Source of the DNA: Glaciimonas soli | GTDB taxonomy: Bacteria; Pseudomonadota; Gammaproteobacteria; Burkholderiales; Burkholderiaceae_D | Length of the DNA: 64,000 bases | Direction of reading: 5' to 3' | Assembly: GCF_009497155.1 (NCBI RefSeq) | Contig: NZ_WINI01000007.1 | Span: 317,137-381,136 of the forward strand | In this document: piece after piece, positions 1 to 64,000 of the stretch | Layout: each line of letters opens with the position of its first letter | How positions within the stretch are numbered: position 1 is the stretch's first letter | Program-made: the position numbers and the translations under genes | The notes under the pieces: model-generated | What the model was told of the DNA's origin: nothing | Databases searched by the model: none | The model's input: only the letters and a program-made list of their open reading frames with translations

Positions 1-27
1 TTACGCCAGAAAATATCGCTAAGTCCT

Positions 28-421
28 TCATTTTGAATATATAATTGTTTCACGGCGGTGATGATATTTATAAATCAACAAGTCACTGCTGGTGTAAGAA
101 TAAAAAGAGCATTCTACACAGGGGCGTCTCCACCAGCCTCGCCAATTTGCAAATTTGATGGAAAATTGTGTACGCATCACCTCTGCGCGAATCAAGGTCG
201 CACCGTTGTTGTCATCGGATAGGGTGGCTCGGAAAACCGTAGCGAGCGGCGGAAGATTGAAGAAAGAAGTGCAGCCGTACGGGTACGGCGAGCATCGCAG
301 CTTCAAGATTACGCCGCGCAGTAAGTTTGCCGAGATACCCGTAACGCGCACGGATGTTGGATTACATGTTTGGATGAATAGGATAAAGTCCGGCGAGATT
401 GACATACGTTTTGATTGGTGA
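28..421. other. Unassigned region with overlapping ORFs on both strands
   Basis: This stretch is open on both strands: 88 codons on + (155-421) and 125 codons on - (405-28), almost fully overlapping. Neither has a clear Shine-Dalgarno, signal peptide or a domain I can name. A perfect 7-bp inverted repeat (274-280 and 283-289, GCCGTAC) sits in the middle. Two long antiparallel ORFs over the same DNA suggest either one small hypothetical gene with an antisense shadow or a dispersed repeat that is often mis-annotated as coding. In related genomes this side of rne usually holds a divergent rluC, which is not visible here. I do not assign a function. Confidence 0.3.
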
Positions 422-862
422 AAAATTTTCTCAAGATGAATGTTGAATGTGACAAGCTCGCTGGTTGATGTAGTGCGTTGGTTTAAAGAACCTTTTTGCT
501 GTTTTTGTTGAGCTCAAGTTTTGTTGTTAACTATTAATTTAGCTCACCGCTGGCCTTATGCGCGCAATATGTTTTTGCAAAATTTATTTTGCACCGCGCC
601 ACTGTGATGCAAAAAGTTGATAGCAGCTTGATTCAACATGCGGCAACGCTACATCCGCGCCCCGTCGTGCCCTCAGCTTCTTTCATTTTATGAACGATTG
701 CTGACACACCAAGGCAGTTCCCTCCCAGACATTATCTCCTCGCGTACATCCCTTATTTTGTCGCTGACAAAGTTGCAAAAACGTTGCGGTGCGTTGAAAG
801 AACGCTGCAGCCTGCAATCTTAAGCGACATAGAATTGACCTAAGGGTCATGGAGCGAAAAAA
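422..862 (+). other. Long leader region upstream of rne
   Basis: These 440 bases have no convincing gene; the short ORFs in them lack ribosome-binding sites and recognisable sequence. A perfect 7-bp inverted repeat GCAAAAT/ATTTTGC lies at 577-592. Enterobacterial rne has a long structured 5' leader through which RNase E represses its own mRNA. An untranslated leader here would fit that, but I cannot fold it or locate the promoter with confidence. Confidence 0.35.
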
Positions 863-3800
863 ATGAAACGCATGTTGTTTAATGCTACGCAGCAAGAAGA
901 ATTGCGTGTAGCTATTGTTGATGGGCAAAAACTCATCGATATTGATATCGAAACTACTGGACGCGAATTACGCAAGTCCAATATCTACAAGGGTGTCATT
1001 ACCCGCATCGAACCATCGCTAGAAGCCTGCTTCGTCAACTATGGCGAAGAGCGTCACGGCTTTTTACCATTCAAAGAAGTCGCCCGCACCTACTTTAAAG
1101 AAGGTGTCGACGTACGTAATGTTTCCATCAAGGAAGCATTACGTGAGGGGCAGGAAATCATGGTTCAGGTCGAAAAAGAAGAGCGCGGCAATAAAGGTGC
1201 GGCGCTAACCTCTTTCGTTTCTCTGGCTGGACGCTATTTGGTATTGATGCCAAACAACCCACGCGGTGGTGGTGTTTCGCGTCGCGTTGAGGGAGAAGAC
1301 CGTCAAGAACTGCGTGAAACCATGGACAAACTTGACTTGCCTAGCGGCATGTCAGTCATTGCTCGTACAGCAGGTATTGGCCGCAATGTTGATGAGTTGC
1401 AATGGGATTTAAACTATCTGATGCAACTTTGGCGCGCAATCGAAGGCGCTAGCACACAAGGCAATGGCGCTTTCCTGATTTATCAAGAATCGTCTTTAGT
1501 CATCCGTGCCATCCGCGATTATTTCCAACCGGATATCGGCGAAATTCTGATCGATACCGACGACATTTACGATCAAGCCCAGCAATTCATGGCACACGTG
1601 ATGCCAGATATGGTGCATCGCGTCAAACGCTATCGCGATGACGTGCCACTGTTCTCGCGCTTCCAGATCGAACATCAAATCGAAACCGCTTATTCACGTA
1701 CCGTACCGCTACCGTCCGGCGGCGCTATTGTGATTGACCACACTGAAGCTTTGGTTTCAGTTGACGTCAACTCGGCACGCGCCACCCGTGGCAGCGATAT
1801 CGAAACCACTGCATTCAATACCAATTGCGAAGCAGCGGAAGAAGTTGCGCGTCAATTGCGTTTGCGCGATTTGGGTGGTTTGATCGTGATCGATTTCATC
1901 GACATGGAGAATGCCAAGAATCAACGCGAAGTCGAAACTCGTCTGAAGGATGCTTTGCGCTATGACCGCGCACGTGTCCAAATGGGCAAGATTTCGCGCT
2001 TCGGCTTAATGGAATTGTCACGTCAACGTCTGCGTCCATCGCTGTCCGAAGGCAGCCATGTCACTTGCCCGCGTTGTAACGGCACCGGCCACATCCGCGA
2101 CACTGAATCGTCTGCATTGCAAGTCCTGCGTATCATTCAGGAAGAAGCAATGAAAGAAAATTCAGCAACCATTCACGTTCAAGCACCGGTTGATGTCGCC
2201 GGTTTCTTGCTGAACGAAAAGCGTGGTGAGATTCTCAAAATCGAAACCCGTCATCGCGTTGCCGTGATTTTAATTCCGAACAAGCATCTGGAAACGCCGC
2301 ACTACAAGCTAGACCGCTTGAAGCACGATGATCCTCGCCTGGAAGAAACACAAGCCAGCTACACGATGGCCGAGCAAGTTGATACCGATATCAGCTATAG
2401 CAAAGGCAAAAAAGAAGATATCAAACCGCGTCAGGAAGCCGTAGTCAAAGGCATCACGCCAGACCAGCCAGCACCTATCGTTGAACGGGTAGAACGCAAA
2501 TCAGCTAGTGCAGCGCCAGTTGTAGCGGCTGTCGGCACTGGTTTCTTCTCGAAAATTATTGCCTTCTTTAAAGCACCAGCAGAACCTGTAGCAGCGCCAG
2601 TAGTTGATACCAAAGCTGCGAACCGCGAACGCGGTGAGCGTGCCAATGATCGCAATCGCAATCAACGCAATCGCAATCGCAGTGGCCGCAATCGCACTGA
2701 AGATGGCACAGCGAGTGAAACACGGGCAGACAGTGGCAACAAAAAGCAAGCAGCCGTAGCCGATGTTGCGGCAACTGAAAACAAACCGCAACGTCAACCA
2801 CGACCTCCGCGTGAGCCACGTGAACCTAAAGAATCCAAAGCGGAATCTAAAGAAACACGTGAACAAAACGATGTTCGCAATGACGACAAAGAAACGAAAA
2901 ATGAAGGACGCGAAGGCGGTCGTCGCAATGAGCGTGCGCCACGCCCTCCTCGCGAAGAACGTAAAGAAAACGCTAATGCGCCAAAACTGGATGAGGCTCT
3001 GTTAAATACGCCACCTCCGGCGATTGTTGATATTGCTCCGGATGCGGAACAGGTTGATGCGAATGCCTCGACAGAAACCGGTGATGAGCCACGTCGTCGT
3101 CGTCGTCGCGGTGGCCGTAACCGTAATCGCCGTGATCGCGACACGACTACCGACACTGGTGAAAATACCAATGCTGACACTGAAAACAACGCTGAAGCTA
3201 TCGTTGAAAGTAGTGACAATACAAACGCCAGTTGGGCAAGTGTGGTTGAGAGCGCCGCGGTAGTTACTGCTGCACCTATCGTGGTAACGATTCCAGCGGT
3301 TCCAGCAGAGCCGGCAGCTGCAATAGCAGCACCTATCGCTGAAACAACCTCGGCTTTGTCCAATGCCATCGCTGCACCAACAGCACCGCAGCAAGTTACC
3401 GCAGAGGTGAGTGTTGCTGAAGTGGTTGCAACGGTGGTACCGACATCGGTTCAGCCGGTTGAGCCTGCTGTGGTGATTCCTGCGCCAGCTGCGCCGGTTG
3501 TTGAGGCACCTGTGGCACCAGCGGCACCTGTCGCATCAATGGAGCCTGTGACACCAGCACCAGTAGTTACAATGCCAGCGACTGAAACCGTAGCTGAGGC
3601 CGCAGTCGAGACTGTTTCAGCTCCGGCACCAGCTCCAGCTGTTGTCGTTCCAGTTGCTCCGGTTATCGTTGCTCCGGTTATTACTGTTGCGCCAACCCCT
3701 ACGCCTATCATCCCGTCTGCCAGCATCGACGATTTGCAAAGTGTTTTAGCATCTGCTGGGTTGACGTTGGCAGCAACTAATCCGGCCAAGCTACGTGCGG

Positions 3801-3916
3801 CACAAGAGGAAGCGTCAAAAATTGTCGCCACTCCACGCGTGCCACGTGAACGCAAGCCACAGCCAGCACAAGCAAGTGAGCCATTGGTGCAGGTGGAAAC
3901 ACAACGGCATCAATAA
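863..3916 (+). CDS. rne: Ribonuclease E
   Basis: Essential endoribonuclease that starts mRNA decay, processes rRNA and tRNA precursors, and scaffolds the RNA degradosome at the inner membrane. The 1017-residue protein has the S1 RNA-binding region in the first ~120 residues and the DNase I-like catalytic part with metal-binding Asp301 (in VDVNS) and Asp344 (in DFIDM). The zinc link CPRC (Cys402, Cys405) that joins protomers is present. The C-terminal half is a low-complexity scaffold with Arg-rich blocks near residues 586-612 and 742-760, then an Ala/Pro/Val-rich stretch to about residue 985. GGAG at 851-854 supports the start. Only the catalytic half is conserved in the family; the tail is lineage-specific. 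Confidence 0.97.
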
Positions 3917-3944
3917 GCACTGAGTAAGCAGGCTATAAATGAAG

Positions 3945-3970
3945 AAGGGAGCCTCAAAGCTCCCTTTTTT
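3945..3970 (+). terminator. Intrinsic terminator after rne
   Basis: GGGAGC (3947-3952) and GCTCCC (3959-3964) form a stem around a 6-nt loop, followed by six T residues. It lies 30 bases after the rne stop and separates rne from the molybdenum-cofactor genes. Confidence 0.85.
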
Positions 3971-4092
3971 AACGTCTGCATTCTCTTTCGGTTTATTGCT
4001 AATTTTCTACTACAGCACCAAACCCGTCATCGTGCTATCTTGTTCTTTTATCTGCAATACTGTTATTTCTAATATTCTAATCAGATGACATC

Positions 4093-5241
4093 ATGACCAA
4101 GAAAGTCATCCCACTGACGGATCATCGTCACCTTGCCCCATCTCCGCTGAAGCGCGCTGGCGTTCTGGAAACGCCGACTGGCTTGCTGTCGGACACATTG
4201 GGACGGCCGTTGCATGACTTGCGTATTTCGGTGACGGATCGCTGCAATTTCCGTTGCGTGTACTGCATGCCGCGTGAAGTATTTGATAAAGATTATGTTT
4301 TTCTGCCGCATAGTGCATTACTGACATTTGAAGAAATCACGCGTCTGGCCAAAGTCTTCATTGCCCACGGCGTACATAAAATCCGTTTAACCGGCGGCGA
4401 GCCATTACTACGCAAAAATATTGAAAAACTCATTGCCATGCTGAGCGCGCTGAAGACGCCAGATGGACAAGAGATTGATTTGACGCTCACCACCAATGGT
4501 GCGTTATTAGCGAAAAAAGCGCAGGCGTTGAAAGACGCAGGTCTCAAACGTGTCACGGTTTCGTTGGATGCGATAGACGAAACCATCTTCAAACAGATGA
4601 ACGACGCCGACTTCCCGGTTAGCGATGTATTGCATGGACTGGATGTTGCGCACGCCGTTGGCCTGGCGCCAATTAAAGTCAATATGGTGGTCAAGCGCGG
4701 TGTAAATGACCAAGAAATTTTACCAATGGCGCGCTATTTCAAAGACTCACCTTACATCCTGCGTTTTATCGAATACATGGATGTCGGCGCTTCCAATGGT
4801 TGGAAGATGGATGAAGTCGTGCCATCGGCAGAAGTCATAGCACGCATACAAAGCGCATTTGCCATGGAGGCAATCTCCGCTAACTATGCTGGTGAAACCG
4901 CGCAACGTTGGCGCTATACGGATGAAGGTGGTGGCGAAATTGGCGTGATCTCCAGCGTCACACAAGCTTTTTGCGGCGACTGCAGCCGTGCGCGCTTATC
5001 GACAGAAGGCAAGTTATACACCTGCTTATTCGCCACTGAAGGTCATGATTTACGCGGTTTGTTGCGTAATGAATTATCTTCCGAATCATCTACATCAGAA
5101 GCCAGCGACGCCGAACTGGCGACCGTTATCGCACAACTTTGGCGCACACGTGAAGACAGATATTCCCAGTTACGATCACAAAATACGGAAGGCCTGACAT
5201 CTACTAGAAAAAAAGTAGAGATGTCTTACATTGGCGGATAA
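4093..5241 (+). CDS. moaA: GTP 3',8-cyclase MoaA
   Basis: Radical-SAM enzyme that, with MoaC, turns GTP into cyclic pyranopterin monophosphate, the first step of molybdenum cofactor synthesis. The 382-residue protein has the radical-SAM cluster Cys51-x3-Cys55-x2-Cys58. It also has the second, substrate-binding cluster Cys294-x2-Cys297-x13-Cys311, and it ends in the conserved Gly-Gly. About 30 residues precede the usual family start, so an internal start cannot be excluded, although the ATG at 4093 reads without interruption. The start of mobA follows the stop by 6 bases and moeA comes next, so the three genes are probably one operon. moaC, moaD and moaE are not in this window. Confidence 0.96.
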
Positions 5242-5247
5242 CTTCTT

Positions 5248-5892
5248 ATGCAGACAGATCAGACCATCGCCTCCAATACAGATTGCATCACTGGTCTCAT
5301 CATTGCCGGTGGGCGCGGCAATCGCATGGGAGGCGTCGACAAAGGTCTGCAGCTGCTCAACGGCGTAGCCATGATTTCCCATGTGATCGCCCGACTATCG
5401 CCACAGGTTGCCACTGTCATCATCAATGCCAATCGCAATCTATTCGACTATGCCGCTTTCGGCGTACCGGTTTATCCCGACCAAAATGATGATTTTGCCG
5501 GACCTTTGGCTGGTATTCAGGCAGGTCTACGTCATTGTTCGACGCCCTTTTTGGTTACCGCACCATGCGACTCACCATTTTTACCGAACGACTTGGTGCA
5601 GCGCTTATTTACGGCGCTTGAAACCAATGAAGCCGATCTGGCGGTCGCAGTAACAATAGCGACAACTGACACAGAAAAGCCGACACAAGCTCAACCGGTT
5701 TTTATGCTGCTGAAAACCAGCTTAAGCAACGGCCTTGATTGTTACTTGCAAGAAGGCGGTCGAAAAATCGAAAACTGGTATCGTCGTCAGCGTTTCGTTG
5801 AAGTGCCGTTTGACGACACGGCTGCTTTTCAAAATATCAATACAATGGAAGAGTTATTATCCGTATCAGCACCAGCCGCAAACTCAAACTAA
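5248..5892 (+). CDS. mobA: Molybdenum cofactor guanylyltransferase MobA
   Basis: Transfers GMP from GTP to molybdopterin to make the guanine dinucleotide form used by DMSO-reductase-family enzymes. The 214-residue protein opens with the nucleotidyltransferase signature LIIAGGRGNRMGGVDKGLQL (about residues 13-32). It also has the conserved APCDSPFLP segment near the middle, where the Asp binds Mg-GTP. Length fits the family. It begins 6 bases after moaA and is followed 8 bases later by moeA, so cotranscription is likely. Confidence 0.95.
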   Translation: MQTDQTIASNTDCITGLIIAGGRGNRMGGVDKGLQLLNGVAMISHVIARLSPQVATVIINANRNLFDYAAFGVPVYPDQNDDFAGPLAGIQAGLRHCSTPFLVTAPCDSPFLPNDLVQRLFTALETNEADLAVAVTIATTDTEKPTQAQPVFMLLKTSLSNGLDCYLQEGGRKIENWYRRQRFVEVPFDDTAAFQNINTMEELLSVSAPAANSN

Positions 5893-5900
5893 AAAAGCCG

Positions 5901-7220
5901 ATGCCATCTCCTAAAAAGTCGCCAGCAAACGCCCTATCGGCCGCCATCAGTTGCCTCTCCGATTACGATCCAGAAGCATTATCGATAACGCAAGCGCATG
6001 CCATTATCCGTCGCTTCATTGGTAACGGTTTAACTCCCATTTCTGCTGTCGAAAAAATCGCCATTCGTAGTGCGCTGGATCGTGTATTGGGCAGCGATAT
6101 CACGTCACCGATCAATGTTCCTGCTTACGACAATTCGGCGATGGATGGCTATGCATTACGCGGCATCGATTTGCAAGCGAAAGGCGATACCGTATTACAA
6201 GTCGTCGGCACTGCACATGCCGGACATGCTTATCTGGAGAAAGTCGAGGCCAACCAAGCGATACGCATCATGACCGGCGCCCTGCTACCTGATGGCGCCG
6301 ATACAGTGATACCGCAAGAATTGGTTCAGACGATCACAGGCGAACACATTACGATTACGGCGGCATCAGTGATCGCTGGCGCCAATCGACGCCTGGCAGG
6401 CGAAGATCTGCAAGCCGGTGCCACCGCACTCCATCAGGGTCGCATTTTGCGCCCTGCTGACCTAGGTTTATTAGCATCATTAGGTATTGCTGAAGTACCT
6501 GTGCAACGCCGTCTGCGGGTCGCTTTTTTCTCGACCGGCGACGAACTGCGTGCGGTTGGCGACATGCTGGATCCTGGCTGCGTCTATGATTCAAATCGCT
6601 ACACTTTGCATGGCATGCTGACCCGACTAGGTTGCGAGGTGATCGATATGGGAGTAATAAAAGATGACCCAATCGCACTGAAAAAAGCCTTCCTTGATGC
6701 AGCAGATCAAGCTGATGCAATCATCACCTCCGGCGGCGTATCGGTCGGCGATGCCGATCATACGAAGCACATGATGGCGCAATTGGGAGAAGTCGCTTTC
6801 TGGAAAATCGCCATGCGCCCTGGTCGACCATTCGCGTTTGGCAGTATCAATAGTTCGACCCAGCAAGCGATTCCTTTTTTCGGATTGCCGGGCAATCCTG
6901 TCGCCGTGATGGTGTCGTTTTATTTCTTCGTGCGTGATGCCTTATTACAGATGATGGGTGCGCAAGTTTCGCCGTTACCCTTAATGCGCGCACCGCTTGC
7001 TAACGCAATCCGCAAACGCCCTGGCCGCACTGAGTATCAACGTGGGTTGTTGAGTCCGACAGAAGACGGTACTTGGTCAGTGCGCCCGACAAGCGCGCAA
7101 GGTTCTGGCATTCTGCGTTCCATGACGGAAGCCAATTGCATCATCGTATTAAGCCATGATCAAGCTGATGCAGCGACGGGCGATCAGGTTGACGTAATTT
7201 TGTTTGACGGATTGACTTAA
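5901..7220 (+). CDS. moeA: Molybdopterin molybdenumtransferase MoeA
   Basis: Inserts molybdate into adenylylated molybdopterin, the last step of cofactor assembly; the adenylylating partner (mog) lies at 23.2 kb. The 439-residue protein shows the MoeA landmarks in order: PAYDNSAMDGYA, the GADTVIPQE segment, STGDEL, TSGGVSVGDADH and GLPGNPVAV. The N-terminus carries about 25 extra residues relative to short MoeA forms. It is the last gene of the moaA-mobA-moeA group; no clear terminator follows, only a small palindrome (TCCGC/GCGGA, 7246-7259). Confidence 0.96.
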   Translation: MPSPKKSPANALSAAISCLSDYDPEALSITQAHAIIRRFIGNGLTPISAVEKIAIRSALDRVLGSDITSPINVPAYDNSAMDGYALRGIDLQAKGDTVLQVVGTAHAGHAYLEKVEANQAIRIMTGALLPDGADTVIPQELVQTITGEHITITAASVIAGANRRLAGEDLQAGATALHQGRILRPADLGLLASLGIAEVPVQRRLRVAFFSTGDELRAVGDMLDPGCVYDSNRYTLHGMLTRLGCEVIDMGVIKDDPIALKKAFLDAADQADAIITSGGVSVGDADHTKHMMAQLGEVAFWKIAMRPGRPFAFGSINSSTQQAIPFFGLPGNPVAVMVSFYFFVRDALLQMMGAQVSPLPLMRAPLANAIRKRPGRTEYQRGLLSPTEDGTWSVRPTSAQGSGILRSMTEANCIIVLSHDQADAATGDQVDVILFDGLT

Positions 7221-7309
7221 TAAATAAGTAATTGAAAAATGCATCTCCGCATTAGCGGAAATGGCGCAACAAGTTACAGAAAATCAAATATCCCGGGCAA
7301 ATACAGTCA

Positions 7310-7340
7310 TTGCGGCGTAAAGCCGCGCATGTTTTATAAT
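7310..7340 (+). promoter_or_regulatory. Possible argH promoter
   Basis: A perfect -10 hexamer TATAAT lies at 7335-7340, about 50 bases upstream of argH. The best -35 candidate is TTGCGG at 7310-7315, with a long 19-base spacer, so the -35 assignment is weak. Confidence 0.4.
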
Positions 7341-7391
7341 CCAGTGTTAATTAGAATTTAGTCCACTCACCATTCAACTGAGCATCACACC

Positions 7392-8786
7392 ATGACAGAA
7401 CAATTTTCCAAAAAAGCAGAAGCCTGGTCCGCCCGTTTTTCGGAGCCGGTTTCCGACCTTGTCAAACGCTACACAGCATCTGTCTTTTTTGATAAGCGCC
7501 TGGCCCAAGTCGATATCCAAGGATCACTCGCGCATGCCGACATGCTAGCGCACCAAAAAATCATCAGTGCCACTGACTATGCTGCGATTCAAAAAGGAAT
7601 GGCCCAAATCCAGGAGGAAATTTCCTCCGGGAAATTTGAGTGGCTACTGGATTTGGAAGACGTGCATCTGAACATCGAAAAACGACTGACCGAACTGGTT
7701 GGCGACGCCGGCAAGCGTTTGCATACGGGGCGCTCACGTAACGATCAGGTCGCCACCGATATCCGCCTGTATTTGCGCGGCGCAATTGACGACATCAACG
7801 GTTTGTTGCGTGAATTGCGTTTATCTTTGCTGGCATTAGCAGAAAAACACGCCGACACTATTTTGCCCGGTTTCACCCATATGCAAGTGGCGCAGCCGAT
7901 CACATTCGGCCATCACATTCTGGCTTACGTAGAAATGTTTGGCCGCGATGCTGAGCGGATGGCGGATTGCCGCAAGCGCGTCAATCGCCTGCCGCTAGGT
8001 GCCGCAGCGTTGGCAGGTACGACTTTCCCGATCGATCGTTTGCGCGTAGCCAGTACCTTGGGTTTTGATGACGTTTGCCGCAACTCACTTGATGCCGTTT
8101 CGGATCGCGACTTCGCAATTGAGTTCTGTGCCGCGGCAGCGCTGGTCATGACGCACATTTCGCGCATGTCTGAAGAGTTGGTGATCTGGATGAGCCCACG
8201 CGTAGGTTTCATCGACATTGCTGACCGTTTCTGTACCGGTTCGTCGATCATGCCGCAAAAGAAAAACCCTGACGTACCAGAACTGGCGCGTGGCAAAACC
8301 GGACGCGTTAATGGTCATTTGATCGCCCTGCTGACGTTAATGAAAGGCCAGCCACTGGCCTACAACAAAGACAATCAAGAAGACAAAGAGCCACTGTTCG
8401 ACACCGTTGATACCCTAACTGATACTTTGCGCATCTTCGCCGATATGGCAACCGGCATCAGTGTCAAGCCAGAGGCAATGCGTGCTGCAGCCTTGCAAGG
8501 CTATGCTACTGCTACGGATCTGGCAGATTATCTGGTTAAAAAAGGCTTGCCGTTCCGTGATGCGCACGAAGCGGTAGCGCTGGCAGTACGTCATTGCGTC
8601 GATCAAGGTTGCGATTTAAGCGAGATGTCATTAGAACAGTTGCAGACATTTTCGCCGTTGGTCGCTGCGGATGTATTTGAGGTATTAACGCTGGAAGGAT
8701 CAGTGGCCGCACGCGATCATATTGGTGGTACTGCACCGCGTCAGGTACGATTGGCAATTGCGTATTTGCGTGAGCAATTGAAGTAA
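7392..8786 (+). CDS. argH: Argininosuccinate lyase
   Basis: Cytosolic enzyme splitting argininosuccinate into arginine and fumarate, the final step of arginine synthesis. The 464 residues match the family. The fumarase/aspartase-superfamily signature [12 protein letters not shown] lies at residues 283-294, and [12 protein letters not shown], which contacts substrate, lies near residue 113. The 170-base gap before it and the -10 box at 7335 suggest its own promoter. No other arg genes are adjacent. Confidence 0.97.
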
Positions 8787-8795
8787 ATTAGCGCA

Positions 8796-8823
8796 CTCCC
8801 CTCATCCACTTTTGGGAGAGGGG
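8796..8823. repeat. Small palindrome between argH and livK
   Basis: CTCCC/GGGAG and the overlapping CCCCTC/GAGGGG can pair around a short centre. There is no T run, so terminator activity is doubtful. It resembles the hairpin at 10506-10529 on the other side of livK and the DUF1622 gene. Confidence 0.45.
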
Positions 8824-8873
8824 AAAACGTGTAGCATCGCATGTCACTATAAAAACATTATCGGGAGATCTCT

Positions 8874-10043
8874 ATGCAATTCACTAAACCGCTAAGCACC
8901 GCCCTCAAAACCGTCACCACCCTCGTATTAAGCGCAACCCTGGCACATTCAGCACTAGCCGCAGACGTCAAACTAGGCCTGGCTGCAGCACTCACCGGCC
9001 CGGCGGCGAAATACGGCGTTGCCATTAAAAATGGCTTCACACTAGCGGCGGATGAAGTCAACGCTCAAGGCGGCGTCAATGGCAATAAATTGGTATTAGT
9101 CGTTGCTGATGAACAGGGCAAAAAAGAAGAAGCCATCAACGTTTTCAAAAAATTGATTTTTCAAGACAAAGTGTTGTTAGTGTTTGGCCCGACGTTGTCC
9201 AATTCTGCCTTTGCAGCTGATCCGATTGCCAATGCGTCAAAAGTCGTGGCATTCGGCACTAGCAATACTGCCGATGGCATTACCGCAATGGGGCCGTTTA
9301 CTTTCCGTAACTCTGTGATGGAAGCGGACGTCTTGCCCATTACCACCAAAGCAGCTGTCAAGCATTTCGGCTTGAAAAAAGTCGCCATCATTTACGGCAA
9401 TGACGATGCGTTCACCAAGAGCGGTTACGACGTTTTCAAAGCTACGCTGGCGCAACAGAATGTTCCGGTAACGACCACTGAAGCTTACGCCAAAGGTGAT
9501 GTCGATTTCAAAGCGCAACTGACAAAAATCAAAGCGAGTAATCCTGATGCCATCGTTTGCTCTTGCCTGACCGAAGAAGCCGCCAACATCATTTTACAAA
9601 CCCGCTCGCTCGGCATGAAACAGCCTTTCATCGGCGGCAATGGATTGAATTCCCCCAAGCTATTTGAAATCGCCAAAACGGCAGGCGACGGCACCATCAT
9701 GGGCAGCCCGTGGTCATCCGAAAACATGACACCAGCCAATAAAGCGTTCATGGCAGCCTACAAAGCCAAATTCGGTAGCGATCCGGATCAGTTTGCAGCA
9801 CAAGCCTATGACGCTTTACATGTCGTTGCGGCAGCATTGAAAAACGTCAAACTCACAGCGAATTTGCCAGCTGACCGCATCGCTTTGCGTGATGCCCTGC
9901 CTGCAGTCAAAATCGACGGCGCGACTGGCAAATTCGCCTTCCGTAAAGCGCCTGCAGTAAAAGGTAAAGAAGTGGGTTACGACGCACAGCAAGATGCGAT
10001 TGTGAATATCGCTGAAGGCGGAAAGTTTGTGTTGTTGAAGTAG
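8874..10043 (+). CDS. livK: ABC transporter substrate-binding protein, branched-chain amino acid type
   Basis: Periplasmic binding protein of a Liv-type (HAAT family) ABC importer. The 389-residue precursor begins with a Sec signal peptide ending about ALA-AD (residues 28-30). The mature part has the type-I fold typical of Leu/Ile/Val-binding proteins, opening VKLGLAAALTGPAAKYG and carrying the SNTADGITAMGPFTFRN region. A good ribosome-binding site (GGGAG) precedes the ATG. With livH, livM, livG and livF downstream it forms a complete importer. The family also carries amides, urea or aromatic compounds, so the real ligand is not settled by sequence. Confidence 0.9.
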   Translation: MQFTKPLSTALKTVTTLVLSATLAHSALAADVKLGLAAALTGPAAKYGVAIKNGFTLAADEVNAQGGVNGNKLVLVVADEQGKKEEAINVFKKLIFQDKVLLVFGPTLSNSAFAADPIANASKVVAFGTSNTADGITAMGPFTFRNSVMEADVLPITTKAAVKHFGLKKVAIIYGNDDAFTKSGYDVFKATLAQQNVPVTTTEAYAKGDVDFKAQLTKIKASNPDAIVCSCLTEEAANIILQTRSLGMKQPFIGGNGLNSPKLFEIAKTAGDGTIMGSPWSSENMTPANKAFMAAYKAKFGSDPDQFAAQAYDALHVVAAALKNVKLTANLPADRIALRDALPAVKIDGATGKFAFRKAPAVKGKEVGYDAQQDAIVNIAEGGKFVLLK

Positions 10044-10098
10044 ATTGATTGTGTAGACTGTTTGGTTTTCCCTTTCAACTTACACATCAAGCCGCCCC

Positions 10099-10473
10099 AT
10101 GAAAGAACTCGCCGAGCTCATCACCAAAGAATTAAGCAGCGTAGTTGACATGATCGCTGCTGTTGTGATTGCAGTAGCCCTATGTCGATTTTTATACGGC
10201 TATCTGCAAAACATCTTCAAGCAAGACAATGGCAGTATCAACCAGGCTCTGCGTATTCAGTTTGGTAGTTCATTGGCGTTGTCGCTGGAGTTGTTGCTCG
10301 GCGCCGATATTCTGACAACGGCCATAGCACCGACCTGGGATGAGATTGGCAAGCTGGCCGCAATTGCAGTATTGCGAACAGCTTTGAATTTCTTTCTGGA
10401 GCGGGAGTTGAAGGCTTCAGAAGATGATAAACCTAGCGGAAAGAAATCTTCAGTAAGTGTCGAAGCGCAATAA
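10099..10473 (+). CDS. DUF1622 family small membrane protein
   Basis: The 124-residue protein fits the DUF1622 family of small membrane proteins of unknown function. The visible segments are an N-terminal hydrophobic helix (about residues 17-35, MIAAVVIAVALCRFLYGYL), a central helix over SLALSLELLLGADILTTAI, and a third region near IAVLRTALNFFLERELK, followed by a polar charged tail. It sits between the binding protein and the permeases of the liv cluster in the same orientation, so it is probably cotranscribed. DUF1622 is not a known part of Liv importers; any role with the transporter is inference from position only. Confidence 0.8.
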   Translation: MKELAELITKELSSVVDMIAAVVIAVALCRFLYGYLQNIFKQDNGSINQALRIQFGSSLALSLELLLGADILTTAIAPTWDEIGKLAAIAVLRTALNFFLERELKASEDDKPSGKKSSVSVEAQ

Positions 10474-10505
10474 TCGCAGAACCTTTGTAACCGCCTTCCC
10501 TCTAA

Positions 10506-10529
10506 CCCTCTTCCGCCAACGGAAGAGGG
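10506..10529. repeat. Perfect 10-bp hairpin upstream of livH
   Basis: CCCTCTTCCG (10506-10515) pairs exactly with CGGAAGAGGG (10520-10529) around CCAA. No T run follows, so it is not a classic terminator. In this position it could set relative expression of livK/DUF1622 and the permease genes, as palindromes do in other binding-protein operons, or simply be a dispersed repeat. Confidence 0.6.
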
Positions 10530-10550
10530 GATAAATTCCAAAATTTCCCT

Positions 10551-11432
10551 ATGCTTCTACAACAACTCATCAACGCCCTCTCTCTCGGCAGCGTCTATGC
10601 GCTGTTCGCGCTTGGCTTCACGCTGGTATTTGGCGTACTCGGCGTAATCAATCTATCGCACGGTGCGATTTTCATGCTGGGTAGTTATGTCGCTCTGCTG
10701 CTGGTCGATAAAATGGCAATGCCGCTATGGCTAGCCATGTTCGCAGCGATGCTGGTTTCTGGACTGATTGGCTTGATCGTCGATTATCTGGTACTGCGAC
10801 CACTGCGCAAACGCAATGCGCCACACTTGGCGCCGATGATTGCGACCATCGGCGTCGCCATCATTTTGACCAGTTTGGCACAAGGCTTATTTGGCGCAGA
10901 GAATAAACGCTTCCCAGCTGGCACGATTCCAGAGAACAGTTTCACGCTAGGTAATCTGCATGTGACCGCAGTGCAAATAGGGATCGTAGTGATTGCGTTT
11001 ATCTTGATGCTGGTTCTGTTATTGGTCATGCGCCGCACGCAGTTGGGCCGTGCATTACGCGCCATTGCTGAATCACCAAAAGCAGCTTATCTGCTCGGCA
11101 TCAATGTCGAAGGTTTGTTTTATCTAACTTCATTTGCCGCTGCAGCATTGGGTGGAGCTGCGGGCGTGTTGGTTGGCCTGTCGTTTAATGCGATTACCCC
11201 TTTCATGGGGCAACCTATGCTGCATAAAGGTATCGCCGTGATTATCCTGGGTGGGATGGGTGATATCCGTGGTGCCATGATCGCTGGCTTGTTCCTTGGC
11301 TTTGCAGAAGTGTTGACGGTGGCATATCTGTCCAGCGATTACCGTGATGCGGTCGGTTTTGGATTGTTGTTTTTGATTTTGCTGGTTCGACCTGCTGGCA
11401 TGTTTGGCAAAGTGCTGGAAAGGAAAGCATGA
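10551..11432 (+). CDS. livH: Liv-type ABC transporter permease LivH
   Basis: Inner-membrane permease of the branched-chain amino-acid-type importer, 293 residues. It begins LINALSLGSVYALFALGFTL, the usual LivH N-terminus, and has GVINLSHGAIFMLGSY, about eight hydrophobic segments and a C-terminal region with LGGMGDIRGAMIAGLFLG (the cytoplasmic loop that docks to the ATPases). Its stop overlaps the start of livM by four bases, so the two should be translationally coupled. Confidence 0.93.
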   Translation: MLLQQLINALSLGSVYALFALGFTLVFGVLGVINLSHGAIFMLGSYVALLLVDKMAMPLWLAMFAAMLVSGLIGLIVDYLVLRPLRKRNAPHLAPMIATIGVAIILTSLAQGLFGAENKRFPAGTIPENSFTLGNLHVTAVQIGIVVIAFILMLVLLLVMRRTQLGRALRAIAESPKAAYLLGINVEGLFYLTSFAAAALGGAAGVLVGLSFNAITPFMGQPMLHKGIAVIILGGMGDIRGAMIAGLFLGFAEVLTVAYLSSDYRDAVGFGLLFLILLVRPAGMFGKVLERKA

Positions 11433-12331
11433 TGGAGGCACTATTCGCAGGCTTAGGAGGCGTTAACTTCATGGATTGGTGGGATGGTTTCTGGGCAACC
11501 TACAACACAGTCATCTTTAGTATAGGCGTCAACGCGATGTTGGCGCTGTCGATTTATGTCACGCTGTCTTGCGGCTTACTGTCGTTAGCTAATGCAGCTT
11601 TCATGGGCATAGGCGCTTATACCGCCGCCTTGATCTCGATGAATACCAGCTTGCCATTTCCAATTGCACTCGCTGCAGGTGGCGCATTGCCCGCTTTGGT
11701 GGCGTTAATCATCGGAATTCCGACACTACGATTATCCGGTGTGTATTTAGCGATGGCGACGCTGGGCTTTGGCGAGGTCGTTCGCGTGGTATTGCTGAAT
11801 ATGGACATTACCGGCGGACCATTAGGATTAAATGGCATTCCTCCGATCACCGAGTGGTGGCATATCGTATTGCTGCTGGGCGTAACCTTATATGTATTGG
11901 CACGCATCCGCCGCTCCAAAATCGGGCGCGCATTTGAGGCGATTAAAGAAGATGAAATTGCTGCCCGCTTAATGGGCGTCAATGTTTCCGGTTACAAGCT
12001 GTTGGCATTCGTCATCGGAGCGACAATTGCCGGCGTTGCCGGTGGTTTGAATGCGCATTACACCTTCACCATCGGCCCTGCCAACTATGGTTTCGAGCCA
12101 GCGGTAGAGCTGTTGACGATGACGGTATTTGGCGGGATCAGCAGCCTGATCGGTCCGGTTATTGGCGCCACGTTTTTAACGTTATTGCCGGAAGTACTGC
12201 GCGAGTTCAATGATTATCGTCTCGCCGCCAATGGCATCATTTTGGTGTTGGTGATTCTGTATCTGCCGAAAGGTATATGGGATCCAAGGAGAATACGCGC
12301 CTTCTTCAAGAAAAACAAAGGAGCCATTTGA
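11429..12331 (+). CDS. livM: Liv-type ABC transporter permease LivM
   Basis: Second permease subunit, 300 residues, with multiple hydrophobic helices, the LSCGLLSLANAAFMGIGAY segment typical of LivM, and the ATPase-docking loop FGGISSLIGPVIGATFL. It overlaps livH by four bases at its start, and its TGA shares one base with the ATG of livG. The family length is often slightly greater because of an N-terminal extension that is absent here. Confidence 0.93.
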   Translation: MMEALFAGLGGVNFMDWWDGFWATYNTVIFSIGVNAMLALSIYVTLSCGLLSLANAAFMGIGAYTAALISMNTSLPFPIALAAGGALPALVALIIGIPTLRLSGVYLAMATLGFGEVVRVVLLNMDITGGPLGLNGIPPITEWWHIVLLLGVTLYVLARIRRSKIGRAFEAIKEDEIAARLMGVNVSGYKLLAFVIGATIAGVAGGLNAHYTFTIGPANYGFEPAVELLTMTVFGGISSLIGPVIGATFLTLLPEVLREFNDYRLAANGIILVLVILYLPKGIWDPRRIRAFFKKNKGAI

Positions 12332-13107
12332 TGCAAAATCAACCTCTGCTCCAACTAAACAATATCAGCAAAAGCTTTGGCGGATTGCACGTACTGCAAG
12401 ATGTCAATCTAAGCGTTCCGCAAGGAGAAATCTTCGGTTTAATCGGCCCTAACGGCGCTGGTAAAACCACAGTACTGAATCTCATCACTGGCCTGTTACG
12501 CGCATCTGGCGGCAGCATTACTTTTGCAGGTGAAGACATCGGTAAAATTGCGCCGCACAAAATCACCGAGCGCGGCATTGCGCGCACCTTCCAAAATATT
12601 CGCGTCTTCAAAGAAATGACATTGCTGGAAAACGTCGTGGTCGGTATGCATGATCATATGGATTACGGCTTCGCTGGCATGTTGTTCAATCTTGGCGGTT
12701 ATCGCAAATGCGAAGCGCAAGCACGTGAGCGTGCATTGGAATTGCTCTCTTGGGTACGGCTGGATCACAAGGCCCAGATGTTGGCAGACAGCTTGTCGTA
12801 CGGTGAGCAACGGAAATTGGAACTGGCGCGCGCATTAGCAACCAAGCCCAAGTTATTGTTATTGGATGAACCGGTCGCGGGGATGAATCCATCCGAAAAA
12901 ACTGAGTTGATGACAGAAATTCTTAACATCAAACAACGTGGTTTCAGCATTTTCATGATTGAGCATGACATGCGCTTTGTCATGGGTTTATGCGATCGCA
13001 TCGCCGTATTGAATTTTGGCCGGATTATTGCAGAAGGCACGCCAGAGCAAATCAAAAATAATCAAGAAGTGATCGAAGCTTATTTGGGCAAGGAAGAAGC
13101 AGCATGA
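12331..13107 (+). CDS. livG: Liv-type ABC transporter ATP-binding protein LivG
   Basis: One of two ATPases energising the importer; 258 residues from the ATG at 12331. It has Walker A GPNGAGKTT (residues 39-47), the ABC signature LSYGEQ, Walker B LLLLDEPVAGM and the switch His in MIEHDM. I chose this ATG rather than the in-frame one at 12277 because AAAGGAG lies just upstream and it overlaps the livM stop by one base. The signature reads LSYGE rather than LSGGE, which is common in LivG. Confidence 0.94.
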   Translation: MQNQPLLQLNNISKSFGGLHVLQDVNLSVPQGEIFGLIGPNGAGKTTVLNLITGLLRASGGSITFAGEDIGKIAPHKITERGIARTFQNIRVFKEMTLLENVVVGMHDHMDYGFAGMLFNLGGYRKCEAQARERALELLSWVRLDHKAQMLADSLSYGEQRKLELARALATKPKLLLLDEPVAGMNPSEKTELMTEILNIKQRGFSIFMIEHDMRFVMGLCDRIAVLNFGRIIAEGTPEQIKNNQEVIEAYLGKEEAA

Positions 13108-13850
13108 ACGTCAACACCAACTCGCTCAATCAAAAACAGCACCCAATTTTGCAAGTACAGGATCTGGCCGTCTCATATGGCCACATTGCCGCCGTCAAAG
13201 GTATCGATCTGACTCTGAATCAAGGAGAAATTACCGCTTTAGTCGGTGCCAACGGCGCTGGAAAAAGCACCGCTCTGCTGGCTATTTCCGGTTTGCTCAA
13301 ACCATTGCGCGGCAAAGTTTTATTCGATGGCGTAGACATAAGCAAATTATCGGCGCACAAGATCGTTCAGAGTGGCGTGGTACAAGTTGCAGAAGGTCGC
13401 GCCATACTGACCACGCTGACCGTCGCAGAAAACCTTGCGCTCGGTGCTTATACCCGCAAAGACAAAGCACAGGTCGCACTGGATCTGGAATGGGTATATA
13501 CGTTGTTTCCAGTTCTGAAGCAACGCATGGAAGGATTAGCTGGCAATCTCTCTGGCGGCGAACAGCAAATGCTCGCTATCGCCCGCGCACTAATGGCAAA
13601 GCCACGTGTTTTGCTGCTGGATGAGCCATCCATGGGATTGGCACCATTGATGGTGCAAGAAATATTCCGCATAGTGCAAGAGATCAATCGTACTGGGTTG
13701 ACGATATTTTTGGTCGAGCAAAACGTCCGGCAAGCTTTGCGAATCGCCCAACACGGCTTTGTGCTGGAGACAGGGAAGATAGTATTGGCCGATACCGGCG
13801 CTAACTTGCTGCACAATCCTAAGGTGCTGGAAGCGTATTTGGGTGGTTAG
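13104..13850 (+). CDS. livF: Liv-type ABC transporter ATP-binding protein LivF
   Basis: Partner ATPase of LivG, 248 residues, overlapping livG by four bases (ATGA). Walker A GANGAGKST, signature LSGGEQQ, Walker B LLLDEPSMGLAP and the switch His region are intact. The segment GVVQVAEGRAI is characteristic of LivF. The N-terminus carries about 15 extra residues before the ABC domain. It ends the liv cluster; a short direct repeat (AGCTGAGTCAA, twice within 13849-13872) follows the stop, and I see no terminator. Confidence 0.94.
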   Translation: MNVNTNSLNQKQHPILQVQDLAVSYGHIAAVKGIDLTLNQGEITALVGANGAGKSTALLAISGLLKPLRGKVLFDGVDISKLSAHKIVQSGVVQVAEGRAILTTLTVAENLALGAYTRKDKAQVALDLEWVYTLFPVLKQRMEGLAGNLSGGEQQMLAIARALMAKPRVLLLDEPSMGLAPLMVQEIFRIVQEINRTGLTIFLVEQNVRQALRIAQHGFVLETGKIVLADTGANLLHNPKVLEAYLGG

Positions 13851-13973
13851 CTGAGTCAATAAGCTGAGTCAAAAAGCATGCGTAAAATTCTTATAAGCAT
13901 ATAAAGAATCATTCTTTGTTCGCTCACAACAACAGGTGTGTAATAAGAGAATGAACAATGATTAAGCCGCATC

Positions 13974-14864
13974 ATGACCGCCGTTATCGACCTCCCTGCT
14001 ACAACGCATTCCTCGACATTAACAATCCGTCCATTTGATACACCGCTGGGCGCTGAAATTATCGGCCTCGACCTGCATCAGGCTGTATCCGATCACGATA
14101 TAGCAAGCATACGTGGCGCTTTGCTGGCTTATGGTGTGATTGTGTTACGCGATCAGCGCATCACCCCAGAGCAGCAGATTGCTTTCAGTCGTCGCTTTGG
14201 CCCGTTGCAAGAACACGTGCTGAGTCGTTTTCATTTGGCCGGGTATCCAGAAATTCTGGTAGTTTCCAACGTCATCGAAAATGGCCAGCCTATAGGCTTG
14301 GTTGATGCGGGTGCAGATTGGCATTCTGATTTATCGTATATGCCAAAACCAAGTTTGGGTTCATTGCTGCACTCGCAGGAGTTGCCACCAGAGCAGGGCG
14401 ATACGCTGTTCGCCAATACGGTCAACGCCTATGAAACGCTGCCATTGGAAATCAAAAAAACTTTAGTAGGAAAACGCGCAGTACATTCTTATGTGTACCG
14501 TTATCGTCGCTTGCAAAAGCTGTCACCGTGGCGTGCTGATCTGACGCAAAAGCAGATAGATGCCGTGCCTGAGGTCGAACATCCGGTCATCAGAACGCAT
14601 CCTGAAACCGGGCGAAAAACATTGTTCGTCAACGAAGGATTTACCTCGCATATCGTTGGCATGAATAAAGCGGATAGCGACGCTCTGCTGCAGTATTTAC
14701 ATCAACATACTATCGCAGCGAAAAACATTTATCGTCATCATTGGCAAGCACACGATATGGTGTTTTGGGATAACCGTAGTACGCAGCATTTTGCTGCCAT
14801 CACACCAGAGCATCTGCGGCGCACTTTGTATCGGACTACGGTTGAGGGCGATATTCCCGAGTGA
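13974..14864 (+). CDS. TauD/TfdA family Fe(II)/2-oxoglutarate dioxygenase
   Basis: Cytosolic non-haem iron dioxygenase, 296 residues. The metal triad is visible: His117 and Asp119 (in WHSDLSY) and distal His272 (in STQHFAAI), followed by RRTLYRTTV with the 2-oxoglutarate-binding Arg. The family includes taurine, alkylsulfatase and 2,4-D dioxygenases; the substrate cannot be fixed. It lies 124 bases after livF on the same strand and may act on a compound the Liv-type system imports, but that is inference from position. The SDR gene converges on it 6 bases downstream. Confidence 0.88.
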   Translation: MTAVIDLPATTHSSTLTIRPFDTPLGAEIIGLDLHQAVSDHDIASIRGALLAYGVIVLRDQRITPEQQIAFSRRFGPLQEHVLSRFHLAGYPEILVVSNVIENGQPIGLVDAGADWHSDLSYMPKPSLGSLLHSQELPPEQGDTLFANTVNAYETLPLEIKKTLVGKRAVHSYVYRYRRLQKLSPWRADLTQKQIDAVPEVEHPVIRTHPETGRKTLFVNEGFTSHIVGMNKADSDALLQYLHQHTIAAKNIYRHHWQAHDMVFWDNRSTQHFAAITPEHLRRTLYRTTVEGDIPE

Positions 14865-14870
14865 TTTTAA

Positions 14871-15620
14871 TTAACGCCCACCTGAGACATCAATAAATGT
14901 TCCGGTCACGTACGATGCCTCTGTAGATAGCAACCACATAATCGCCTGCGCTACTTCGTCGGCAGTACCGCCGCGTTGCATCGGCACCGTGGCCTTGACT
15001 CTATCCACACGCCCCGCTTCGCCGCCACTGGCGTGAATATCCGTATATATCACGCCCGGCCGCACGGCATTGACACGGATGCCTTGATCTGCAACTTCTT
15101 TGGCTAAACCTATCGTCATGGCATCAATTGCGCCCTTAGAAGCTGCGTAATCCACATACTCATTTGGCGCACCAAGCTGTGCTGCGATAGAGGAAAGATT
15201 AACGATTGCGCCACCGTTACCACCAAGTCTGGTAGACATGCATTTGATTGCTTCACGTGCGCAAATAAAGCTGCCGATAATATTGGTATTAAATACGCGC
15301 TGCAATCGGGCAATCTCCATCTGATCAACGCGCATCTGCGTTTCCAAAATTCCCGCGTTATTGACCAACGCAGTGACAGATCCCAATTGTTCAGTCGCGG
15401 TTTTAAACAACCGCAGCACGTCCGCCTCTATCGCAACGTCAGCCGCTACTGCCAAGGCTTTACCGCCGCCGCGAATGATATCTTCCACTACCCGTTGAGC
15501 GGAGCTCTGATTGTGAAGGTAATTGACGCATACAGCATAGCCTTTGGCCGCTGCCAGTTTTGCGGTGGCGGCTCCGATTCCACGACCAGCGCCAGTGATG
15601 ATGATGACCGGTTGTTGCAT
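14871..15620 (-). CDS. Short-chain dehydrogenase/reductase, glucose-1-dehydrogenase type
   Basis: NAD(P)-dependent oxidoreductase of the classical SDR family, 249 residues. The cofactor motif TGAGRGIG lies at residues 9-16, NNAG near residue 88, the catalytic Ser in VNLSS and the Tyr/Lys pair in YVDYAASKGA. The C-terminus has the usual YVTGTFIDVSGG. The substrate is unknown. Its 5' end and upstream region are duplicated at 18070-18252, where only a gene fragment survives, so this is the intact member. Confidence 0.9.
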   Translation of the reverse strand: MQQPVIIITGAGRGIGAATAKLAAAKGYAVCVNYLHNQSSAQRVVEDIIRGGGKALAVAADVAIEADVLRLFKTATEQLGSVTALVNNAGILETQMRVDQMEIARLQRVFNTNIIGSFICAREAIKCMSTRLGGNGGAIVNLSSIAAQLGAPNEYVDYAASKGAIDAMTIGLAKEVADQGIRVNAVRPGVIYTDIHASGGEAGRVDRVKATVPMQRGGTADEVAQAIMWLLSTEASYVTGTFIDVSGGR

Positions 15621-15840
15621 ATGGATTACTCCTGATGTGGTTGCCTATGAACAGCCTCACAATAACATCACTGCAAACTTCCCCATCTATCCACCGCAGG
15701 CTCCGCTACCGCCCACTTCCACTTTTCACCTTGTTGACAAGCACTTACGGTAAACCACGCGGGTGACAGTCACTTTACCGCGCCTTCTGGAAAACGATAG
15801 CCAGCTATCGTTCTGCCACGAACTGGTCTCACCTTCTTGC
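15419..15840. repeat. Duplicated host segment, copy 1 left arm
   Basis: Matches 18070-18544 at well over 90% by eye. It covers the 5' part of the SDR gene, its upstream region and the 3' part of a lipoprotein gene. Differences include about 20 bases present here and absent from the other copy near 15446-15466, and 74 bases missing here that correspond to 18388-18461. Homology stops sharply at 15840, seven bases before the end of the DUF4189 gene. Confidence 0.9.
15668..15840 (-). pseudogene. 3' remnant of a lipoprotein gene
   Basis: This is the degenerate counterpart of the 3' end of the lipoprotein gene at 18298-18798. The stop region and the C-terminal KWKW..AEPA coding sequence are recognisable, but 74 bases are missing inside (a frameshift) and everything upstream of 15840 is replaced by the DUF4189 gene. 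It has no start and cannot make the lipoprotein. Confidence 0.8.
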
Positions 15841-15846
15841 GCAGGT

Positions 15847-16353
15847 CTAGTGAACTTGGACAGGACGGCTGCACGCGGTGTAGTAAGTGTGACAATTGTT
15901 GGCGCCGGCGCTTTTGCATGTGCTCATGCCTCTTTGTGAGGCTTTCTCGATAGTGGAATCGGCAGCGGCATTGTAACCAGAATCACTTACCGTGAACGCA
16001 ACGCAGCCGTTCTGGTAGGGTATTTCTATTTTGCATGCGACCCCGCCTTTTTGTTTGCAATCAGTCATGGCTGCTCGCTCTGCAGCGCTCTGGCTTAATT
16101 GGTCGATGGAGACGCCAAGCACGCCATGTGGCTCATCCGAGGCGATGGCGCCCCATCGCGATTCCCACCTAGGGGGCGGGGGTTCGAGTGATTGAGATTG
16201 CTCCGGAGGTGGCCCATTGCCCGGTAAGCAGGTGCTCACGCCTCCGGCGGTCGAGAGGATATCCCCAGGAGCGCATCCGGCACTTTGTGCGTTTGCATGC
16301 AAAGACATCGCGCTCATGACAAGCATTAGGCACATCAGAGTGAAGGCTTTCAT
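15847..16353 (-). CDS. DUF4189 domain-containing exported protein
   Basis: 168 residues with a Sec signal peptide (MKAFTLMCLMLVMSAMSLHA, cleavage near NAQ-SAG) and a DUF4189 domain: a WGAIASDEPHGVLGVS opening, then pairs of Cys in ADCK-like and CHTYYTAC segments, probably disulfide-bonded in the periplasm. The ATG at 16353 overlaps the stop of the ORF upstream (ATGA), so it was translationally coupled to another gene. I associate DUF4189 proteins with effector-linked loci in Xanthomonadaceae and relatives; a role as immunity or accessory protein is inference. It replaces the lipoprotein genes found in the other copy of the duplication. Confidence 0.75.
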   Translation of the reverse strand: MKAFTLMCLMLVMSAMSLHANAQSAGCAPGDILSTAGGVSTCLPGNGPPPEQSQSLEPPPPRWESRWGAIASDEPHGVLGVSIDQLSQSAAERAAMTDCKQKGGVACKIEIPYQNGCVAFTVSDSGYNAAADSTIEKASQRGMSTCKSAGANNCHTYYTACSRPVQVH

Positions 16354-16562
16354 ATTTGCATGTCCCCGGATTTGACGGCGTCTTGGTTGGCTACGGATTG
16401 AGCGAGACCGCGAGGCGTTGTGGCGAGATTGCTGAACCCACCACTGCCGTGCAGCTGTGTTTGGCCGGTTTGACCACTTAAACCTATTGCGACGCACAGC
16501 ATGACGACAACTGCACTTAATTTTTTTGCCTGTTGCTGTTTTAACTGCCGTTTTGACCACAT
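16350..16562 (-). pseudogene. Chimeric ORF: lipoprotein N-terminus fused to the end of a foreign gene
   Basis: The first ~30 codons match the signal peptide of the lipoprotein at 18798-19346 (RQLKQQQAKK then VMLCVAIGLSG). The match ends exactly at the lipobox, where Cys is replaced by foreign sequence from 16472 down to 16350. The remaining ~40 codons (…SNLATTPRGLAQSVANQ…GDMQI) look like the C-terminal end of an unrelated gene whose stop overlaps the DUF4189 start by four bases. The signal peptide has lost its lipidation Cys. I regard it as a breakpoint product, not a functional gene. Confidence 0.7.
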
Positions 16563-17001
16563 TACTCAACCCAATAAAAGTAGACGAAAGACTACTGACA
16601 TTCTATAGGAGTTTTTTTTCCTTCGACATGCAAAAGGTTTAAATATTGTTAAAACAACACTAGTGATGATGCGCAATTGGAAAATTCACGCCCTCCCGGC
16701 TCGACACGATAAAGTGGATATTATAAACAGTCAGTTGACTATTCTTTGACACGTACTTCCCCCTCACTTCTCATTGTTTAATAACGATTCATAATTTGAA
16801 ACGCTCAGAATTATTTTCCCGATAACGTTACCATGATCGACTTAAATGGCAGAAATTTGCTGTCTGTTGCTGTTTGTAGCTGTTTGTTGCTGTTTATTTT
16901 TATTCAACAAAGGAAATTACCATGCTTAAGGCTATTGGATATGCCGCGCAGACTGCGCAAACACCGTTAGCACCGTTTGCATTTGAGCGTCGGGAACCGG
17001 G
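16473..17001. repeat. Duplicated host segment, copy 1 right arm
   Basis: Matches 19257-19767 with scattered substitutions. It spans the 5' end of the second lipoprotein gene, the divergent promoter region and the first ~27 codons of the alcohol dehydrogenase. A TGTTGCTGTTT-like short repeat just before the gene start is longer here (16859-16900) than in the other copy (19638-19665). Homology ends at 17001. Confidence 0.9.
16922..17001 (+). pseudogene. 5' fragment of the alcohol dehydrogenase gene
   Basis: Starts with the same ribosome-binding site and start (AAAGGAAATTACC then ATG) as the intact gene at 19687 and encodes the same ~26 residues (MLKAIGYAAQTAQTPLAPFA…). It then runs into unrelated, more G+C-rich sequence. 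Reading through gives a meaningless 67-codon ORF ending at 17125. The promoter and start may still drive transcription into the foreign segment. Confidence 0.85.
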
Positions 17002-17385
17002 AATACCGCTGAATCCGCGTCCGTCAAGGACGGTGACGAGAACGGTTACGCCTTTCAGCTCTGGGTGCACTCATGTCACTTCAACGACGAAAAGCGCAAG
17101 CCAGAGATCGCCTGGTTCAAGATGATCAAGGGACATGACGGCGCCTACGTCGTGCAGGTGGCCTTTCATCATGAGCCGTCCAAGGACGAAATCACGCAGT
17201 GGATGAAATATCTTGGCAAGGTCGGCGTGCGATTCACGACTGAAGGACCAGGAATGCACTCTGGAGGCGAAGCCATGATGCACTACCATCTGCATCACGT
17301 CAGCCATCGGCATGTGCTCGCCGCCTGTCGCCGCACGCCGGTCAAAACCATCTGTTGCACAGTCTGGAGGTATCGGTCATGTTGA
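17002..17385 (+). pseudogene. 5'-truncated gene, possible immunity-type protein
   Basis: One frame is open from the breakpoint to the stop at 17383 (128 codons) without its natural start. It encodes a hydrophilic protein with ENGYAFQLWVHSCHFNDEK, EIAWFKMIKGHDGAYVVQV and DEITQWMKYLGKVGVRFT, then a His-rich stretch. An internal GTG at 17065 could allow a shorter product. Its stop overlaps the start of the lipoprotein gene that follows, as in tandem effector-immunity genes. The family is not certain to me. Base composition differs visibly from the host genes on both sides. Confidence 0.5.
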
Positions 17386-18005
17386 TGATCCGACCTAGGG
17401 CCGCTCTTGGTCCGCTCTTTGGGGGAGCATTGCTCCTGTCCCTTGCCCTGATCACCACCGCCTGCGGTAGTCCTATGAAAAAGCCTGATATCAAGCAGAA
17501 TCCGACTCCCAAGCAGCGTTACGACATCACGCTCAGGATCGACGGGGCACCGGGCTCCTTCGACAGCGTGGCCGGCTCGGTTGACTACCAGGTCAGCAAT
17601 GGTCGTTGCGTGCCGCTGACGCCCATCAGTGGTGCCACGGTCGTACCGCAGGAGCACATTCCCCTGACACTCACGCATGTGAGCGTCAACGTCTACAAGG
17701 GCACCTTGTATGCGGATCGCTTTGTCGATGAGGACTACTACGGCCTTGGCGTTTGCCAATGGAAACTGGTGGCCGCCGGCATCGAGCTGAAGATCGGCAA
17801 GATGGATTTCAGCCCATCGATTTTCTTAAAGAACATCAAAGCCGGCACGCCAGTCGTCACCTACTTCTCCAAACATTTCTACGAAGAGTCGACCAAGCCA
17901 GACGCGCCCTCCCTGACGGACAGCGGCCGCGCACGTCGTGAGGAATACAAAGATCCCACCAGCACCTTCTCCGCCACGTTGACCGCCGAGGAGATCACCC
18001 CATGA
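17379..18005 (+). CDS. Putative lipoprotein, probable immunity-type protein
   Basis: 208 residues starting at the ATG at 17379, behind GGAGG at 17364-17368. The N-terminus is a lipoprotein signal peptide with a positively charged start, a long hydrophobic stretch and the lipobox LITTAC. The mature part (KQRYDITLRIDGAPGSFDSV, GRCVPLTPISG, the EDYYGLGVCQWK and AGTPVVTYF segments) looks like the tandem periplasmic lipoproteins that accompany lipase-type antibacterial effectors in Xanthomonas and Burkholderiales; this rests on recollection, not a search. Its stop overlaps the next start by four bases. High G+C and the truncated neighbours mark it as acquired. The in-frame TTG at 17355 is a poorer start. 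Confidence 0.65.
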   Translation: MLMIRPRAALGPLFGGALLLSLALITTACGSPMKKPDIKQNPTPKQRYDITLRIDGAPGSFDSVAGSVDYQVSNGRCVPLTPISGATVVPQEHIPLTLTHVSVNVYKGTLYADRFVDEDYYGLGVCQWKLVAAGIELKIGKMDFSPSIFLKNIKAGTPVVTYFSKHFYEESTKPDAPSLTDSGRARREEYKDPTSTFSATLTAEEITP

Positions 18006-18069
18006 CGGTCAGCACATCCGACTACGCCCTGCTCTCGCAGAATGCCTACCAGACACCGGTCAAAGGGCA
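18002..18069 (+). pseudogene. 5' stump of a probable lipase-type effector gene
   Basis: An ATG overlapping the previous stop (ATGA) opens a frame encoding MTVSTSDYALLSQNAYQTPV and a few more residues. It meets the duplicated SDR fragment at about 18070 and stops in out-of-context sequence at 18130. The pattern DYALLSQ.AY at the extreme N-terminus is one I associate with class-3-lipase-like effectors of type VI or type IV killing systems. The catalytic part is missing, so no toxin can be made. The assignment is inference from ~22 residues plus context. Confidence 0.5.
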
Positions 18070-18252
18070 GCGTCCGCCTCTATCGCAACGTCAGCCGCCG
18101 CTGCGAATGATGTCTTCCACTACCCGTTGAGCGGGGCTCTGATTGTGAAGGTAATTGACGCATACAGCATAGCCTTTGGCCGCTGCCAGTTTTGCGGTGG
18201 CGGCTCCGATTCCACGACCAGCGCCAGTGATGATGATGACTGGTTGTTGCAT
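18070..18252 (-). pseudogene. 5' fragment of the SDR gene
   Basis: Begins at the same ATG context as the intact SDR gene (start codon at 18252) and encodes the same first ~45 residues with the TGAGRGIG cofactor motif. It then has a short deletion and is cut at 18070 by the foreign DNA. It cannot make an enzyme. Confidence 0.85.
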
Positions 18253-18544
18253 GGTTTACTCCTGATATGGTTGCCTATGAACAGCCTCACAATAACATCA
18301 CTGCAGACTTCCCCATCTATCCACTGCGGGCTCCGCTACCGCCCATTTCCACTTTTCACCTTGCTGACAAGCGCTCACGGTAAACCATTCGCGCTTCATT
18401 TTGTCAGTATCATCCAATGAGAAAATAGCTTCCTTGCAAACGGTTAATGACGATTGCACCACGCGAGTGACAGTCACTTTACCGCGCCCTCTGGAAAACG
18501 ATAGCCTGCTATCGTTCTGCCACGAACTGGTCTCACCTTCTTGC
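18070..18544. repeat. Duplicated host segment, copy 2 left arm
   Basis: Homologous to 15419-15840. Contains the 5' fragment of the SDR gene, its upstream region and the 3' part of the intact lipoprotein gene. It lacks about 20 bases of SDR coding sequence present in the intact gene, and it has the 74 bases that copy 1 lost. It abuts the foreign segment at 18069/18070. Confidence 0.9.
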
Positions 18545-18798
18545 AATTGGCCGATCACTGATGCTAAAGCATCTTGCTCAGCTTGCTGCATATTGCGAAA
18601 CAGGTATTTAGTCGCCGCATCAGTGCCAGCCTGTACGCCAATACCAACTGCGTAGCCCACGGCAGGATTGGCGCTCACAGCACCGGTAGCAACGCCGGCA
18701 GCGGCACCAGCAAATCCACCAATTGAATTACACGCGGTGAGTACGACGGCCATCAACCCAACCGCAAATAAACGGTAACAATGATCTCTTACCGCCAT
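18298..18798 (-). CDS. Putative lipoprotein, downstream member of a tandem pair
   Basis: 166 residues starting at the ATG at 18798, which shares one base with the stop of the gene upstream (TGATG), so they are coupled. A lipoprotein signal ends in the lipobox VLTAC. Next come a Gly/Ala-rich segment (about residues 30-60, GGFAGAAAGVATGAVSANPAVGYAVGIGVQAG), which could span or associate with a membrane, and a C-terminal domain with CKEAIFSLDD, a second Cys, and KWKWAVAEPAVDRWGSLQ. The C-terminal domain is clearly paralogous to that of the upstream gene. I do not recognise the family. Confidence 0.7.
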   Translation of the reverse strand: MAVRDHCYRLFAVGLMAVVLTACNSIGGFAGAAAGVATGAVSANPAVGYAVGIGVQAGTDAATKYLFRNMQQAEQDALASVIGQLQEGETSSWQNDSRLSFSRGRGKVTVTRVVQSSLTVCKEAIFSLDDTDKMKREWFTVSACQQGEKWKWAVAEPAVDRWGSLQ

Positions 18799-19346
18799 CA
18801 CTGCAACGCTCCCCAACGTTCGGTAGCGGGTTCTGCTGAAGCCCACTTCCATTGTTTGCCATCGCGGCAAATGTTGGCAATGTAGAAGGCGCTGTGTGGT
18901 TGATTATTTTCGACGGTATCAACCGAAAAAATGATTTCTTTGCAGTTCATCGTTTGCGTGCTGATCAAACGACTGACAGTGACGCGGCCTTTACCAGCAT
19001 CTTCAATCGGCATTGATGGCGTAAATTCCCAGTTCGTCACACCACCGACTTGCAGGTCGCCAGCCAATTGTGCGATCGTATCTTGCTCTTGCCCATGAAT
19101 TTGACGTTGATAGTATTGCAGGCCTGCGCGTGCTCCGGCTTGTACACCAAGACCGATACCAGTTGCTACCGCTGCGTTATTGGTCACCGCAGTCGCTAAC
19201 GCCGCACCACCGACACCAGCGGCGCTGGCTGAGCCTTCGGTGAGGAGAGAATTACAACCACTTAAACCTATTGCGACGCACAGCATGATGACAACTGCAC
19301 TTACCTTTTTTGCCTGCTGCTGTTTTAACTGCCGTTTTGACTGCAT
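18798..19346 (-). CDS. Putative lipoprotein, upstream member of a tandem pair
   Basis: 182 residues with a lipoprotein signal peptide (lipobox GLSGC at about residues 27-31). A Gly/Ala-rich zipper-like segment follows (about 40-70), then a short QxQ-rich helix and a C-terminal domain with NCKEIIFSVDT, a later Cys and KWKWASAEPATERWGALQ. It is paralogous to the following gene and coupled to it. It is divergent from the alcohol dehydrogenase gene; the 340-base region between them holds both promoters. A chimeric stump of its 5' end exists at 16473-16562. Function unknown; outer-membrane or periplasmic location inferred from the lipobox. Confidence 0.7.
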   Translation of the reverse strand: MQSKRQLKQQQAKKVSAVVIMLCVAIGLSGCNSLLTEGSASAAGVGGAALATAVTNNAAVATGIGLGVQAGARAGLQYYQRQIHGQEQDTIAQLAGDLQVGGVTNWEFTPSMPIEDAGKGRVTVSRLISTQTMNCKEIIFSVDTVENNQPHSAFYIANICRDGKQWKWASAEPATERWGALQ

Positions 19347-19767
19347 TACTCAACCCAATAAAAGTAGACGAAGGACTACTGACATTCTATGGGAGTTTTT
19401 TGTTCCTTCGACATGCAAAAGGTTTAAACATTGTTAAAACCACGCAAGTGATGACGCGCAATTGGAAAATTCACCTCCTTTCGGCTCGATAGGATAAAGC
19501 GGATATCATGCACAATCAGTTGACTATTCTTCGACACGTACTCCCCGCTCACCTTTCATTGTTTGATGACGATTCATAATTTGAGTCGCTCAGAATTATT
19601 TTCCCGATGACGTTACCATGATCGACTTAAATGGCAGAAATTTGCTGTTTGTTGCTGTTTGTTTTTACTCAACAAAGGAAATTACCATGCTTAAAGCTAT
19701 TGGATATGCCGCGCAGACTGCGCAAACACCGTTAGCACCGTTTGCATTTGAACGTCGGGAACCTGGG
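19257..19767. repeat. Duplicated host segment, copy 2 right arm
   Basis: Homologous to 16473-17001. It includes the 5' end of the lipoprotein gene, the whole lipoprotein/adh divergent region (19347-19686, no other gene seen in it) and the first ~27 codons of the intact alcohol dehydrogenase. It continues into host sequence, so this is the parental copy on the right side. Confidence 0.9.
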
Positions 19768-20754
19768 CCGCATGATGTCCAGATCGAGATATTGTATTGC
19801 GGCGTGTGCCACTCCGATCTTCATACTGCACGCAACGAATGGCAGAACACTGTATTTCCGACTGTCCCGGGTCATGAAATTATTGGTCGGGTGATCAAAG
19901 TCGGTGAGCATGTAAAGAATTTCAAAGTGGGTGAAATGGCTGGTGTCGGCTGTTTGGTTGACTCCTGTCAACACTGTCCAAGTTGCGCCGAAGACCTGGA
20001 ACAATATTGCGAAAACGGTTTCACCGGCACCTATAATGCTGAAGACAAACATAGTGGTGGCGTCACCTATGGCGGTTACGCTAACAACATTGTGGTCAAT
20101 CAGAAATTCGTTCTTCACATCTCAGACAAACTCGATCCGGCCTCTGCCGCGCCTCTGCTATGCGCTGGCATCACCACCTACTCGCCATTGCGTCACTGGA
20201 ACGTGAGCAAAGGACATAAAGTGGGAATCGTTGGTTTGGGCGGTCTTGGTCATATGGGCGTAAAAATTGCCCATGCGATGGGAGCGCATGTCGTGTTATT
20301 TACGACGTCTCCAGACAAGAAGCAGGATGCATTACGCTTAGGCGCTGACGAAGTCGTCATTTCTAAAGACGAACAGCAAATGGCTGAACACGCCAACAGT
20401 TTTGACTTCATCCTCAATACTGTCGCTGCACCACATAATCTGGACAATTTTCTGAATTTGCTCAAGCGAGACGGTACGATGACATTGGTAGGCGCACCAG
20501 CCGAATCGCATCCATCACCGAATGTATTTAACCTGATCATGAAGCGTCGTACGCTGGCTGGATCACTCATCGGCGGGATTAAAGAAACGCAAGAAATGTT
20601 AGACTTCTGTGCCGAACACGGCATCACTTCTGATATCGAATTAATTCCGATTCAGGATATCAATCTGGCTTATGAAAGAATGCTCAAAAGCGACGTGAAA
20701 TATCGCTTTGTAATTGATATGGCATCTCTGACAAAAGAACAAAGTGCTGCTTGA
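19687..20754 (+). CDS. Zinc-dependent alcohol dehydrogenase/aldehyde reductase (YahK-like)
   Basis: 355-residue medium-chain dehydrogenase of the cinnamyl-alcohol-dehydrogenase/YahK group. The catalytic zinc ligands are in CGVCHSD and GHEIIG, and the structural zinc site is the Cys cluster CQHCPSC…QYC. The Rossmann motif is GLGGLGHMG. Such enzymes mostly reduce aldehydes with NADPH. I chose the ATG at 19687 (AAAGGAAATTACC in front) over the one at 19618, which lacks a binding site. The 5' end and promoter are duplicated at 16473-17001. A terminator follows at 20873. Confidence 0.92.
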   Translation: MLKAIGYAAQTAQTPLAPFAFERREPGPHDVQIEILYCGVCHSDLHTARNEWQNTVFPTVPGHEIIGRVIKVGEHVKNFKVGEMAGVGCLVDSCQHCPSCAEDLEQYCENGFTGTYNAEDKHSGGVTYGGYANNIVVNQKFVLHISDKLDPASAAPLLCAGITTYSPLRHWNVSKGHKVGIVGLGGLGHMGVKIAHAMGAHVVLFTTSPDKKQDALRLGADEVVISKDEQQMAEHANSFDFILNTVAAPHNLDNFLNLLKRDGTMTLVGAPAESHPSPNVFNLIMKRRTLAGSLIGGIKETQEMLDFCAEHGITSDIELIPIQDINLAYERMLKSDVKYRFVIDMASLTKEQSAA

Positions 20755-20804
20755 TTTGATACAACTACTTAAGTAATACCAAATAATTAATTTGAAAATA
20801 CCCA

Positions 20805-20832
20805 CGTCATCCTCGCGAACGCGGGGATGACG
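20805..20832. repeat. Dispersed palindromic repeat, CGTCATCC family
   Basis: CGTCATCC-T-CGCG pairs with CGCG-G-GGATGACG around AA, 13 bp with one mismatch. The same sequence recurs at 61115-61184. This G+C-rich intergenic palindrome type is common in proteobacteria. Confidence 0.75.
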
Positions 20833-20872
20833 ACGATTTTGAAATTGCTTACTTGTTCTGACTTAGCATCAT

Positions 20873-20915
20873 AAAAAATGGTCATCCCGGAAATTCCGGC
20901 GATGACCATTTTTTT
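20873..20915. terminator. Bidirectional terminator between adh and pmbA
   Basis: AAATGGTCATC (20876-20886) pairs with GATGACCATTT (20901-20911); an inner CCGGAA/TTCCGG extends the stem. A runs and T runs flank both sides, so it can end both convergent transcripts. Confidence 0.85.
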
Positions 20916-20944
20916 GCTTCTATCTTGCAGTCAATCTGACAAAG

Positions 20945-22309
20945 TTAATTACCCGCCACCGTCATACTCTCAATCAAAATCGAGCCAGTCTCTTTGGTAC
21001 CACGAATCAGCGTATCGCTGCCGATGGCAACAATCTGCGTCAGCATGTCTTTCATATTGCCGGCGATGGTAATTTCTTCTACAGGATATTGAATCACGCC
21101 GTTTTCCACCCAAAATCCAGATGCGCCACGTGAATAATCGCCAGTCACATAATTAACGCCCTGCCCCATCAATTCGGTAACCAGCAAACCAGTGTGCAGC
21201 TTCTTCAACATTGTTTTGAAGTTATCGCCAGGTTTGGTCAGCGAAGAAGTGATAGACAGATTATGTGAACCACCAGCGTTACCGGTCGTTTTCATGCCAA
21301 GCTTGCGCGCTGAATAAGTAGAAAGGAAATAACCTTGGACCACGCCGTCTTTCACCACATCACGTTGATGCGTCTTCACGCCTTCGTCATCGAATGGTGC
21401 GGAACCGACCGCGCCGATCACATGCGGATCTTCAACAATCTGGATGTGTGGAGCAAATACCGTCTTGCCCAAACTATCGAGCAAGAAAGTCGATTTGCGA
21501 TATAACGCACCACCCGACACTGCTTGCACAAATGCACCCAACAAGCCTGCAGCCAATGGCGCATCAAACAGGACCGGGCATTTACGCGTATCGAGCTGAC
21601 GTGCGTTCAAACGCGCCAAAGCGCGCTCAGCAGCGTAACGACCAATTGCTTCTGGCTTTGCCAGTTTTTTCGGATCGCGCATCGAGCTGTACCAGTCATC
21701 GCGCTGCATTTTGCTGCCTTTGCCGGCAATCGGTGCTACCGAAATCGTATGACGCGAGAACGGGTAACCGCCCATGAAACCACGCGTGTTGGCGCTGATG
21801 AAATGCGATTGCTGCGCGTAGACGCCAGCACCTTCGCTATTGGTGATGCGCTTATCGACTGCAAATGCAGCAGCTTCGCCACGTTTTGCCAACTCCACCG
21901 CTTCTTCGGCCGAAATCAACCAGGGCGAACAGAGTTTAAAGTCACGTGGATGCATTTCCAGATCGTCAGCGTCAGGCAGGCCAGCGCAGTCATCCTCTGC
22001 CGTGAAACGAGCGATGTTATAGGCGGCTTCAACCGTATCTTGCAACGCTTTGGCGGAAAAGTCAGAAGTGCTGGCATTACCGCGTCGGGTATGGCCTTCT
22101 TCTCCCAGATAGACGGTCACGCCCATCCCTTTGTCTTTATTTTGTTCTATGGTTTCGATGCTACCCTTGCGCACTGCCACCGAAAGGCCACTGCCTTCGC
22201 TGATATCGACAGAGGCGTGCGACGCGCCTTTTTCTCGCGCGTAGCGCAAAACATCTTGAGAAAGTTGCTGTAATTGATCTTGACTATATGTAAATACTGA
22301 TGCGCTCAT
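20945..22309 (-). CDS. pmbA: Metalloprotease PmbA/TldE
   Basis: 454-residue cytosolic protein of the TldD/PmbA family. With TldD it forms a heterodimeric protease that processes ribosomally made peptides and degrades the antitoxin CcdA in E. coli. Family landmarks are visible: ISEGSGLSVAVRKG near the N-terminus, the SAPFDDEGVKTHQRDVVKDG region and the GASGFWVENGVIQYPVEEIT C-terminal motif. PmbA, unlike TldD, lacks the catalytic HExxxH, as expected here. tldD is not in the window. The gene is divergent from yjgA. Confidence 0.94.
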   Translation of the reverse strand: MSASVFTYSQDQLQQLSQDVLRYAREKGASHASVDISEGSGLSVAVRKGSIETIEQNKDKGMGVTVYLGEEGHTRRGNASTSDFSAKALQDTVEAAYNIARFTAEDDCAGLPDADDLEMHPRDFKLCSPWLISAEEAVELAKRGEAAAFAVDKRITNSEGAGVYAQQSHFISANTRGFMGGYPFSRHTISVAPIAGKGSKMQRDDWYSSMRDPKKLAKPEAIGRYAAERALARLNARQLDTRKCPVLFDAPLAAGLLGAFVQAVSGGALYRKSTFLLDSLGKTVFAPHIQIVEDPHVIGAVGSAPFDDEGVKTHQRDVVKDGVVQGYFLSTYSARKLGMKTTGNAGGSHNLSITSSLTKPGDNFKTMLKKLHTGLLVTELMGQGVNYVTGDYSRGASGFWVENGVIQYPVEEITIAGNMKDMLTQIVAIGSDTLIRGTKETGSILIESMTVAGN

Positions 22310-22394
22310 GAGCTGGTTTTCTATAGAGAACGTGTAAAACGGTTATCATAGCAGTCGTTTACAAGAATAGTTACACCTTAGTTACTGATGTTAC

Positions 22395-22546
22395 GCAGAG
22401 CAGTGACGGATATGCCACTTTATATTCACGGCCTTATGCCGTAGATATTGGCGAAGGTTATGCCTGCACTGCCATCTCAGACTAATGACTTTCTTTCTGA
22501 AATACGCTGTAAAGAGCACTAAATGGCCTATCCGTCACCGCTCTGC
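22395..22546. repeat. 152-bp element with 22-bp inverted ends
   Basis: GCAGAGCAGTGACGGATATG with CC (22395-22416) is repeated in inverted orientation at 22525-22546 with 20 of 22 positions matching. The ~108-base interior has no ORF, and I see no clear target-site duplication outside the ends. It lies between the divergent pmbA and yjgA starts. It may be a MITE-like element or a long operator/cruciform region. Confidence 0.6.
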
Positions 22547-22569
22547 TTAAGTCCTCACATATAAATATC

Positions 22570-23217
22570 ATGCCAAATCCAAATCGTGGCTCCTGCGGCT
22601 TTCAGTCCAGTGAGTTTGAACAAGAATACGAACGTCCCTCAAAGTCCCAACTTAAGCGTGAAATGACTGCGCTACAAAAGCTGGGTGAAGAACTTATCGC
22701 TGAATCGCGTGACCGCGTCAAGCGCGTTCCCATGCCAGAAGACGTGCGCGAAGCCATCCTCGTGTGCCAGCAAATCAAGGATCACGAAGGTCGTCGTCGC
22801 CAAACCCAGTATGTCGGTAAAAAAATGCGCACGCTGGAACCGCATGAAATCGCGGAAATCCAAAAAACACTAGACAGCTGGAGAGGCTTATCTAAATCAG
22901 ACACAGCCAATATGCATGCGTTGGAACGCCATCGCGATCGTTTGTTAAAGGATGATGGCGCATTAACATTGCTACTAGCACAACATCCTGAACTGGATGT
23001 GCAGCATACACGCACGTTGATACGCAATGCTCGTAAAGAACAAGCTGAAAACAAACCGCCAAAAGCCTATCGCGAAATTTTCCAATTATTAAAAGAATTG
23101 CAAAAATCCAAGGCCGACGCTGGCGATAATGATGTCGATCATGACGACGATGATGATTTCGAAGATCATAATCCCCAAGACGATAACGACGCACAAGATC
23201 AATATGGCGATGCTTAA
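22570..23217 (+). CDS. yjgA: DUF615 ribosome-associated protein YjgA (DarP)
   Basis: Assembly-linked factor that binds late 50S precursors near the peptidyl-transferase centre. The 215 residues begin like family members, with PSKSQLKREMTALQKLGEEL, and contain RRRQTQYVGKKMR, the basic segment expected to contact rRNA. Beyond about residue 185 there is an unusual acidic tail (DVDHDDDDDFEDHNPQDD), longer than in E. coli (about 183 residues total). The 3' end overlaps the start of mog by a few codons in another frame. Confidence 0.9.
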   Translation: MPNPNRGSCGFQSSEFEQEYERPSKSQLKREMTALQKLGEELIAESRDRVKRVPMPEDVREAILVCQQIKDHEGRRRQTQYVGKKMRTLEPHEIAEIQKTLDSWRGLSKSDTANMHALERHRDRLLKDDGALTLLLAQHPELDVQHTRTLIRNARKEQAENKPPKAYREIFQLLKELQKSKADAGDNDVDHDDDDDFEDHNPQDDNDAQDQYGDA

Positions 23218-23818
23218 TCCAATTGAGCGTGTTTTAAAAGTCGGCTTAGTCTCCATTTCTGATCGCGCCAGCACTGGCGTGTATCAAGATCAAGGCATCC
23301 CGGCTTTGCAGGAATGGTTAGCCAGCGCCCTCACCACGCCTTCGCAGATCGAAACGCGTTTGATTGCGGATGAACGTGATGTCATCGAAAAAACCTTGAT
23401 CGAATTAGTCGATGGTCAGCATTGTGATGTAGTGCTGACCACCGGCGGCACAGGTCCGGCACGACGTGATGTGACGCCCGAAGCAACACTTGCCATCGCT
23501 ACCAAAGAAATGCCCGGCTTTGGTGAGCAAATGCGTCAAATCAGCTTGCAATTTGTACCAACAGCGATTCTGTCGCGTCAGGTTGCCGTGATCCGCGAAA
23601 CAGCAGATCATGCGGCATTGATCCTGAATCTTCCGGGTCAGCCCAAAGCGATCAAAGAAACATTGGAAGGCTTGAAAGATACCGACGGCAAGCAAAAAAT
23701 CGCTGGCATTTTCGCCGCCATTCCGTATTGCATAGACCTGATCGGTGGTCCGTATATAGAAACCAACGAAGCGGTTTGTAAGGTGTTTCGACCAAAGTCG
23801 GCAATCAAACCTAAATAA
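23204..23818 (+). CDS. mog: Molybdopterin adenylyltransferase Mog
   Basis: Adenylylates molybdopterin before MoeA inserts molybdate. From the ATG at 23204 the protein has 204 residues; an ATG six bases later is equally possible. Motifs include VGLVSISDRAS, TTGGTGPARRDVTPEAT (nucleotide/MPT binding) and LNLPGQPKAIKE. The in-frame ATGs further upstream read through the acidic yjgA tail and are rejected. Both candidate starts overlap the end of yjgA, so translation is probably coupled. It complements moaA, mobA and moeA at 4-7 kb. Confidence 0.93.
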   Translation: MAMLNPIERVLKVGLVSISDRASTGVYQDQGIPALQEWLASALTTPSQIETRLIADERDVIEKTLIELVDGQHCDVVLTTGGTGPARRDVTPEATLAIATKEMPGFGEQMRQISLQFVPTAILSRQVAVIRETADHAALILNLPGQPKAIKETLEGLKDTDGKQKIAGIFAAIPYCIDLIGGPYIETNEAVCKVFRPKSAIKPK

Positions 23819-23864
23819 TCCTTTTCAACCCGTCGCGCATCACTCTATTCAGCAGACAGCATAC

Positions 23865-24881
23865 ATGTTGCCAATAGCTATTTCTAAATCTCGTCTTGCC
23901 CAAGCTTTACTTCTGCCGATCTTGACGCTAGCACTGGCATCGCCGCTGCTAGCGCAAACTCAGACGCTGCGCCTGATTAACGAATATCCGGCAACCTCGA
24001 TCACTGCCGTGGCCGACTTGCAGTTCGCAGCAAACGTCAAGCAATTGGCAGGAAACACATTGACGATTACCACCGAACAGGAAAATCAGAATCCGTTCAA
24101 AGGCAATGCCCAAGTTAATGCGCTCAGCGAAGGAAAAATCGAAATAGCGACGCTTTTCTCCGGCATTATCGGTGCCAATGATCCACTCTTTCTGCTGTCC
24201 TCACTACCGTTCGCTGTCAGCAATTTCGATGATGCAAGAGCACTCGCGAACTGCGCCCAACCGACGATAGAACAACACCTGCTCAAACTGAATGCGCATC
24301 TGTTGTACATCACCCCTTGGCCGCCTTCGGGCATCTGGTCTTCGGTACCAATGACTGATGCCGCGACATTGCGGGCGCTGCAGATTCGTACCTACGATGA
24401 GAATAGCCGCGCTGTGTTCGCACTGGCTGGCGCACATAGCGCTAACCTGCCATTTTCGGCAGTTCCAGCCAAGCTGGCTGCGGGAGAACTGAATGCCGTG
24501 CTGTCCTCTGGTGATGGTGGTGCTGGTAACCGACTATGGGAACAGTTAAAAAATTTCACTGCAATCAACTACTCCATACCACTTAGTTACACCGTTATTA
24601 ATCAAGATGTCTGGCAACAGTTGCAACCGGAGCAGCAGGCAATACTGACCGAGGCCGCCAAGCGCACAGCGGCAACCTCATGGAACAACGTCAAAGATCG
24701 CATCAAGGCCAATTACACGCGTATGCGCGAGCATGACGTGTCGCTGAATCTGACACCTGCGCCTGAGATACAAGATAGTCTGCGCAATGCCGCGCGTACG
24801 CAAATATCGAACTGGCGGCAAAAAATCAATGCTACCGATATTGTGGGATCCTGTATTAAGAACAAACTCAAAGACAATTGA
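23865..24881 (+). CDS. TRAP transporter substrate-binding protein (DctP family)
   Basis: 338-residue periplasmic protein with a Sec signal peptide (about residues 1-30, ending PLLAQ). The DctP fold is suggested by LRLINEYPATS at the start of the mature part, by LQIRTYDENSRAVF, where the family's carboxylate-binding Arg sits (usually RTP/RVP…), and by LSYTVINQDVWQQL. DctP proteins deliver organic acids to a DctQ-DctM permease, but neither permease gene is adjacent; yjgA-mog precede it and an esterase follows. It may serve a permease elsewhere or have drifted to another role. Confidence 0.82.
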   Translation: MLPIAISKSRLAQALLLPILTLALASPLLAQTQTLRLINEYPATSITAVADLQFAANVKQLAGNTLTITTEQENQNPFKGNAQVNALSEGKIEIATLFSGIIGANDPLFLLSSLPFAVSNFDDARALANCAQPTIEQHLLKLNAHLLYITPWPPSGIWSSVPMTDAATLRALQIRTYDENSRAVFALAGAHSANLPFSAVPAKLAAGELNAVLSSGDGGAGNRLWEQLKNFTAINYSIPLSYTVINQDVWQQLQPEQQAILTEAAKRTAATSWNNVKDRIKANYTRMREHDVSLNLTPAPEIQDSLRNAARTQISNWRQKINATDIVGSCIKNKLKDN

Positions 24882-24955
24882 GCGCTACATCTTGGCAATA
24901 AACCAGCATCCACCAATCAACAACGTATTTCAATCCTGTCAAAACCACTCACACC

Positions 24956-25630
24956 ATGACCACACTCCTCCACACCACCGAAATCACGACCTCATCATCT
25001 CCCACCGCCAGTGTTATCTGGATGCACGGTCTTGGCGCTGATGGTTCCGATTTTGTACCAATCGTAAAAGAACTCGATTTAACTGGTTGCCCAGGTATCC
25101 GCTTTATTTTCCCTGATGCGCCGACCATGCCGGTGACCATCAATAATGGTTACGTAATGCCAGCCTGGTATGACATTCGTTCCGGAGATTTGATCCAACG
25201 CGAAGACGAAGCTGGATTGCGCAAATCGCAAACACAGATTGAAGCATTGATTGCACAAGAACGCGCACGCGGCATCGCGGCCGATAAAATTATCATCGCT
25301 GGTTTTTCTCAAGGTTGTGCGATGGCCTTGCAAATTGGTTTGCGTCATCCGGAAAAATTGGCTGGCTTGATGTGTTTGTCCGGCTATTTACCGCTGTCAG
25401 ACAAAATAGCTGCCGAACGCAACGTCGCCAATCAAGACACGCCTATTTTTATGGCACATGGTCGAATGGATCCAGTTGTTGTGCTTGATCGCGCAGAAAA
25501 ATCGCGCGACTTGCTAAAGCAGCTTGGATATCAGATTGAATGGCATGAATACATGATGCCGCATTCGGTGTGTGCTGACGAAGTGGGCGATATTGGCAAA
25601 TGGTTGCGTAGCGTTTTGGCTGCCGCATAG
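24956..25630 (+). CDS. Carboxylesterase/phospholipase family alpha/beta hydrolase
   Basis: 224-residue cytosolic serine hydrolase of the PF02230 group (carboxylesterase, lysophospholipase, acyl-protein thioesterase). The opening VIWMHGLGADGSDF supplies the oxyanion hole. The catalytic triad is visible as Ser118 (GFSQG), Asp172 (GRMDPVV) and His203 (MPHSV). Length and motif spacing match Pseudomonas EstB-like esterases. The natural substrate is unknown. No signal peptide. Confidence 0.92.
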   Translation: MTTLLHTTEITTSSSPTASVIWMHGLGADGSDFVPIVKELDLTGCPGIRFIFPDAPTMPVTINNGYVMPAWYDIRSGDLIQREDEAGLRKSQTQIEALIAQERARGIAADKIIIAGFSQGCAMALQIGLRHPEKLAGLMCLSGYLPLSDKIAAERNVANQDTPIFMAHGRMDPVVVLDRAEKSRDLLKQLGYQIEWHEYMMPHSVCADEVGDIGKWLRSVLAAA

Positions 25631-25640
25631 GTATTTTCAA

Positions 25641-25672
25641 ATAGGGCGTAGTGCGCAACGCACATACCCTAT
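25641..25672. repeat. Hairpin after the esterase gene
   Basis: ATAGGG…GTGCG and CGCAC…CCCTAT pair around CAA with a small internal loop. No T run follows. It resembles widespread GTGCGCAACGCAC intergenic palindromes. A shorter CCCTCT/AGAGGG hairpin lies at 25730-25747. The rest of 25631-25871 is A+T-rich without an obvious gene. Confidence 0.55.
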
Positions 25673-25871
25673 CAATGACACATTGAGGTCTGTAATTTTC
25701 AATTTCGACAGATTTTAATGGCGTGGATGCCCTCTTTCAATAGAGGGAGTCCCTCACTTAACTACCTTTCAAATTTCTTAATCGGTATATACTTTTTCAA
25801 AATACAATTATTTATATTAAGGCAATTGCACACCAGCTGGCACCTATACCAACATAACAGAGAGATCAGAA

Positions 25872-26492
25872 ATGAAAATAAACAAATCATTACTCTTACT
25901 CAGCATCTCAATTACGCTATCTGGTTGCAGCACCATAGGATCGTCTATCGACGCGCTCACACCAACTCAGCCAACGTTGACTGCAGCGCAAAAAGACCAA
26001 AAACGTGCAGCCATCTTAAAAGTGAGAGATGACACTCTCGCTCAGCTTTATACACAAAAACCAGAAACAAAAAATGAACTGCAACAAGCAGCAGGATACG
26101 GCGTATTTGAAGGCCGACAAGTCAACGTCTTATTGGTATTAGGCTCACTTGGGGATGGTGTTTTAGTTGACAACGATAGCGGCCAAAACACCTATATGAG
26201 TCTGGATAAAATTGGCACGGGTCCAGGAGTCGGTTACAAAACTTATCGACAAGTTGTGATTTTCAAGAGCAAAAAATTACTTGAAAAATTTCGTTCAATC
26301 GGTGCAGATGTCAGCGCATCAGCCGATGCCACAGCAAAGATAGATGGTAAAGGTGGTTCTGCTTTGGATGGCAGCATCTCCTTTGATCCTAATCTTTCGG
26401 TTTATCAATTCACTGATCAAGGTGTCTTACTGCAAGCAAACTGGGGTGGAGTAATGTACAAACCAGATGCTCAGCTCAATACACCTGATTAA
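25872..26492 (+). CDS. YSC84/SYLF-like lipoprotein
   Basis: 206 residues with a lipoprotein signal peptide (lipobox TLSGC at about residues 16-20), then a short coil and a domain resembling YSC84/SYLF proteins: KNELQQAAGYGVFEG, GDGVLVDNDSGQNTYMSL, GPGVGYKTYRQVVIFKSKKLLEKF and a final NLSVYQFTDQGVLLQANWGG. SYLF domains bind membranes or lipids in eukaryotes; the bacterial members are poorly characterised. It is a single gene with its own A+T-rich upstream region. Confidence 0.78.
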   Translation: MKINKSLLLLSISITLSGCSTIGSSIDALTPTQPTLTAAQKDQKRAAILKVRDDTLAQLYTQKPETKNELQQAAGYGVFEGRQVNVLLVLGSLGDGVLVDNDSGQNTYMSLDKIGTGPGVGYKTYRQVVIFKSKKLLEKFRSIGADVSASADATAKIDGKGGSALDGSISFDPNLSVYQFTDQGVLLQANWGGVMYKPDAQLNTPD

Positions 26493-26595
26493 CACATTAT
26501 TTTTACTGTAATCGCGATTTGATCTGGCAGTTATCCGTTGATACTGTCAGATCAAATTTCCTCGCGCCACGATATATACAGCTACGACGATACGA

Positions 26596-28629
26596 TCACT
26601 GCGCGCCAATATTTTTATCCAGGAATTTTTCAACCCGCGTCCAGAAATCCACGTTATTTTTCATCAAGCGCCAGCCGTGTCCTTCTTCTGGATAGGTGAT
26701 CCACTCCACATTTGGATTATTAGCTTTGACCGCATCATAAAATTTGCTGCCATGAATTTGTGGTACGCGCACATCAGAACCACCATAAGCCATCAGCAAT
26801 GGTTGCGTAATCCTTGCGGCATTTTCCAGTGGTGAAGTGGCTTTCAACTGAGCAGCGTCTTTTACCTGATCCCCCACCAAAACCGGCGTTCCATATTTCT
26901 TCGATTCATCGGACGCGTCACTCCACGTCACGTTGTACATCAGATTAATATCCGTCACGCCCACCCATTCAAAACCACACTTATACAATTTTGGATCATT
27001 GATCAGGCCCATCAAAGTAGCATAGCCGCCATAGCTGGCACCCGCGATGCAAATCCGTTTTGGATCGGCGATGCCTTGCGCAATCGCCCACTTGGTACCA
27101 TCGGCGACATCATCTTGCATCGCCAAACCCCATTGTTTCCAGCCTGCGTGGAAATGCTTCCAGCCAAAACCCATGCTACCGCGATATTCCGGTTCCAGTA
27201 CCGCATAACCTCGCGATGCTAAAAACTGCACTTCACGGCTCCAACGCCAATCACCGCCACGCACCCAAGGACCGCCGTGCACCAATACGACCAATGGAAG
27301 ATTTTTCTTGTCTTTGCCTTTTGCCACATTCGGCAAAGTCAAATACGCCGGAATATCCAAACCATCGCGTGCCTTGTAATGCACCATGTCTTTAGTCGCC
27401 ATTTGCTGCGGATCGATATGCGGCATCGTCCGCCCGAGTAGTATCAATTTTTGCGCGGCACTGTCATATAGAAAAAAGGTACTCGGCAACACGTCAGAAA
27501 ATGATGTCACCAATACATATGGCGTTTCTGATCTGCGCGCAACATTGATACGATTGACTGTGCCCGGTAACAATGCGTTGACCTGCTGCTGCATCGTTTG
27601 CATATCTTTGTCAAACCACAGCGTGTCGTCTGCATCAGTTTCATAATGCACACCAAGGAATTTTTTGTCGTTATAGACCACCGAGCCCGCATAGTCGTAA
27701 CCTTTCAGCGACACCACTGGCGTCGGGTCAATCGCATTTTTGCTTAAGTCATAGCGATATAAAGATTCTTTATCGCCGCCATTATGCGAACGTACATATA
27801 AAACGCCATCCGGGCCAATAAATTCAGGTATAAATCCATTCGACAAAATATTGAATGAAGCCAGTTTGCGCCATTTCTCATCGCTCGTATCTTTATAAAA
27901 TACCGAAGCAATATCGCCATCTTCCGTCGTTGCTACTCGCGGCTCGCCTTGCTGATCCATGATCCAGCCGGTGGTAAAACCGGGGCGATCAATAATCGTT
28001 GCATGACCCGTTCTGGTATTCAAACGCAATAAATTTGCTGGCTGACGGTGACTATCATTCACCAGATTATTGCGCGTACCTAATTGCAGAACATAAATAT
28101 CATCGCTATCTTTTTTAGCGTCGGTCGTATAAAAAATAGTATTGAACGGCAAAATACCTTGCACATTGGAATTTCTACCCGTTAGCATCGAAGCACTGCG
28201 ATCCACCAATTGCCGGAAATTTTTACCATCGAGATCAATCGCGTATAAACCAGGCCCGCCCTGCTGATTCCCCTGCCCTATCGTATGATCACCAGCGCTA
28301 AACACCAGTCGGTCATTATTCACCCAATGGAACTGGCTAACATCAGCATCATCAAGACTGGCAAGCACCTTAGGTTTGCGCTCCACCACATCCATAACGC
28401 CCAGCCGCAGCTTGCCCTCTTTGTCCGCCACTAACATCGCCACGTTACGGCCATTCGGAGACAAAGCAACGCTGCTCATCGCCGGGTACTCAAAAAAACT
28501 TTCGACGCTGGGAAGTGAAGTGGCCGTACTGGTGTTGGCGTAAACTACCGTTGACGGCGTAGTTGCAAGCAATGAAAACAGCAAAATCGGAATGCAACAA
28601 CTGATTCTTTGTAAATTTAAAAATGCCAT
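26596..28629 (-). CDS. S9 family prolyl oligopeptidase-type peptidase
   Basis: 677 residues with an N-terminal signal peptide (hydrophobic segment about residues 10-30), a beta-propeller region (residues ~50-400) and a C-terminal alpha/beta-hydrolase domain. The nucleophile is Ser532 in GASYGGY, the His is His651 in EEGHGW, and the Asp probably lies in GGSDVRVP between them. The segment LVHGGPWVRG supplies the oxyanion site. Such enzymes are exported dipeptidyl/acylaminoacyl peptidases. It is monocistronic. Confidence 0.9.
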   Translation of the reverse strand: MAFLNLQRISCCIPILLFSLLATTPSTVVYANTSTATSLPSVESFFEYPAMSSVALSPNGRNVAMLVADKEGKLRLGVMDVVERKPKVLASLDDADVSQFHWVNNDRLVFSAGDHTIGQGNQQGGPGLYAIDLDGKNFRQLVDRSASMLTGRNSNVQGILPFNTIFYTTDAKKDSDDIYVLQLGTRNNLVNDSHRQPANLLRLNTRTGHATIIDRPGFTTGWIMDQQGEPRVATTEDGDIASVFYKDTSDEKWRKLASFNILSNGFIPEFIGPDGVLYVRSHNGGDKESLYRYDLSKNAIDPTPVVSLKGYDYAGSVVYNDKKFLGVHYETDADDTLWFDKDMQTMQQQVNALLPGTVNRINVARRSETPYVLVTSFSDVLPSTFFLYDSAAQKLILLGRTMPHIDPQQMATKDMVHYKARDGLDIPAYLTLPNVAKGKDKKNLPLVVLVHGGPWVRGGDWRWSREVQFLASRGYAVLEPEYRGSMGFGWKHFHAGWKQWGLAMQDDVADGTKWAIAQGIADPKRICIAGASYGGYATLMGLINDPKLYKCGFEWVGVTDINLMYNVTWSDASDESKKYGTPVLVGDQVKDAAQLKATSPLENAARITQPLLMAYGGSDVRVPQIHGSKFYDAVKANNPNVEWITYPEEGHGWRLMKNNVDFWTRVEKFLDKNIGAQ

Positions 28630-29069
28630 ATGCAGTCACCAACGAATAATTTTTATCGGGAAAAAATGTGCGCTTATTGTAGCAATCAATTTCTTCGTGG
28701 AAATTTTTTAATACTCATCAAACACACATCGCCCGACTGAATTTTGGCATTGCTGCGCCGGTAAACTGCGTAACTACGTTTGGCGACGCGCTCGTGGCAA
28801 CCGCGAGTTAATACGCTTTAATTTTCCGCGTTAACATTCCTTAACATTGTGGCGGTAAAAAATTCTAATTCGGCGCATCATGTAACAGCATAATGTGATG
28901 CGGCGATGACAACTGCCTACATATTTTTCCATGTCGCAACTATTCAAACTTATTTCTGCGTTGTAAGATGAATTATCAGACTGGTATGTACATTGACAGA
29001 ACAAGTCGCCTTTGGCTGGTGTTTAATTTTTTATTCGAATTTATTAGCAATTTTATACAGGAGAAAATC
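28630..29069. other. Intergenic region upstream of the YidB-like gene
   Basis: About 440 bases between divergent genes, A+T-rich near both ends. An in-frame ATG at 28968 would extend the YidB-like protein by 34 residues but has no binding site. I see no repeat or RNA gene. Confidence 0.4.
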
Positions 29070-29546
29070 ATGGGATTATTAGACGGCGTATTAGGTCAAT
29101 TAGCTGGCGGACTATTGGGCGGGCAACAAGGCCAGGCAAATGATCCAAAAGCAGCAATAGTAAGTGGCTTATTGAACGCATTCAGCGGCCAGCAAGCTGC
29201 TGGCACAGCCGCTGCGGGTGGTGGAATTGGCGCGATTCTGGGCCAACTGGAAGCCAGCGGACTGGGCGACCAGGTCAAATCATGGGTTGGCAACGGTGCA
29301 AATCTCCCGGTTTCTGCAGATCAAATCCATGCAGCATTGGGCTCTTCACCTTTATTGCAACAATTAGCACAATCAGCTGGCATCACTCCTGAAGCGGTAT
29401 CAGGTCATTTGGCAGAAATTTTACCGGGTGCAATTAATCATTTGACACCAAATGGTGAGGTTCCAGCAGCTGGCGCAGCACTACCTGACTTAGGTGGGTT
29501 GGGGAATTTACTATCTGGCTTTTTGGGCGGCAATAAACAAGCTTGA
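29070..29546 (+). CDS. YidB-like DUF937 family protein
   Basis: 158 residues from the ATG at 29070, preceded by CAGGAG. The N-terminal half is Gly/Ala-rich (MGLLDGVLGQLAGGLLGGQQ). The second half has the YidB features DQVKSWVGNGANLPVS, QIHAALGSSPLLQQLAQSAG and HLAEILPGAINHLTPNGEVP. The in-frame ATG at 28968 lacks a binding site and adds residues unlike the family. Function of YidB is unknown. A strong terminator follows. Confidence 0.85.
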   Translation: MGLLDGVLGQLAGGLLGGQQGQANDPKAAIVSGLLNAFSGQQAAGTAAAGGGIGAILGQLEASGLGDQVKSWVGNGANLPVSADQIHAALGSSPLLQQLAQSAGITPEAVSGHLAEILPGAINHLTPNGEVPAAGAALPDLGGLGNLLSGFLGGNKQA

Positions 29547-29582
29547 TGTCAATGTAAAAAATACACTGATCATTTTGTTATC

Positions 29583-29610
29583 AAAATCGCCCTTTCGGGC
29601 GATTTTTTAT
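29583..29610 (+). terminator. Terminator after the YidB-like gene
   Basis: AAAATCGCCC (29583-29592) pairs with GGGCGATTTT (29597-29606) around TTTC, followed by more T residues. Confidence 0.9.
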
Positions 29611-29683
29611 TTAGCCAACATTTCTAAGCATCTTTCCTTGATTTCATTGCGCCACTAAACACAGCCTAAGCCCCGAATGGCTT

Positions 29684-29689
29684 TATAAT
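29684..29689 (+). promoter_or_regulatory. Possible -10 box of ribF
   Basis: TATAAT lies 36 bases before the ribF start. No convincing -35 hexamer is 16-18 bases upstream, so this is weak. I see no FMN riboswitch signature in the leader. Confidence 0.35.
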
Positions 29690-29725
29690 CTAAGGTTTTG
29701 CAAATAGTATTCTTATCATTCCTCT

Positions 29726-30703
29726 ATGAAGGTATTTCGCGGACTTCCTAATGCTGTGTCACGTGCGCCTTGCGCACTGACCATCGGTAACTTTGACGGC
29801 GTCCATCGCGGTCATCAAGTATTGCTGTCGCACGTACGCAAAGCCGCGACCGAATTGGGGATAGATGCAGCCGTGATGACTTTCGAACCGCATCCGCGCG
29901 AATTTTTTGCGCAGCAGTCCAAGCATCCGGTCAATCTGCCAACCCGCGTTGCCAATCTGCGCGACAAATTGAATGCGCTGGCACAAGCAGGAATAGATCG
30001 TGTCATCGTTGAACATTTCAACGCGCATTTTTCGTCGCTGTCTCCGCAAGAATTTATTGAAAAAATATTGGTACAAGGTTTACACGTTAAGTGGTTGATG
30101 GTTGGCGAAGATTTTTGCTTTGGCGCACGTCGCGCTGGCAATGTCGCAACCTTGATCGAAGCTGGTAAAAAATATGGCTTTCAGGTGCATACTTTGCCGA
30201 ATGTATTGAATGACGGTGAACGCGTTTCGTCATCAGCAGTCCGTGCCGCATTGGCAAAAGGTGATTTTGCCCAGGCACACAGCTTGCTCGGTCACGCTTA
30301 TTCGATTTCTGGTCATGTGGTGCACGGTCAGAAATTGGGGCGCACTATCGGTTTTCCGACACTGAACCTGCGGGTTCCACATAAACACCCGGCATTGTCC
30401 GGTATCTTCGTGGTGCAAGTGCACGGTTTGGCAGATCACCCCTTACCTGCCGTCGCCAGTATCGGTACCCGTCCAACCGTAGATGACAGCGGCCGCGTGT
30501 TACTCGAGACATTTGTTTTGGATTACAGCGGTAATAGCTATGGCAAGCTGGTGCAAATTGAGTTTTTGCACAAGTTGCGCGATGAAGAAAAATTTGTCGA
30601 TTTGCCGACGTTAACTGCTGCGATCAATCGTGATGTCGACCAGGCACGTGCGTATTTCCGGCAGCAAGGCAGCATAGCAATTTCTGCGACAGATCGAATT
30701 TGA
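29726..30703 (+). CDS. ribF: Bifunctional riboflavin kinase/FAD synthetase
   Basis: Phosphorylates riboflavin to FMN and adenylylates FMN to FAD. 325 residues. The N-terminal adenylyltransferase half has TIGNFDGVHRGHQ (the HxGH-like nucleotide site) and GEDFCFGARRAGN. The C-terminal kinase half has HVVHGQKLGRTIGFPTLNL and the GVLLETFVLDY-type segment. It heads the ribF-ileS-lspA-coaBC-dut region, but the weak hairpin and 123-base gap after it suggest ileS also has its own promoter. Confidence 0.96.
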   Translation: MKVFRGLPNAVSRAPCALTIGNFDGVHRGHQVLLSHVRKAATELGIDAAVMTFEPHPREFFAQQSKHPVNLPTRVANLRDKLNALAQAGIDRVIVEHFNAHFSSLSPQEFIEKILVQGLHVKWLMVGEDFCFGARRAGNVATLIEAGKKYGFQVHTLPNVLNDGERVSSSAVRAALAKGDFAQAHSLLGHAYSISGHVVHGQKLGRTIGFPTLNLRVPHKHPALSGIFVVQVHGLADHPLPAVASIGTRPTVDDSGRVLLETFVLDYSGNSYGKLVQIEFLHKLRDEEKFVDLPTLTAAINRDVDQARAYFRQQGSIAISATDRI

Positions 30704-30724
30704 AGCGGCTGTTAGCCGCTCTTT
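30704..30724 (+). terminator. Weak terminator after ribF
   Basis: AGCGGCT (30704-30710) pairs with AGCCGCT (30714-30720), then CTTTCT. The T run is interrupted, so read-through into ileS is likely. Confidence 0.5.
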
Positions 30725-30826
30725 CTCCCCTAATTTCTGCGTGTGTCTTTGAAGGTATATATCGGCACAAAACGCAGTACCGCATTCACCACTCAGTCAA
30801 CATACTGATTTTAAACAAAGAAAATT

Positions 30827-33724
30827 ATGTCCGATCAGAATACGCCACCTAAAACAGCTAAACCGGCCAAAGAAGCTAAGCCGCAAAGTAAATATCCGGT
30901 CAACATGATCGAAACGCCATTTCCTATGCGTGGCGATTTAGCAAAACGCGAACCACAATGGATCAAAGAATGGCAAGAAAAAAAGGTATACGAGCGGATT
31001 CGTAAGGCTGCAAAAGGCCGCCCAAAATTCATTCTGCATGACGGCCCGCCGTATGCCAATGCCGCCATCCATCTTGGTCACGCGGTCAACAAAATTCTCA
31101 AAGACATGATCATCAAAGCACGCACACTGTCGGGCTTTGACGCGCCATACGTACCGGGTTGGGATTGTCATGGGATGCCAATCGAAATCCAAATCGAAAA
31201 GAAATACGGCAAAAATTTGCCTGTCGCAGAAGTGCAAGCCAAAGCACGTGCTTATGCTGAGACGCAAATCGACCTGCAACGCACTGATTTCATCCGTCTT
31301 GGTGTTCTCGGTGAATGGGATAATCCCTACAAAACCATGAACTTCAGCAATGAAGCCGATGAGTTGCGCGTACTGGGTACTATTCTGGAAAAAGGCTATG
31401 TCTATCGCGGTTTGAAACCGGTCAACTGGTGCTTTGATTGCGCCTCTGCACTGGCAGAAGCGGAGGTGGAATATCAAGACAAACGCGATCCGTCTATCGA
31501 CGTTGGCTTCCCGTTTGCTGAACCGGAAAAACTCGCCGCAGCTTTCGGTTTAGCCAAATTGCCAACCGATCAAGGTTATATCGTCATCTGGACCACCACG
31601 CCGTGGACCATTCCGTCAAATCAAGCGTTGAATGTGCATCCTGAGATCATCTATGCACTGGTGCAAACCACGCGTAATGGCGAGCCACTGCTATTGATAC
31701 TGGCACAAGATTTGGTGGCTGACTGTTTGCAACGCTATGGCATGGAAGGCAGCGTTATCGCCACTTGTACCGGTGCGGCTTTGTCGTCGATCAATTTCAA
31801 ACATCCGTTGTCTAGCGTCGACAAAGGTTATGACCGCTTGTCGCCGATTTATCTGGGCGATTATGTCGCCGCCGACAGCGGTACGGGTATTGTTCACTCT
31901 GCTCCTGCTTACGGTATCGAAGACTTTATCTCTTGCAAAGCGCACGGCATGAAGGATGAAGACATCATCAGTCCGGTGATGGCTGATGGTCGCTATGCTT
32001 CATGGCTGCCGTTGTTTAACGGCATGACAATCTGGGAAGCATCCAAACCGATCTGCAGCAAGTTGGAAGAAGTTGGTTCCATGTTCAAACTGGTGATGTT
32101 TGATCATAGTTATATGCATTGCTGGCGCCATAAAACACCGATCATTTATCGCGCCACTTCGCAATGGTTTGCCAGCATGGATAACGCGCCAAAAGACAGT
32201 GGTGATAGTCTGCGCACCACTGCTTTAAAGGCGATCGACGAAACCAGCTTTTTCCCGACCTGGGGTAAAGCGCGTCTGCATGGCATGATCGCCAATCGCC
32301 CTGACTGGACTTTGTCACGTCAACGTCAATGGGGCGTGCCGATGGCGTTCTTCATCCATAAAGAAACGGGTGAATTGCATCCACGCACACCTGAATTGCT
32401 GGAGCAAGTAGCAAAGTTAATCGAAAAATCGGGCATCGAAGCATGGCAAGCGATTGAGCCTAAAGATTTGCTGGGCGACGAAGCAGACATGTATATCAAA
32501 AACAAAGACACACTGGATGTCTGGTTTGATTCTGGCTGTACCCATCAAACCGTGATGCGTGGCTCGCACAAAGAGCAGTTAAATAGCTTCCCGGCCGATT
32601 TATATCTGGAAGGTTCGGATCAACATCGCGGCTGGTTCCATTCTTCGCTGCTCACTTCGTCCATGTTAAATGGATGCGCGCCTTACAAAGCCTTGCTTAC
32701 ACATGGTTTTGTGGTTGACGGCGAAGGCCGGAAAATGTCCAAATCATTGGGCAATGGTATCGAACCGCAGAAAGTATCAAATACCTTGGGTGCGGAAATT
32801 TTGCGCTTGTGGGTGGCTTCCAGCGATTACACCGGGGAAATAACCGTTTCTGATGAAATTCTGAAACGCGTCACAGAAACCTATCGCCGTATCCGTAACA
32901 CTTTGCGCTTTTTGCTGGCGAATACCTCGGATTTCGATGCAGCCAAAGATGCGGTCGCGATCAATGAATTATTGGAAATCGATCGTTATGCAATTGCCAG
33001 CATGACGCAACTGCAAACAGATGTCTTGCAGCACTATGAAGATTACGAATTCCATCCCGTGATTTCGAAATTGCAGATGTACTGCTCAGAAGACTTGGGC
33101 GGTTTCTATCTGGATATCTTAAAAGATCGCTTATATACCAGCGGTGTCACATCACACGCGCGTCGTTCGGCACAAACTGCGATGTGGCATATCACGCAAG
33201 CCTTGTTGCGTCTGATCGCACCAACCTTGTCATTTACTGCCGAAGAAGCTTGGGCGTTCTTCGCTAGCAAAGAAGCTTTTGCCGCCAGCGATGAAACCAT
33301 TTTCACGCAAACCTTTTACAGCTTGCCAGAGATCGACAATGGCGTTGCATTAATCGCTAAATTTGATGCGTTACGCAGCATTCGCACCGACGTCACTAAA
33401 CAGTTAGAAGAAGTGCGTACTGCCGGCAATATCGGCTCGTCGTTACAGGCTGAAATCGAAATCAAAGCGACTGCAGATAAATTTGCATTGCTGAGTAGCC
33501 TTGAAGACGACCTGAAATTCGTGATGATCACTTCGGGCGCTACCGTTACGCAGGTGGCAAGCGAAGCGGAACAAGCCATCGTTGTGACGCCATCAACGCA
33601 GCCAAAATGCGAACGTTGCTGGCATTATCGTGCCGATGTTGGTCAGCATGCAGAACATGCCGGTTTGTGCGGTCGTTGCGTAGCGAACTTGTTCGGTCGC
33701 GGCGAAGAACGACGTTTTGCTTAA
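30827..33724 (+). CDS. ileS: Isoleucyl-tRNA synthetase
   Basis: Class I synthetase charging tRNA-Ile, with an editing domain that clears mischarged valine. The 965-residue protein has the HIGH-type motif in [13 protein letters not shown] and the editing-domain segment [13 protein letters not shown]. The KMSKS loop is in KMSKSLGNG, and the C-terminal zinc finger (CERCW…CGRC) marks the bacterial type. Next to lspA, as in many proteobacteria. Confidence 0.98.
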
Positions 33725-33734
33725 CAACAAATAA

Positions 33735-33764
33735 CTCCTCTTGCTCGCTTGCGAGCGAGAGGAG
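33735..33764. repeat. 14-bp hairpin between ileS and lspA
   Basis: CTCCTCTTGCTCGC (33735-33748) pairs with GCGAGCGAGAGGAG (33751-33764) with one mismatch and a TT loop. There is no T run, so it is more likely a repeat or mRNA-stability element than a terminator. Confidence 0.6.
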
Positions 33765-33808
33765 AAAAGCATGTAATTAATGCGGCAACATCACTTACAC
33801 ATATAACT

Positions 33809-34318
33809 ATGGCTACTAAAAAACGTTCCAGCCCTCCCCGTTCTTCTTCCACTCCCGCCCTGCTGCCTTGGCTCGGTATTGCCGCCATTGTTCTGTTGGC
33901 TGATCAGTTATCCAAAGTCACCATCACACGTTTGTTTACCTACGGCGAATCGCGTCCGATTACCGACTTCTTTAATTTAGTGTTGATCTATAACCCGGGA
34001 GCGGCATTCAGCTTTCTTGGCGCGGCATCTGGCTGGCAACGTTATTTGTTTACTGCCATCGGTATTGGCGCCGCAATCTTTATTATTTACTTGCTGATGC
34101 GTCACGCTGGTCAGCGCATGTTTTGCTGGGCGCTGTCGTTGATACTCGGCGGTGCCATTGGCAATGTGACAGATCGCATCGCTTATGGACACGTGATTGA
34201 TTTTCTGGACTTCCACATTGGCCGCGCGCATTGGCCCGCTTTCAATATCGCCGATAGCGCAATTTGTATCGGCGCAATATTGTTTATACTGGACGAACTG
34301 CGACGCGTGAAAAAGTAA
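33809..34318 (+). CDS. lspA: Lipoprotein signal peptidase
   Basis: Inner-membrane aspartic protease that removes signal peptides from prolipoproteins; several lipoproteins in this window are its substrates. 169 residues from the ATG at 33809. Four hydrophobic segments and the conserved blocks [23 protein letters not shown] (catalytic Asp) and FNIADSAI (second catalytic Asp) are present. An in-frame start at 33749 would add residues crossing the hairpin region and is rejected. Confidence 0.95.
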
Positions 34319-34363
34319 GCGCGCAGTCAATTAAGTACGGCTGCAGCGGCAATAGGAGAAAAC

Positions 34364-35581
34364 ATGGATCTCGCTGGCAAAAAAATAATACTCGGGCTCA
34401 CCGGTGGCATCGCCTGTTATAAGGCGGCGGAATTAACGCGGGCCTTGATCAAAGCAGGCGCGTCGGTACAGGTGGTAATGACCCAGGCAGCGACACAATT
34501 CATCACAGCAGTGACCATGCAAGCGCTGTCTGGTAAGCCGGTTTTTTTTGATCAGTGGGACGCTCGTGTCGACAACAACATGCCGCATATTGATCTGTCG
34601 CGTCACGGCGATACGCATGCTGATGCGATTGTGATCGCCCCCTGCTCTGCGGATTTTATGTCCAAGCTGGCACGCGGCGTGTGCGACGATCTGCTTTCTA
34701 CCTTGTGCCTGGCGCGACCTGCCAGCATGCCACTATTGATCGCACCTGCGATGAATGTCGAGATGTGGCAAAACCCCGCTACGCAACGCAATGTTAAACA
34801 ATTACAAGCTGATGGCATTGCTTTACTCGGTCCCGATGCAGGAGAGCAAGCATGCGGTGAAGTTGGCATGGGACGCATGCTGGAGCCTGCGCAGCTGCTA
34901 GAAGAAATCATTGCCTCGTTTCAGACCAAAGTCTTGCGCGGCAAACGCTTGTTATTAACCGCCGGCCCGACTTTTGAGGCGATTGACCCGGTTCGCGGCA
35001 TCACCAACCTGTCTTCCGGAAAAATGGGTTACGCAATTGCCCGTGCAGCACGCGAAGCCGGTGCAGAGGTGATGTTGATTTCCGGCCAAACTGCCCTCGC
35101 TGCACCTTACGGCGTCCAACGTATCAACGTACTCAGTGCGCAGCAAATGCATGATGCCGTTTTATCAAAGATTGCAGGACAAGATATCTTTGTCGCGGTC
35201 GCTGCAGTTGCCGATTGGCGCGTCACCAACGCCAGCGAACAAAAGCTGAAAAAGAATCCCGATGGCAGTGCACCCGCATTATCGTTTGAACAAAATCCGG
35301 ATATTTTGGCAACAGTCGCAGCACTACCATCTGCTCCCTATTGCGTCGGTTTTGCAGCAGAATCTGAAAATTTATTGCAATACGCTGAAGCAAAACGGCT
35401 AAAGAAAAATGTCCCTTTATTAGTTGGCAATATTGGACATGAAACTTTTGGTAACGATGAGAACCAATTTGTTCTGTTCGACGTCGAAGGACATACCAGT
35501 TTTCCTCGCGCTGGCAAATTGCAATTGGCACGCCAATTAGTTGCTGAAATTGCCAAGCGCATTACAAAAACATCACACTAA
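34364..35581 (+). CDS. coaBC: Bifunctional phosphopantothenoylcysteine decarboxylase/synthetase
   Basis: Two consecutive coenzyme A steps. The N-terminal CoaC half (residues ~1-190) is an FMN flavoprotein with GLTGGIACYKAAEL, the His-containing PHIDLSRH and the IAPAMNVEMW segment. The C-terminal CoaB half starts near RLLLTAGPTFEAIDPVRGIT and joins cysteine to 4'-phosphopantothenate using CTP. 405 residues is the usual length. An ATG behind GGAG at 34353-34356 fits. dut follows 11 bases later. Confidence 0.96.
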   Translation: MDLAGKKIILGLTGGIACYKAAELTRALIKAGASVQVVMTQAATQFITAVTMQALSGKPVFFDQWDARVDNNMPHIDLSRHGDTHADAIVIAPCSADFMSKLARGVCDDLLSTLCLARPASMPLLIAPAMNVEMWQNPATQRNVKQLQADGIALLGPDAGEQACGEVGMGRMLEPAQLLEEIIASFQTKVLRGKRLLLTAGPTFEAIDPVRGITNLSSGKMGYAIARAAREAGAEVMLISGQTALAAPYGVQRINVLSAQQMHDAVLSKIAGQDIFVAVAAVADWRVTNASEQKLKKNPDGSAPALSFEQNPDILATVAALPSAPYCVGFAAESENLLQYAEAKRLKKNVPLLVGNIGHETFGNDENQFVLFDVEGHTSFPRAGKLQLARQLVAEIAKRITKTSH

Positions 35582-35592
35582 GCTAACCATTC

Positions 35593-36042
35593 ATGAAAAC
35601 CATAGACGTCAAAATTCTCGATCCACGTATGCAAGATCAATTACCAGCTTATGCCACAGAAGGTAGTGCCGGACTGGATTTACGCGCTTGCCTTGATGCG
35701 CCACTGACGATCAAACCAGGTGAAACACATTTAATTCCGACTGGCCTTTCCATCCACATCGGCGATCCAGCTTACGCAGCGATGATTTTGCCACGCAGTG
35801 GTCTCGGTCATAAGCACGGCATCGTTTTAGGTAATTTAGTGGGCCTGATTGATTCGGATTATCAAGGACAGCTGATGGTATCGACCTGGAACCGTGGCGA
35901 GACTGAATTCGTACTCAATCCAATGGAGCGGTTAGCACAACTGATCGTCGTCCCCGTCATGCGTGTCGGCTTTAATGTGGTGTCAGAATTCGGTAGCAGC
36001 GAACGCGGTGCTGGCGGTTTTGGCAGTACTGGGAAGCATTAA
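35593..36042 (+). CDS. dut: dUTP diphosphatase
   Basis: Homotrimeric dUTPase that keeps uracil out of DNA and supplies dUMP for thymidylate synthase (thyA lies at 54.9 kb). 149 residues with the five motifs in order: [41 protein letters not shown] and [11 protein letters not shown]. Its TAA shares the final A with the start of the next gene. Confidence 0.97.
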
Positions 36043-37133
36043 TGGGGATCTCAATGACTCAAAAATTGAACGTCAAACTAGGTTTCAAGCGTTGCGCCAT
36101 TGTTTTGCCGCTGATATTTTTAGCCGCATGTGCTACGCAAGAACCAGGTAAAAATATCACCGGTCCCGCAGTCACTAGACTAGTCCCGCGCCAAAGCGCC
36201 CCTATCAATCCGCAACAGGCTGAGCTGAAGGCTCTCATCGCGCAGCAAAATCGTTTATATACCGTGGCAGCGCCGCTGTTAGTTAACAATGCTGAGTTGT
36301 GCCGCAACAATGCACGCAATCTATTGGGCTTCACGGCCAAAACAAAATATTCTTTTTCACCGGAATTGGTTGATGCGGCATCTGCACTAGGCTTGAGCGA
36401 TCAGTTGCAAGTGACCGGTGTCTTGGCCGGGAGCGGCGCTGAGCAAGCTGGAATCAAATCAGGCGATTTGTTAGCAACGATTCAAGGTAAGCCTGTGCCA
36501 CAAGGCGAGAATGCCGAGCGACAAGCTGCAATGATGCTGGGGCCTCTGGTCAATCGCCATGAACTCATCAAACTTGGATTGATTCGTAAAGGTCAAAATC
36601 TCACCATCGATGTGCCATTGACGCGCGCTTGTGCGTTTGGCATAGAACTTGGCAATACCAAGAACGTCAATTCCTTTGCTGATGGCCGACGCGTCCTGGT
36701 GACTGCTGGCATGATGAATTTTATTCAGAATGACGACGAACTGGCCTTGGTCATTGCTCGTGAAATGGCGCATAACACCCTCACGCATCCTGTCAAACAA
36801 CGCATGACAGGAACCATGAGCGGCATCATCGATAATCTGATTCGTGTGCACCCTGATACCGATGCATTGGCCGGTAGTGCTGGTGTAAAACCTTATCCGG
36901 CACAACTGGACGTGGCTGCCGACAAGTTGTCGCTGTATATGGTGGCACGCGCTGGTTACAGCGTCGACACCGCAGCAATATTTTGGCAACGCCTGGCAAC
37001 GCAATACCCTGCCACCATACCGAATGGCCATACCGCGATTCACCCAGCGGTTGCAGCGAGGATCGACATGATACAAAAGACTGTCGCTGAAATTAATGCA
37101 AAACAAGCCGCCGGGGTTACTTTAACCCCGTAA
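36042..37133 (+). CDS. Lipoprotein with PDZ and M48-like peptidase domains, active site altered
   Basis: 363 residues with a lipoprotein signal peptide (lipobox FLAAC near residue 30). A PDZ-like segment follows (about residues 120-165, VLAGSGAEQAGIKSGDLLATIQG-type), then a domain resembling M48 metallopeptidases (VLVTAGMMNFIQNDDELALVI). The expected zinc motif HExxH reads RExxH: Arg240, Glu241, His244. The first zinc ligand is therefore lost, and the protein is predicted to be inactive as a metalloprotease. The start at 36042 overlaps the dut stop; the ATG at 36054 behind GGGGAT is an alternative. Confidence 0.8.
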   Translation: MGISMTQKLNVKLGFKRCAIVLPLIFLAACATQEPGKNITGPAVTRLVPRQSAPINPQQAELKALIAQQNRLYTVAAPLLVNNAELCRNNARNLLGFTAKTKYSFSPELVDAASALGLSDQLQVTGVLAGSGAEQAGIKSGDLLATIQGKPVPQGENAERQAAMMLGPLVNRHELIKLGLIRKGQNLTIDVPLTRACAFGIELGNTKNVNSFADGRRVLVTAGMMNFIQNDDELALVIAREMAHNTLTHPVKQRMTGTMSGIIDNLIRVHPDTDALAGSAGVKPYPAQLDVAADKLSLYMVARAGYSVDTAAIFWQRLATQYPATIPNGHTAIHPAVAARIDMIQKTVAEINAKQAAGVTLTP

Positions 37134-37181
37134 TGCTAGTGTTGATTCGGAAAAGCGCAATACCTTCCGAACCTGCCAAAC

Positions 37182-37216
37182 AAAAGCCCGAGTCACTTGC
37201 GTGACTCGGGCTTTTT
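37182..37216. terminator. Bidirectional terminator between the PDZ lipoprotein and clpA
   Basis: AAAAGCCCGAGTCAC (37182-37196) pairs perfectly with GTGACTCGGGCTTTT (37201-37215) around TTGC. It can serve both converging genes. Confidence 0.92.
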
Positions 37217-37250
37217 AACTTGAAATGTTGATAATATCGTTTACAACAAA

Positions 37251-39551
37251 TTATTCAACTTCAACCGTTTCTGGTGATGCGGCAGGTTTGGCAGAATCTT
37301 TAGGTGGAAATTCCAGCTTGACCTGATCCTGTTCATCCAGATCAACCGTGACACGACCACCACTTACCAGCTTTCCAAACAACAGTTCGTCGGCCAACGC
37401 TTTGCGTATCATGTCTTGAATCAAACGCGCCATTGGTCGCGCACCCATCAGTGGATCAAAGCCTTTTTTCGCCAGGAATTTACGTAAATTCTCAGTGAAA
37501 ACTGCTTCAACTTTTTTCTCATGCAATTGTTCTTCCAATTGCATCAGGAATTTATCCACCACACGCAAGATGACGTCTTCATCCAAAGCACGGAAACTGA
37601 TGATGGAGTCAATCCGGTTACGGAACTCTGGTGTAAACATCCGTTTAATATCGGCCATCTCATCGCCGGCTTCTTTTTTCTCAGTGAAGCCGATGGTGCG
37701 TTTTTGCAGACTTTCTGCACCCGCATTAGTGGTCATGATGATGATCACATTTCGGAAATCCGCCTTACGCCCATTGTTGTCTGTCAGCGTACCGTGATCC
37801 ATAACCTGCAGCAAAATATTGAAAATATCCGGATGCGCTTTTTCAATTTCATCTAGCAACAATACCGCATGTGGTTTTTTGGTAATCGCCTCGGTCAACA
37901 ATCCACCTTGATCAAAACCGACATAACCCGGCGGCGCACCGATCAAACGACTGACCGCGTGACGCTCCATGTATTCCGACATATCGAAACGAATCAAATC
38001 AATGCCAAGAATAAAAGCCAGTTGCTTTGCGACTTCTGTTTTACCTACTCCAGTAGGACCAGAGAACAGGAAAGAACCGATAGGCTTATCCGTTTTCCCT
38101 AATCCGGCGCGCGCCATTTTGATGGCCGATGCCAAAGCATCGATCGCCGGATCTTGACCAAACACCACATTTCGCAAATCCCTGTCGATGGTTTGCAATT
38201 TGCTGCGATCGTCCTGATTAACGGACTGCGGTGGAATCCGCGCGATCTTGGCAATAATGTCTTCGATTTCAGTTTTACCGATGGTTTTCTTTTGCTTGGA
38301 TTTGGGCAAAATGCGTTGCGCAGCACCGGCCTCATCAATCACATCGATTGCCTTATCTGGCAAATGCCTGTCATTGATAAAACGTGCAGCCAACTCAGCC
38401 GCTGTAGTCAGCGCGATGGCAGAATATTTAATACCATGATGCTCTTCAAAGCGTGACTTCAAACCGCGCAAAATCTGCACAGTTTGTTCCACTGTCGGCT
38501 CGTTGACATCGATCTTTTGGAAGCGACGTGACAGCGCGTGATCTTTCTCGAACACACCGCGGAATTCCGTATAAGTGGTGGCGCCGATACATTTCAGCTG
38601 ACCACTTGATAATGCCGGTTTCAGCAAATTCGACGCATCCAAAGTGCCACCGGAAGCAGAGCCAGCGCCGATGATGGTGTGAATTTCATCGATGAACAAA
38701 ACACCGTTGACGTTATCTTTCAACTGCTTAAGCACCGCTTTCAGACGCTGTTCAAAATCGCCACGGTATTTGGTACCAGCCAATAACGCGCCCATGTCAA
38801 GCGAATACACCACCGCATTTTGCAAAATTTCCGGCACTTCGCCTTGGGTAATCCGCCATGCCAAACCTTCAGCAATGGCCGTTTTACCGACACCAGCCTC
38901 ACCCACCAATAATGGGTTATTTTTACGGCGGCGGCATAAAGTTTGAATCACGCGCTCTACTTCAAACTCACGACCAATCAGCGGATCGATCTTTCCTTCA
39001 ATCGCTAATTTGTTCAGATTTTGCGTGAATTGATCGAGTGGACTTTCTTTTTGCTGTCCGTCCATCGGCGCATCTTCACCGCCATCCGACGATTTCTGTG
39101 TTTCGCTAACCTGATCTTTACGCACGCCATGCGAGATGTAATTAACGACATCCAGACGTGTTACACCCTGCTGATGCAGGTAATACACCGCATGCGAATC
39201 TTTTTCGCCGAAAATGGCGACCAGCACATTGGCGCCAGTCACTTCTTTTTTGCCATTCGATGCTGACTGTACGTGCATAATGGCGCGTTGAATCACGCGC
39301 TGAAAACCCAGTGTCGGCTGCGTATCAACCTCATTGGTGCCCGGCACAGTGGGCGTGTTGTCGCCGATGAAAATTGTTAGCGTCTTGCGCATATCATCAA
39401 TATTGGCTGCACATGCACGCAAAACCTCTGCCGCCGATGGATTATCCAGCAGCGCCAAGAGCAAATGCTCAACCGTAATAAACTCGTGTCGCGCTTGCCG
39501 CGCTTCGACAAAAGCCATGTGCAAACTTACTTCTAGTTCCTGCGCAATCAT
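37251..39551 (-). CDS. clpA: ATP-dependent Clp protease ATP-binding subunit ClpA
   Basis: AAA+ unfoldase that feeds substrates to ClpP. 766 residues from the ATG at 39551. N-terminal repeat domain (residues 1-150) that binds ClpS, first Walker [10 protein letters not shown], second Walker [10 protein letters not shown], with Walker B VLFIDEIH and LLLDEIEK. The start is supported by GGAGGAAGC just upstream and by the four-base overlap with the clpS stop. A longer in-frame reading to 39653 is not credible. clpP is elsewhere. Confidence 0.96.
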
Positions 39552-39856
39552 GCTTCCTCCATCACGCATTGCAGGGGATGCCCTGCTTTTCGCGCGTGCG
39601 TTAATACCAATTCGACCTTTGTTGATGCGATATCTTTCGAAAACACACCACACAGCCCTTTTCCATCACGATGCACCTTCAACATAATTTGTGTTGCAGT
39701 TTCTCGATCTTTGTTGAAGTACTCTTGTATCACCGCAACAACAAACTCCATCGGTGTGAAATCATCATTCAACAAAAGCACCATATACATAGGCGGCGGC
39801 TTGAGCTTTTGCTCCTGTCGCGTCACCACCGTTCCTTCTTCGTGCTTAGTTCCCAT
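39548..39856 (-). CDS. clpS: ClpS adaptor protein
   Basis: Adaptor that binds N-degrons and the ClpA N-domain, directing N-end-rule substrates to ClpAP. 102 residues with the core [18 protein letters not shown] (the NDD loop contacts the substrate N-terminus), the helix with [18 protein letters not shown] and the final LQCVMEEA. Translationally coupled to clpA through ATGA. Confidence 0.96.
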
Positions 39857-39945
39857 ACGGTTATTTTAGAACGTTCAAACTGATGTACTGTTAAATACTG
39901 TTAAATAAATGCGTACTGCTAAATTATTTTTTTAATTGGTGCTTA

Positions 39946-40108
39946 CAAAAAACTGTTTAGACCAGGCGCTCCGACGCAGGCAGCACGGCTGCTGTAGCAG
40001 GTAAATTAACTGCATGCACTTCGCCTGCGTAACTGATTGTGCTTACGGGCACTAAGTCCCACCTGTAAGGATAACCAAGAAGAGCAACAACGTATAAACA
40101 GTTTTCTG
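39946..40108. repeat. Inverted-repeat-ended element, long form
   Basis: The left end CAAAAAACTGTTTAGAC and the right end AAACAGTTTTCTG match the ends of the 87-bp element at 42205-42291. Sequence next to each end is also shared (GGCGC/TCCCGAC…CAGGCAG and GCAACAACGTA-like). The centre is about 75 bases longer here. CTTA occurs next to both ends. The antisense 102-codon ORF running through it (40265-39957) is probably not a gene. Confidence 0.65.
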
Positions 40109-40258
40109 AATACTTAAATCCAATGTATTTAATAGTACGCGTTTTCTTGTTGTAATGCTCTGATGACACAGATGACGATATAACGACATAATTCAAGGGC
40201 CATCCAATCAAGAAATGCATGATCAAATTAGATATCTTAATTTCCACTTGGAAATTAC

Positions 40259-40287
40259 TTGACATTTCTTTTTTGAACGAGAAGAAT
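40259..40287 (+). promoter_or_regulatory. Candidate cspA promoter
   Basis: TTGACA (40259-40264) with a 17-base spacer to AAGAAT (40282-40287). It would give a ~120-base untranslated leader before the cold-shock gene, typical of cspA-type genes. Confidence 0.55.
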
Positions 40288-40296
40288 GGTAAGTAT

Positions 40297-40325
40297 CTAT
40301 TGATGGGGGATGTTCAGATCAATAG
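40297..40325 (+). promoter_or_regulatory. Hairpin in the cspA leader
   Basis: CTATTGAT (40297-40304) pairs exactly with ATCAATAG (40318-40325) around a G-rich 13-base loop. It lies in the predicted 5' leader, where cold-shock mRNAs carry temperature-sensitive structure. A thermosensing role is inference. Confidence 0.45.
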
Positions 40326-40415
40326 AAGTGGGCAAGTTGAGGTGGAGGCAGCATTACGAGAAGCTTCTGGCTTTTACAGCTCGTGTGATTAGTCATTATT
40401 GGAAAGACGCATTTT

Positions 40416-40619
40416 ATGGCAACAGGTACAGTCAAGTGGTTCAACGATTCTAAAGGCTTCGGCTTTATCACTCCAGATGATGGTGGTGAAGATTTGTTTG
40501 CACACTTTTCAGCAATCGAAATGAACGGCTTCAAGACGCTTAAAGAAGGTCAAAAAGTACAGTTCGAAGTCACGCAAGGCCCTAAAGGCAAGCAAGCTTC
40601 TGGCATCAAAGCTCCTTAA
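40416..40619 (+). CDS. Cold-shock protein, CspA family
   Basis: 67-residue single-stranded nucleic-acid-binding beta-barrel, an RNA chaperone. RNP1 is KGFGFITPD and RNP2 DLFAHFSAI; the opening [14 protein letters not shown] is canonical. High identity across the family means the exact paralogue (cspA, cspD, cspE) cannot be told. Flanked by a candidate promoter and leader hairpin upstream and a terminator downstream. Confidence 0.95.
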
Positions 40620-40653
40620 TTATTTGTCATCACACTAATTAGGTTGCGTTTGC

Positions 40654-40681
40654 AAAAAGTCCCGTCTCTTGGGACTTTTTT
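40654..40681 (+). terminator. Terminator after the cold-shock gene
   Basis: AAAAAGTCCC (40654-40663) pairs with GGGACTTTTT (40671-40680) around seven bases. Confidence 0.92.
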
Positions 40682-40694
40682 ATTGGACGCACAT

Positions 40695-40727
40695 AAAAAA
40701 AGCCAGAACTAAGTTCTGGCTTTTTTG
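40695..40727. terminator. Terminator for icd (bidirectional)
   Basis: AGCCAGAA and TTCTGGCT pair around CTAAG, flanked by six A on the left and six T on the right, so it can act for icd on the - strand and as a backup for the cold-shock gene. Confidence 0.85.
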
Positions 40728-40751
40728 CTTGCGGGCTATTGCCTGCAAATA

Positions 40752-42005
40752 TTACATATTTTCTATCAATACGTCGCCAAAGCCAGAGCAAGAAACCTGC
40801 GTTGCACCTTCCATCAGACGGGCGAAATCGTAAGTAACTTTTTTCGATGAAATCGACTTCTGCATAGATTCAATGATCAAATCAGCCGCTTCCAACCAGC
40901 CCATATGACGCAACATCATTTCAGCTGACAAAATCAGTGAACCTGGGTTCACATAGTCTTTACCAGCATATTTTGGTGCAGTGCCGTGCGTTGCTTCGAA
41001 CATGGCAACAGAATCAGATAAGTTTGCGCCCGGAGCAATACCGATACCGCCAACTTGCGCTGCCAAGGCGTCAGAAATGTAGTCGCCGTTCAAATTGAGT
41101 GTTGCAATTACGCTATATTCATTTGGACGCAACAAGATTTGTTGTAAAAATGCATCAGCGATTGAATCTTTAACGATAATTTCGCGGCCAGTTTTTGGAT
41201 TCTTAAATTTCATCCATGGACCACCGTCAATCAATTCGGCACCAAATTCTTTTTGTGCCAATGCATAAGCCCAATCACGGAAACCACCTTCGGTGAATTT
41301 CATGATGTTGCCTTTGTGCACGATGGTCACTGAAGGCTTGTCATTGTCGATCGCGTATTGAATCGCTTTACGCACCAGACGCTCAGTACCTTCGCGCGAT
41401 ACTGGCTTAACACCAATACCTGAAGTTTCTGGGAAACGGATCTTTTTAACGCCCATTTCTTCGATCAGGAATTTGATCAGTTTTTTAGCGCCATCAGTAC
41501 CTTCTTGCCACTCGATACCCGCATAGATGTCTTCCGAGTTTTCACGGAAAATCACCATATCAGTTTTTTCTGGCTCACGCACTGGCGAAGGAACGCCTTT
41601 GAAATAACGTACTGGGCGCAGGCAGACATACAAATCCAATTCTTGACGCAGTGCCACGTTCAACGAACGAATCCCGCCGCCAACCGGTGTAGTCAATGGG
41701 CCTTTGATTGAGACTACATAATCTTTGATCGCTGCCAAAGTTTCTGCAGGCAACCAAACGTCTGGACCGTAAACGTTAGTCGATTTTTCACCGGCATACA
41801 CTTCCATCCAGCTAATTTTTTTCTTGCCGCCATACGCTTTAGCAACGGCTGCATCAACTACCTTGATCATGACTGGGCTGATGTCTACACCAGTACCGTC
41901 ACCTTCGATGTAAGGAATAATTGGGTTGTCTGGAACATTGATCGAATAATCAGCATTGACTGTGATTTTTTTGCCTTCTGCAGGCACTTTGATGTGTTGG
42001 GACAT
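40752..42005 (-). CDS. icd: Isocitrate dehydrogenase (NADP)
   Basis: TCA-cycle enzyme converting isocitrate to 2-oxoglutarate. 417 residues, homologous to E. coli Icd throughout. [10 protein letters not shown] lies at the start, and the substrate loop carries the phosphorylatable Ser in [35 protein letters not shown] and [17 protein letters not shown] hold metal and cofactor residues. Monocistronic, with a ~280-base upstream region before the repeat at 42205. Confidence 0.97.
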
Positions 42006-42204
42006 TGATGTATCTCCGGAGTTAAAGCGAGAAGATAGCCTTACATGTCAGGCGCTTAATCTGCGCCTCCCGTATAAGGCAATCGCTATTGCGTGTATAA
42101 GGTCACATGGCTAGTCTTATATAAGACATAAGACAGTGATTTCGTATTATGCACTAGTATTTTACTAGACGCTATGTTTTTGCGACACTACGGCAAGCGT
42201 TCCT

Positions 42205-42291
42205 CAAAAAACTGTTTAGACTAGGCGTCCCGACACAGGCAGTACGATTTGTACGACAAGGCGGGCGTAGCAACGTAGAAACAGTTTTTTG
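42205..42291. repeat. Inverted-repeat-ended element, short form
   Basis: CAAAAAACTGTTT (42205-42217) and AAACAGTTTTTTG (42279-42291) are perfect 13-bp inverted ends, with a further imperfectly paired AAGCGTTCCT/AGAATACTT outside. The interior has GTACGA twice and no ORF. It is related to the longer element at 39946-40108 and ends 9 bases before the next gene's start codon. Confidence 0.7.
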
Positions 42292-42300
42292 AGAATACTT

Positions 42301-42864
42301 ATGCCTCTTATCCTATTCAATAAGCCCTTTCAGGTCATGTGCCAATTTTCTTCGCACGCCACACGCGAAACTTTGGCCGATTACATAACAATTCCCGACA
42401 TTTATCCTGCGGGACGGTTGGATGCCGATAGCGAGGGCCTATTATTACTGACCGATGACGGGAAGTTGCAGCACAACATTAGTCATCCGACACTCAAACA
42501 ACCAAAAACTTATTTAGCGCAAGTCGACGGCGTCCCCAATAAAGCTATGTTGATGCAATTGCGCAACGGCCTTGATTTAGGGGACTTCACTACTCTCCCT
42601 TGTGAAGTGCACCAAGTTCAGGAGCCCGATTGGCTATGGCCACGCACACCGCCTATACGCGAACGCCTGTCCCAGCCGACTAGTTGGCTGGCAATCACAA
42701 TAATTGAAGGGAAAAATCGTCAGGTGCGCAGAATGACGGCAGCCGTTGGCCTGCCAACTCTGCGCTTGATCAGAATTTCGATCGGAAAAATTTCATTAGC
42801 CACTCATCCGTTATGGCCTGGTGAGTCGCGTGAAATTGCGCCGTCAGAGTTGATGAATATGTAG
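42301..42864 (+). CDS. rluE: 23S rRNA pseudouridine synthase, RluE type
   Basis: 187-residue RsuA/RluB/E/F-family pseudouridine synthase; RluE modifies U2457 of 23S rRNA in E. coli. It lacks the S4 domain of RluB/RluF, as expected for RluE. The catalytic Asp lies in AGRLDADSEGLLLLTDDG, followed by KTYLAQVDG and the C-terminal GKNRQVRRMTAAVG. The ATG at 42301 is the first after the repeat; an in-frame TTG at 42289 would start inside the repeat. No clear binding site is visible. Confidence 0.88.
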   Translation: MPLILFNKPFQVMCQFSSHATRETLADYITIPDIYPAGRLDADSEGLLLLTDDGKLQHNISHPTLKQPKTYLAQVDGVPNKAMLMQLRNGLDLGDFTTLPCEVHQVQEPDWLWPRTPPIRERLSQPTSWLAITIIEGKNRQVRRMTAAVGLPTLRLIRISIGKISLATHPLWPGESREIAPSELMNM

Positions 42865-43007
42865 CCTTGAATTTTCACGGATAAATAAATATTTATATTG
42901 AATAGAAAATTTAAAAAACGTGTCAACGCATTGTTTATCCCATCGTTAATGACAGTGATTCAAATGAATCATTACTGAATTCATACAACTCATTCAAGGA
43001 ATTTATC

Positions 43008-43280
43008 ATGTCAAAATTAATCGCTGCTTTGGTCGCTACTTTGTTCGCAACTTCAGTTTTCGCTGCTGGCGCCGCTGCTCCTGCCGCTCCTGCTGCAGCT
43101 CCAGCTGCTGCGGTTACTGCTCCTGCTGCTGAAGCCCCAGCTGCAGCTGCTCCTGCTGCTAAAAAAGCTCCTGCAAAAAAACATCACCACAAAAAAGCGG
43201 CTAAAAAAGCTGCTCCTAAGGCAGACGCTGCTCCAGCCGCAACTGATGCAGCTGCTCCAGCCGCTCCTGCTGCTAAGTAA
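43008..43280 (+). CDS. Small exported Ala/Pro/Lys-rich protein with a His cluster
   Basis: 90 residues: a signal peptide (MSKLIAALVATLFATSVFA, cleaved about FA-AG), then low-complexity Ala-Pro repeats interrupted by a basic block KKAPAKKHHHKKAAKKAAPK. Codons are strongly biased (GCT/CCT), suggesting high expression. The upstream AAGGA at 42999-43003 is a good binding site and a strong terminator follows, so it is probably a real, well-expressed gene. Similar small histone-like Ala/Lys-rich periplasmic proteins occur in Burkholderiales without known function; the His block could bind metal. Confidence 0.75.
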   Translation: MSKLIAALVATLFATSVFAAGAAAPAAPAAAPAAAVTAPAAEAPAAAAPAAKKAPAKKHHHKKAAKKAAPKADAAPAATDAAAPAAPAAK

Positions 43281-43299
43281 TTCTGTATTATTGTTTGAT

Positions 43300-43330
43300 A
43301 AAAAAGGCAGGCGCGTCCTGCCTTTTTTAT
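43300..43330 (+). terminator. Terminator after the Ala/Pro-rich gene
   Basis: AAAAAAGGCAGG (43300-43311) pairs with CCTGCCTTTTTT (43317-43328) around CGCGT. Confidence 0.92.
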
Positions 43331-43429
43331 CGCCTGCAATTTTGTATCTAAGTTGTATCTGAACAGCACCAACTCCCTCCGGCACCAACACCTCTGCTAT
43401 CATCTTTTTTTCTTAAGGATGCCCTCAAC

Positions 43430-43900
43430 ATGAATATACAACGACCATTTGCCAGTACAACGATCGCAGTAGCAACTGCCACCATTGTTTCCGCCCTCGC
43501 CTTTGCGCCGAACTTTGCATCTGCGCAGGAAGTGCAAAAACTCCCGACTACGCCGTTAAATATTGGTATCCGCGTAATTCAAGCCGAAGTGGCCAAATCG
43601 GATGCGCAACGCGAACAAGGATTGATGTTTCGCAAAAAAATGGGCGCTAACGAAGGGATGGTGTTTATTTTCGATCAGCCGAATGGTTATTGCATGTGGA
43701 TGAAAAATACCTTGATCCCACTCTCGGTAGCCTTCATTGATGCCAATGGGAAGATACTCAACATTGAAGAAATGAAAGCGCAAACCCTGGATTCACATTG
43801 CGCGCAAGGGGCTGCACTATATGCACTGGAAATGAATGAGGGCTGGTTCAAGAAGAATAATGTAAAGGCCAATACCGTCATTGAAGGCATACCCAAATAA
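43430..43900 (+). CDS. DUF192 family exported protein
   Basis: 156 residues with a signal peptide (about 1-32, ending FASAQ) and a DUF192 domain: VEVAKSDAQREQGLMFRKK-type opening, GMVFIFDQPNGYCMWMKNTLIPLSVAFID and ILNIEEMKAQT. The family is widespread and periplasmic, with a small all-beta fold; the function is unknown. A single gene between two terminators. Confidence 0.9.
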   Translation: MNIQRPFASTTIAVATATIVSALAFAPNFASAQEVQKLPTTPLNIGIRVIQAEVAKSDAQREQGLMFRKKMGANEGMVFIFDQPNGYCMWMKNTLIPLSVAFIDANGKILNIEEMKAQTLDSHCAQGAALYALEMNEGWFKKNNVKANTVIEGIPK

Positions 43901-43928
43901 TTGCCTTAACAAATCTGAGACCCAAAAC

Positions 43929-43967
43929 AAAAAAGCCTGCATAACCGAAGTTATGCAGGCTTTTTTT
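43929..43967. terminator. Bidirectional terminator between the DUF192 gene and rpsT
   Basis: AAAAAAGCCTGCATAAC (43929-43945) pairs with GTTATGCAGGCTTTTTT (43950-43966) around CGAA. Confidence 0.93.
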
Positions 43968-44029
43968 ATCCTACAACAGCGCTAGCTCAACCAGGCAATA
44001 CAGCCAAGTGATCTAGCGATGAACAAGAA

Positions 44030-44302
44030 TTAAGCAGCTAATGACAATGATTTCAAGGCAGCAGCTAAACGGCTCTTATGACGAGCAGCTTTGTTCTTGT
44101 GAATGATTTTCTTGTCCGCGATGCGATCGATAGTCGATACGGAGTTTTGTAAAACGATAGCAGCAGCGGCTTTGTCACCACCAGCGATTGCTTTACGAGC
44201 AGCTTTGATCGCTGTACGCAAAGTCGAACGTTGACTGGAGTTGTGCAGGTTTTGAACGACTGCTTGACGTGCGCGCTTACGTGCTTGTGCGGTATTTGCC
44301 AT
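44030..44302 (-). CDS. rpsT: Ribosomal protein S20
   Basis: 90 residues, small basic 30S protein that binds 16S rRNA helix 44. [20 protein letters not shown] and the [17 protein letters not shown]-terminal motif identify it. AGGAAATAATTAC precedes the ATG. The gene is divergent from murJ, as in related bacteria. Confidence 0.97.
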
Positions 44303-44641
44303 GTAATTATTTCCTAATAACGAGATCGTGAATATTTTCTAAGCTTACGCGGCAAAAACATCAGACCGCATCAAATAGCATTGAGAATTCTGTAAAGCCA
44401 CGGATTATAACGACTTTCCGCACATTGAGCAAATCAATCTTGCTTTCAACATAATTCCTGCTGTTTTCTTGCAGTTTCTCAGCAACATTTTACCCAATTG
44501 CAATATAAAAACAGAAACATGTAGTCGTAATGCTATTTTTGTACGCATAGAAACTTGTTTTTAACAACTGTTTGTAAGCAACTGTTTCTATCAGACGAAC
44601 ATCAACGGTAAGCAGCATACTAACAGCTATAATCCCGCTCC
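44303..44641. other. Divergent rpsT/murJ intergenic region
   Basis: Contains the promoters of both genes but no other gene. It is A+T-rich and has several AACTGTTT-like short repeats (GTTTGTAAGCAACTGTTT near 44570-44587). The murJ -10 box sits at its right edge. Confidence 0.45.
44628..44633 (+). promoter_or_regulatory. Possible -10 box of murJ
   Basis: TATAAT lies only 8 bases before the murJ ATG (44642). Transcription from it would begin about at the start codon, giving a leaderless mRNA. No Shine-Dalgarno is seen and the -35 region is weak. Confidence 0.4.
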
Positions 44642-46201
44642 ATGAACTTGCATAAAACGCTTGCCACCGTCTCTGGCATGACCATGTTGTCGCGCATAGC
44701 GGGCCTTGCCCGCGAAATCTTATTCGCACGTGCCTTTGGCGCTTCTGCCTATACCGACGCCTTCAATATCGCTTTCCGCATCCCCAATCTGCTGCGTCGA
44801 TTATTCGCGGAAGGGGCCTTCTCTCAAGCCTTTGTGCCCATTTTGGCCGAATACAAGAACCAGAAAGGCGATGTCGCAACGAAAGAACTGGTTGACCATG
44901 TTGCCACGGTCATGACATGGGCCATGCTAGTCACCTGCCTGGTGGGTATATTAGGCACGCCAATACTGATCTATTTCATCGCTACAGGCTTCAAAAACAA
45001 TCCTGAGGCCTTCCATGCTTCCGTGGTGATGACGCGGATTATGTTTCCATATATTGGCTTCATGTCGTTTGTGGCGTTAGCAGGTGGTATCTTGAATACC
45101 TGGCGCGAATTTAAAATTCCCGCGTTCACGTCTGTTCTGCTCAATGTCGCCTTCATCACTACTTCACTCTGCGTTGTGCCGTTTATAAAACAGCCTATGT
45201 ATGCGATGTATGCAATGGCATGTGCGGTGTTTGTCGGCGGTGTCATGCAAGTCGCGCTGCAGATTCCTGCTCTGATCAAAATCGGCATGCTGCCACGTAT
45301 TGCCCTGAATCCAGCGATGAGCTTTAGCGATCTTGGCGTGCGCCGCATCCTGAAGAAAATGGGACCTGCGGTATTTGCCGTCTCCGCCGCCCAGATTAGT
45401 TTGATGGTGAATATGAATATCGCCTCGCGCCTGACACAGGGTAGCGTCTCCTGGCTAGCCTATGCGGACCGCTTGATGGAGTTCCCTACCGCTCTGCTCG
45501 GCGTCGCACTAGGCACCATATTGCTGCCGAGCTTATCCAAAGCCAATACCGACGGTGACAAAGAGGAATACTCATCCTTACTCGATTGGGGCCTACGTTT
45601 AACTTTTCTGCTGGCCTTGCCCTCTGCAGTGGGATTAGCGACCTTGTCCACACCATTGACAGCGACCTTATTCCAAAACGGAAAATTCGATGCAACGTCG
45701 GTCGCCATGACCAGCAAAATCTTGATTTGTTACGGTGTTGGCTTGATAGGCTTGATTGTGGTCAAAATTCTGGCACCGGGTTTTTATGCAAAACAAGATA
45801 TCCGCACTCCGGTCAAAATTGCCATCGGTGTACTAATTGCCACACAAACCATGAACTATATTTTTGTGCCTATTTTCGCCGTCGCCGGCCTGGCTTTGTC
45901 TATCAGTATCGGCGCCTGTTTAAACGCTGGCTTTTTGCTATGGAGCTTGCTGCGTCGCGGGATTTACAAACCCGAAAAAGGCTGGGGAATTTATCTGATT
46001 CGTCTGTCAGGCGCCCTCGCCTTACTTGCCGCCGTCGCCTTGTGGAGCTCTTCGCAATTTGACTGGGTGGCTATGCATGCACATCCACTACAACGCGTAC
46101 TCGCGTTGGCTGCCGTGATGGCGGCCTGCGGCGTGGTGTATTTCGGTGCATTGTTAGCCATGGGCTTCCGCTTTCGCGACTTCAAACGCATTGCACGTTA
46201 A
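44642..46201 (+). CDS. murJ: Lipid II flippase MurJ
   Basis: Inner-membrane flippase that moves the peptidoglycan precursor lipid II to the periplasmic face. 519 residues with about 14 hydrophobic segments. MurJ landmarks are MTMLSRIAGLAREILFARAFG, AFNIAFRIPNLLRRLFAEGAF (charged residues lining the cavity) and LMEFPTALLGVALGTILLPSL. The name mviN is also used. Start supported by similarity; no ribosome-binding site is visible. Confidence 0.95.
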   Translation: MNLHKTLATVSGMTMLSRIAGLAREILFARAFGASAYTDAFNIAFRIPNLLRRLFAEGAFSQAFVPILAEYKNQKGDVATKELVDHVATVMTWAMLVTCLVGILGTPILIYFIATGFKNNPEAFHASVVMTRIMFPYIGFMSFVALAGGILNTWREFKIPAFTSVLLNVAFITTSLCVVPFIKQPMYAMYAMACAVFVGGVMQVALQIPALIKIGMLPRIALNPAMSFSDLGVRRILKKMGPAVFAVSAAQISLMVNMNIASRLTQGSVSWLAYADRLMEFPTALLGVALGTILLPSLSKANTDGDKEEYSSLLDWGLRLTFLLALPSAVGLATLSTPLTATLFQNGKFDATSVAMTSKILICYGVGLIGLIVVKILAPGFYAKQDIRTPVKIAIGVLIATQTMNYIFVPIFAVAGLALSISIGACLNAGFLLWSLLRRGIYKPEKGWGIYLIRLSGALALLAAVALWSSSQFDWVAMHAHPLQRVLALAAVMAACGVVYFGALLAMGFRFRDFKRIAR

Positions 46202-46229
46202 TGACATAAAGTTGATAGAGAGTTTACGT

Positions 46230-46256
46230 AAAACGCCCGGCAATGCCGGGCGTTTT
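46230..46256. terminator. Bidirectional terminator between murJ and uup
   Basis: AAAACGCCCGGC (46230-46241) pairs with GCCGGGCGTTTT (46245-46256) around AAT. Confidence 0.9.
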
Positions 46257-46279
46257 AGCTTTGTGCAGATGCTGCTTCT

Positions 46280-48172
46280 TTAGCCTTTCGTGCGCGCCTC
46301 AATCTCTTCCCATTTTTCTAGCGCTTCCAGCAGCAGATCATCCAGTTCTGCTGCGCGCGCATTCAAACGCTTGGCCTCATCGGCTTTTTTATACAGTTCC
46401 GGGTCGGCCAGTTGATCAGCAACTGTTTTTTGCTCCGCTTCCAATTTTGCAATTAACAACGGCAATTCGTCCAATTCGCGCTGCTCTTTATAGCTGAGTT
46501 TTTTTGGTTTAACGGCAGGTGTTGCAACAACAGCTTCCGCTTTAGCTTCCACCTTCACTTTAGCAGCAGCCGCTGGACTTGGGCGCACACGCTCCCAATC
46601 GCTGTAACCACCTACGTATTCCTTCCACATGCCATCGCCTTCAGCAGCAATCACTTGTGTAACCACATTGTCCAGGAAGGTTCTATCGTGGCTGACCAAA
46701 AATACTGTGCCTTCATAATCTTCCAATAACTCCTCCAGCAATTCCAAGGTGTCGATATCGAGATCGTTGGTCGGCTCATCGAGCACCAAAACGTTGGCTG
46801 GTTTGGCAAACAGACGCGCCAACAACAAACGATTACGCTCACCGCCAGACAATGATTTCACTGGCGAACGAGCACGTTCTGGCGCAAACAAAAAGTCACT
46901 CAGATAACTCATGACATGTTTACGCTGACCGTTGATTTCCACCCAATCACTACCCGGTGCAATTGTCTCAGCAAGACTGGCCTCGTCATTCAATTGCGCA
47001 CGCATCTGGTCGAAATACGCCACTTGCAATTTAGTACCTTGCTTGACTGTGCCGCTGTCCGGCTGATCCACGCCCAAAATCAATTTCAGCAAAGTCGTTT
47101 TACCGGCACCGTTATGCCCGATCAAACCTACTTTGTCGCCACGCATAATGGTTGCCGTGAAATCCCTCACAATCACGCGATCGCCAAACACGCGGCCAAC
47201 ATTAGTCAACTCTGCCACGATCTTGCCTGAGCGTTCGCCAGATGACACATCGAGCTTGACTTGTCCTTGCTGATCACGGCGCGCGCTGCGGCTCAATCGC
47301 AATGCTTCCAAACGACGTACCCGGCCTTCATCGCGCGTGCGTCGTGCTTGTACGCCTTTACGTATCCAGACTTCTTCTTGCGCTAAAAATTTATCGAACT
47401 TAGCATTCTCGATTTCTTCAATTTCAAGCTGTTCGGCTTTGCGCACTTGATAAGTGGTGAAGTTGCCTGGGAAAGAAGTGATCTTGCCGCGATCAAGCTC
47501 AATAATGCGGGTCGCAACGTTATCCAGGAAACTACGATCATGGGTGATGAACAGTACGCTGCCTTTGAAATCACGCAACAAACCTTCCAGCCACATGATG
47601 GAGGTGAAATCCAAATGGTTGGTCGGCTCATCCAACAGCAATACATCCGGCGCACTCACCAGTCCGCAAGCCAGTGCCACGCGTTTTTGCATCCCGCCCG
47701 ATAAAGTCCCCATCAACGCATCTTTGTTCAGATTCAAGCGATCTAAAGTTGTCTCCACTTTATTCGCCAAACTCCAGGCGTCAGCTGCGTCGAGCTTGCT
47801 TTGAATTTCATGCATGCGTTCCATGATGGCATCGTCATCATCGCCACCAAATTGGCCGGTGAGCGCATCGTATTCATTCAGCAAAGCTTGCATTTCGCCC
47901 ATACCAGATGCAACCGCATCGAACACTGACATATCAGGTTCAAAATGCGGTTCTTGATCAACATAAGCGATTTTGATGTTTTGTTGCATCACCATCACGC
48001 CATCGTCTAACTTGGAAACACCCGCGATTGTTTTCAGTAACGACGATTTGCCGGTGCCGTTACGCCCGATCAAGCCAACCCGCTCGCCGGCATCCAAAGA
48101 GAATTCCGCGTGATCAAGCAACGCGACGTGGCCGAATGCAAGTTGTGCATTGGAGATAGAAAGAACTGCCAT
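46280..48172 (-). CDS. uup: ABC-F ATPase Uup
   Basis: Ribosome-associated ABC-F protein with tandem ATPase domains and no membrane segment; Uup affects transposon excision and branched-DNA intermediates in E. coli. 630 residues from the ATG at 48172. First Walker A GRNGTGKSS, second GHNGAGKTT; signatures LSGGMQKR and LSGGERNR; Walker B LLLDEPTNHLD and LVLDEPTNDLD. The C-terminal ~80 residues form the Uup-type DNA-binding coiled coil (KLSYKEQRELDELPLLI). The in-frame start at 48208 is less likely. Confidence 0.93.
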   Translation of the reverse strand: MAVLSISNAQLAFGHVALLDHAEFSLDAGERVGLIGRNGTGKSSLLKTIAGVSKLDDGVMVMQQNIKIAYVDQEPHFEPDMSVFDAVASGMGEMQALLNEYDALTGQFGGDDDDAIMERMHEIQSKLDAADAWSLANKVETTLDRLNLNKDALMGTLSGGMQKRVALACGLVSAPDVLLLDEPTNHLDFTSIMWLEGLLRDFKGSVLFITHDRSFLDNVATRIIELDRGKITSFPGNFTTYQVRKAEQLEIEEIENAKFDKFLAQEEVWIRKGVQARRTRDEGRVRRLEALRLSRSARRDQQGQVKLDVSSGERSGKIVAELTNVGRVFGDRVIVRDFTATIMRGDKVGLIGHNGAGKTTLLKLILGVDQPDSGTVKQGTKLQVAYFDQMRAQLNDEASLAETIAPGSDWVEINGQRKHVMSYLSDFLFAPERARSPVKSLSGGERNRLLLARLFAKPANVLVLDEPTNDLDIDTLELLEELLEDYEGTVFLVSHDRTFLDNVVTQVIAAEGDGMWKEYVGGYSDWERVRPSPAAAAKVKVEAKAEAVVATPAVKPKKLSYKEQRELDELPLLIAKLEAEQKTVADQLADPELYKKADEAKRLNARAAELDDLLLEALEKWEEIEARTKG

Positions 48173-48404
48173 AGTAGAAACCAGAAAAAATAGAGCCGCA
48201 AAAAACACACCAGCGCAAATTATCTATCGCGTGATGCTCTCATGCAGTCAAAGTTAGACGAAAAAATGCGTGAAGTGCGCATTGTACCGATAGCGGCGGT
48301 GATATCGCTAATTGTTGTGTACTTGACAGGGATAGTTGTAGGCTATTTTGCCTATTTCATCACAATTATCCAGTATGGCCATAGATAGGGCATCCATGCT
48401 CGGC

Positions 48405-48410
48405 TATAAT
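48405..48410 (+). promoter_or_regulatory. Possible tRNA-Arg promoter -10 box
   Basis: TATAAT at 48405-48410 is followed by the G+C-rich stretch CTCGGACGG, as is common for tRNA promoters under stringent control. A good -35 is not seen at the expected distance; TTGACA at 48324-48329 is too far upstream. Confidence 0.45.
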
Positions 48411-48451
48411 CTCGGACGGAAAACGATACGTATTTATCGAAATCCCGCGTC

Positions 48452-48525
48452 TCGCCATAGTTCAACGGATAGAACGAGTGCCTCCTAAGTGCTAGATACA
48501 GGTTCGATTCCTGTTGGCGGGACCA
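48452..48525 (+). tRNA. tRNA-Arg (anticodon CCU)
   Basis: Full cloverleaf: acceptor CTCGCCA with TGGCGGG, D stem GTTC/GAAC, anticodon stem AGTGC/GTGCT with loop CTCCTAA (anticodon CCU, reads AGG), T arm ACAGG-TTCGATT-CCTGT, discriminator A and encoded CCA at 48523-48525. The 5' boundary is certain to within two bases. A strong terminator follows. Arg(CCU) tRNA genes are frequent integration sites for genomic islands, but no integrase or attachment repeat is visible next to this one. Confidence 0.93.
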
Positions 48526-48545
48526 GTTAATTCATATCAAATTCG

Positions 48546-48595
48546 AAAAAAGACACCGCAATAACAAATGACTTGCTATTGCGGTGTCTTTTTTT
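48546..48595. terminator. Terminator after tRNA-Arg
   Basis: AAAAAAGACACCGCAATA (48546-48563) pairs with TATTGCGGTGTCTTTTTT (48577-48594). It also faces the gene on the - strand at 48648. Confidence 0.9.
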
Positions 48596-48647
48596 ATCCA
48601 CGACATCGCTACGAATGCCATGGATTCTCACATACTTAGAACGCTAT

Positions 48648-49139
48648 TTATTTAACAGAAAGTGCATCAGCACAGATAAAGTCGCTCATCAACTTCTCGC
48701 CCAGCGTGTTTGGGGCTGGCGCAGCAAATTTGCTATTCTTCAAAGCATCAGTATGGTCACGCTTGTCACCAGTACCATTATTACCGGCAAACAAAATTTC
48801 GCCAGCTAAACGCGCACTTTTAGGTGGAATTACGTCGCCGCCTTGTTTGATTTCTTTGTCTGAGCAATTGTATTGGGTTACGTCTTTATAGGATTTAAAT
48901 GTCGGAAAAGAAGCATCGCCCGCATTGTCGCGTGGATAACTGAAATCCCACATAGTCACTGCTTGACGGATACCTTTGGCACCTTTGACATCTTTAATCG
49001 AATTTTTATCAACCGAGACAACGACCTGCTGCGTTTTGTCCTGCGGATTGGTGATCGTAGTCACCGTATGCCAATCTTCAGCAGCTTGTGCGCCCAGACA
49101 AACAATACTCAACCCTAGAATAAGTGCTATTTTTTTCAT
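48648..49139 (-). CDS. Exported protein, surface-adhesin-E-like
   Basis: 163 residues from the ATG at 49139, which has AAGGAAAACGAT upstream. Signal peptide MKKIALILGLSIVCLGAQA, mature start about AEDWHTVTT. The body (VVSVDKNSIKDVKG, VTMWDFSYPR, YNCSDKEIK and a late Cys) resembles the surface-adhesin protein E family found in many beta- and gammaproteobacteria. A disulfide between the two Cys is likely. The adhesin role is known from Haemophilus only; function here is uncertain. Confidence 0.7.
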   Translation of the reverse strand: MKKIALILGLSIVCLGAQAAEDWHTVTTITNPQDKTQQVVVSVDKNSIKDVKGAKGIRQAVTMWDFSYPRDNAGDASFPTFKSYKDVTQYNCSDKEIKQGGDVIPPKSARLAGEILFAGNNGTGDKRDHTDALKNSKFAAPAPNTLGEKLMSDFICADALSVK

Positions 49140-49288
49140 ATCGTTTTCCTTAAACAAATGATGCTTGATGACAAATTACCTATGCCAGTTTTTGACCATA
49201 CAAGCGTATAGTAATTTCGTTACTAAACACCTAATTTTACAAAAAAAAACAAAAATATTGATTAATACAGTCCCGTCGCGTCTCACAT

Positions 49289-49331
49289 AAAAAAACCGCC
49301 AGGGATGCAAACAGCATCGCCGGCGGTTTTA
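49289..49331 (-). terminator. pnp terminator
   Basis: AAAACCGCC (49292-49300) pairs with GGCGGTTTT (49322-49330), extended by an inner GATGC/GCATC. On the - strand it ends in a T run, 16 bases after the pnp stop. Confidence 0.88.
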
Positions 49332-49346
49332 ACACCATCTACTTTA

Positions 49347-51494
49347 TTACTGCGCTGCAGGCTCTGCAGGAGTCGCTGGAGCTGCTTCACTTACTTCTTG
49401 AGCCGCTTTCATCGACAACTTCAAACGACCACGGTCATCAGTTTCCAGTACTTTTACTTTAACGATCTGGCCTTCTTTCAGGTAATCAGCAACGGCGTTA
49501 ACACGTTCGTTGGCAATTTGGCTGATGTGTAGCAGACCATCTTTACCTGGCAAGACTTGCACAATCGCGCCGAAGTCCAATAACTTCAAGACCGTACCTT
49601 CGTAGATTTTGCCAACTTCAACAGAAGCGGTTAGCTCTTCGATACGGCGTTTAGCTTCTTGACCAGCTGCTGCATCGACAGAAGCGATGGTAACAACACC
49701 TTCATCGCTGATGTCGATTTGTGTACCGGTTTCTTCAGTCAACGCACGAATCACCGCGCCGCCTTTACCGATAACGTCACGGATTTTTTCTGGATTGATC
49801 TTGATTGTGATCAAGCGTGGTGCGAAATCAGACAATTCAGATTTGCTGCCGCTAGGAACAGCTTTTTCCATTTCGCCGAGGATATGGATACGGCCTTCTT
49901 TAGCTTGCGCCAAAGCGACTTGCATGATTTCTTTAGTGATACCTTGGATTTTGATGTCCATTTGCAGCGCGGTAATGCCGTTGGCAGTACCAGCAACTTT
50001 AAAGTCCATATCGCCCAAATGATCTTCATCGCCCAAGATGTCGGTCAACACGGCAAACTTGCCGCCGTCTTTGATCAGACCCATCGCAATACCAGCAACA
50101 TGCGCCTGCATCGGCACACCCGCGTCCAACAATGCCAGGCAGCCACCGCAGACAGATGCCATTGAAGAAGAACCGTTAGATTCAGTGATTTCCGATACCA
50201 GACGTACTGAATAGCTGAAATCTTCTGGCTTAGGCAATGCTGCTTCTAAAGCGCGCTTGGCCAAACGACCATGACCGATTTCACGACGCTTAGGCGTACC
50301 AACGCGGCCAGTTTCACCAGTGGCAAACGGAGGCATGTTGTAATGCAGCATGAAGCGATCTGAGTACTCGCCCATCAATGCATCGATTTTTTGCTCGTCA
50401 CGAGCAGTACCCAACGTGGCGATAACCAATGCTTGCGTTTCGCCGCGCGTGAACAATGCTGAACCGTGCGTGCGTGGCAGTACGCCAGTGCGAATCGAGA
50501 TCGGACGTACAGTGCGAGTATCGCGACCGTCAATACGTGGCTCGCCATCCAAAATTTGTGAACGAACGATTTTCGCTTCCAGATCAAACAAGATGTTACC
50601 AACTTCAGTACCATCCGGTGCCGCAGCGCCATGGGCAGTTGCTTCTGCGGCCAGATCTGCATTCACTTCTGCACTTGCAGCTTTGAGTTTGGCAGTGCGG
50701 GCTTGCTTGTCTTTAGTCTGATAAGCATCGCGGAATTTTGCTTCGCCGAAATGCGCAACACGCGCGATCAGTGCTTCATTCTTCGGTGCCGGGCTCCATT
50801 CGATTTCTGGTTTGCCACCATCACGCACCAATTCGTGGATCGCGTCGATAACCGTTTTCATTTGCTCATGACCGTAAACTACGGCGCCTAGCATCACTTC
50901 TTCTGACAATTGCTGCGCTTCAGATTCAACCATCAACACAGCAGCTTCCGTACCGGCAACAACCAAATCAAGTGACGAAGTTTGCAATTGTGTCGTGGTT
51001 GGGTTCAATACATATTGACCGTCGATATAACCAACGCGTGCGGCACCAACAGGACCAGCGAATGGCACACCAGAAACAGCCAATGCTGCAGAAGCACCAA
51101 TCATCGCAGCGATATCCGGATCGATTTCAGGATTAACCGACAGAACATGAACAACAACCTGCACTTCGTTCATGTAACCTTCAGGGAACAATGGACGAAT
51201 CGGACGATCGATCAAACGTGATGTGAGTGTTTCTTTTTCCGAAGGACGACCTTCGCGCTTGAAAAAACCACCTGGGATACGACCAGCTGCATAAGTTTTT
51301 TCAAGGTAATCAACAGTCAAAGGGAAAAAATCTTGACCTGGCTTGGCATCTTTACGTGCCACAACAGTTGCCAATACAACGGTATCTTCAATCGATACCA
51401 TAACAGCGCCGGATGCCTGACGAGCGATTTCGCCAGTTTCCAATGTGACTTGATGTTGGCCGTACTGGAAGGTCTTAGTAACTTTATTGAACAT
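49347..51494 (-). CDS. pnp: Polynucleotide phosphorylase
   Basis: 3'-5' phosphorolytic exoribonuclease and degradosome partner of RNase E (rne is at the left end of this window). 715 residues: two RNase PH-like domains with the helical linker between, the conserved [12 protein letters not shown] and [13 protein letters not shown] segments, then the KH domain ([20 protein letters not shown]) and the S1 domain ([23 protein letters not shown]). A short Ala/Pro/Glu tail ends the protein. It follows rpsO in the classic rpsO-pnp order. Confidence 0.97.
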
Positions 51495-51610
51495 GATGTT
51501 TCCTTTCTATTTTGCCGGCAGATTTTCAGGTGCTGTCGTCCACCTCATTACAAAAGCATTTACTACTAACTTACAACGTTTATTCACTGCAGTTTCTTAA
51601 TGCCCAAAGC

Positions 51611-51645
51611 AAAAATGCCCGCATCAGTAACTGATACAGGCATTT
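51611..51645 (-). terminator. rpsO terminator/pnp leader hairpin
   Basis: AAATGCCcGcATCAGT pairs with ACTGAT…GGCATTT around a two-base loop; on the - strand TTTTTG follows. In E. coli the rpsO-pnp space also holds RNase III sites through which PNPase represses itself. Confidence 0.8.
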
Positions 51646-51710
51646 CTTCTATCGTTCGACTATGAAGGTCGTGACGGATTGTCTGAACAAAATAGGCGAC
51701 GACAAGAATA

Positions 51711-51980
51711 TTATTTACGCAAGCCGAGTTTTTCGATCAGTGCGCGATAACGATTCAGATCTTTACCTTTCAGGTAAGACAACAAGCTCTTACGACGGTT
51801 AACCATCATGATCAAACCACGACGTGAGTGGTGATCTTTAGCGTGAGCTTTGAAGTGACCGTTCAGGTCGTTGATACGTGCTGTCAACAAAGCGACTTGC
51901 ACTTCCGGCGAACCAGTATCGTTTTGAGCGCGCGCATTGTCTGTGACAATAGCGGCTTTTGCTGTTTTTTCGAGAGTCAT
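51711..51980 (-). CDS. rpsO: Ribosomal protein S15
   Basis: 89 residues, 30S protein that binds the central domain of 16S r[24 protein letters not shown] and the [19 protein letters not shown] block are diagnostic. AAGGTAAAGTC precedes the ATG. First gene of the rpsO-pnp pair. Confidence 0.98.
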
Positions 51981-52186
51981 GACTTTACCTTTTCACAAGC
52001 GATGAATAGAGTAGTTTATTGATACCCCAAACACCGTGAACTACTATTAAATAAAACTGGCCGAATGACCAGACGCGCAGTATATAGCAAAAATCCTGCT
52101 AACTCAATGACTTAGCTAATTCCACACATTTCGCTTATTTGGCTATCATGGTGAACTACAACTAAGACTTTATAGAAGATCTCACG

Positions 52187-52684
52187 ATGAAACGCTCTAT
52201 CTTAAGCATTGCAATATTAACAATCGCTCTTGGCGGCTGCGCCTCACTGATGGCTCCCCCTGTGCACCCTGGCGAATCTGAAGCCCAAGTCATCGACCGC
52301 TTGGGACTCCCAACTGCCACATACCAAAAAGGCAATCAACGCATACTGGAATACAACCGCGGCCCTTTCGGTCAGGAAACTTATATGGCGTTTATTGCGC
52401 CAGATGGCAATCTTATGTCTTATGAGCAAGTGTTGACCACAAATACATTTGCCAAAATCAAAGTCGGCGAATTCAATAAAGATGATGTATTACGCACTAT
52501 CGGCCATCCGACTGACACCATCACTTATAGCCGCGTCAACCTGGAGGGGTGGAATTACAGCTATAAGGAAAACGGCGTCTGGAATTCACAAATGACGGTG
52601 TATTTCGACCCTCAGGGCATCGTTCGCAAATTAGAAAATGGCCCAGACCCACGGTTTGATCATGAACGTTTTGGCCGTTTTTAA
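52187..52684 (+). CDS. Small lipoprotein, BamE/SmpA-like
   Basis: 165 residues with a lipoprotein signal peptide (lipobox LGGCA at about residues 16-20). Two repeats of a short BamE-like pattern follow: [33 protein letters not shown] and [31 protein letters not shown]. Each has a G.P turn followed by a Trp/Tyr-rich strand. It is probably an outer-membrane or periplasmic lipoprotein of unknown role. Its stop overlaps the converging lolD stop (TTAA). Confidence 0.78.
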
Positions 52685-53418
52685 TCGGCGCTTTCATCAT
52701 AAGGTCGCAAACCGTCATCCGACAAATGCAACACGCGACCGCAACGTCGTGCCAAATGAATATCATGCGTCACAATCACAAACGCGGTTCCCAGCGTTTG
52801 TGATAATTCCAGCATCAAGTCAAATGTCATTTGCGCGGTCGCCCTATCCAGATTACCGGTCGGTTCATCTGCCAACACGCATGCCGGCTGGGTGACCAAA
52901 GCGCGTGCCAGCGCCACCCGCTGACGCTCACCGCCAGACAACTCGCCTGGCACGTGAATTACGCGCTTAGCCAATCCCACTCTCGACAAAATTGCATGAG
53001 CTTGTTCTTGCGCATCGCTACGCTTCATACGACGTATCATCAGCGGCATCGCAACGTTATCCAACGCCGAAAATTCTGGCAGCAGATGATGAAACTGGTA
53101 GACAAATCCCAATGCGACATTACGCAAATCACCCCGCGCTTTTTCGCCTAAGCTTGTGAAATCTTTATCGAGCAAACTCACCTTGCCAGTGGTTGGCGTA
53201 TCCAAACCGCCTAACAAATGCAGCAAAGTCGATTTACCAGAGCCGGAAGCACCGACGATGGCCACTTGCTCGCCCTTCACTACATCCAGATCAATTCCTT
53301 GCAAAACCTTGACCGAGTAACTGCCTTGCGTAAATGTTTTGCCCAAATTGCGGCTAGATAAGATAATTTCATTCATACTTTTATTGTTAGCTGGCGTGTT
53401 ATTGGGCAAGTTACTCAT
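52681..53418 (-). CDS. lolD: Lipoprotein-releasing ABC transporter ATPase LolD
   Basis: ATPase of LolCDE, which extracts outer-membrane lipoproteins from the inner membrane and passes them to LolA. 245 residues from the ATG at 53418, which lies inside the end of lolC (8-base overlap). Walker [19 protein letters not shown], signature [15 protein letters not shown] and Walker [12 protein letters not shown] are canonical; [20 protein letters not shown] is typical of LolD. An internal ATG at 53376 is another possible start. Confidence 0.94.
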
Positions 53419-54676
53419 AACGCAATGCCTCCGCAGGCTTGACTCGCGCAGCCCACCAACTCGGATAGAGTGTCGCAAGGAAAGCCAAAATCACCGCAAC
53501 AACGCCGATAGTCCAGACATCGGACCAATGTAAATCGGACGGCAATTCACTAATCACATACACACTCTTAGGCAAAAACTGCACGTGCAGCAGATGTTCA
53601 ATGGCTGGCACAATGGTCTCAATATTGAGTGCAATCAGCACCCCAAATCCCACGCCAAGCGCGGTGCCTACCAATCCTACCAGCGCACCCTGTATCAGAA
53701 ATATCTTCATGATCGAGGCGGGCGACGCACCTAAAGTACGCAAAATCGCAATATCCGCCTGCTTTTCCGTCACTGTCATCACCAAGGTCGACACCAGATT
53801 AAATGCCGCGACCGCGATGATCAACGTCAAAATAATGAACATCATCCGCTTTTCCGTCTTGACGGCGGCAAACCAGTTGGCGTTTTGCTGCGACCAATCG
53901 CGCAGATATAAATTTGGTGGCATTGTTTGCGCCAGTTGCTGTGCAATTTCCGGCGCCTGCAACATATCTTTGAGTTTCAAACGCAAGCCAGATGGCGCGT
54001 TTAAGCGGAATAGTTTTTCTGCATCTTCAATCTGAATAAACGCCAATGACGAATCATATTCAAAATGTCCGGCCTCAAAAATCCCCGTCACGGTAAATTG
54101 TCGGGTCCGCGGTATCACACCTGCTGGCGTCACTTGACCATTCGGCACCAACATCGTTACACGATCACCGATTCCGACACGCAAACCACGCGCCAATTCG
54201 CTACCCAGAACGATATTGAATTCGCCAGGCTTCAAATCATTAAAATTACCTTGTTTAACCTGCTTGGCGACATCGGACACAGCCGGTTCTTCCGATGGCA
54301 AGACGCCACGCACTGAGATACCGCGCGCATCACCGCCATCCATGAGCACCGCCTGCCCTTCGACATACGGTGCCGCGCCAATCACTTCTTTATTTTTAAA
54401 AGCCTGCCTGGCAACCTCTTCCCAATCCTGCATTTCGCCTGAAGCATCAAACACTTCAATGTGCGCCACGACCGATAACATCCTGTCACGGACTTCTTTC
54501 TGGAAGCCATTCATCACCGACAACACCACAATCAGCGCCGCCACGCCTAACGCGATACCGGCCATGGAAATCAACGAAATAAAGGAAATGAAGCTATTGC
54601 GGCCGCTGCGTTTACCAGCGCGGGTATAACGAATACCAACCAGCCACTCAAAGGGTAGTTTTTTTAAAATGCTCAA
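53411..54676 (-). CDS. lolC: Lipoprotein-releasing ABC transporter permease LolC/E
   Basis: 421-residue permease with one N-terminal and three C-terminal membrane helices around a large periplasmic domain. It starts [31 protein letters not shown], diagnostic of LolC/LolE. The last part has [24 protein letters not shown]. Only one permease gene is present, as in betaproteobacteria where a single LolC/E homologue serves. It precedes lolD and overlaps it, so they form one transcript. Confidence 0.94.
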
Positions 54677-54905
54677 TGCATCGCTCCTAAAATCAGCCCG
54701 CAGTTTGCCATAAATTGTGAAAATTAAACCAATTGATGCATTTGATTACATGCTTGCTAATGAGTTCGATATCTTTTTTGCATTTTTTCGCATGGAAAAT
54801 CGCGCATAACTTCAAACGCACAATGGCATTGCTCAATAGCTTTCATTGCGCATACGTTACAATCTCATCATTCAGCAAATTGCAATCACTCTTCATTCAT
54901 TTCTT

Positions 54906-55700
54906 ATGCGCCAATATCTCGACTTCATGCGCCATGTTCATCAGCATGGCGCGATCAAAACTGATCGCACTGGCACCGGCACTCGCTCGGTGTTCGGCTA
55001 TCAAATGCGTTTTAATCTGCAAGATGGCTTTCCGCTCCTCACCACCAAAAAACTTCATATCAAATCGATCATTCACGAGTTGATATGGTTTCTGGCTGGC
55101 TCTACCAACATCGCTTACCTGAAAGAAAATGGCGTTAAAATTTGGGATGAATGGGCCGATGCGAAGGGTAATCTGGGGCCGATTTACGGTTATCAATGGC
55201 GTTCATGGCCGGCGCCAAATGGTCAACATATTGATCAGATCGCTCAAGTAATCGAACAAATCAAAAGCACACCTGATTCACGTCGCCTGATTGTCTCTGC
55301 GTGGAATGTTGCCGATATTCCGCAAATGAAGCTACCGCCGTGCCATGCTTTTTTTCAGTTCTATGTCGCCGATGGCAAGTTGTCATGCCAGCTATATCAG
55401 CGCAGTGCCGATATTTTCCTCGGCGTACCTTTCAATATTGCGTCGTATGCACTACTGACGCATATGGTGGCGCAACAATGTGATCTTGAAGTGGGTGATT
55501 TTGTGTGGACCGGTGGTGATTGCCATCTATATGCCAATCATAGCGAGCAGGTCGAAGAGCAACTGTTACGTCAGCCAGAAGCACTGCCCAAGTTGGTGAT
55601 CAAGCGTAAGCCGGCATCTATTTTCGACTATCAGTTCGACGATTTCGAGATCACTGATTATCAACCGCAAGCGCACATCAAAGCGCCGGTGGCTGTTTAA
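54906..55700 (+). CDS. thyA: Thymidylate synthase
   Basis: Makes dTMP from dUMP using methylene-tetrahydrofolate. 264 residues from the ATG at 54906, the same length as E. coli ThyA, with the catalytic Cys146 in [24 protein letters not shown] near the N-terminus and the [17 protein letters not shown] block. The start at 54846 would add 20 residues with no family support. folA commonly follows thyA, but here a phosphatase gene does. Confidence 0.97.
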
Positions 55701-55720
55701 TACACCAGACAGGGTTAGTT

Positions 55721-56458
55721 TTGACAAGCGCAACAAGCTACGAAAACATCCACAATATTCGCGATCTGGGTGGCATGGCGACGCAAGATGGTCGAAAAAT
55801 TGCGGCTGGCCGGCTGATCCGCAGCGCCAACCCTGGCCTTGCTAGCGTAGCCGATGTGACGCGGTTAAGACGGTATCAATTTGATGCCGTAATAGACTTC
55901 CGTTCCAATAGCGAAAAGCAAAGTTCAGAACAGCCATTTGGCGAAGTATTCAACTGGATAGCCGACCCGATTCAGGTTGGAAATTTATCGCAAGACACGG
56001 TATTACCTATGTTAAAAACTGGCTCTGTTGATCACAGCCACAGTTTTATGATGGATGTCTATCGCGATTTCCCGGTGCATTATCAAACACAATACCAACG
56101 CTTTTTACGGCGTGCAGAACAAAATCAAAACATGATGTACCACTGCACCGCTGGCAAAGATCGCACCGGTTTTGCCAGCCTCTTGTTATTGTCCGCACTT
56201 GGCGTTGATCACGCCACTATCGTCGCTGACTATCTTGAATCCAATCGATCTAATACCGCCAATAACAGGCAGGTGTTGGCCCAAGTTGAGAAATACGGCT
56301 TGCCGCCTGCGGTGATGGCGCCACTGCTACTGGTTGAGGCAGCTTATCTGGATGCCGCAATAGAAGTCATCAACAAAACGTACGGTGGCATGAAGGAATA
56401 TCTTGAGCGCGTATTAGGGATTAATACGGCATTGATACGCGCAAATTATTTATGTTGA
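55721..56458 (+). CDS. Tyrosine/lipid phosphatase, PTP family
   Basis: 245-residue dual-specificity-type phosphatase (Pfam PF13350-like). The P-loop HCTAGKDRTG gives the nucleophile Cys142 and Arg148; NIRDLGGMATQDGRKIAAGRLIRSA is the conserved N-terminal block. The only workable start is TTG at 55721, 20 bases after thyA, so it may be coupled to thyA transcription. Substrate could be phosphotyrosine or phosphoinositide; not settled. No signal peptide. Confidence 0.85.
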   Translation: MTSATSYENIHNIRDLGGMATQDGRKIAAGRLIRSANPGLASVADVTRLRRYQFDAVIDFRSNSEKQSSEQPFGEVFNWIADPIQVGNLSQDTVLPMLKTGSVDHSHSFMMDVYRDFPVHYQTQYQRFLRRAEQNQNMMYHCTAGKDRTGFASLLLLSALGVDHATIVADYLESNRSNTANNRQVLAQVEKYGLPPAVMAPLLLVEAAYLDAAIEVINKTYGGMKEYLERVLGINTALIRANYLC

Positions 56459-56467
56459 TCAGCGTTA

Positions 56468-56506
56468 GTAAGTAAGTCCGTACAAATACTTATACGGGCT
56501 TACTTA
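56468..56506. terminator. Bidirectional terminator between the phosphatase and efflux genes
   Basis: AGTAAGTCCGTA and TACGGGCTTACT pair with one mismatch around about ten bases. The right arm overlaps the stop of the - strand efflux gene. Confidence 0.7.
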
Positions 56507-57975
56507 GTCAATTCAACCGCTGTGGGCTGACCATCTGGAAGCGCAACATTTTTCTGACCAATCTGGCCCGAAGTTACCTTATCAGCGTTTGCCACGTCGT
56601 CCTGCCAACCGCCACCCAACGCCTTGTACAACGACACGGTTGCTTGCAAACGCTGCAGCTTGAGTTTGCCTAGATCATTTTGCACATCTGATAACGTGCG
56701 CTGCGTATCCAACACCGTCATCAAATCTTCCGCGCCAACTTTATAACGAATTTCGGAGAGGTTAAACGCCTGACTAGCCTGCTCCATTTCACTGGTTTTC
56801 AATTCACGCTGTTCATCCAGACTACGAATTTGGCCCAGCGCAGTATCGACTTCAGACAATGCTCCCAATACCGTCGATCGGTAAGTCTGAACCAGCTCTT
56901 CTTTTTGCGCGATCGCTAAATCGCGCTGACTTTTCAGACGTCCGCCATCAAAAATTGGCGCTACTAAGTTGGTACCTAGATTGGCCAACAGATTCGGCCC
57001 ATTAAATAAGGACAGCAAGGCATTACTTTGCCCACCTGTGGAGCCAGTCAGGCTAATACTTGGAAATAATGAAGCTCGCGCCACAGCGACATTGGCATTG
57101 GCAGCAGCCAATTCTGCTTCAGCATGGCGAATATCCGGGCGACGCGACAACAACTCAGACGGCAAACCCGGCGTCACTTCCGGCAAGGAGATAGTATCCA
57201 GTCCTTGCGCCGCAATTTTGAAGGTTTGCGGTGGACGCCCCAACAAGATCGCCAATGCCGATTGCGCTTCACGTTGCTGCTGCATCAGATCGGGAATCGC
57301 CGCCTTTTGCCCTGCGACAGCAGAACGCTGACGTGCCAAATCCAGGGTAGATGCGGCACCAGCTTTGTACTGCGCTTGCACCAAGGTCAATACGCGCTCG
57401 GCATTGCTGACATTTTTACGTGCGATAGCTAACCTGTCATGCAGTGACAACACTTGCAAATAAGTTGAGACTATCCCGCTGGTGACGGTTAATGCAACGG
57501 TTTGGCGATCATACTGATTCGCTTTTAATTCAGCTTGAGCCGCCGCTAAACTGGCTTTGTTTTTACCCCAAAAATCAATTTCGTAATTAATCTGTAGCAA
57601 ACCACTGGTCGATGTATTCGCGCTGCCATTACCCAACGGCAGATCACGATTTGCTCCGGCGGAGAAATCAACGCTTGGCAACAAAGGTACGCCGGCAATC
57701 CGCGCCTGCGCTTCTGCTTGTTTCAAGCGCGATAACGCAGCGGCAATTTCAAGGTTACTTTTCTGTCCCTGATCCACTAGCTGCGTTAATTCATGGCTGC
57801 CAAAACGCTTCCACCAATCACTGTCTGGCCATTCTTCTTGACGTGATTGCGCACTTAGACTCCACGCTGATGGCAGATCGACTTGTGGTGGCGGCTCAGA
57901 CAAGGGAATTTTGCTGGCGCAGCCAGCCAAGGCCACGCCGATCATCAGTAGTGTTGTGAACTTAAGTTGCTTCAT
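56500..57975 (-). CDS. Outer-membrane efflux lipoprotein, NodT/OprM family
   Basis: 491-residue TolC-type channel protein. Lipoprotein signal with lipobox LAGCA (about residues 16-20), two OEP repeats with long coiled coils (LDLARQRSAVAGQKAAIPDLMQ and the matching C-terminal segment), and the NodT-typical DWWKRFGSHELTQLV and LLSRRPDIRHAEAELAAAN motifs. It begins 9 bases after the membrane-fusion gene. No inner-membrane pump gene is in the operon. Confidence 0.92.
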   Translation of the reverse strand: MKQLKFTTLLMIGVALAGCASKIPLSEPPPQVDLPSAWSLSAQSRQEEWPDSDWWKRFGSHELTQLVDQGQKSNLEIAAALSRLKQAEAQARIAGVPLLPSVDFSAGANRDLPLGNGSANTSTSGLLQINYEIDFWGKNKASLAAAQAELKANQYDRQTVALTVTSGIVSTYLQVLSLHDRLAIARKNVSNAERVLTLVQAQYKAGAASTLDLARQRSAVAGQKAAIPDLMQQQREAQSALAILLGRPPQTFKIAAQGLDTISLPEVTPGLPSELLSRRPDIRHAEAELAAANANVAVARASLFPSISLTGSTGGQSNALLSLFNGPNLLANLGTNLVAPIFDGGRLKSQRDLAIAQKEELVQTYRSTVLGALSEVDTALGQIRSLDEQRELKTSEMEQASQAFNLSEIRYKVGAEDLMTVLDTQRTLSDVQNDLGKLKLQRLQATVSLYKALGGGWQDDVANADKVTSGQIGQKNVALPDGQPTAVELTK

Positions 57976-57984
57976 TGAGTTACT

Positions 57985-59334
57985 TCATTGATGCGTGGTC
58001 AAAGTTTGTAAAGCCTGTGCCCCAGACGTGGGGACAGAAGCAGATGCGGCGGCCGCTGCACCCGGCGGTTTCTGTTTCAGTAACGTGGTCGGAACAGGGC
58101 CTACCAATACTTGCTCGCCAGCCGCTAATCCTGACAGCACTTGCACATGCTGTTGATTGCGCAAACCTATCTGCAACTTGCGCGGACTCACTTGCTGTCC
58201 CTGCTCTACGACGTTGACGCTGTACAAACCATCTGCGCCCGGCTTACCTAATAATTTAGTCGGTAGCAATACCGCTTCTGGCACGTCCGCAACGATAAAT
58301 TGCACTTGTGTGCTCATGCCGCTCATCAGTTGCTGATCCGGATTATCGACTTCAAACAACACGTTATAAAAAGTCTGTTTACCTTGTTCGCCAGTGCCTT
58401 CCGCAGGCACAGGGATTACCTGACGCAATTTTCCCGACCAGTGCTTGCCGGGATAACCCGGCGTCGTAAATGTCGCCGGCATACCTTTACGTAAGCGCGT
58501 GACATCTACTTCCGCAACCCGCGCCTGCACCGTCATTTTCGATAAATCAGCAATTCGCATCAACGGTGTCGTTTGCTGTGCTGCATTGACCATTTGCCCG
58601 GGACGCGCATTGAGTGTCACCACCGTGCCAGAAATAGGCGCCAGCACTTGCGTGTGCTGATTGTTTTCTTCATCCTGTTTCATGCTCGCTTCAAGCTGGT
58701 GGATCTGTGCATTGATTGCTTCCACTCGCGCACTAGCCGAAGACAAACTCATGCGGCTCGACTCATACGATTCTTCGCGCGTAGCGTTCTGCGCTTTCAA
58801 CTGTGTTTGCCGCTGGAACTGCAATTGGGCAAAATCCATTTGCGCCTTTTGATCAGCCAATTCTGCTTGCATACGTGCCATCTGCGCACGATTGCTTTCT
58901 ACCTTGGCAGGTTGCTGTGTCGGCGTAATATCAACCACCATCTTGCCCACTTTGACGTCATCACCAACCCCGACCAGCACATCTTTGATCTGCCCGGAAA
59001 GCTGCGCGTTGACATCGGCATATTTATATAATTGCAATTTTCCGGCAGCTTCTACGGTTTGTTCGATGTCGCCGGTCTTGATCATTAGCGTGTCCAACTT
59101 GACTGGCGGCGCTGGTGTTGGCGGAGTTGTCGCTGGCGTTAACAGTGGTAGCGGCTTCGCCGCCGATGGTGGTTGCAATACCTGCGACAAAACCACACCA
59201 GCACTTAAAATAGTGACTAGCGAAAGCGCAAAAACCAAACCGCGACGTTTTACAATACGGCTAGGTTTATCGACAATACCGGTAGGAAATCCAGAGGGCA
59301 AAGCGGTTTCAGTTTCAATCTTAGGAGTTGTCAT
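57985..59334 (-). CDS. Periplasmic adaptor (MacA-like membrane fusion protein)
   Basis: 449 residues from the ATG at 59334: a cytoplasmic tail, one membrane helix (about residues 36-58), a lipoyl half-motif pair split by a long helical hairpin with QAKMDFAQLQFQRQTQLKAQ, and the second half VLAPISGTVVTLNARPGQMV. The beta-barrel domain (MSGMSTQVQFIVADVPEAVLLP) is typical of MacA. MacA normally works with the ABC pump MacB and TolC; only an OMF gene is next to it. The longer in-frame start at 59469 runs into opgD and is rejected. Confidence 0.88.
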   Translation of the reverse strand: MTTPKIETETALPSGFPTGIVDKPSRIVKRRGLVFALSLVTILSAGVVLSQVLQPPSAAKPLPLLTPATTPPTPAPPVKLDTLMIKTGDIEQTVEAAGKLQLYKYADVNAQLSGQIKDVLVGVGDDVKVGKMVVDITPTQQPAKVESNRAQMARMQAELADQKAQMDFAQLQFQRQTQLKAQNATREESYESSRMSLSSASARVEAINAQIHQLEASMKQDEENNQHTQVLAPISGTVVTLNARPGQMVNAAQQTTPLMRIADLSKMTVQARVAEVDVTRLRKGMPATFTTPGYPGKHWSGKLRQVIPVPAEGTGEQGKQTFYNVLFEVDNPDQQLMSGMSTQVQFIVADVPEAVLLPTKLLGKPGADGLYSVNVVEQGQQVSPRKLQIGLRNQQHVQVLSGLAAGEQVLVGPVPTTLLKQKPPGAAAAASASVPTSGAQALQTLTTHQ

Positions 59335-59432
59335 TGGTACCACATTGAGGGAATAAGTAGAATGCAGAACGTATTTTAGACGAATTAAGATTGCTCTCCC
59401 TTGCTTGCTTAAGGAAAGAGCAATGTAAACAC

Positions 59433-61028
59433 TTAAAAACTGCGTTGTGGCAATGGTGGGGGGCTCCACTGATATAACCAGGTTTCACTGAGAGCTTGCC
59501 CATCGGCCACCAGATAAACGCGCAGGTCTATCGGAGCGACACTATCGTCGGTCGGCTTGATATCAAACATGACACGATAACCATGGATCGCCTCCAACGG
59601 ACGCGCTGACGTAATCTCGACCTTGCCTCGCGTAGCGCTAATCATCGGTACCACCTTGACATCTTTACCTAAGGTTTGCATATTATCACCGGCAAAATCA
59701 ATCACGAAACGCCAGGAGTAATAAGTCCGTTTCACGCCAATCACTCCGCCCATGCCGGTGCGCGTCGCCACGACAATTGCCAACGGTGGCGTGAATGGCA
59801 TTTTGTTGCCCCAATACAGACGATAACCAAATAAAAGCTCTTCTCCGGCTTGCGGTTTTTCGGCGGGGTTCCAAAAGGCGACGATATTATCAAAAGTTTC
59901 ATCGACAGTAGGAATTTCCACTAAATCAACCGCACCCTTGCCCCAACCCGATTTCGGCTCAACCCACAAACTAGGACGACGTTCATAAAACACACCATCA
60001 TCCTGATAATGATCAAAATTACGATCGCGCTGTAGCAAGCCAAAGCCGCGCGGATTTTCATCTTGATAGGCGTTAAATCGCAGATGTTCGGGATTGGTCA
60101 ATGGCCGCCATACCCATTCACCGTTTCCACGCCACAGTGCCAGGCCGTCAGAATCATGAATCTCTGGCCGCCAATCGTTACTGACTGCTGGCCGCCTATC
60201 ATTTTCTGCGTACTGAAACATGCTCGTCAACGGCGCAATCCCGATTCGCTCTATCGCTTTGCGCGGATACAGTGCGACATCCACGTCCATCACTAAAGTT
60301 GCGCCAGGTTGTATTTCAAAGCGATAAGCACCAGTGATACTTGGTGAGTCGAGCAATGCGTAGACCACCAGTTTGTCTGAATTTTTGTGCGGGCGTTCTA
60401 ACCAAAAACTGGTGAAATTCGGAAATTCTTCCGGCCTGTCCATGCCACAGTCAATTGCCAAACCACGCGCAGACAAACCATACTGCCAATCGGTACCAAC
60501 AGCCCGGAAATAACTCGCTCCCAAAAACGCGATGACATCACGCTCAAGATCAGTATGAAAATTGACGCGAAAGCCAGCGAATCCGAGATCTTTCGGCATT
60601 TTGTCGCCATGCACACCGCTTTTGCCATAATCGAACATACCGTGGTCATACGCCAATGCTTGCGCAACACCATCCTTAACTTCAAAAACAGACACCGGTG
60701 TTTTATAGAACAAGCCCAGGTGAAAAAATTTCACCTGAAAATCCAATTGATCTTGCGCCCACAACGCGTGATCGGCGCGATATTGCAAAGCTTGATATTG
60801 ATCCCAGTTGAGATGCTTGACTTCATCAGGGACGTGACTGGCCGGCACTTGATACGACTGCCCAGCCATGTGTCTGGCCTGACCTTTCAACCATGCATAA
60901 TCAAACGCCTGCTTGGCACCAAAAAATTGTAATGGGCTCGCAGACGATGCTGCGGCAAACAATGATGACGCCGGAAAGCCGGCAGCTGCAAGCGCCGCCG
61001 ACGCTTTTAAAAAATCACGTCGTTGCAT
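59433..61028 (-). CDS. opgD: Glucan biosynthesis protein D (OpgD)
   Basis: Periplasmic protein acting on osmoregulated periplasmic glucan, paralogous to OpgG. 531 residues from the ATG at 61028. The twin-arginine signal MQRRDFLKASAALAAAGFPA distinguishes OpgD (Tat-exported) from OpgG (Sec). The body has the MdoG/MdoD landmarks FGFLQRDRNFDHYQD-type (here GFGLLQRDRNFDHYQDD) and SLWVEPKSGWGKGAVDLVEIPT. It ends ETWLYQWSPP. Placed after opgG-opgH, transcribed in the same direction but separated by a repeat at 61115. Confidence 0.93.
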   Translation of the reverse strand: MQRRDFLKASAALAAAGFPASSLFAAASSASPLQFFGAKQAFDYAWLKGQARHMAGQSYQVPASHVPDEVKHLNWDQYQALQYRADHALWAQDQLDFQVKFFHLGLFYKTPVSVFEVKDGVAQALAYDHGMFDYGKSGVHGDKMPKDLGFAGFRVNFHTDLERDVIAFLGASYFRAVGTDWQYGLSARGLAIDCGMDRPEEFPNFTSFWLERPHKNSDKLVVYALLDSPSITGAYRFEIQPGATLVMDVDVALYPRKAIERIGIAPLTSMFQYAENDRRPAVSNDWRPEIHDSDGLALWRGNGEWVWRPLTNPEHLRFNAYQDENPRGFGLLQRDRNFDHYQDDGVFYERRPSLWVEPKSGWGKGAVDLVEIPTVDETFDNIVAFWNPAEKPQAGEELLFGYRLYWGNKMPFTPPLAIVVATRTGMGGVIGVKRTYYSWRFVIDFAGDNMQTLGKDVKVVPMISATRGKVEITSARPLEAIHGYRVMFDIKPTDDSVAPIDLRVYLVADGQALSETWLYQWSPPPLPQRSF

Positions 61029-61114
61029 GAATATTCCTTGTTCAAAATTTAGACGATGCACTCGGAGTCCGACTGTCCAATGCTCTAATTAAATCAAATT
61101 GAATTCGTTCAATT

Positions 61115-61184
61115 CGTCGTTCCCGCGAACGCGGGCATCCATGTTGAGATCGTAACTTGGATCCCCGCGTTCGCGAGGATGACG
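61115..61184. repeat. Pair of CGTCATCC-family palindromes in inverted orientation
   Basis: 61115-61141 and 61158-61184 are inverted copies (about 23 of 27 matching) around 16 bases; each half contains CGCGAACGCG or its complement. The right copy matches the repeat at 20805-20832. It lies between opgH and opgD and may mark the boundary between two transcripts. Confidence 0.8.
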
Positions 61185-61229
61185 GATTCCTTGATTCTGG
61201 CGTTGTACGAACCAACTTCCCATCTCTGG

Positions 61230-63776
61230 CTATCTTGATGCAGTTTTCAACCAGCCATCATGTGCTCGCGATGAACTCCACACTGCTAAATGCAATGACG
61301 ATAATGCCAACGGGTCATCTAACAATGTATTTTTCTGCCGTGCTGACAATCCATCCGGTCCTTGCCTCAAAGCCATATCGACCAATGCTCTCCGTGCTTG
61401 CAAGCTGGCAACCGGAATATGAGGACGCGCCGTCACTGCAGCACACGCCAATGCATTAATAATCGGATCGACAACAGCATCCACAAATCCCGCCAACGGC
61501 TTGCCAGCATCGTTGTACACAGTAGTCGCGGCTAATTCCGGCGGCAGATCGACTTCCTCTGGAATGACAAATAATTTTGCATGACGAAAACTGCGCCCCA
61601 ACGAAACCCGACTGGAAAATACGGATAACGGAATCGACAATATCAATGAACCGACGATCGGCAATAACCACCACAGATAAGAAGGATCCAGCCAATAGAC
61701 ACCAGCGCCCCATACCAACCCCAACAAGGTATGCCCGCCATGACGGCGGCATGCTTCGCCCCAACTGGTTTCGCTATCTTCGCGCGGTGGCGATTTCCAG
61801 CTAATCGCCCAACCCAGAAAAGCGGCCACCACGAAACGCGTATGAAACAGCATCCTCACCGGGGCCAGCAACATGGAAAATAACAACTCCAATATCATGC
61901 TGATTGTCAGTCGGAATGCGCCGCCAAATTCACGTGCACCTTTGATACAAATCAGAACCACACTCAGTATCTTAGGCAAAAATAACAAGGTCGCCGTAGC
62001 AGTAAACAACGCCAGCGCTTTTTCCGGATGCCATTCCGGCCACACTGGAAATAACTGTCCGGGGGTCGTGAAATATTCTGGCTCCACCAAGGTATGCATC
62101 GCCAGCAATCCCGTCGACAACACCAGGAACGCAAACCACAACGGTGCAGATATATAGGCCATTACACCTGTCACAAATACCGCTCTGTGGACACCATGCA
62201 TACCGCGCGCCAGGAACAAGCGGAAGTTCATCAAATTCCCCTGGCACCAGCGACGATCGCGTTTAAGTTCATCCAACAGATTCGGTGGCATTTCTTCAAA
62301 GCTGCCAGCCAGATCATAAGCAATCCAGACACCCCAGCCCGCGCGCCGCATCAACGCTGCTTCGACGAAATCGTGCGACAAAATTTCGCCCGTCAGCGCC
62401 CCCTCGCCAGGCAATGGCGCCAAGGCGCAATGCTCGATGAAAGGTGCGACACGAATAATCGCGTTGTGTCCCCAATAGTGCGACTCGCTCAACTGCCAGT
62501 AATGCAGACCGGCGGTAAACAATGGACCATACACTCGCGTTGAAAATTGCTGTATGCGCGCATATAAAGTATCGCGTCCCGCGGCACGTGGCGCAGTCTG
62601 AATAATACCGGCGTCTGGATTGGCTTCCATCAAACGTACCAGCGTCGTCAGGCAAGTACCGCTCATCACGCTATCGGCATCGAGTACGATCATGTAGTCG
62701 TAATTAGCGCCCCAGCGACGGCAAAAATCGTCGATATTGCCGCTCTTGCGTTTAACACGGCGACGACGATGACGATAAAAAATCCGCCCGAAAGCGCCTA
62801 GCGTCTGACAAATATCAACCCACGCATCAAGTTCCGCAGTACAAATGTCAGCGTCGCCACTATCACTCAACACAAAGAAATCGAACCTGCCCAACTCTCC
62901 TGTGTTCGCGACCGATTCATAGGTCGCCCGCAAACCGGCAAAAACACGCGTCACATCTTCATTACAGATCGGCATGACAATCGCGGTTCTGGCATGCGCC
63001 GGAATCGGTCCGGGAGCAGCTTCTTCGCGTGAAATAACGTAACGATCGGTACCGCGCAGCAGCACCAAAAAACCCATCATCGCAGTCCAGAATCCAGCCG
63101 AAACCCAGCAAAACAAAACCGCGAAAAAAGCCAGAGTCAACATTTCTACCGGCTTGGTCCCGTGATACGGCAAAACCGTGCTCATGAAATACGTTGCCAA
63201 CACGGTTTGCAACAGCATCAAAGAGAGCAATACGAAGCGACGTAAATGCCCTTTCGGATGCCTGGTTTTGCTGGCCTTGGCTTGCGCTGCAGCCTGTTCT
63301 GCTTCGCGCCTTGCGTCAGCGTTGGGTCGCTGATCAAATTTGTGTGTCGCATTTTCAACCCAGCGCACCAGCGGATTCAGGGTTCCCCATGCGTGCGCCA
63401 CCATAGACGTACGATGCAAAGGAGGCGCAACCGCTATCCGGGTACGACCAGTGACATCGGTGATAATTTCCGGCGCTGCATTCGGGATCGTCGACGACTC
63501 CGTTGGCAATCCATAAGCCAGGTGCAAGCGTGCAGCTACCGAAGCATAGGCGGGATTCGCCATATCAACATTTGCCTCGCTACCCGCCAATGCAAGATGC
63601 ACATCAAGCACCGCTTGCGGGCGCACTAATGTTTCCGATGGTCGGGGTTGGAACTGCTCCAGCCGCGCAATATAACGTTCGACAAGAGACGACTGAAGCT
63701 GCGACGGATCGACGACTTCCTCTACTGATGCGGACATCTCATCAGGGATCAATTCGGTGGAAGTATGTAGCTCCAT
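61230..63776 (-). CDS. opgH: Glucans biosynthesis glucosyltransferase H (OpgH)
   Basis: Inner-membrane beta-1,2-glucosyltransferase that makes and extrudes the osmoregulated periplasmic glucan backbone. 848 residues. Cytoplasmic N-terminus, two membrane segments (about residues 175-240), the GT2 domain with [11 protein letters not shown] (catalytic Asp pair), and RRWCQGN (QxxRW-type motif), then a cluster of membrane helices. The start at 63776 overlaps the opgG stop by 28 bases; an ATG at 63737 is another possibility. Confidence 0.94.
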
Positions 63777-64000
63777 GTTTCCGACAAGGTTGTGCCGTGA
63801 TCACGCAAAAATCCACGCAATTCGACTGGTTTATTTTCTTCATTACGGCGCACTTTCACTTCCATGCGCCAGCCACCCGCAGCATCATTTTTCACCATGT
63901 TGACGCTCAAAAGTTTGCCGTTATCATCGACGCTGACAACCGCTTCCGGCGCTACGCTTGCGGGGAGTTTTTTCAATGAAGGGCCATCAAAATCCACCAT
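63749..64000 (-). CDS. opgG: Glucan biosynthesis protein G (OpgG), C-terminal part, cut by window edge
   Basis: The last 83 residues of a periplasmic MdoG/OpgG protein; the gene continues beyond 64000. [12 protein letters not shown] and [20 protein letters not shown] match the end of OpgG and resemble the C-terminus of OpgD, its paralogue at 59.4 kb. It overlaps the start of opgH, giving the usual opgGH operon. Confidence 0.88.

Follow-up and report, generated by a model that had tools for sequence, protein, structure and literature searches.

In the genome of Glaciimonas soli, two related sequences placed on either side of a cold-shock domain gene and an isocitrate dehydrogenase gene are probably copies of a single hairpin mobile element, non-autonomous and of the Correia/NEMIS class, and the account of its transposition and replication polarity given below is part of that judgement. 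Both sequences lie in a 64,000-nucleotide stretch of contig NZ_WINI01000007.1, positions 317,137 to 381,136 of the forward strand, which is referred to here as the window.

The window copies and the insertion site

The features of the window are listed below by window coordinates. Scores are those of R1, a covariance model built from 24 copies of the G. soli genome (alignment A2), and G001, G002, G003 and G004 are congeners.

39548..39856, minus strand: ClpS adaptor (Pfam PF02617)
39936..40116, plus strand: long copy, with the family ends and inner flanks and the centre swapped for unique sequence (R1 58.8 bits, model positions 1-105)
40416..40619, plus strand: cold-shock domain protein (Pfam PF00313)
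40752..42005, minus strand: isocitrate dehydrogenase, icd (Pfam PF00180)
42194..42301, plus strand: short copy, full length, TA-bounded (left TA now CA), a net insertion of 106 bp at TA (R1 89.4 bits, E 1.2e-17; exact empty site in G001, G002 and G003)
42203..42217, plus strand: left arm of the short copy, 15 bp, perfectly inverted relative to 42279-42293
42279..42293, minus strand: right arm of the short copy, 15 bp, perfectly inverted relative to 42203-42217
42301..42864, plus strand: pseudouridine synthase gene, its ATG starting in the terminal TA of the element (Pfam PF00849, E 7e-17); in relatives this ATG comes after the empty site
56469..56506, no strand assigned: stem-only remnant, a 38-bp near-palindrome with both arms and no core (R1 24.8 and 23.8 bits on the two strands, isolated arm matches; 32 of 38 positions self-complementary)

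A sequence-only reading of this DNA had described two related sequences sharing their ends and the adjacent inner sequence, and alignment bore this out: the left parts of the short and long copies agree over 42 nt at 88% identity and the right parts over 22 nt at 91%, and the window contains the left-end motif two times, compared with 0.04 times expected from shuffles. That reading located both elements correctly but placed their boundaries too far inward, giving 163 and 87 bp; the full extents run about 10 bp further, to terminal TA dinucleotides or decayed forms of them, and measure 181 bp for the long copy and 108 bp for the short copy, both ends included. The inverted ends of the short copy are perfect, as had been claimed, but over 15 bp and not 13 bp, and those of the long copy cover 13 bp with one mismatch. 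The short copy folds more stably than its shuffles on both strands (z about -5.6). The centres do differ in length, the long copy having 92 nt where R1 has 14 model positions, and its interior (39988-40088, 101 bp) had no second copy in the DNA compared; since this interior is unique, the difference is read as one altered copy, and the long copy was rejected as a second size class. In the genome-wide R1 search the long copy scored 39.5 bits over positions 17-89. No promoter-like or terminator-like site was detected inside either window copy, and the counts of such sites over the whole stretch equalled those of shuffles. The elements lie around the cspA-icd block as first described, both genes having Pfam support; this placement looks like a coincidence, since matches are spread over nine contigs. 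Further stem-only palindromes, with arms joined as if the centre had been deleted, were seen in the G. soli genome (G000) at C1:459193 and C27:123787.

At the site of the short copy, the junction in G001, G002 and G003 reads CTACGG-TATGCC, and the G. soli genome has 106 bp between these halves; the fourth congener, G004, has an unrelated 139 bp there. The left end of the short copy reads CA in G. soli instead of TA. These sequences fit insertion at a TA with TA duplication and later decay of the left TA to CA, where the duplication is read from one empty site containing a single TA together with the family consensus, a single exact empty site has about a 1/16 chance of showing TA by accident, and the same site is also compatible with a 106-bp insertion without duplication. 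Because the downstream ATG starts within the terminal TA, the insertion would have displaced the leader of the pseudouridine synthase gene and left its coding sequence untouched. A TTG at window position 42289, in the right arm of the element, opens the pseudouridine synthase frame, and the insertion may thus supply an alternative start.

Absence from relatives was also seen at other places. All four congeners lack a copy at the position of the long copy, where the spacers are too diverged for an exact junction, and at C1:1056568, where the diverged spacers likewise leave no readable exact junction; the copy at C1:1059759 is missing from G001, G003 and G004, again with an unreadable exact junction. 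The spacer of C1:1059759 holds a seemingly decayed copy of another arm type (AGGACTTAC-like) in G002 (C1:1282552-1282742, L238), and this spacer may have been hit twice.

Given the exact empty site in three of the four congeners, the short copy is best described, on comparison of sequences, as a non-autonomous mobile element (MITE). The suggestion of a mobile non-autonomous family was likewise supported by 87 model matches, by the terminal TA in most copies and by the empty site. By analogy with RUP and IS630-Spn1, we propose that a TA-specific DDE transposase of the IS630/Tc1 type would recognise the arms and mobilise the element in trans; a search of 1.26 Mb of the G. soli genome (approximately 30%) found no autonomous partner with the same ends. 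RUP has been proposed to be moved by IS630-Spn1, according to a 2007 review (PMC2229807), which in the same context describes the transposition route of such elements as lacking experimental support at that time.

The family in G. soli and its kinship with Correia elements

The sequence-only reading had regarded a lack of further copies and of end conservation as evidence against a family; the genome-wide search found further copies and conserved ends. An earlier pattern search allowing at most three mismatches gave 35 places, and the R1 search returned 114 rows that reduce to 87 distinct places on nine contigs, 70 of which scored at least 40 bits and are called strong; the long window copy, at 39.5 bits, is counted among the 87 and lies outside the 70. 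Ends, gene contexts and folds were read in 66 of the 70 strong copies together with their flanks. Between its TA dinucleotides the element measures approximately 104 bp: an asymmetric core of some 55 bp lies between two arms, each of some 25 bp, that are complementary to one another. At the left end the outer positions read T in 49 and A in 51 of the 66 copies, at the right end T in 57 and A in 55, and G and C stand just inside the ends in 65 copies each. Compensatory double changes were observed at 15 of the 32 predicted arm pairs (A2). The arms are of the type TAAGTA...ACTGTTTA or TTAGGACTTACGC, and subfamilies of AAAAAACTG, CGCATAACTG, CGCATAAGTA and AGGACTTACGC types occur, each with a matching opposite arm. 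By a simple open reading frame rule, 65 of the 66 copies lie outside genes.

Compared with Rfam, the copies scored below the gathering cutoff of every family, and identity with a known Rfam RNA was rejected on this ground. Searching a phage collection with one copy gave no match and a plasmid search gave two weak partial matches, both to Eleftheria terrae; a phage or plasmid origin thus has little support. The arms of the short copy (42205-42217 and 42279-42291) each show one mismatch to the IHF consensus (AAACAGTTTTTTG). The exact consensus is absent from the 66 copies and the long copy, and the one-mismatch matches sit in the arms.

R1 matched 14 of 40 genomes, G. soli included. In alignment A3, composed of 23 copies from relatives and five from G. 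soli, the asymmetric core is conserved and the arms vary between genomes yet stay complementary. A second model, R2, was built from A3 with no Neisseria sequence included, and of 250 genomes sampled from the order it matched 61, G. soli included, in 23 coded families; 15 candidates were scored per genome, so that copy numbers in this search are lower bounds. R2 E-values are rough; 28 of the loci were read by eye, with the core present in 28 of 28. A conserved core with arms that change between lineages is the reverse of the usual MITE picture of conserved ends and a free centre, which suggests that the centre has some role. Three tandem copies spaced at 115 bp were seen at G003:C1:795121-795456 (L190), an arrangement that recalls the tandem BRE of Bordetella. 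An exact 19-base pattern of the element, scanned against the contigs of other genomes, matched only Sporomusa malonica NZ_FWXI01000018.1 (L064).

Correia elements are known as a repeat of Neisseria, in which the arm sequence TATAGTGGATTAAATTT... is their hallmark. A pattern scan of viral contigs with the core gave 17 stretches; R2 matched 12, and the other five were rejected as pattern matches without the element. Six of the 17 stretches carry three to nine GCCGTCTGAA motifs each, which we take to be the Neisseria-type DUS, and several contain elements with TATAGTG..CACTATA ends, presumably Neisseria Correia elements. On stretches with the DUS motifs and TATAGTGGATTAAATTTAA ends, R2 aligned over all 105 positions (L308, E 1.8e-11), with scores over positions 1-105 of 63.5 bits for L320 and 61.6 bits for L308 and L314. 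Considering that a model built without Neisseria recovers Neisseria-type copies from end to end, the element appears to be a wider branch of the Correia/NEMIS class. Its arms differ from the Neisseria arm sequence, and for this reason it is called a Correia-like branch and not a Correia element proper.

The likeness to Correia/NEMIS/CREE extends to length (here 108 bp when both ends are counted, the net insertion being 106 bp), to the TA ends and target, to the inverted-arm architecture and to the asymmetric core AAGGCG..CCGCAGACAGTAC..GTACGGCAAGGCGAGGCAACG; the section of PMC2229807 on Correia elements gives about 105-107 bp, a terminal TA, TA duplication and inverted arms of about 24 bp, and the same core string, reverse-complemented, is found in a porB primer of N. 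meningitidis printed in PMC4189776. Unlike Correia elements, the Glaciimonas copies have arms unrelated to the Neisseria arm sequence, contain no exact IHF consensus, a site that belongs to the long size class of Correia elements, and show a near-total replication polarity in their own genome. In a literature search lying mostly outside subscription journals, we found no report of such polarity for Correia elements or other replication-oriented repeats, and none of Correia-type or other MITEs in this bacterial group.

Three other repeats were likened by description only. The RUP of Streptococcus pneumoniae is a 107-bp TA-targeting MITE in the account of PMC2229807, and differs in having a proposed partner insertion sequence, none being found here in the 30% searched. 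ERIC (RU-1) of enterobacteria is a palindromic MITE with terminal TA and target duplication, but its contiguous inverted repeat is shorter, 7 bp in that account (PMC2229807). The BRE (Betaproteobacterial repeat element) of Bordetella, Polaromonas and Delftia is dispersed, about 90 bp long, usually intergenic and sometimes tandem, and differs in that its authors report no co-orientation with the replication fork (PMC3110155). The BRE of Bordetella may belong with the Correia-like family.

Replication polarity in G. soli and its relatives

Of the 35 pattern matches, 34 lie on the plus strand of their contigs, and because of this near-uniform orientation, replication was tested. GC skew on the plus strand was negative in 55 and positive in five of 60 stretches of 20 kb, an unexpectedly uniform contig orientation for a draft genome. 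In C1 the last stretch before the switch of skew ends at 145 kb and the first one after it starts at 190 kb, and a dif-like site (by the dif consensus) lies at C1:192932; in C25 the skew switches between 420 and 427 kb, and dnaA lies at C25:453019. Replication arms were assigned by these two switches. The core-sense strand lay on the C-rich strand, against fork movement, in 68 of the 70 strong copies (p 4e-18, a value that, like those for folds below, overstates independence because the copies are related by ancestry), and in 82 of all 87 places with none left out. The two strong exceptions are C1:878549 and C28:53726. Only four of the 70 strong copies fall in positive-skew parts, and all four are on the opposite contig strand. 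The sign of the 3-kb flank skew by itself agreed with the polarity in 62 of 66 copies, and the flanks of the two copies on contig C3, which lay outside the 20-kb sampling, have negative skew. Where both neighbouring genes lie on the lagging strand, 15 of 16 copies obeyed the polarity, and where both lie on the leading strand, 30 of 31 did; since it holds for either neighbour strand, orientation set by transcription was rejected. All 22 copies with the best-matched arms obey it, indicating that the bias is present in the youngest-looking copies.

The polarity is lineage-dependent: strong in G. soli, it is weak or absent in most relatives tested. By 20-kb skew, 21 of 34 copies agreed in G003, 7 of 8 in G004, 2 of 2 in G002 (out of 12 matches there), 6 of 12 in G225 and 7 of 7 in G238, or 43 of 63 for the five genomes pooled (p 0.005), with several stretches having a skew within 0.02 of zero and hence a weak sign. 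G225 and G238 are the two, from a set of eight searched genomes, in which 20-kb skew was read (G077, G067, G061, G115, G040 and G239 were left out), and the matches in G005, G021 and G027 were also omitted from this count. When the skew of 3-kb flanks was used instead, agreement was seen in 27 of 52 copies drawn from many genomes; this set comprises the loci L158-L184 and L258-L285 (55 loci) except L163, at a contig end, and L260 and L271, which repeat L167 and L165, and it overlaps the genomes counted by 20-kb skew. In G001, a genome outside the 20-kb count, four loci with positive 3-kb skew have their copies on the minus strand. Strands in G003 (C1:1.75-3.98 Mb) occur in blocks, four plus (1.75 to 2.49 Mb) followed by nine minus (2.59 to 3.98 Mb) in mostly positive skew, which might record an old inversion.

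The two strands of the hairpin differ. In the arms of the 66 copies, 114 G.T wobbles fell on the core-sense strand versus 68 on the other (33 copies versus 17); mutational strand bias is an improbable cause of this excess, since on the C-rich strand it would be expected to act in the opposite direction. Folding with parameters for DNA made the core-sense strand the more stable in 51 of 66 G. soli copies and 42 of 46 copies from relatives; parameters for RNA gave 42 of 66 (p 0.05) for G. soli and 37 of 46 for relatives. The 46 are drawn from the same 55 loci, with L169, L170, L171, L179, L180 and L284 omitted besides L163, L260 and L271. Taken with the observed polarity, this asymmetry places the weaker hairpin on the lagging-strand template. 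Of the two exceptions to polarity, C1:878549 has the reversed hairpin asymmetry that hairpin avoidance predicts, and C28:53726 shows no reversal.

Possible causes of the polarity

The polarity would arise at or soon after insertion, a step of which we are less sure than of the transposition itself. Since symmetric ends and a palindromic target give no orientation, either the core would be read at the fork or wrongly oriented copies would be lost. Under the first option, integration would be coupled to the replication fork, where something reads the asymmetric core; under the second, copies presenting the stronger, core-sense hairpin on the lagging-strand template would disappear. Fork-coupled integration or hairpin loss is favoured over a segregation role and over a Y1 mechanism, both discussed below, and the strong polarity here, set against its weakness in several relatives, offers a natural contrast for separating the two options. 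We advance only tentatively, as a possibility with the balance against it, the more general proposal that the Correia class is an order-wide superfamily with a conserved core and exchangeable arms, in which the core would set direction at the fork and the lagging-template strand would decide integration or survival. If true, a symmetric-ended TA transposon would be made directional through its centre, and nearly all copies would be polar in permissive hosts, G. soli among them.

The copies might instead be structured RNAs acting in cis on messages, as RNase III sites, terminators or stabilisers, with positions that reflect regulation. The stable fold of the short copy, the compensatory changes and the wobble excess on the core-sense strand are all in keeping with this, and RNase III is reported to cut transcripts holding Correia elements in a review (PMC10969869). 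Orientation is independent of genes, however: 31 of the 66 copies run antisense to the genes on both sides and 16 run sense to them, 12 lie between divergent and five between convergent genes, and two are otherwise arranged. Considering also the Rfam result, the lack of promoter-like or terminator-like sites within either window copy and the site of the short copy being empty in three of four congeners, we regard this explanation as unlikely. A structured RNA may still be a by-product of the mobile element, since the stem covaries and a transcript through a copy would be predicted to fold.

Slightly less likely still is single-strand transposition by a Y1 transposase (IS200/IS605 or REP-associated) acting through hairpins of the lagging-strand template. 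The polarity of a hairpin element would follow directly from such a route, and the lagging-strand template is the reported target of IS608 and ISDra2 (PMC6006769). The insertion here nevertheless resembles one with TA duplication, the inverted repeats at the ends are long and symmetric, and the stronger hairpin is carried by the strand other than the lagging template.

Less probable again is a selected function, in which the copies would have been recruited to mark direction when the chromosome is segregated or organised. KOPS and AIMS motifs are direction marks of this kind, and an almost complete polarity, reversing near the dif-like site and near dnaA, would agree with such a role. Copies are sparse on one side of dif, however, where motifs should be dense, a single weak R1 match (465 kb) being found in C1:193-560 kb, and relatives with the same core are mostly without clear polarity.

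That the polarity is an artefact of contig orientation in the draft, as the negative plus-strand skew of 55 of the 60 sampled stretches could suggest, is very improbable and was rejected, because the comparison was made between element strand and replication arm, contig strand playing no part in it, the four strong copies from parts with positive skew lie on the opposite contig strand, and 3-kb flank skew on its own agrees in 62 of 66 copies.
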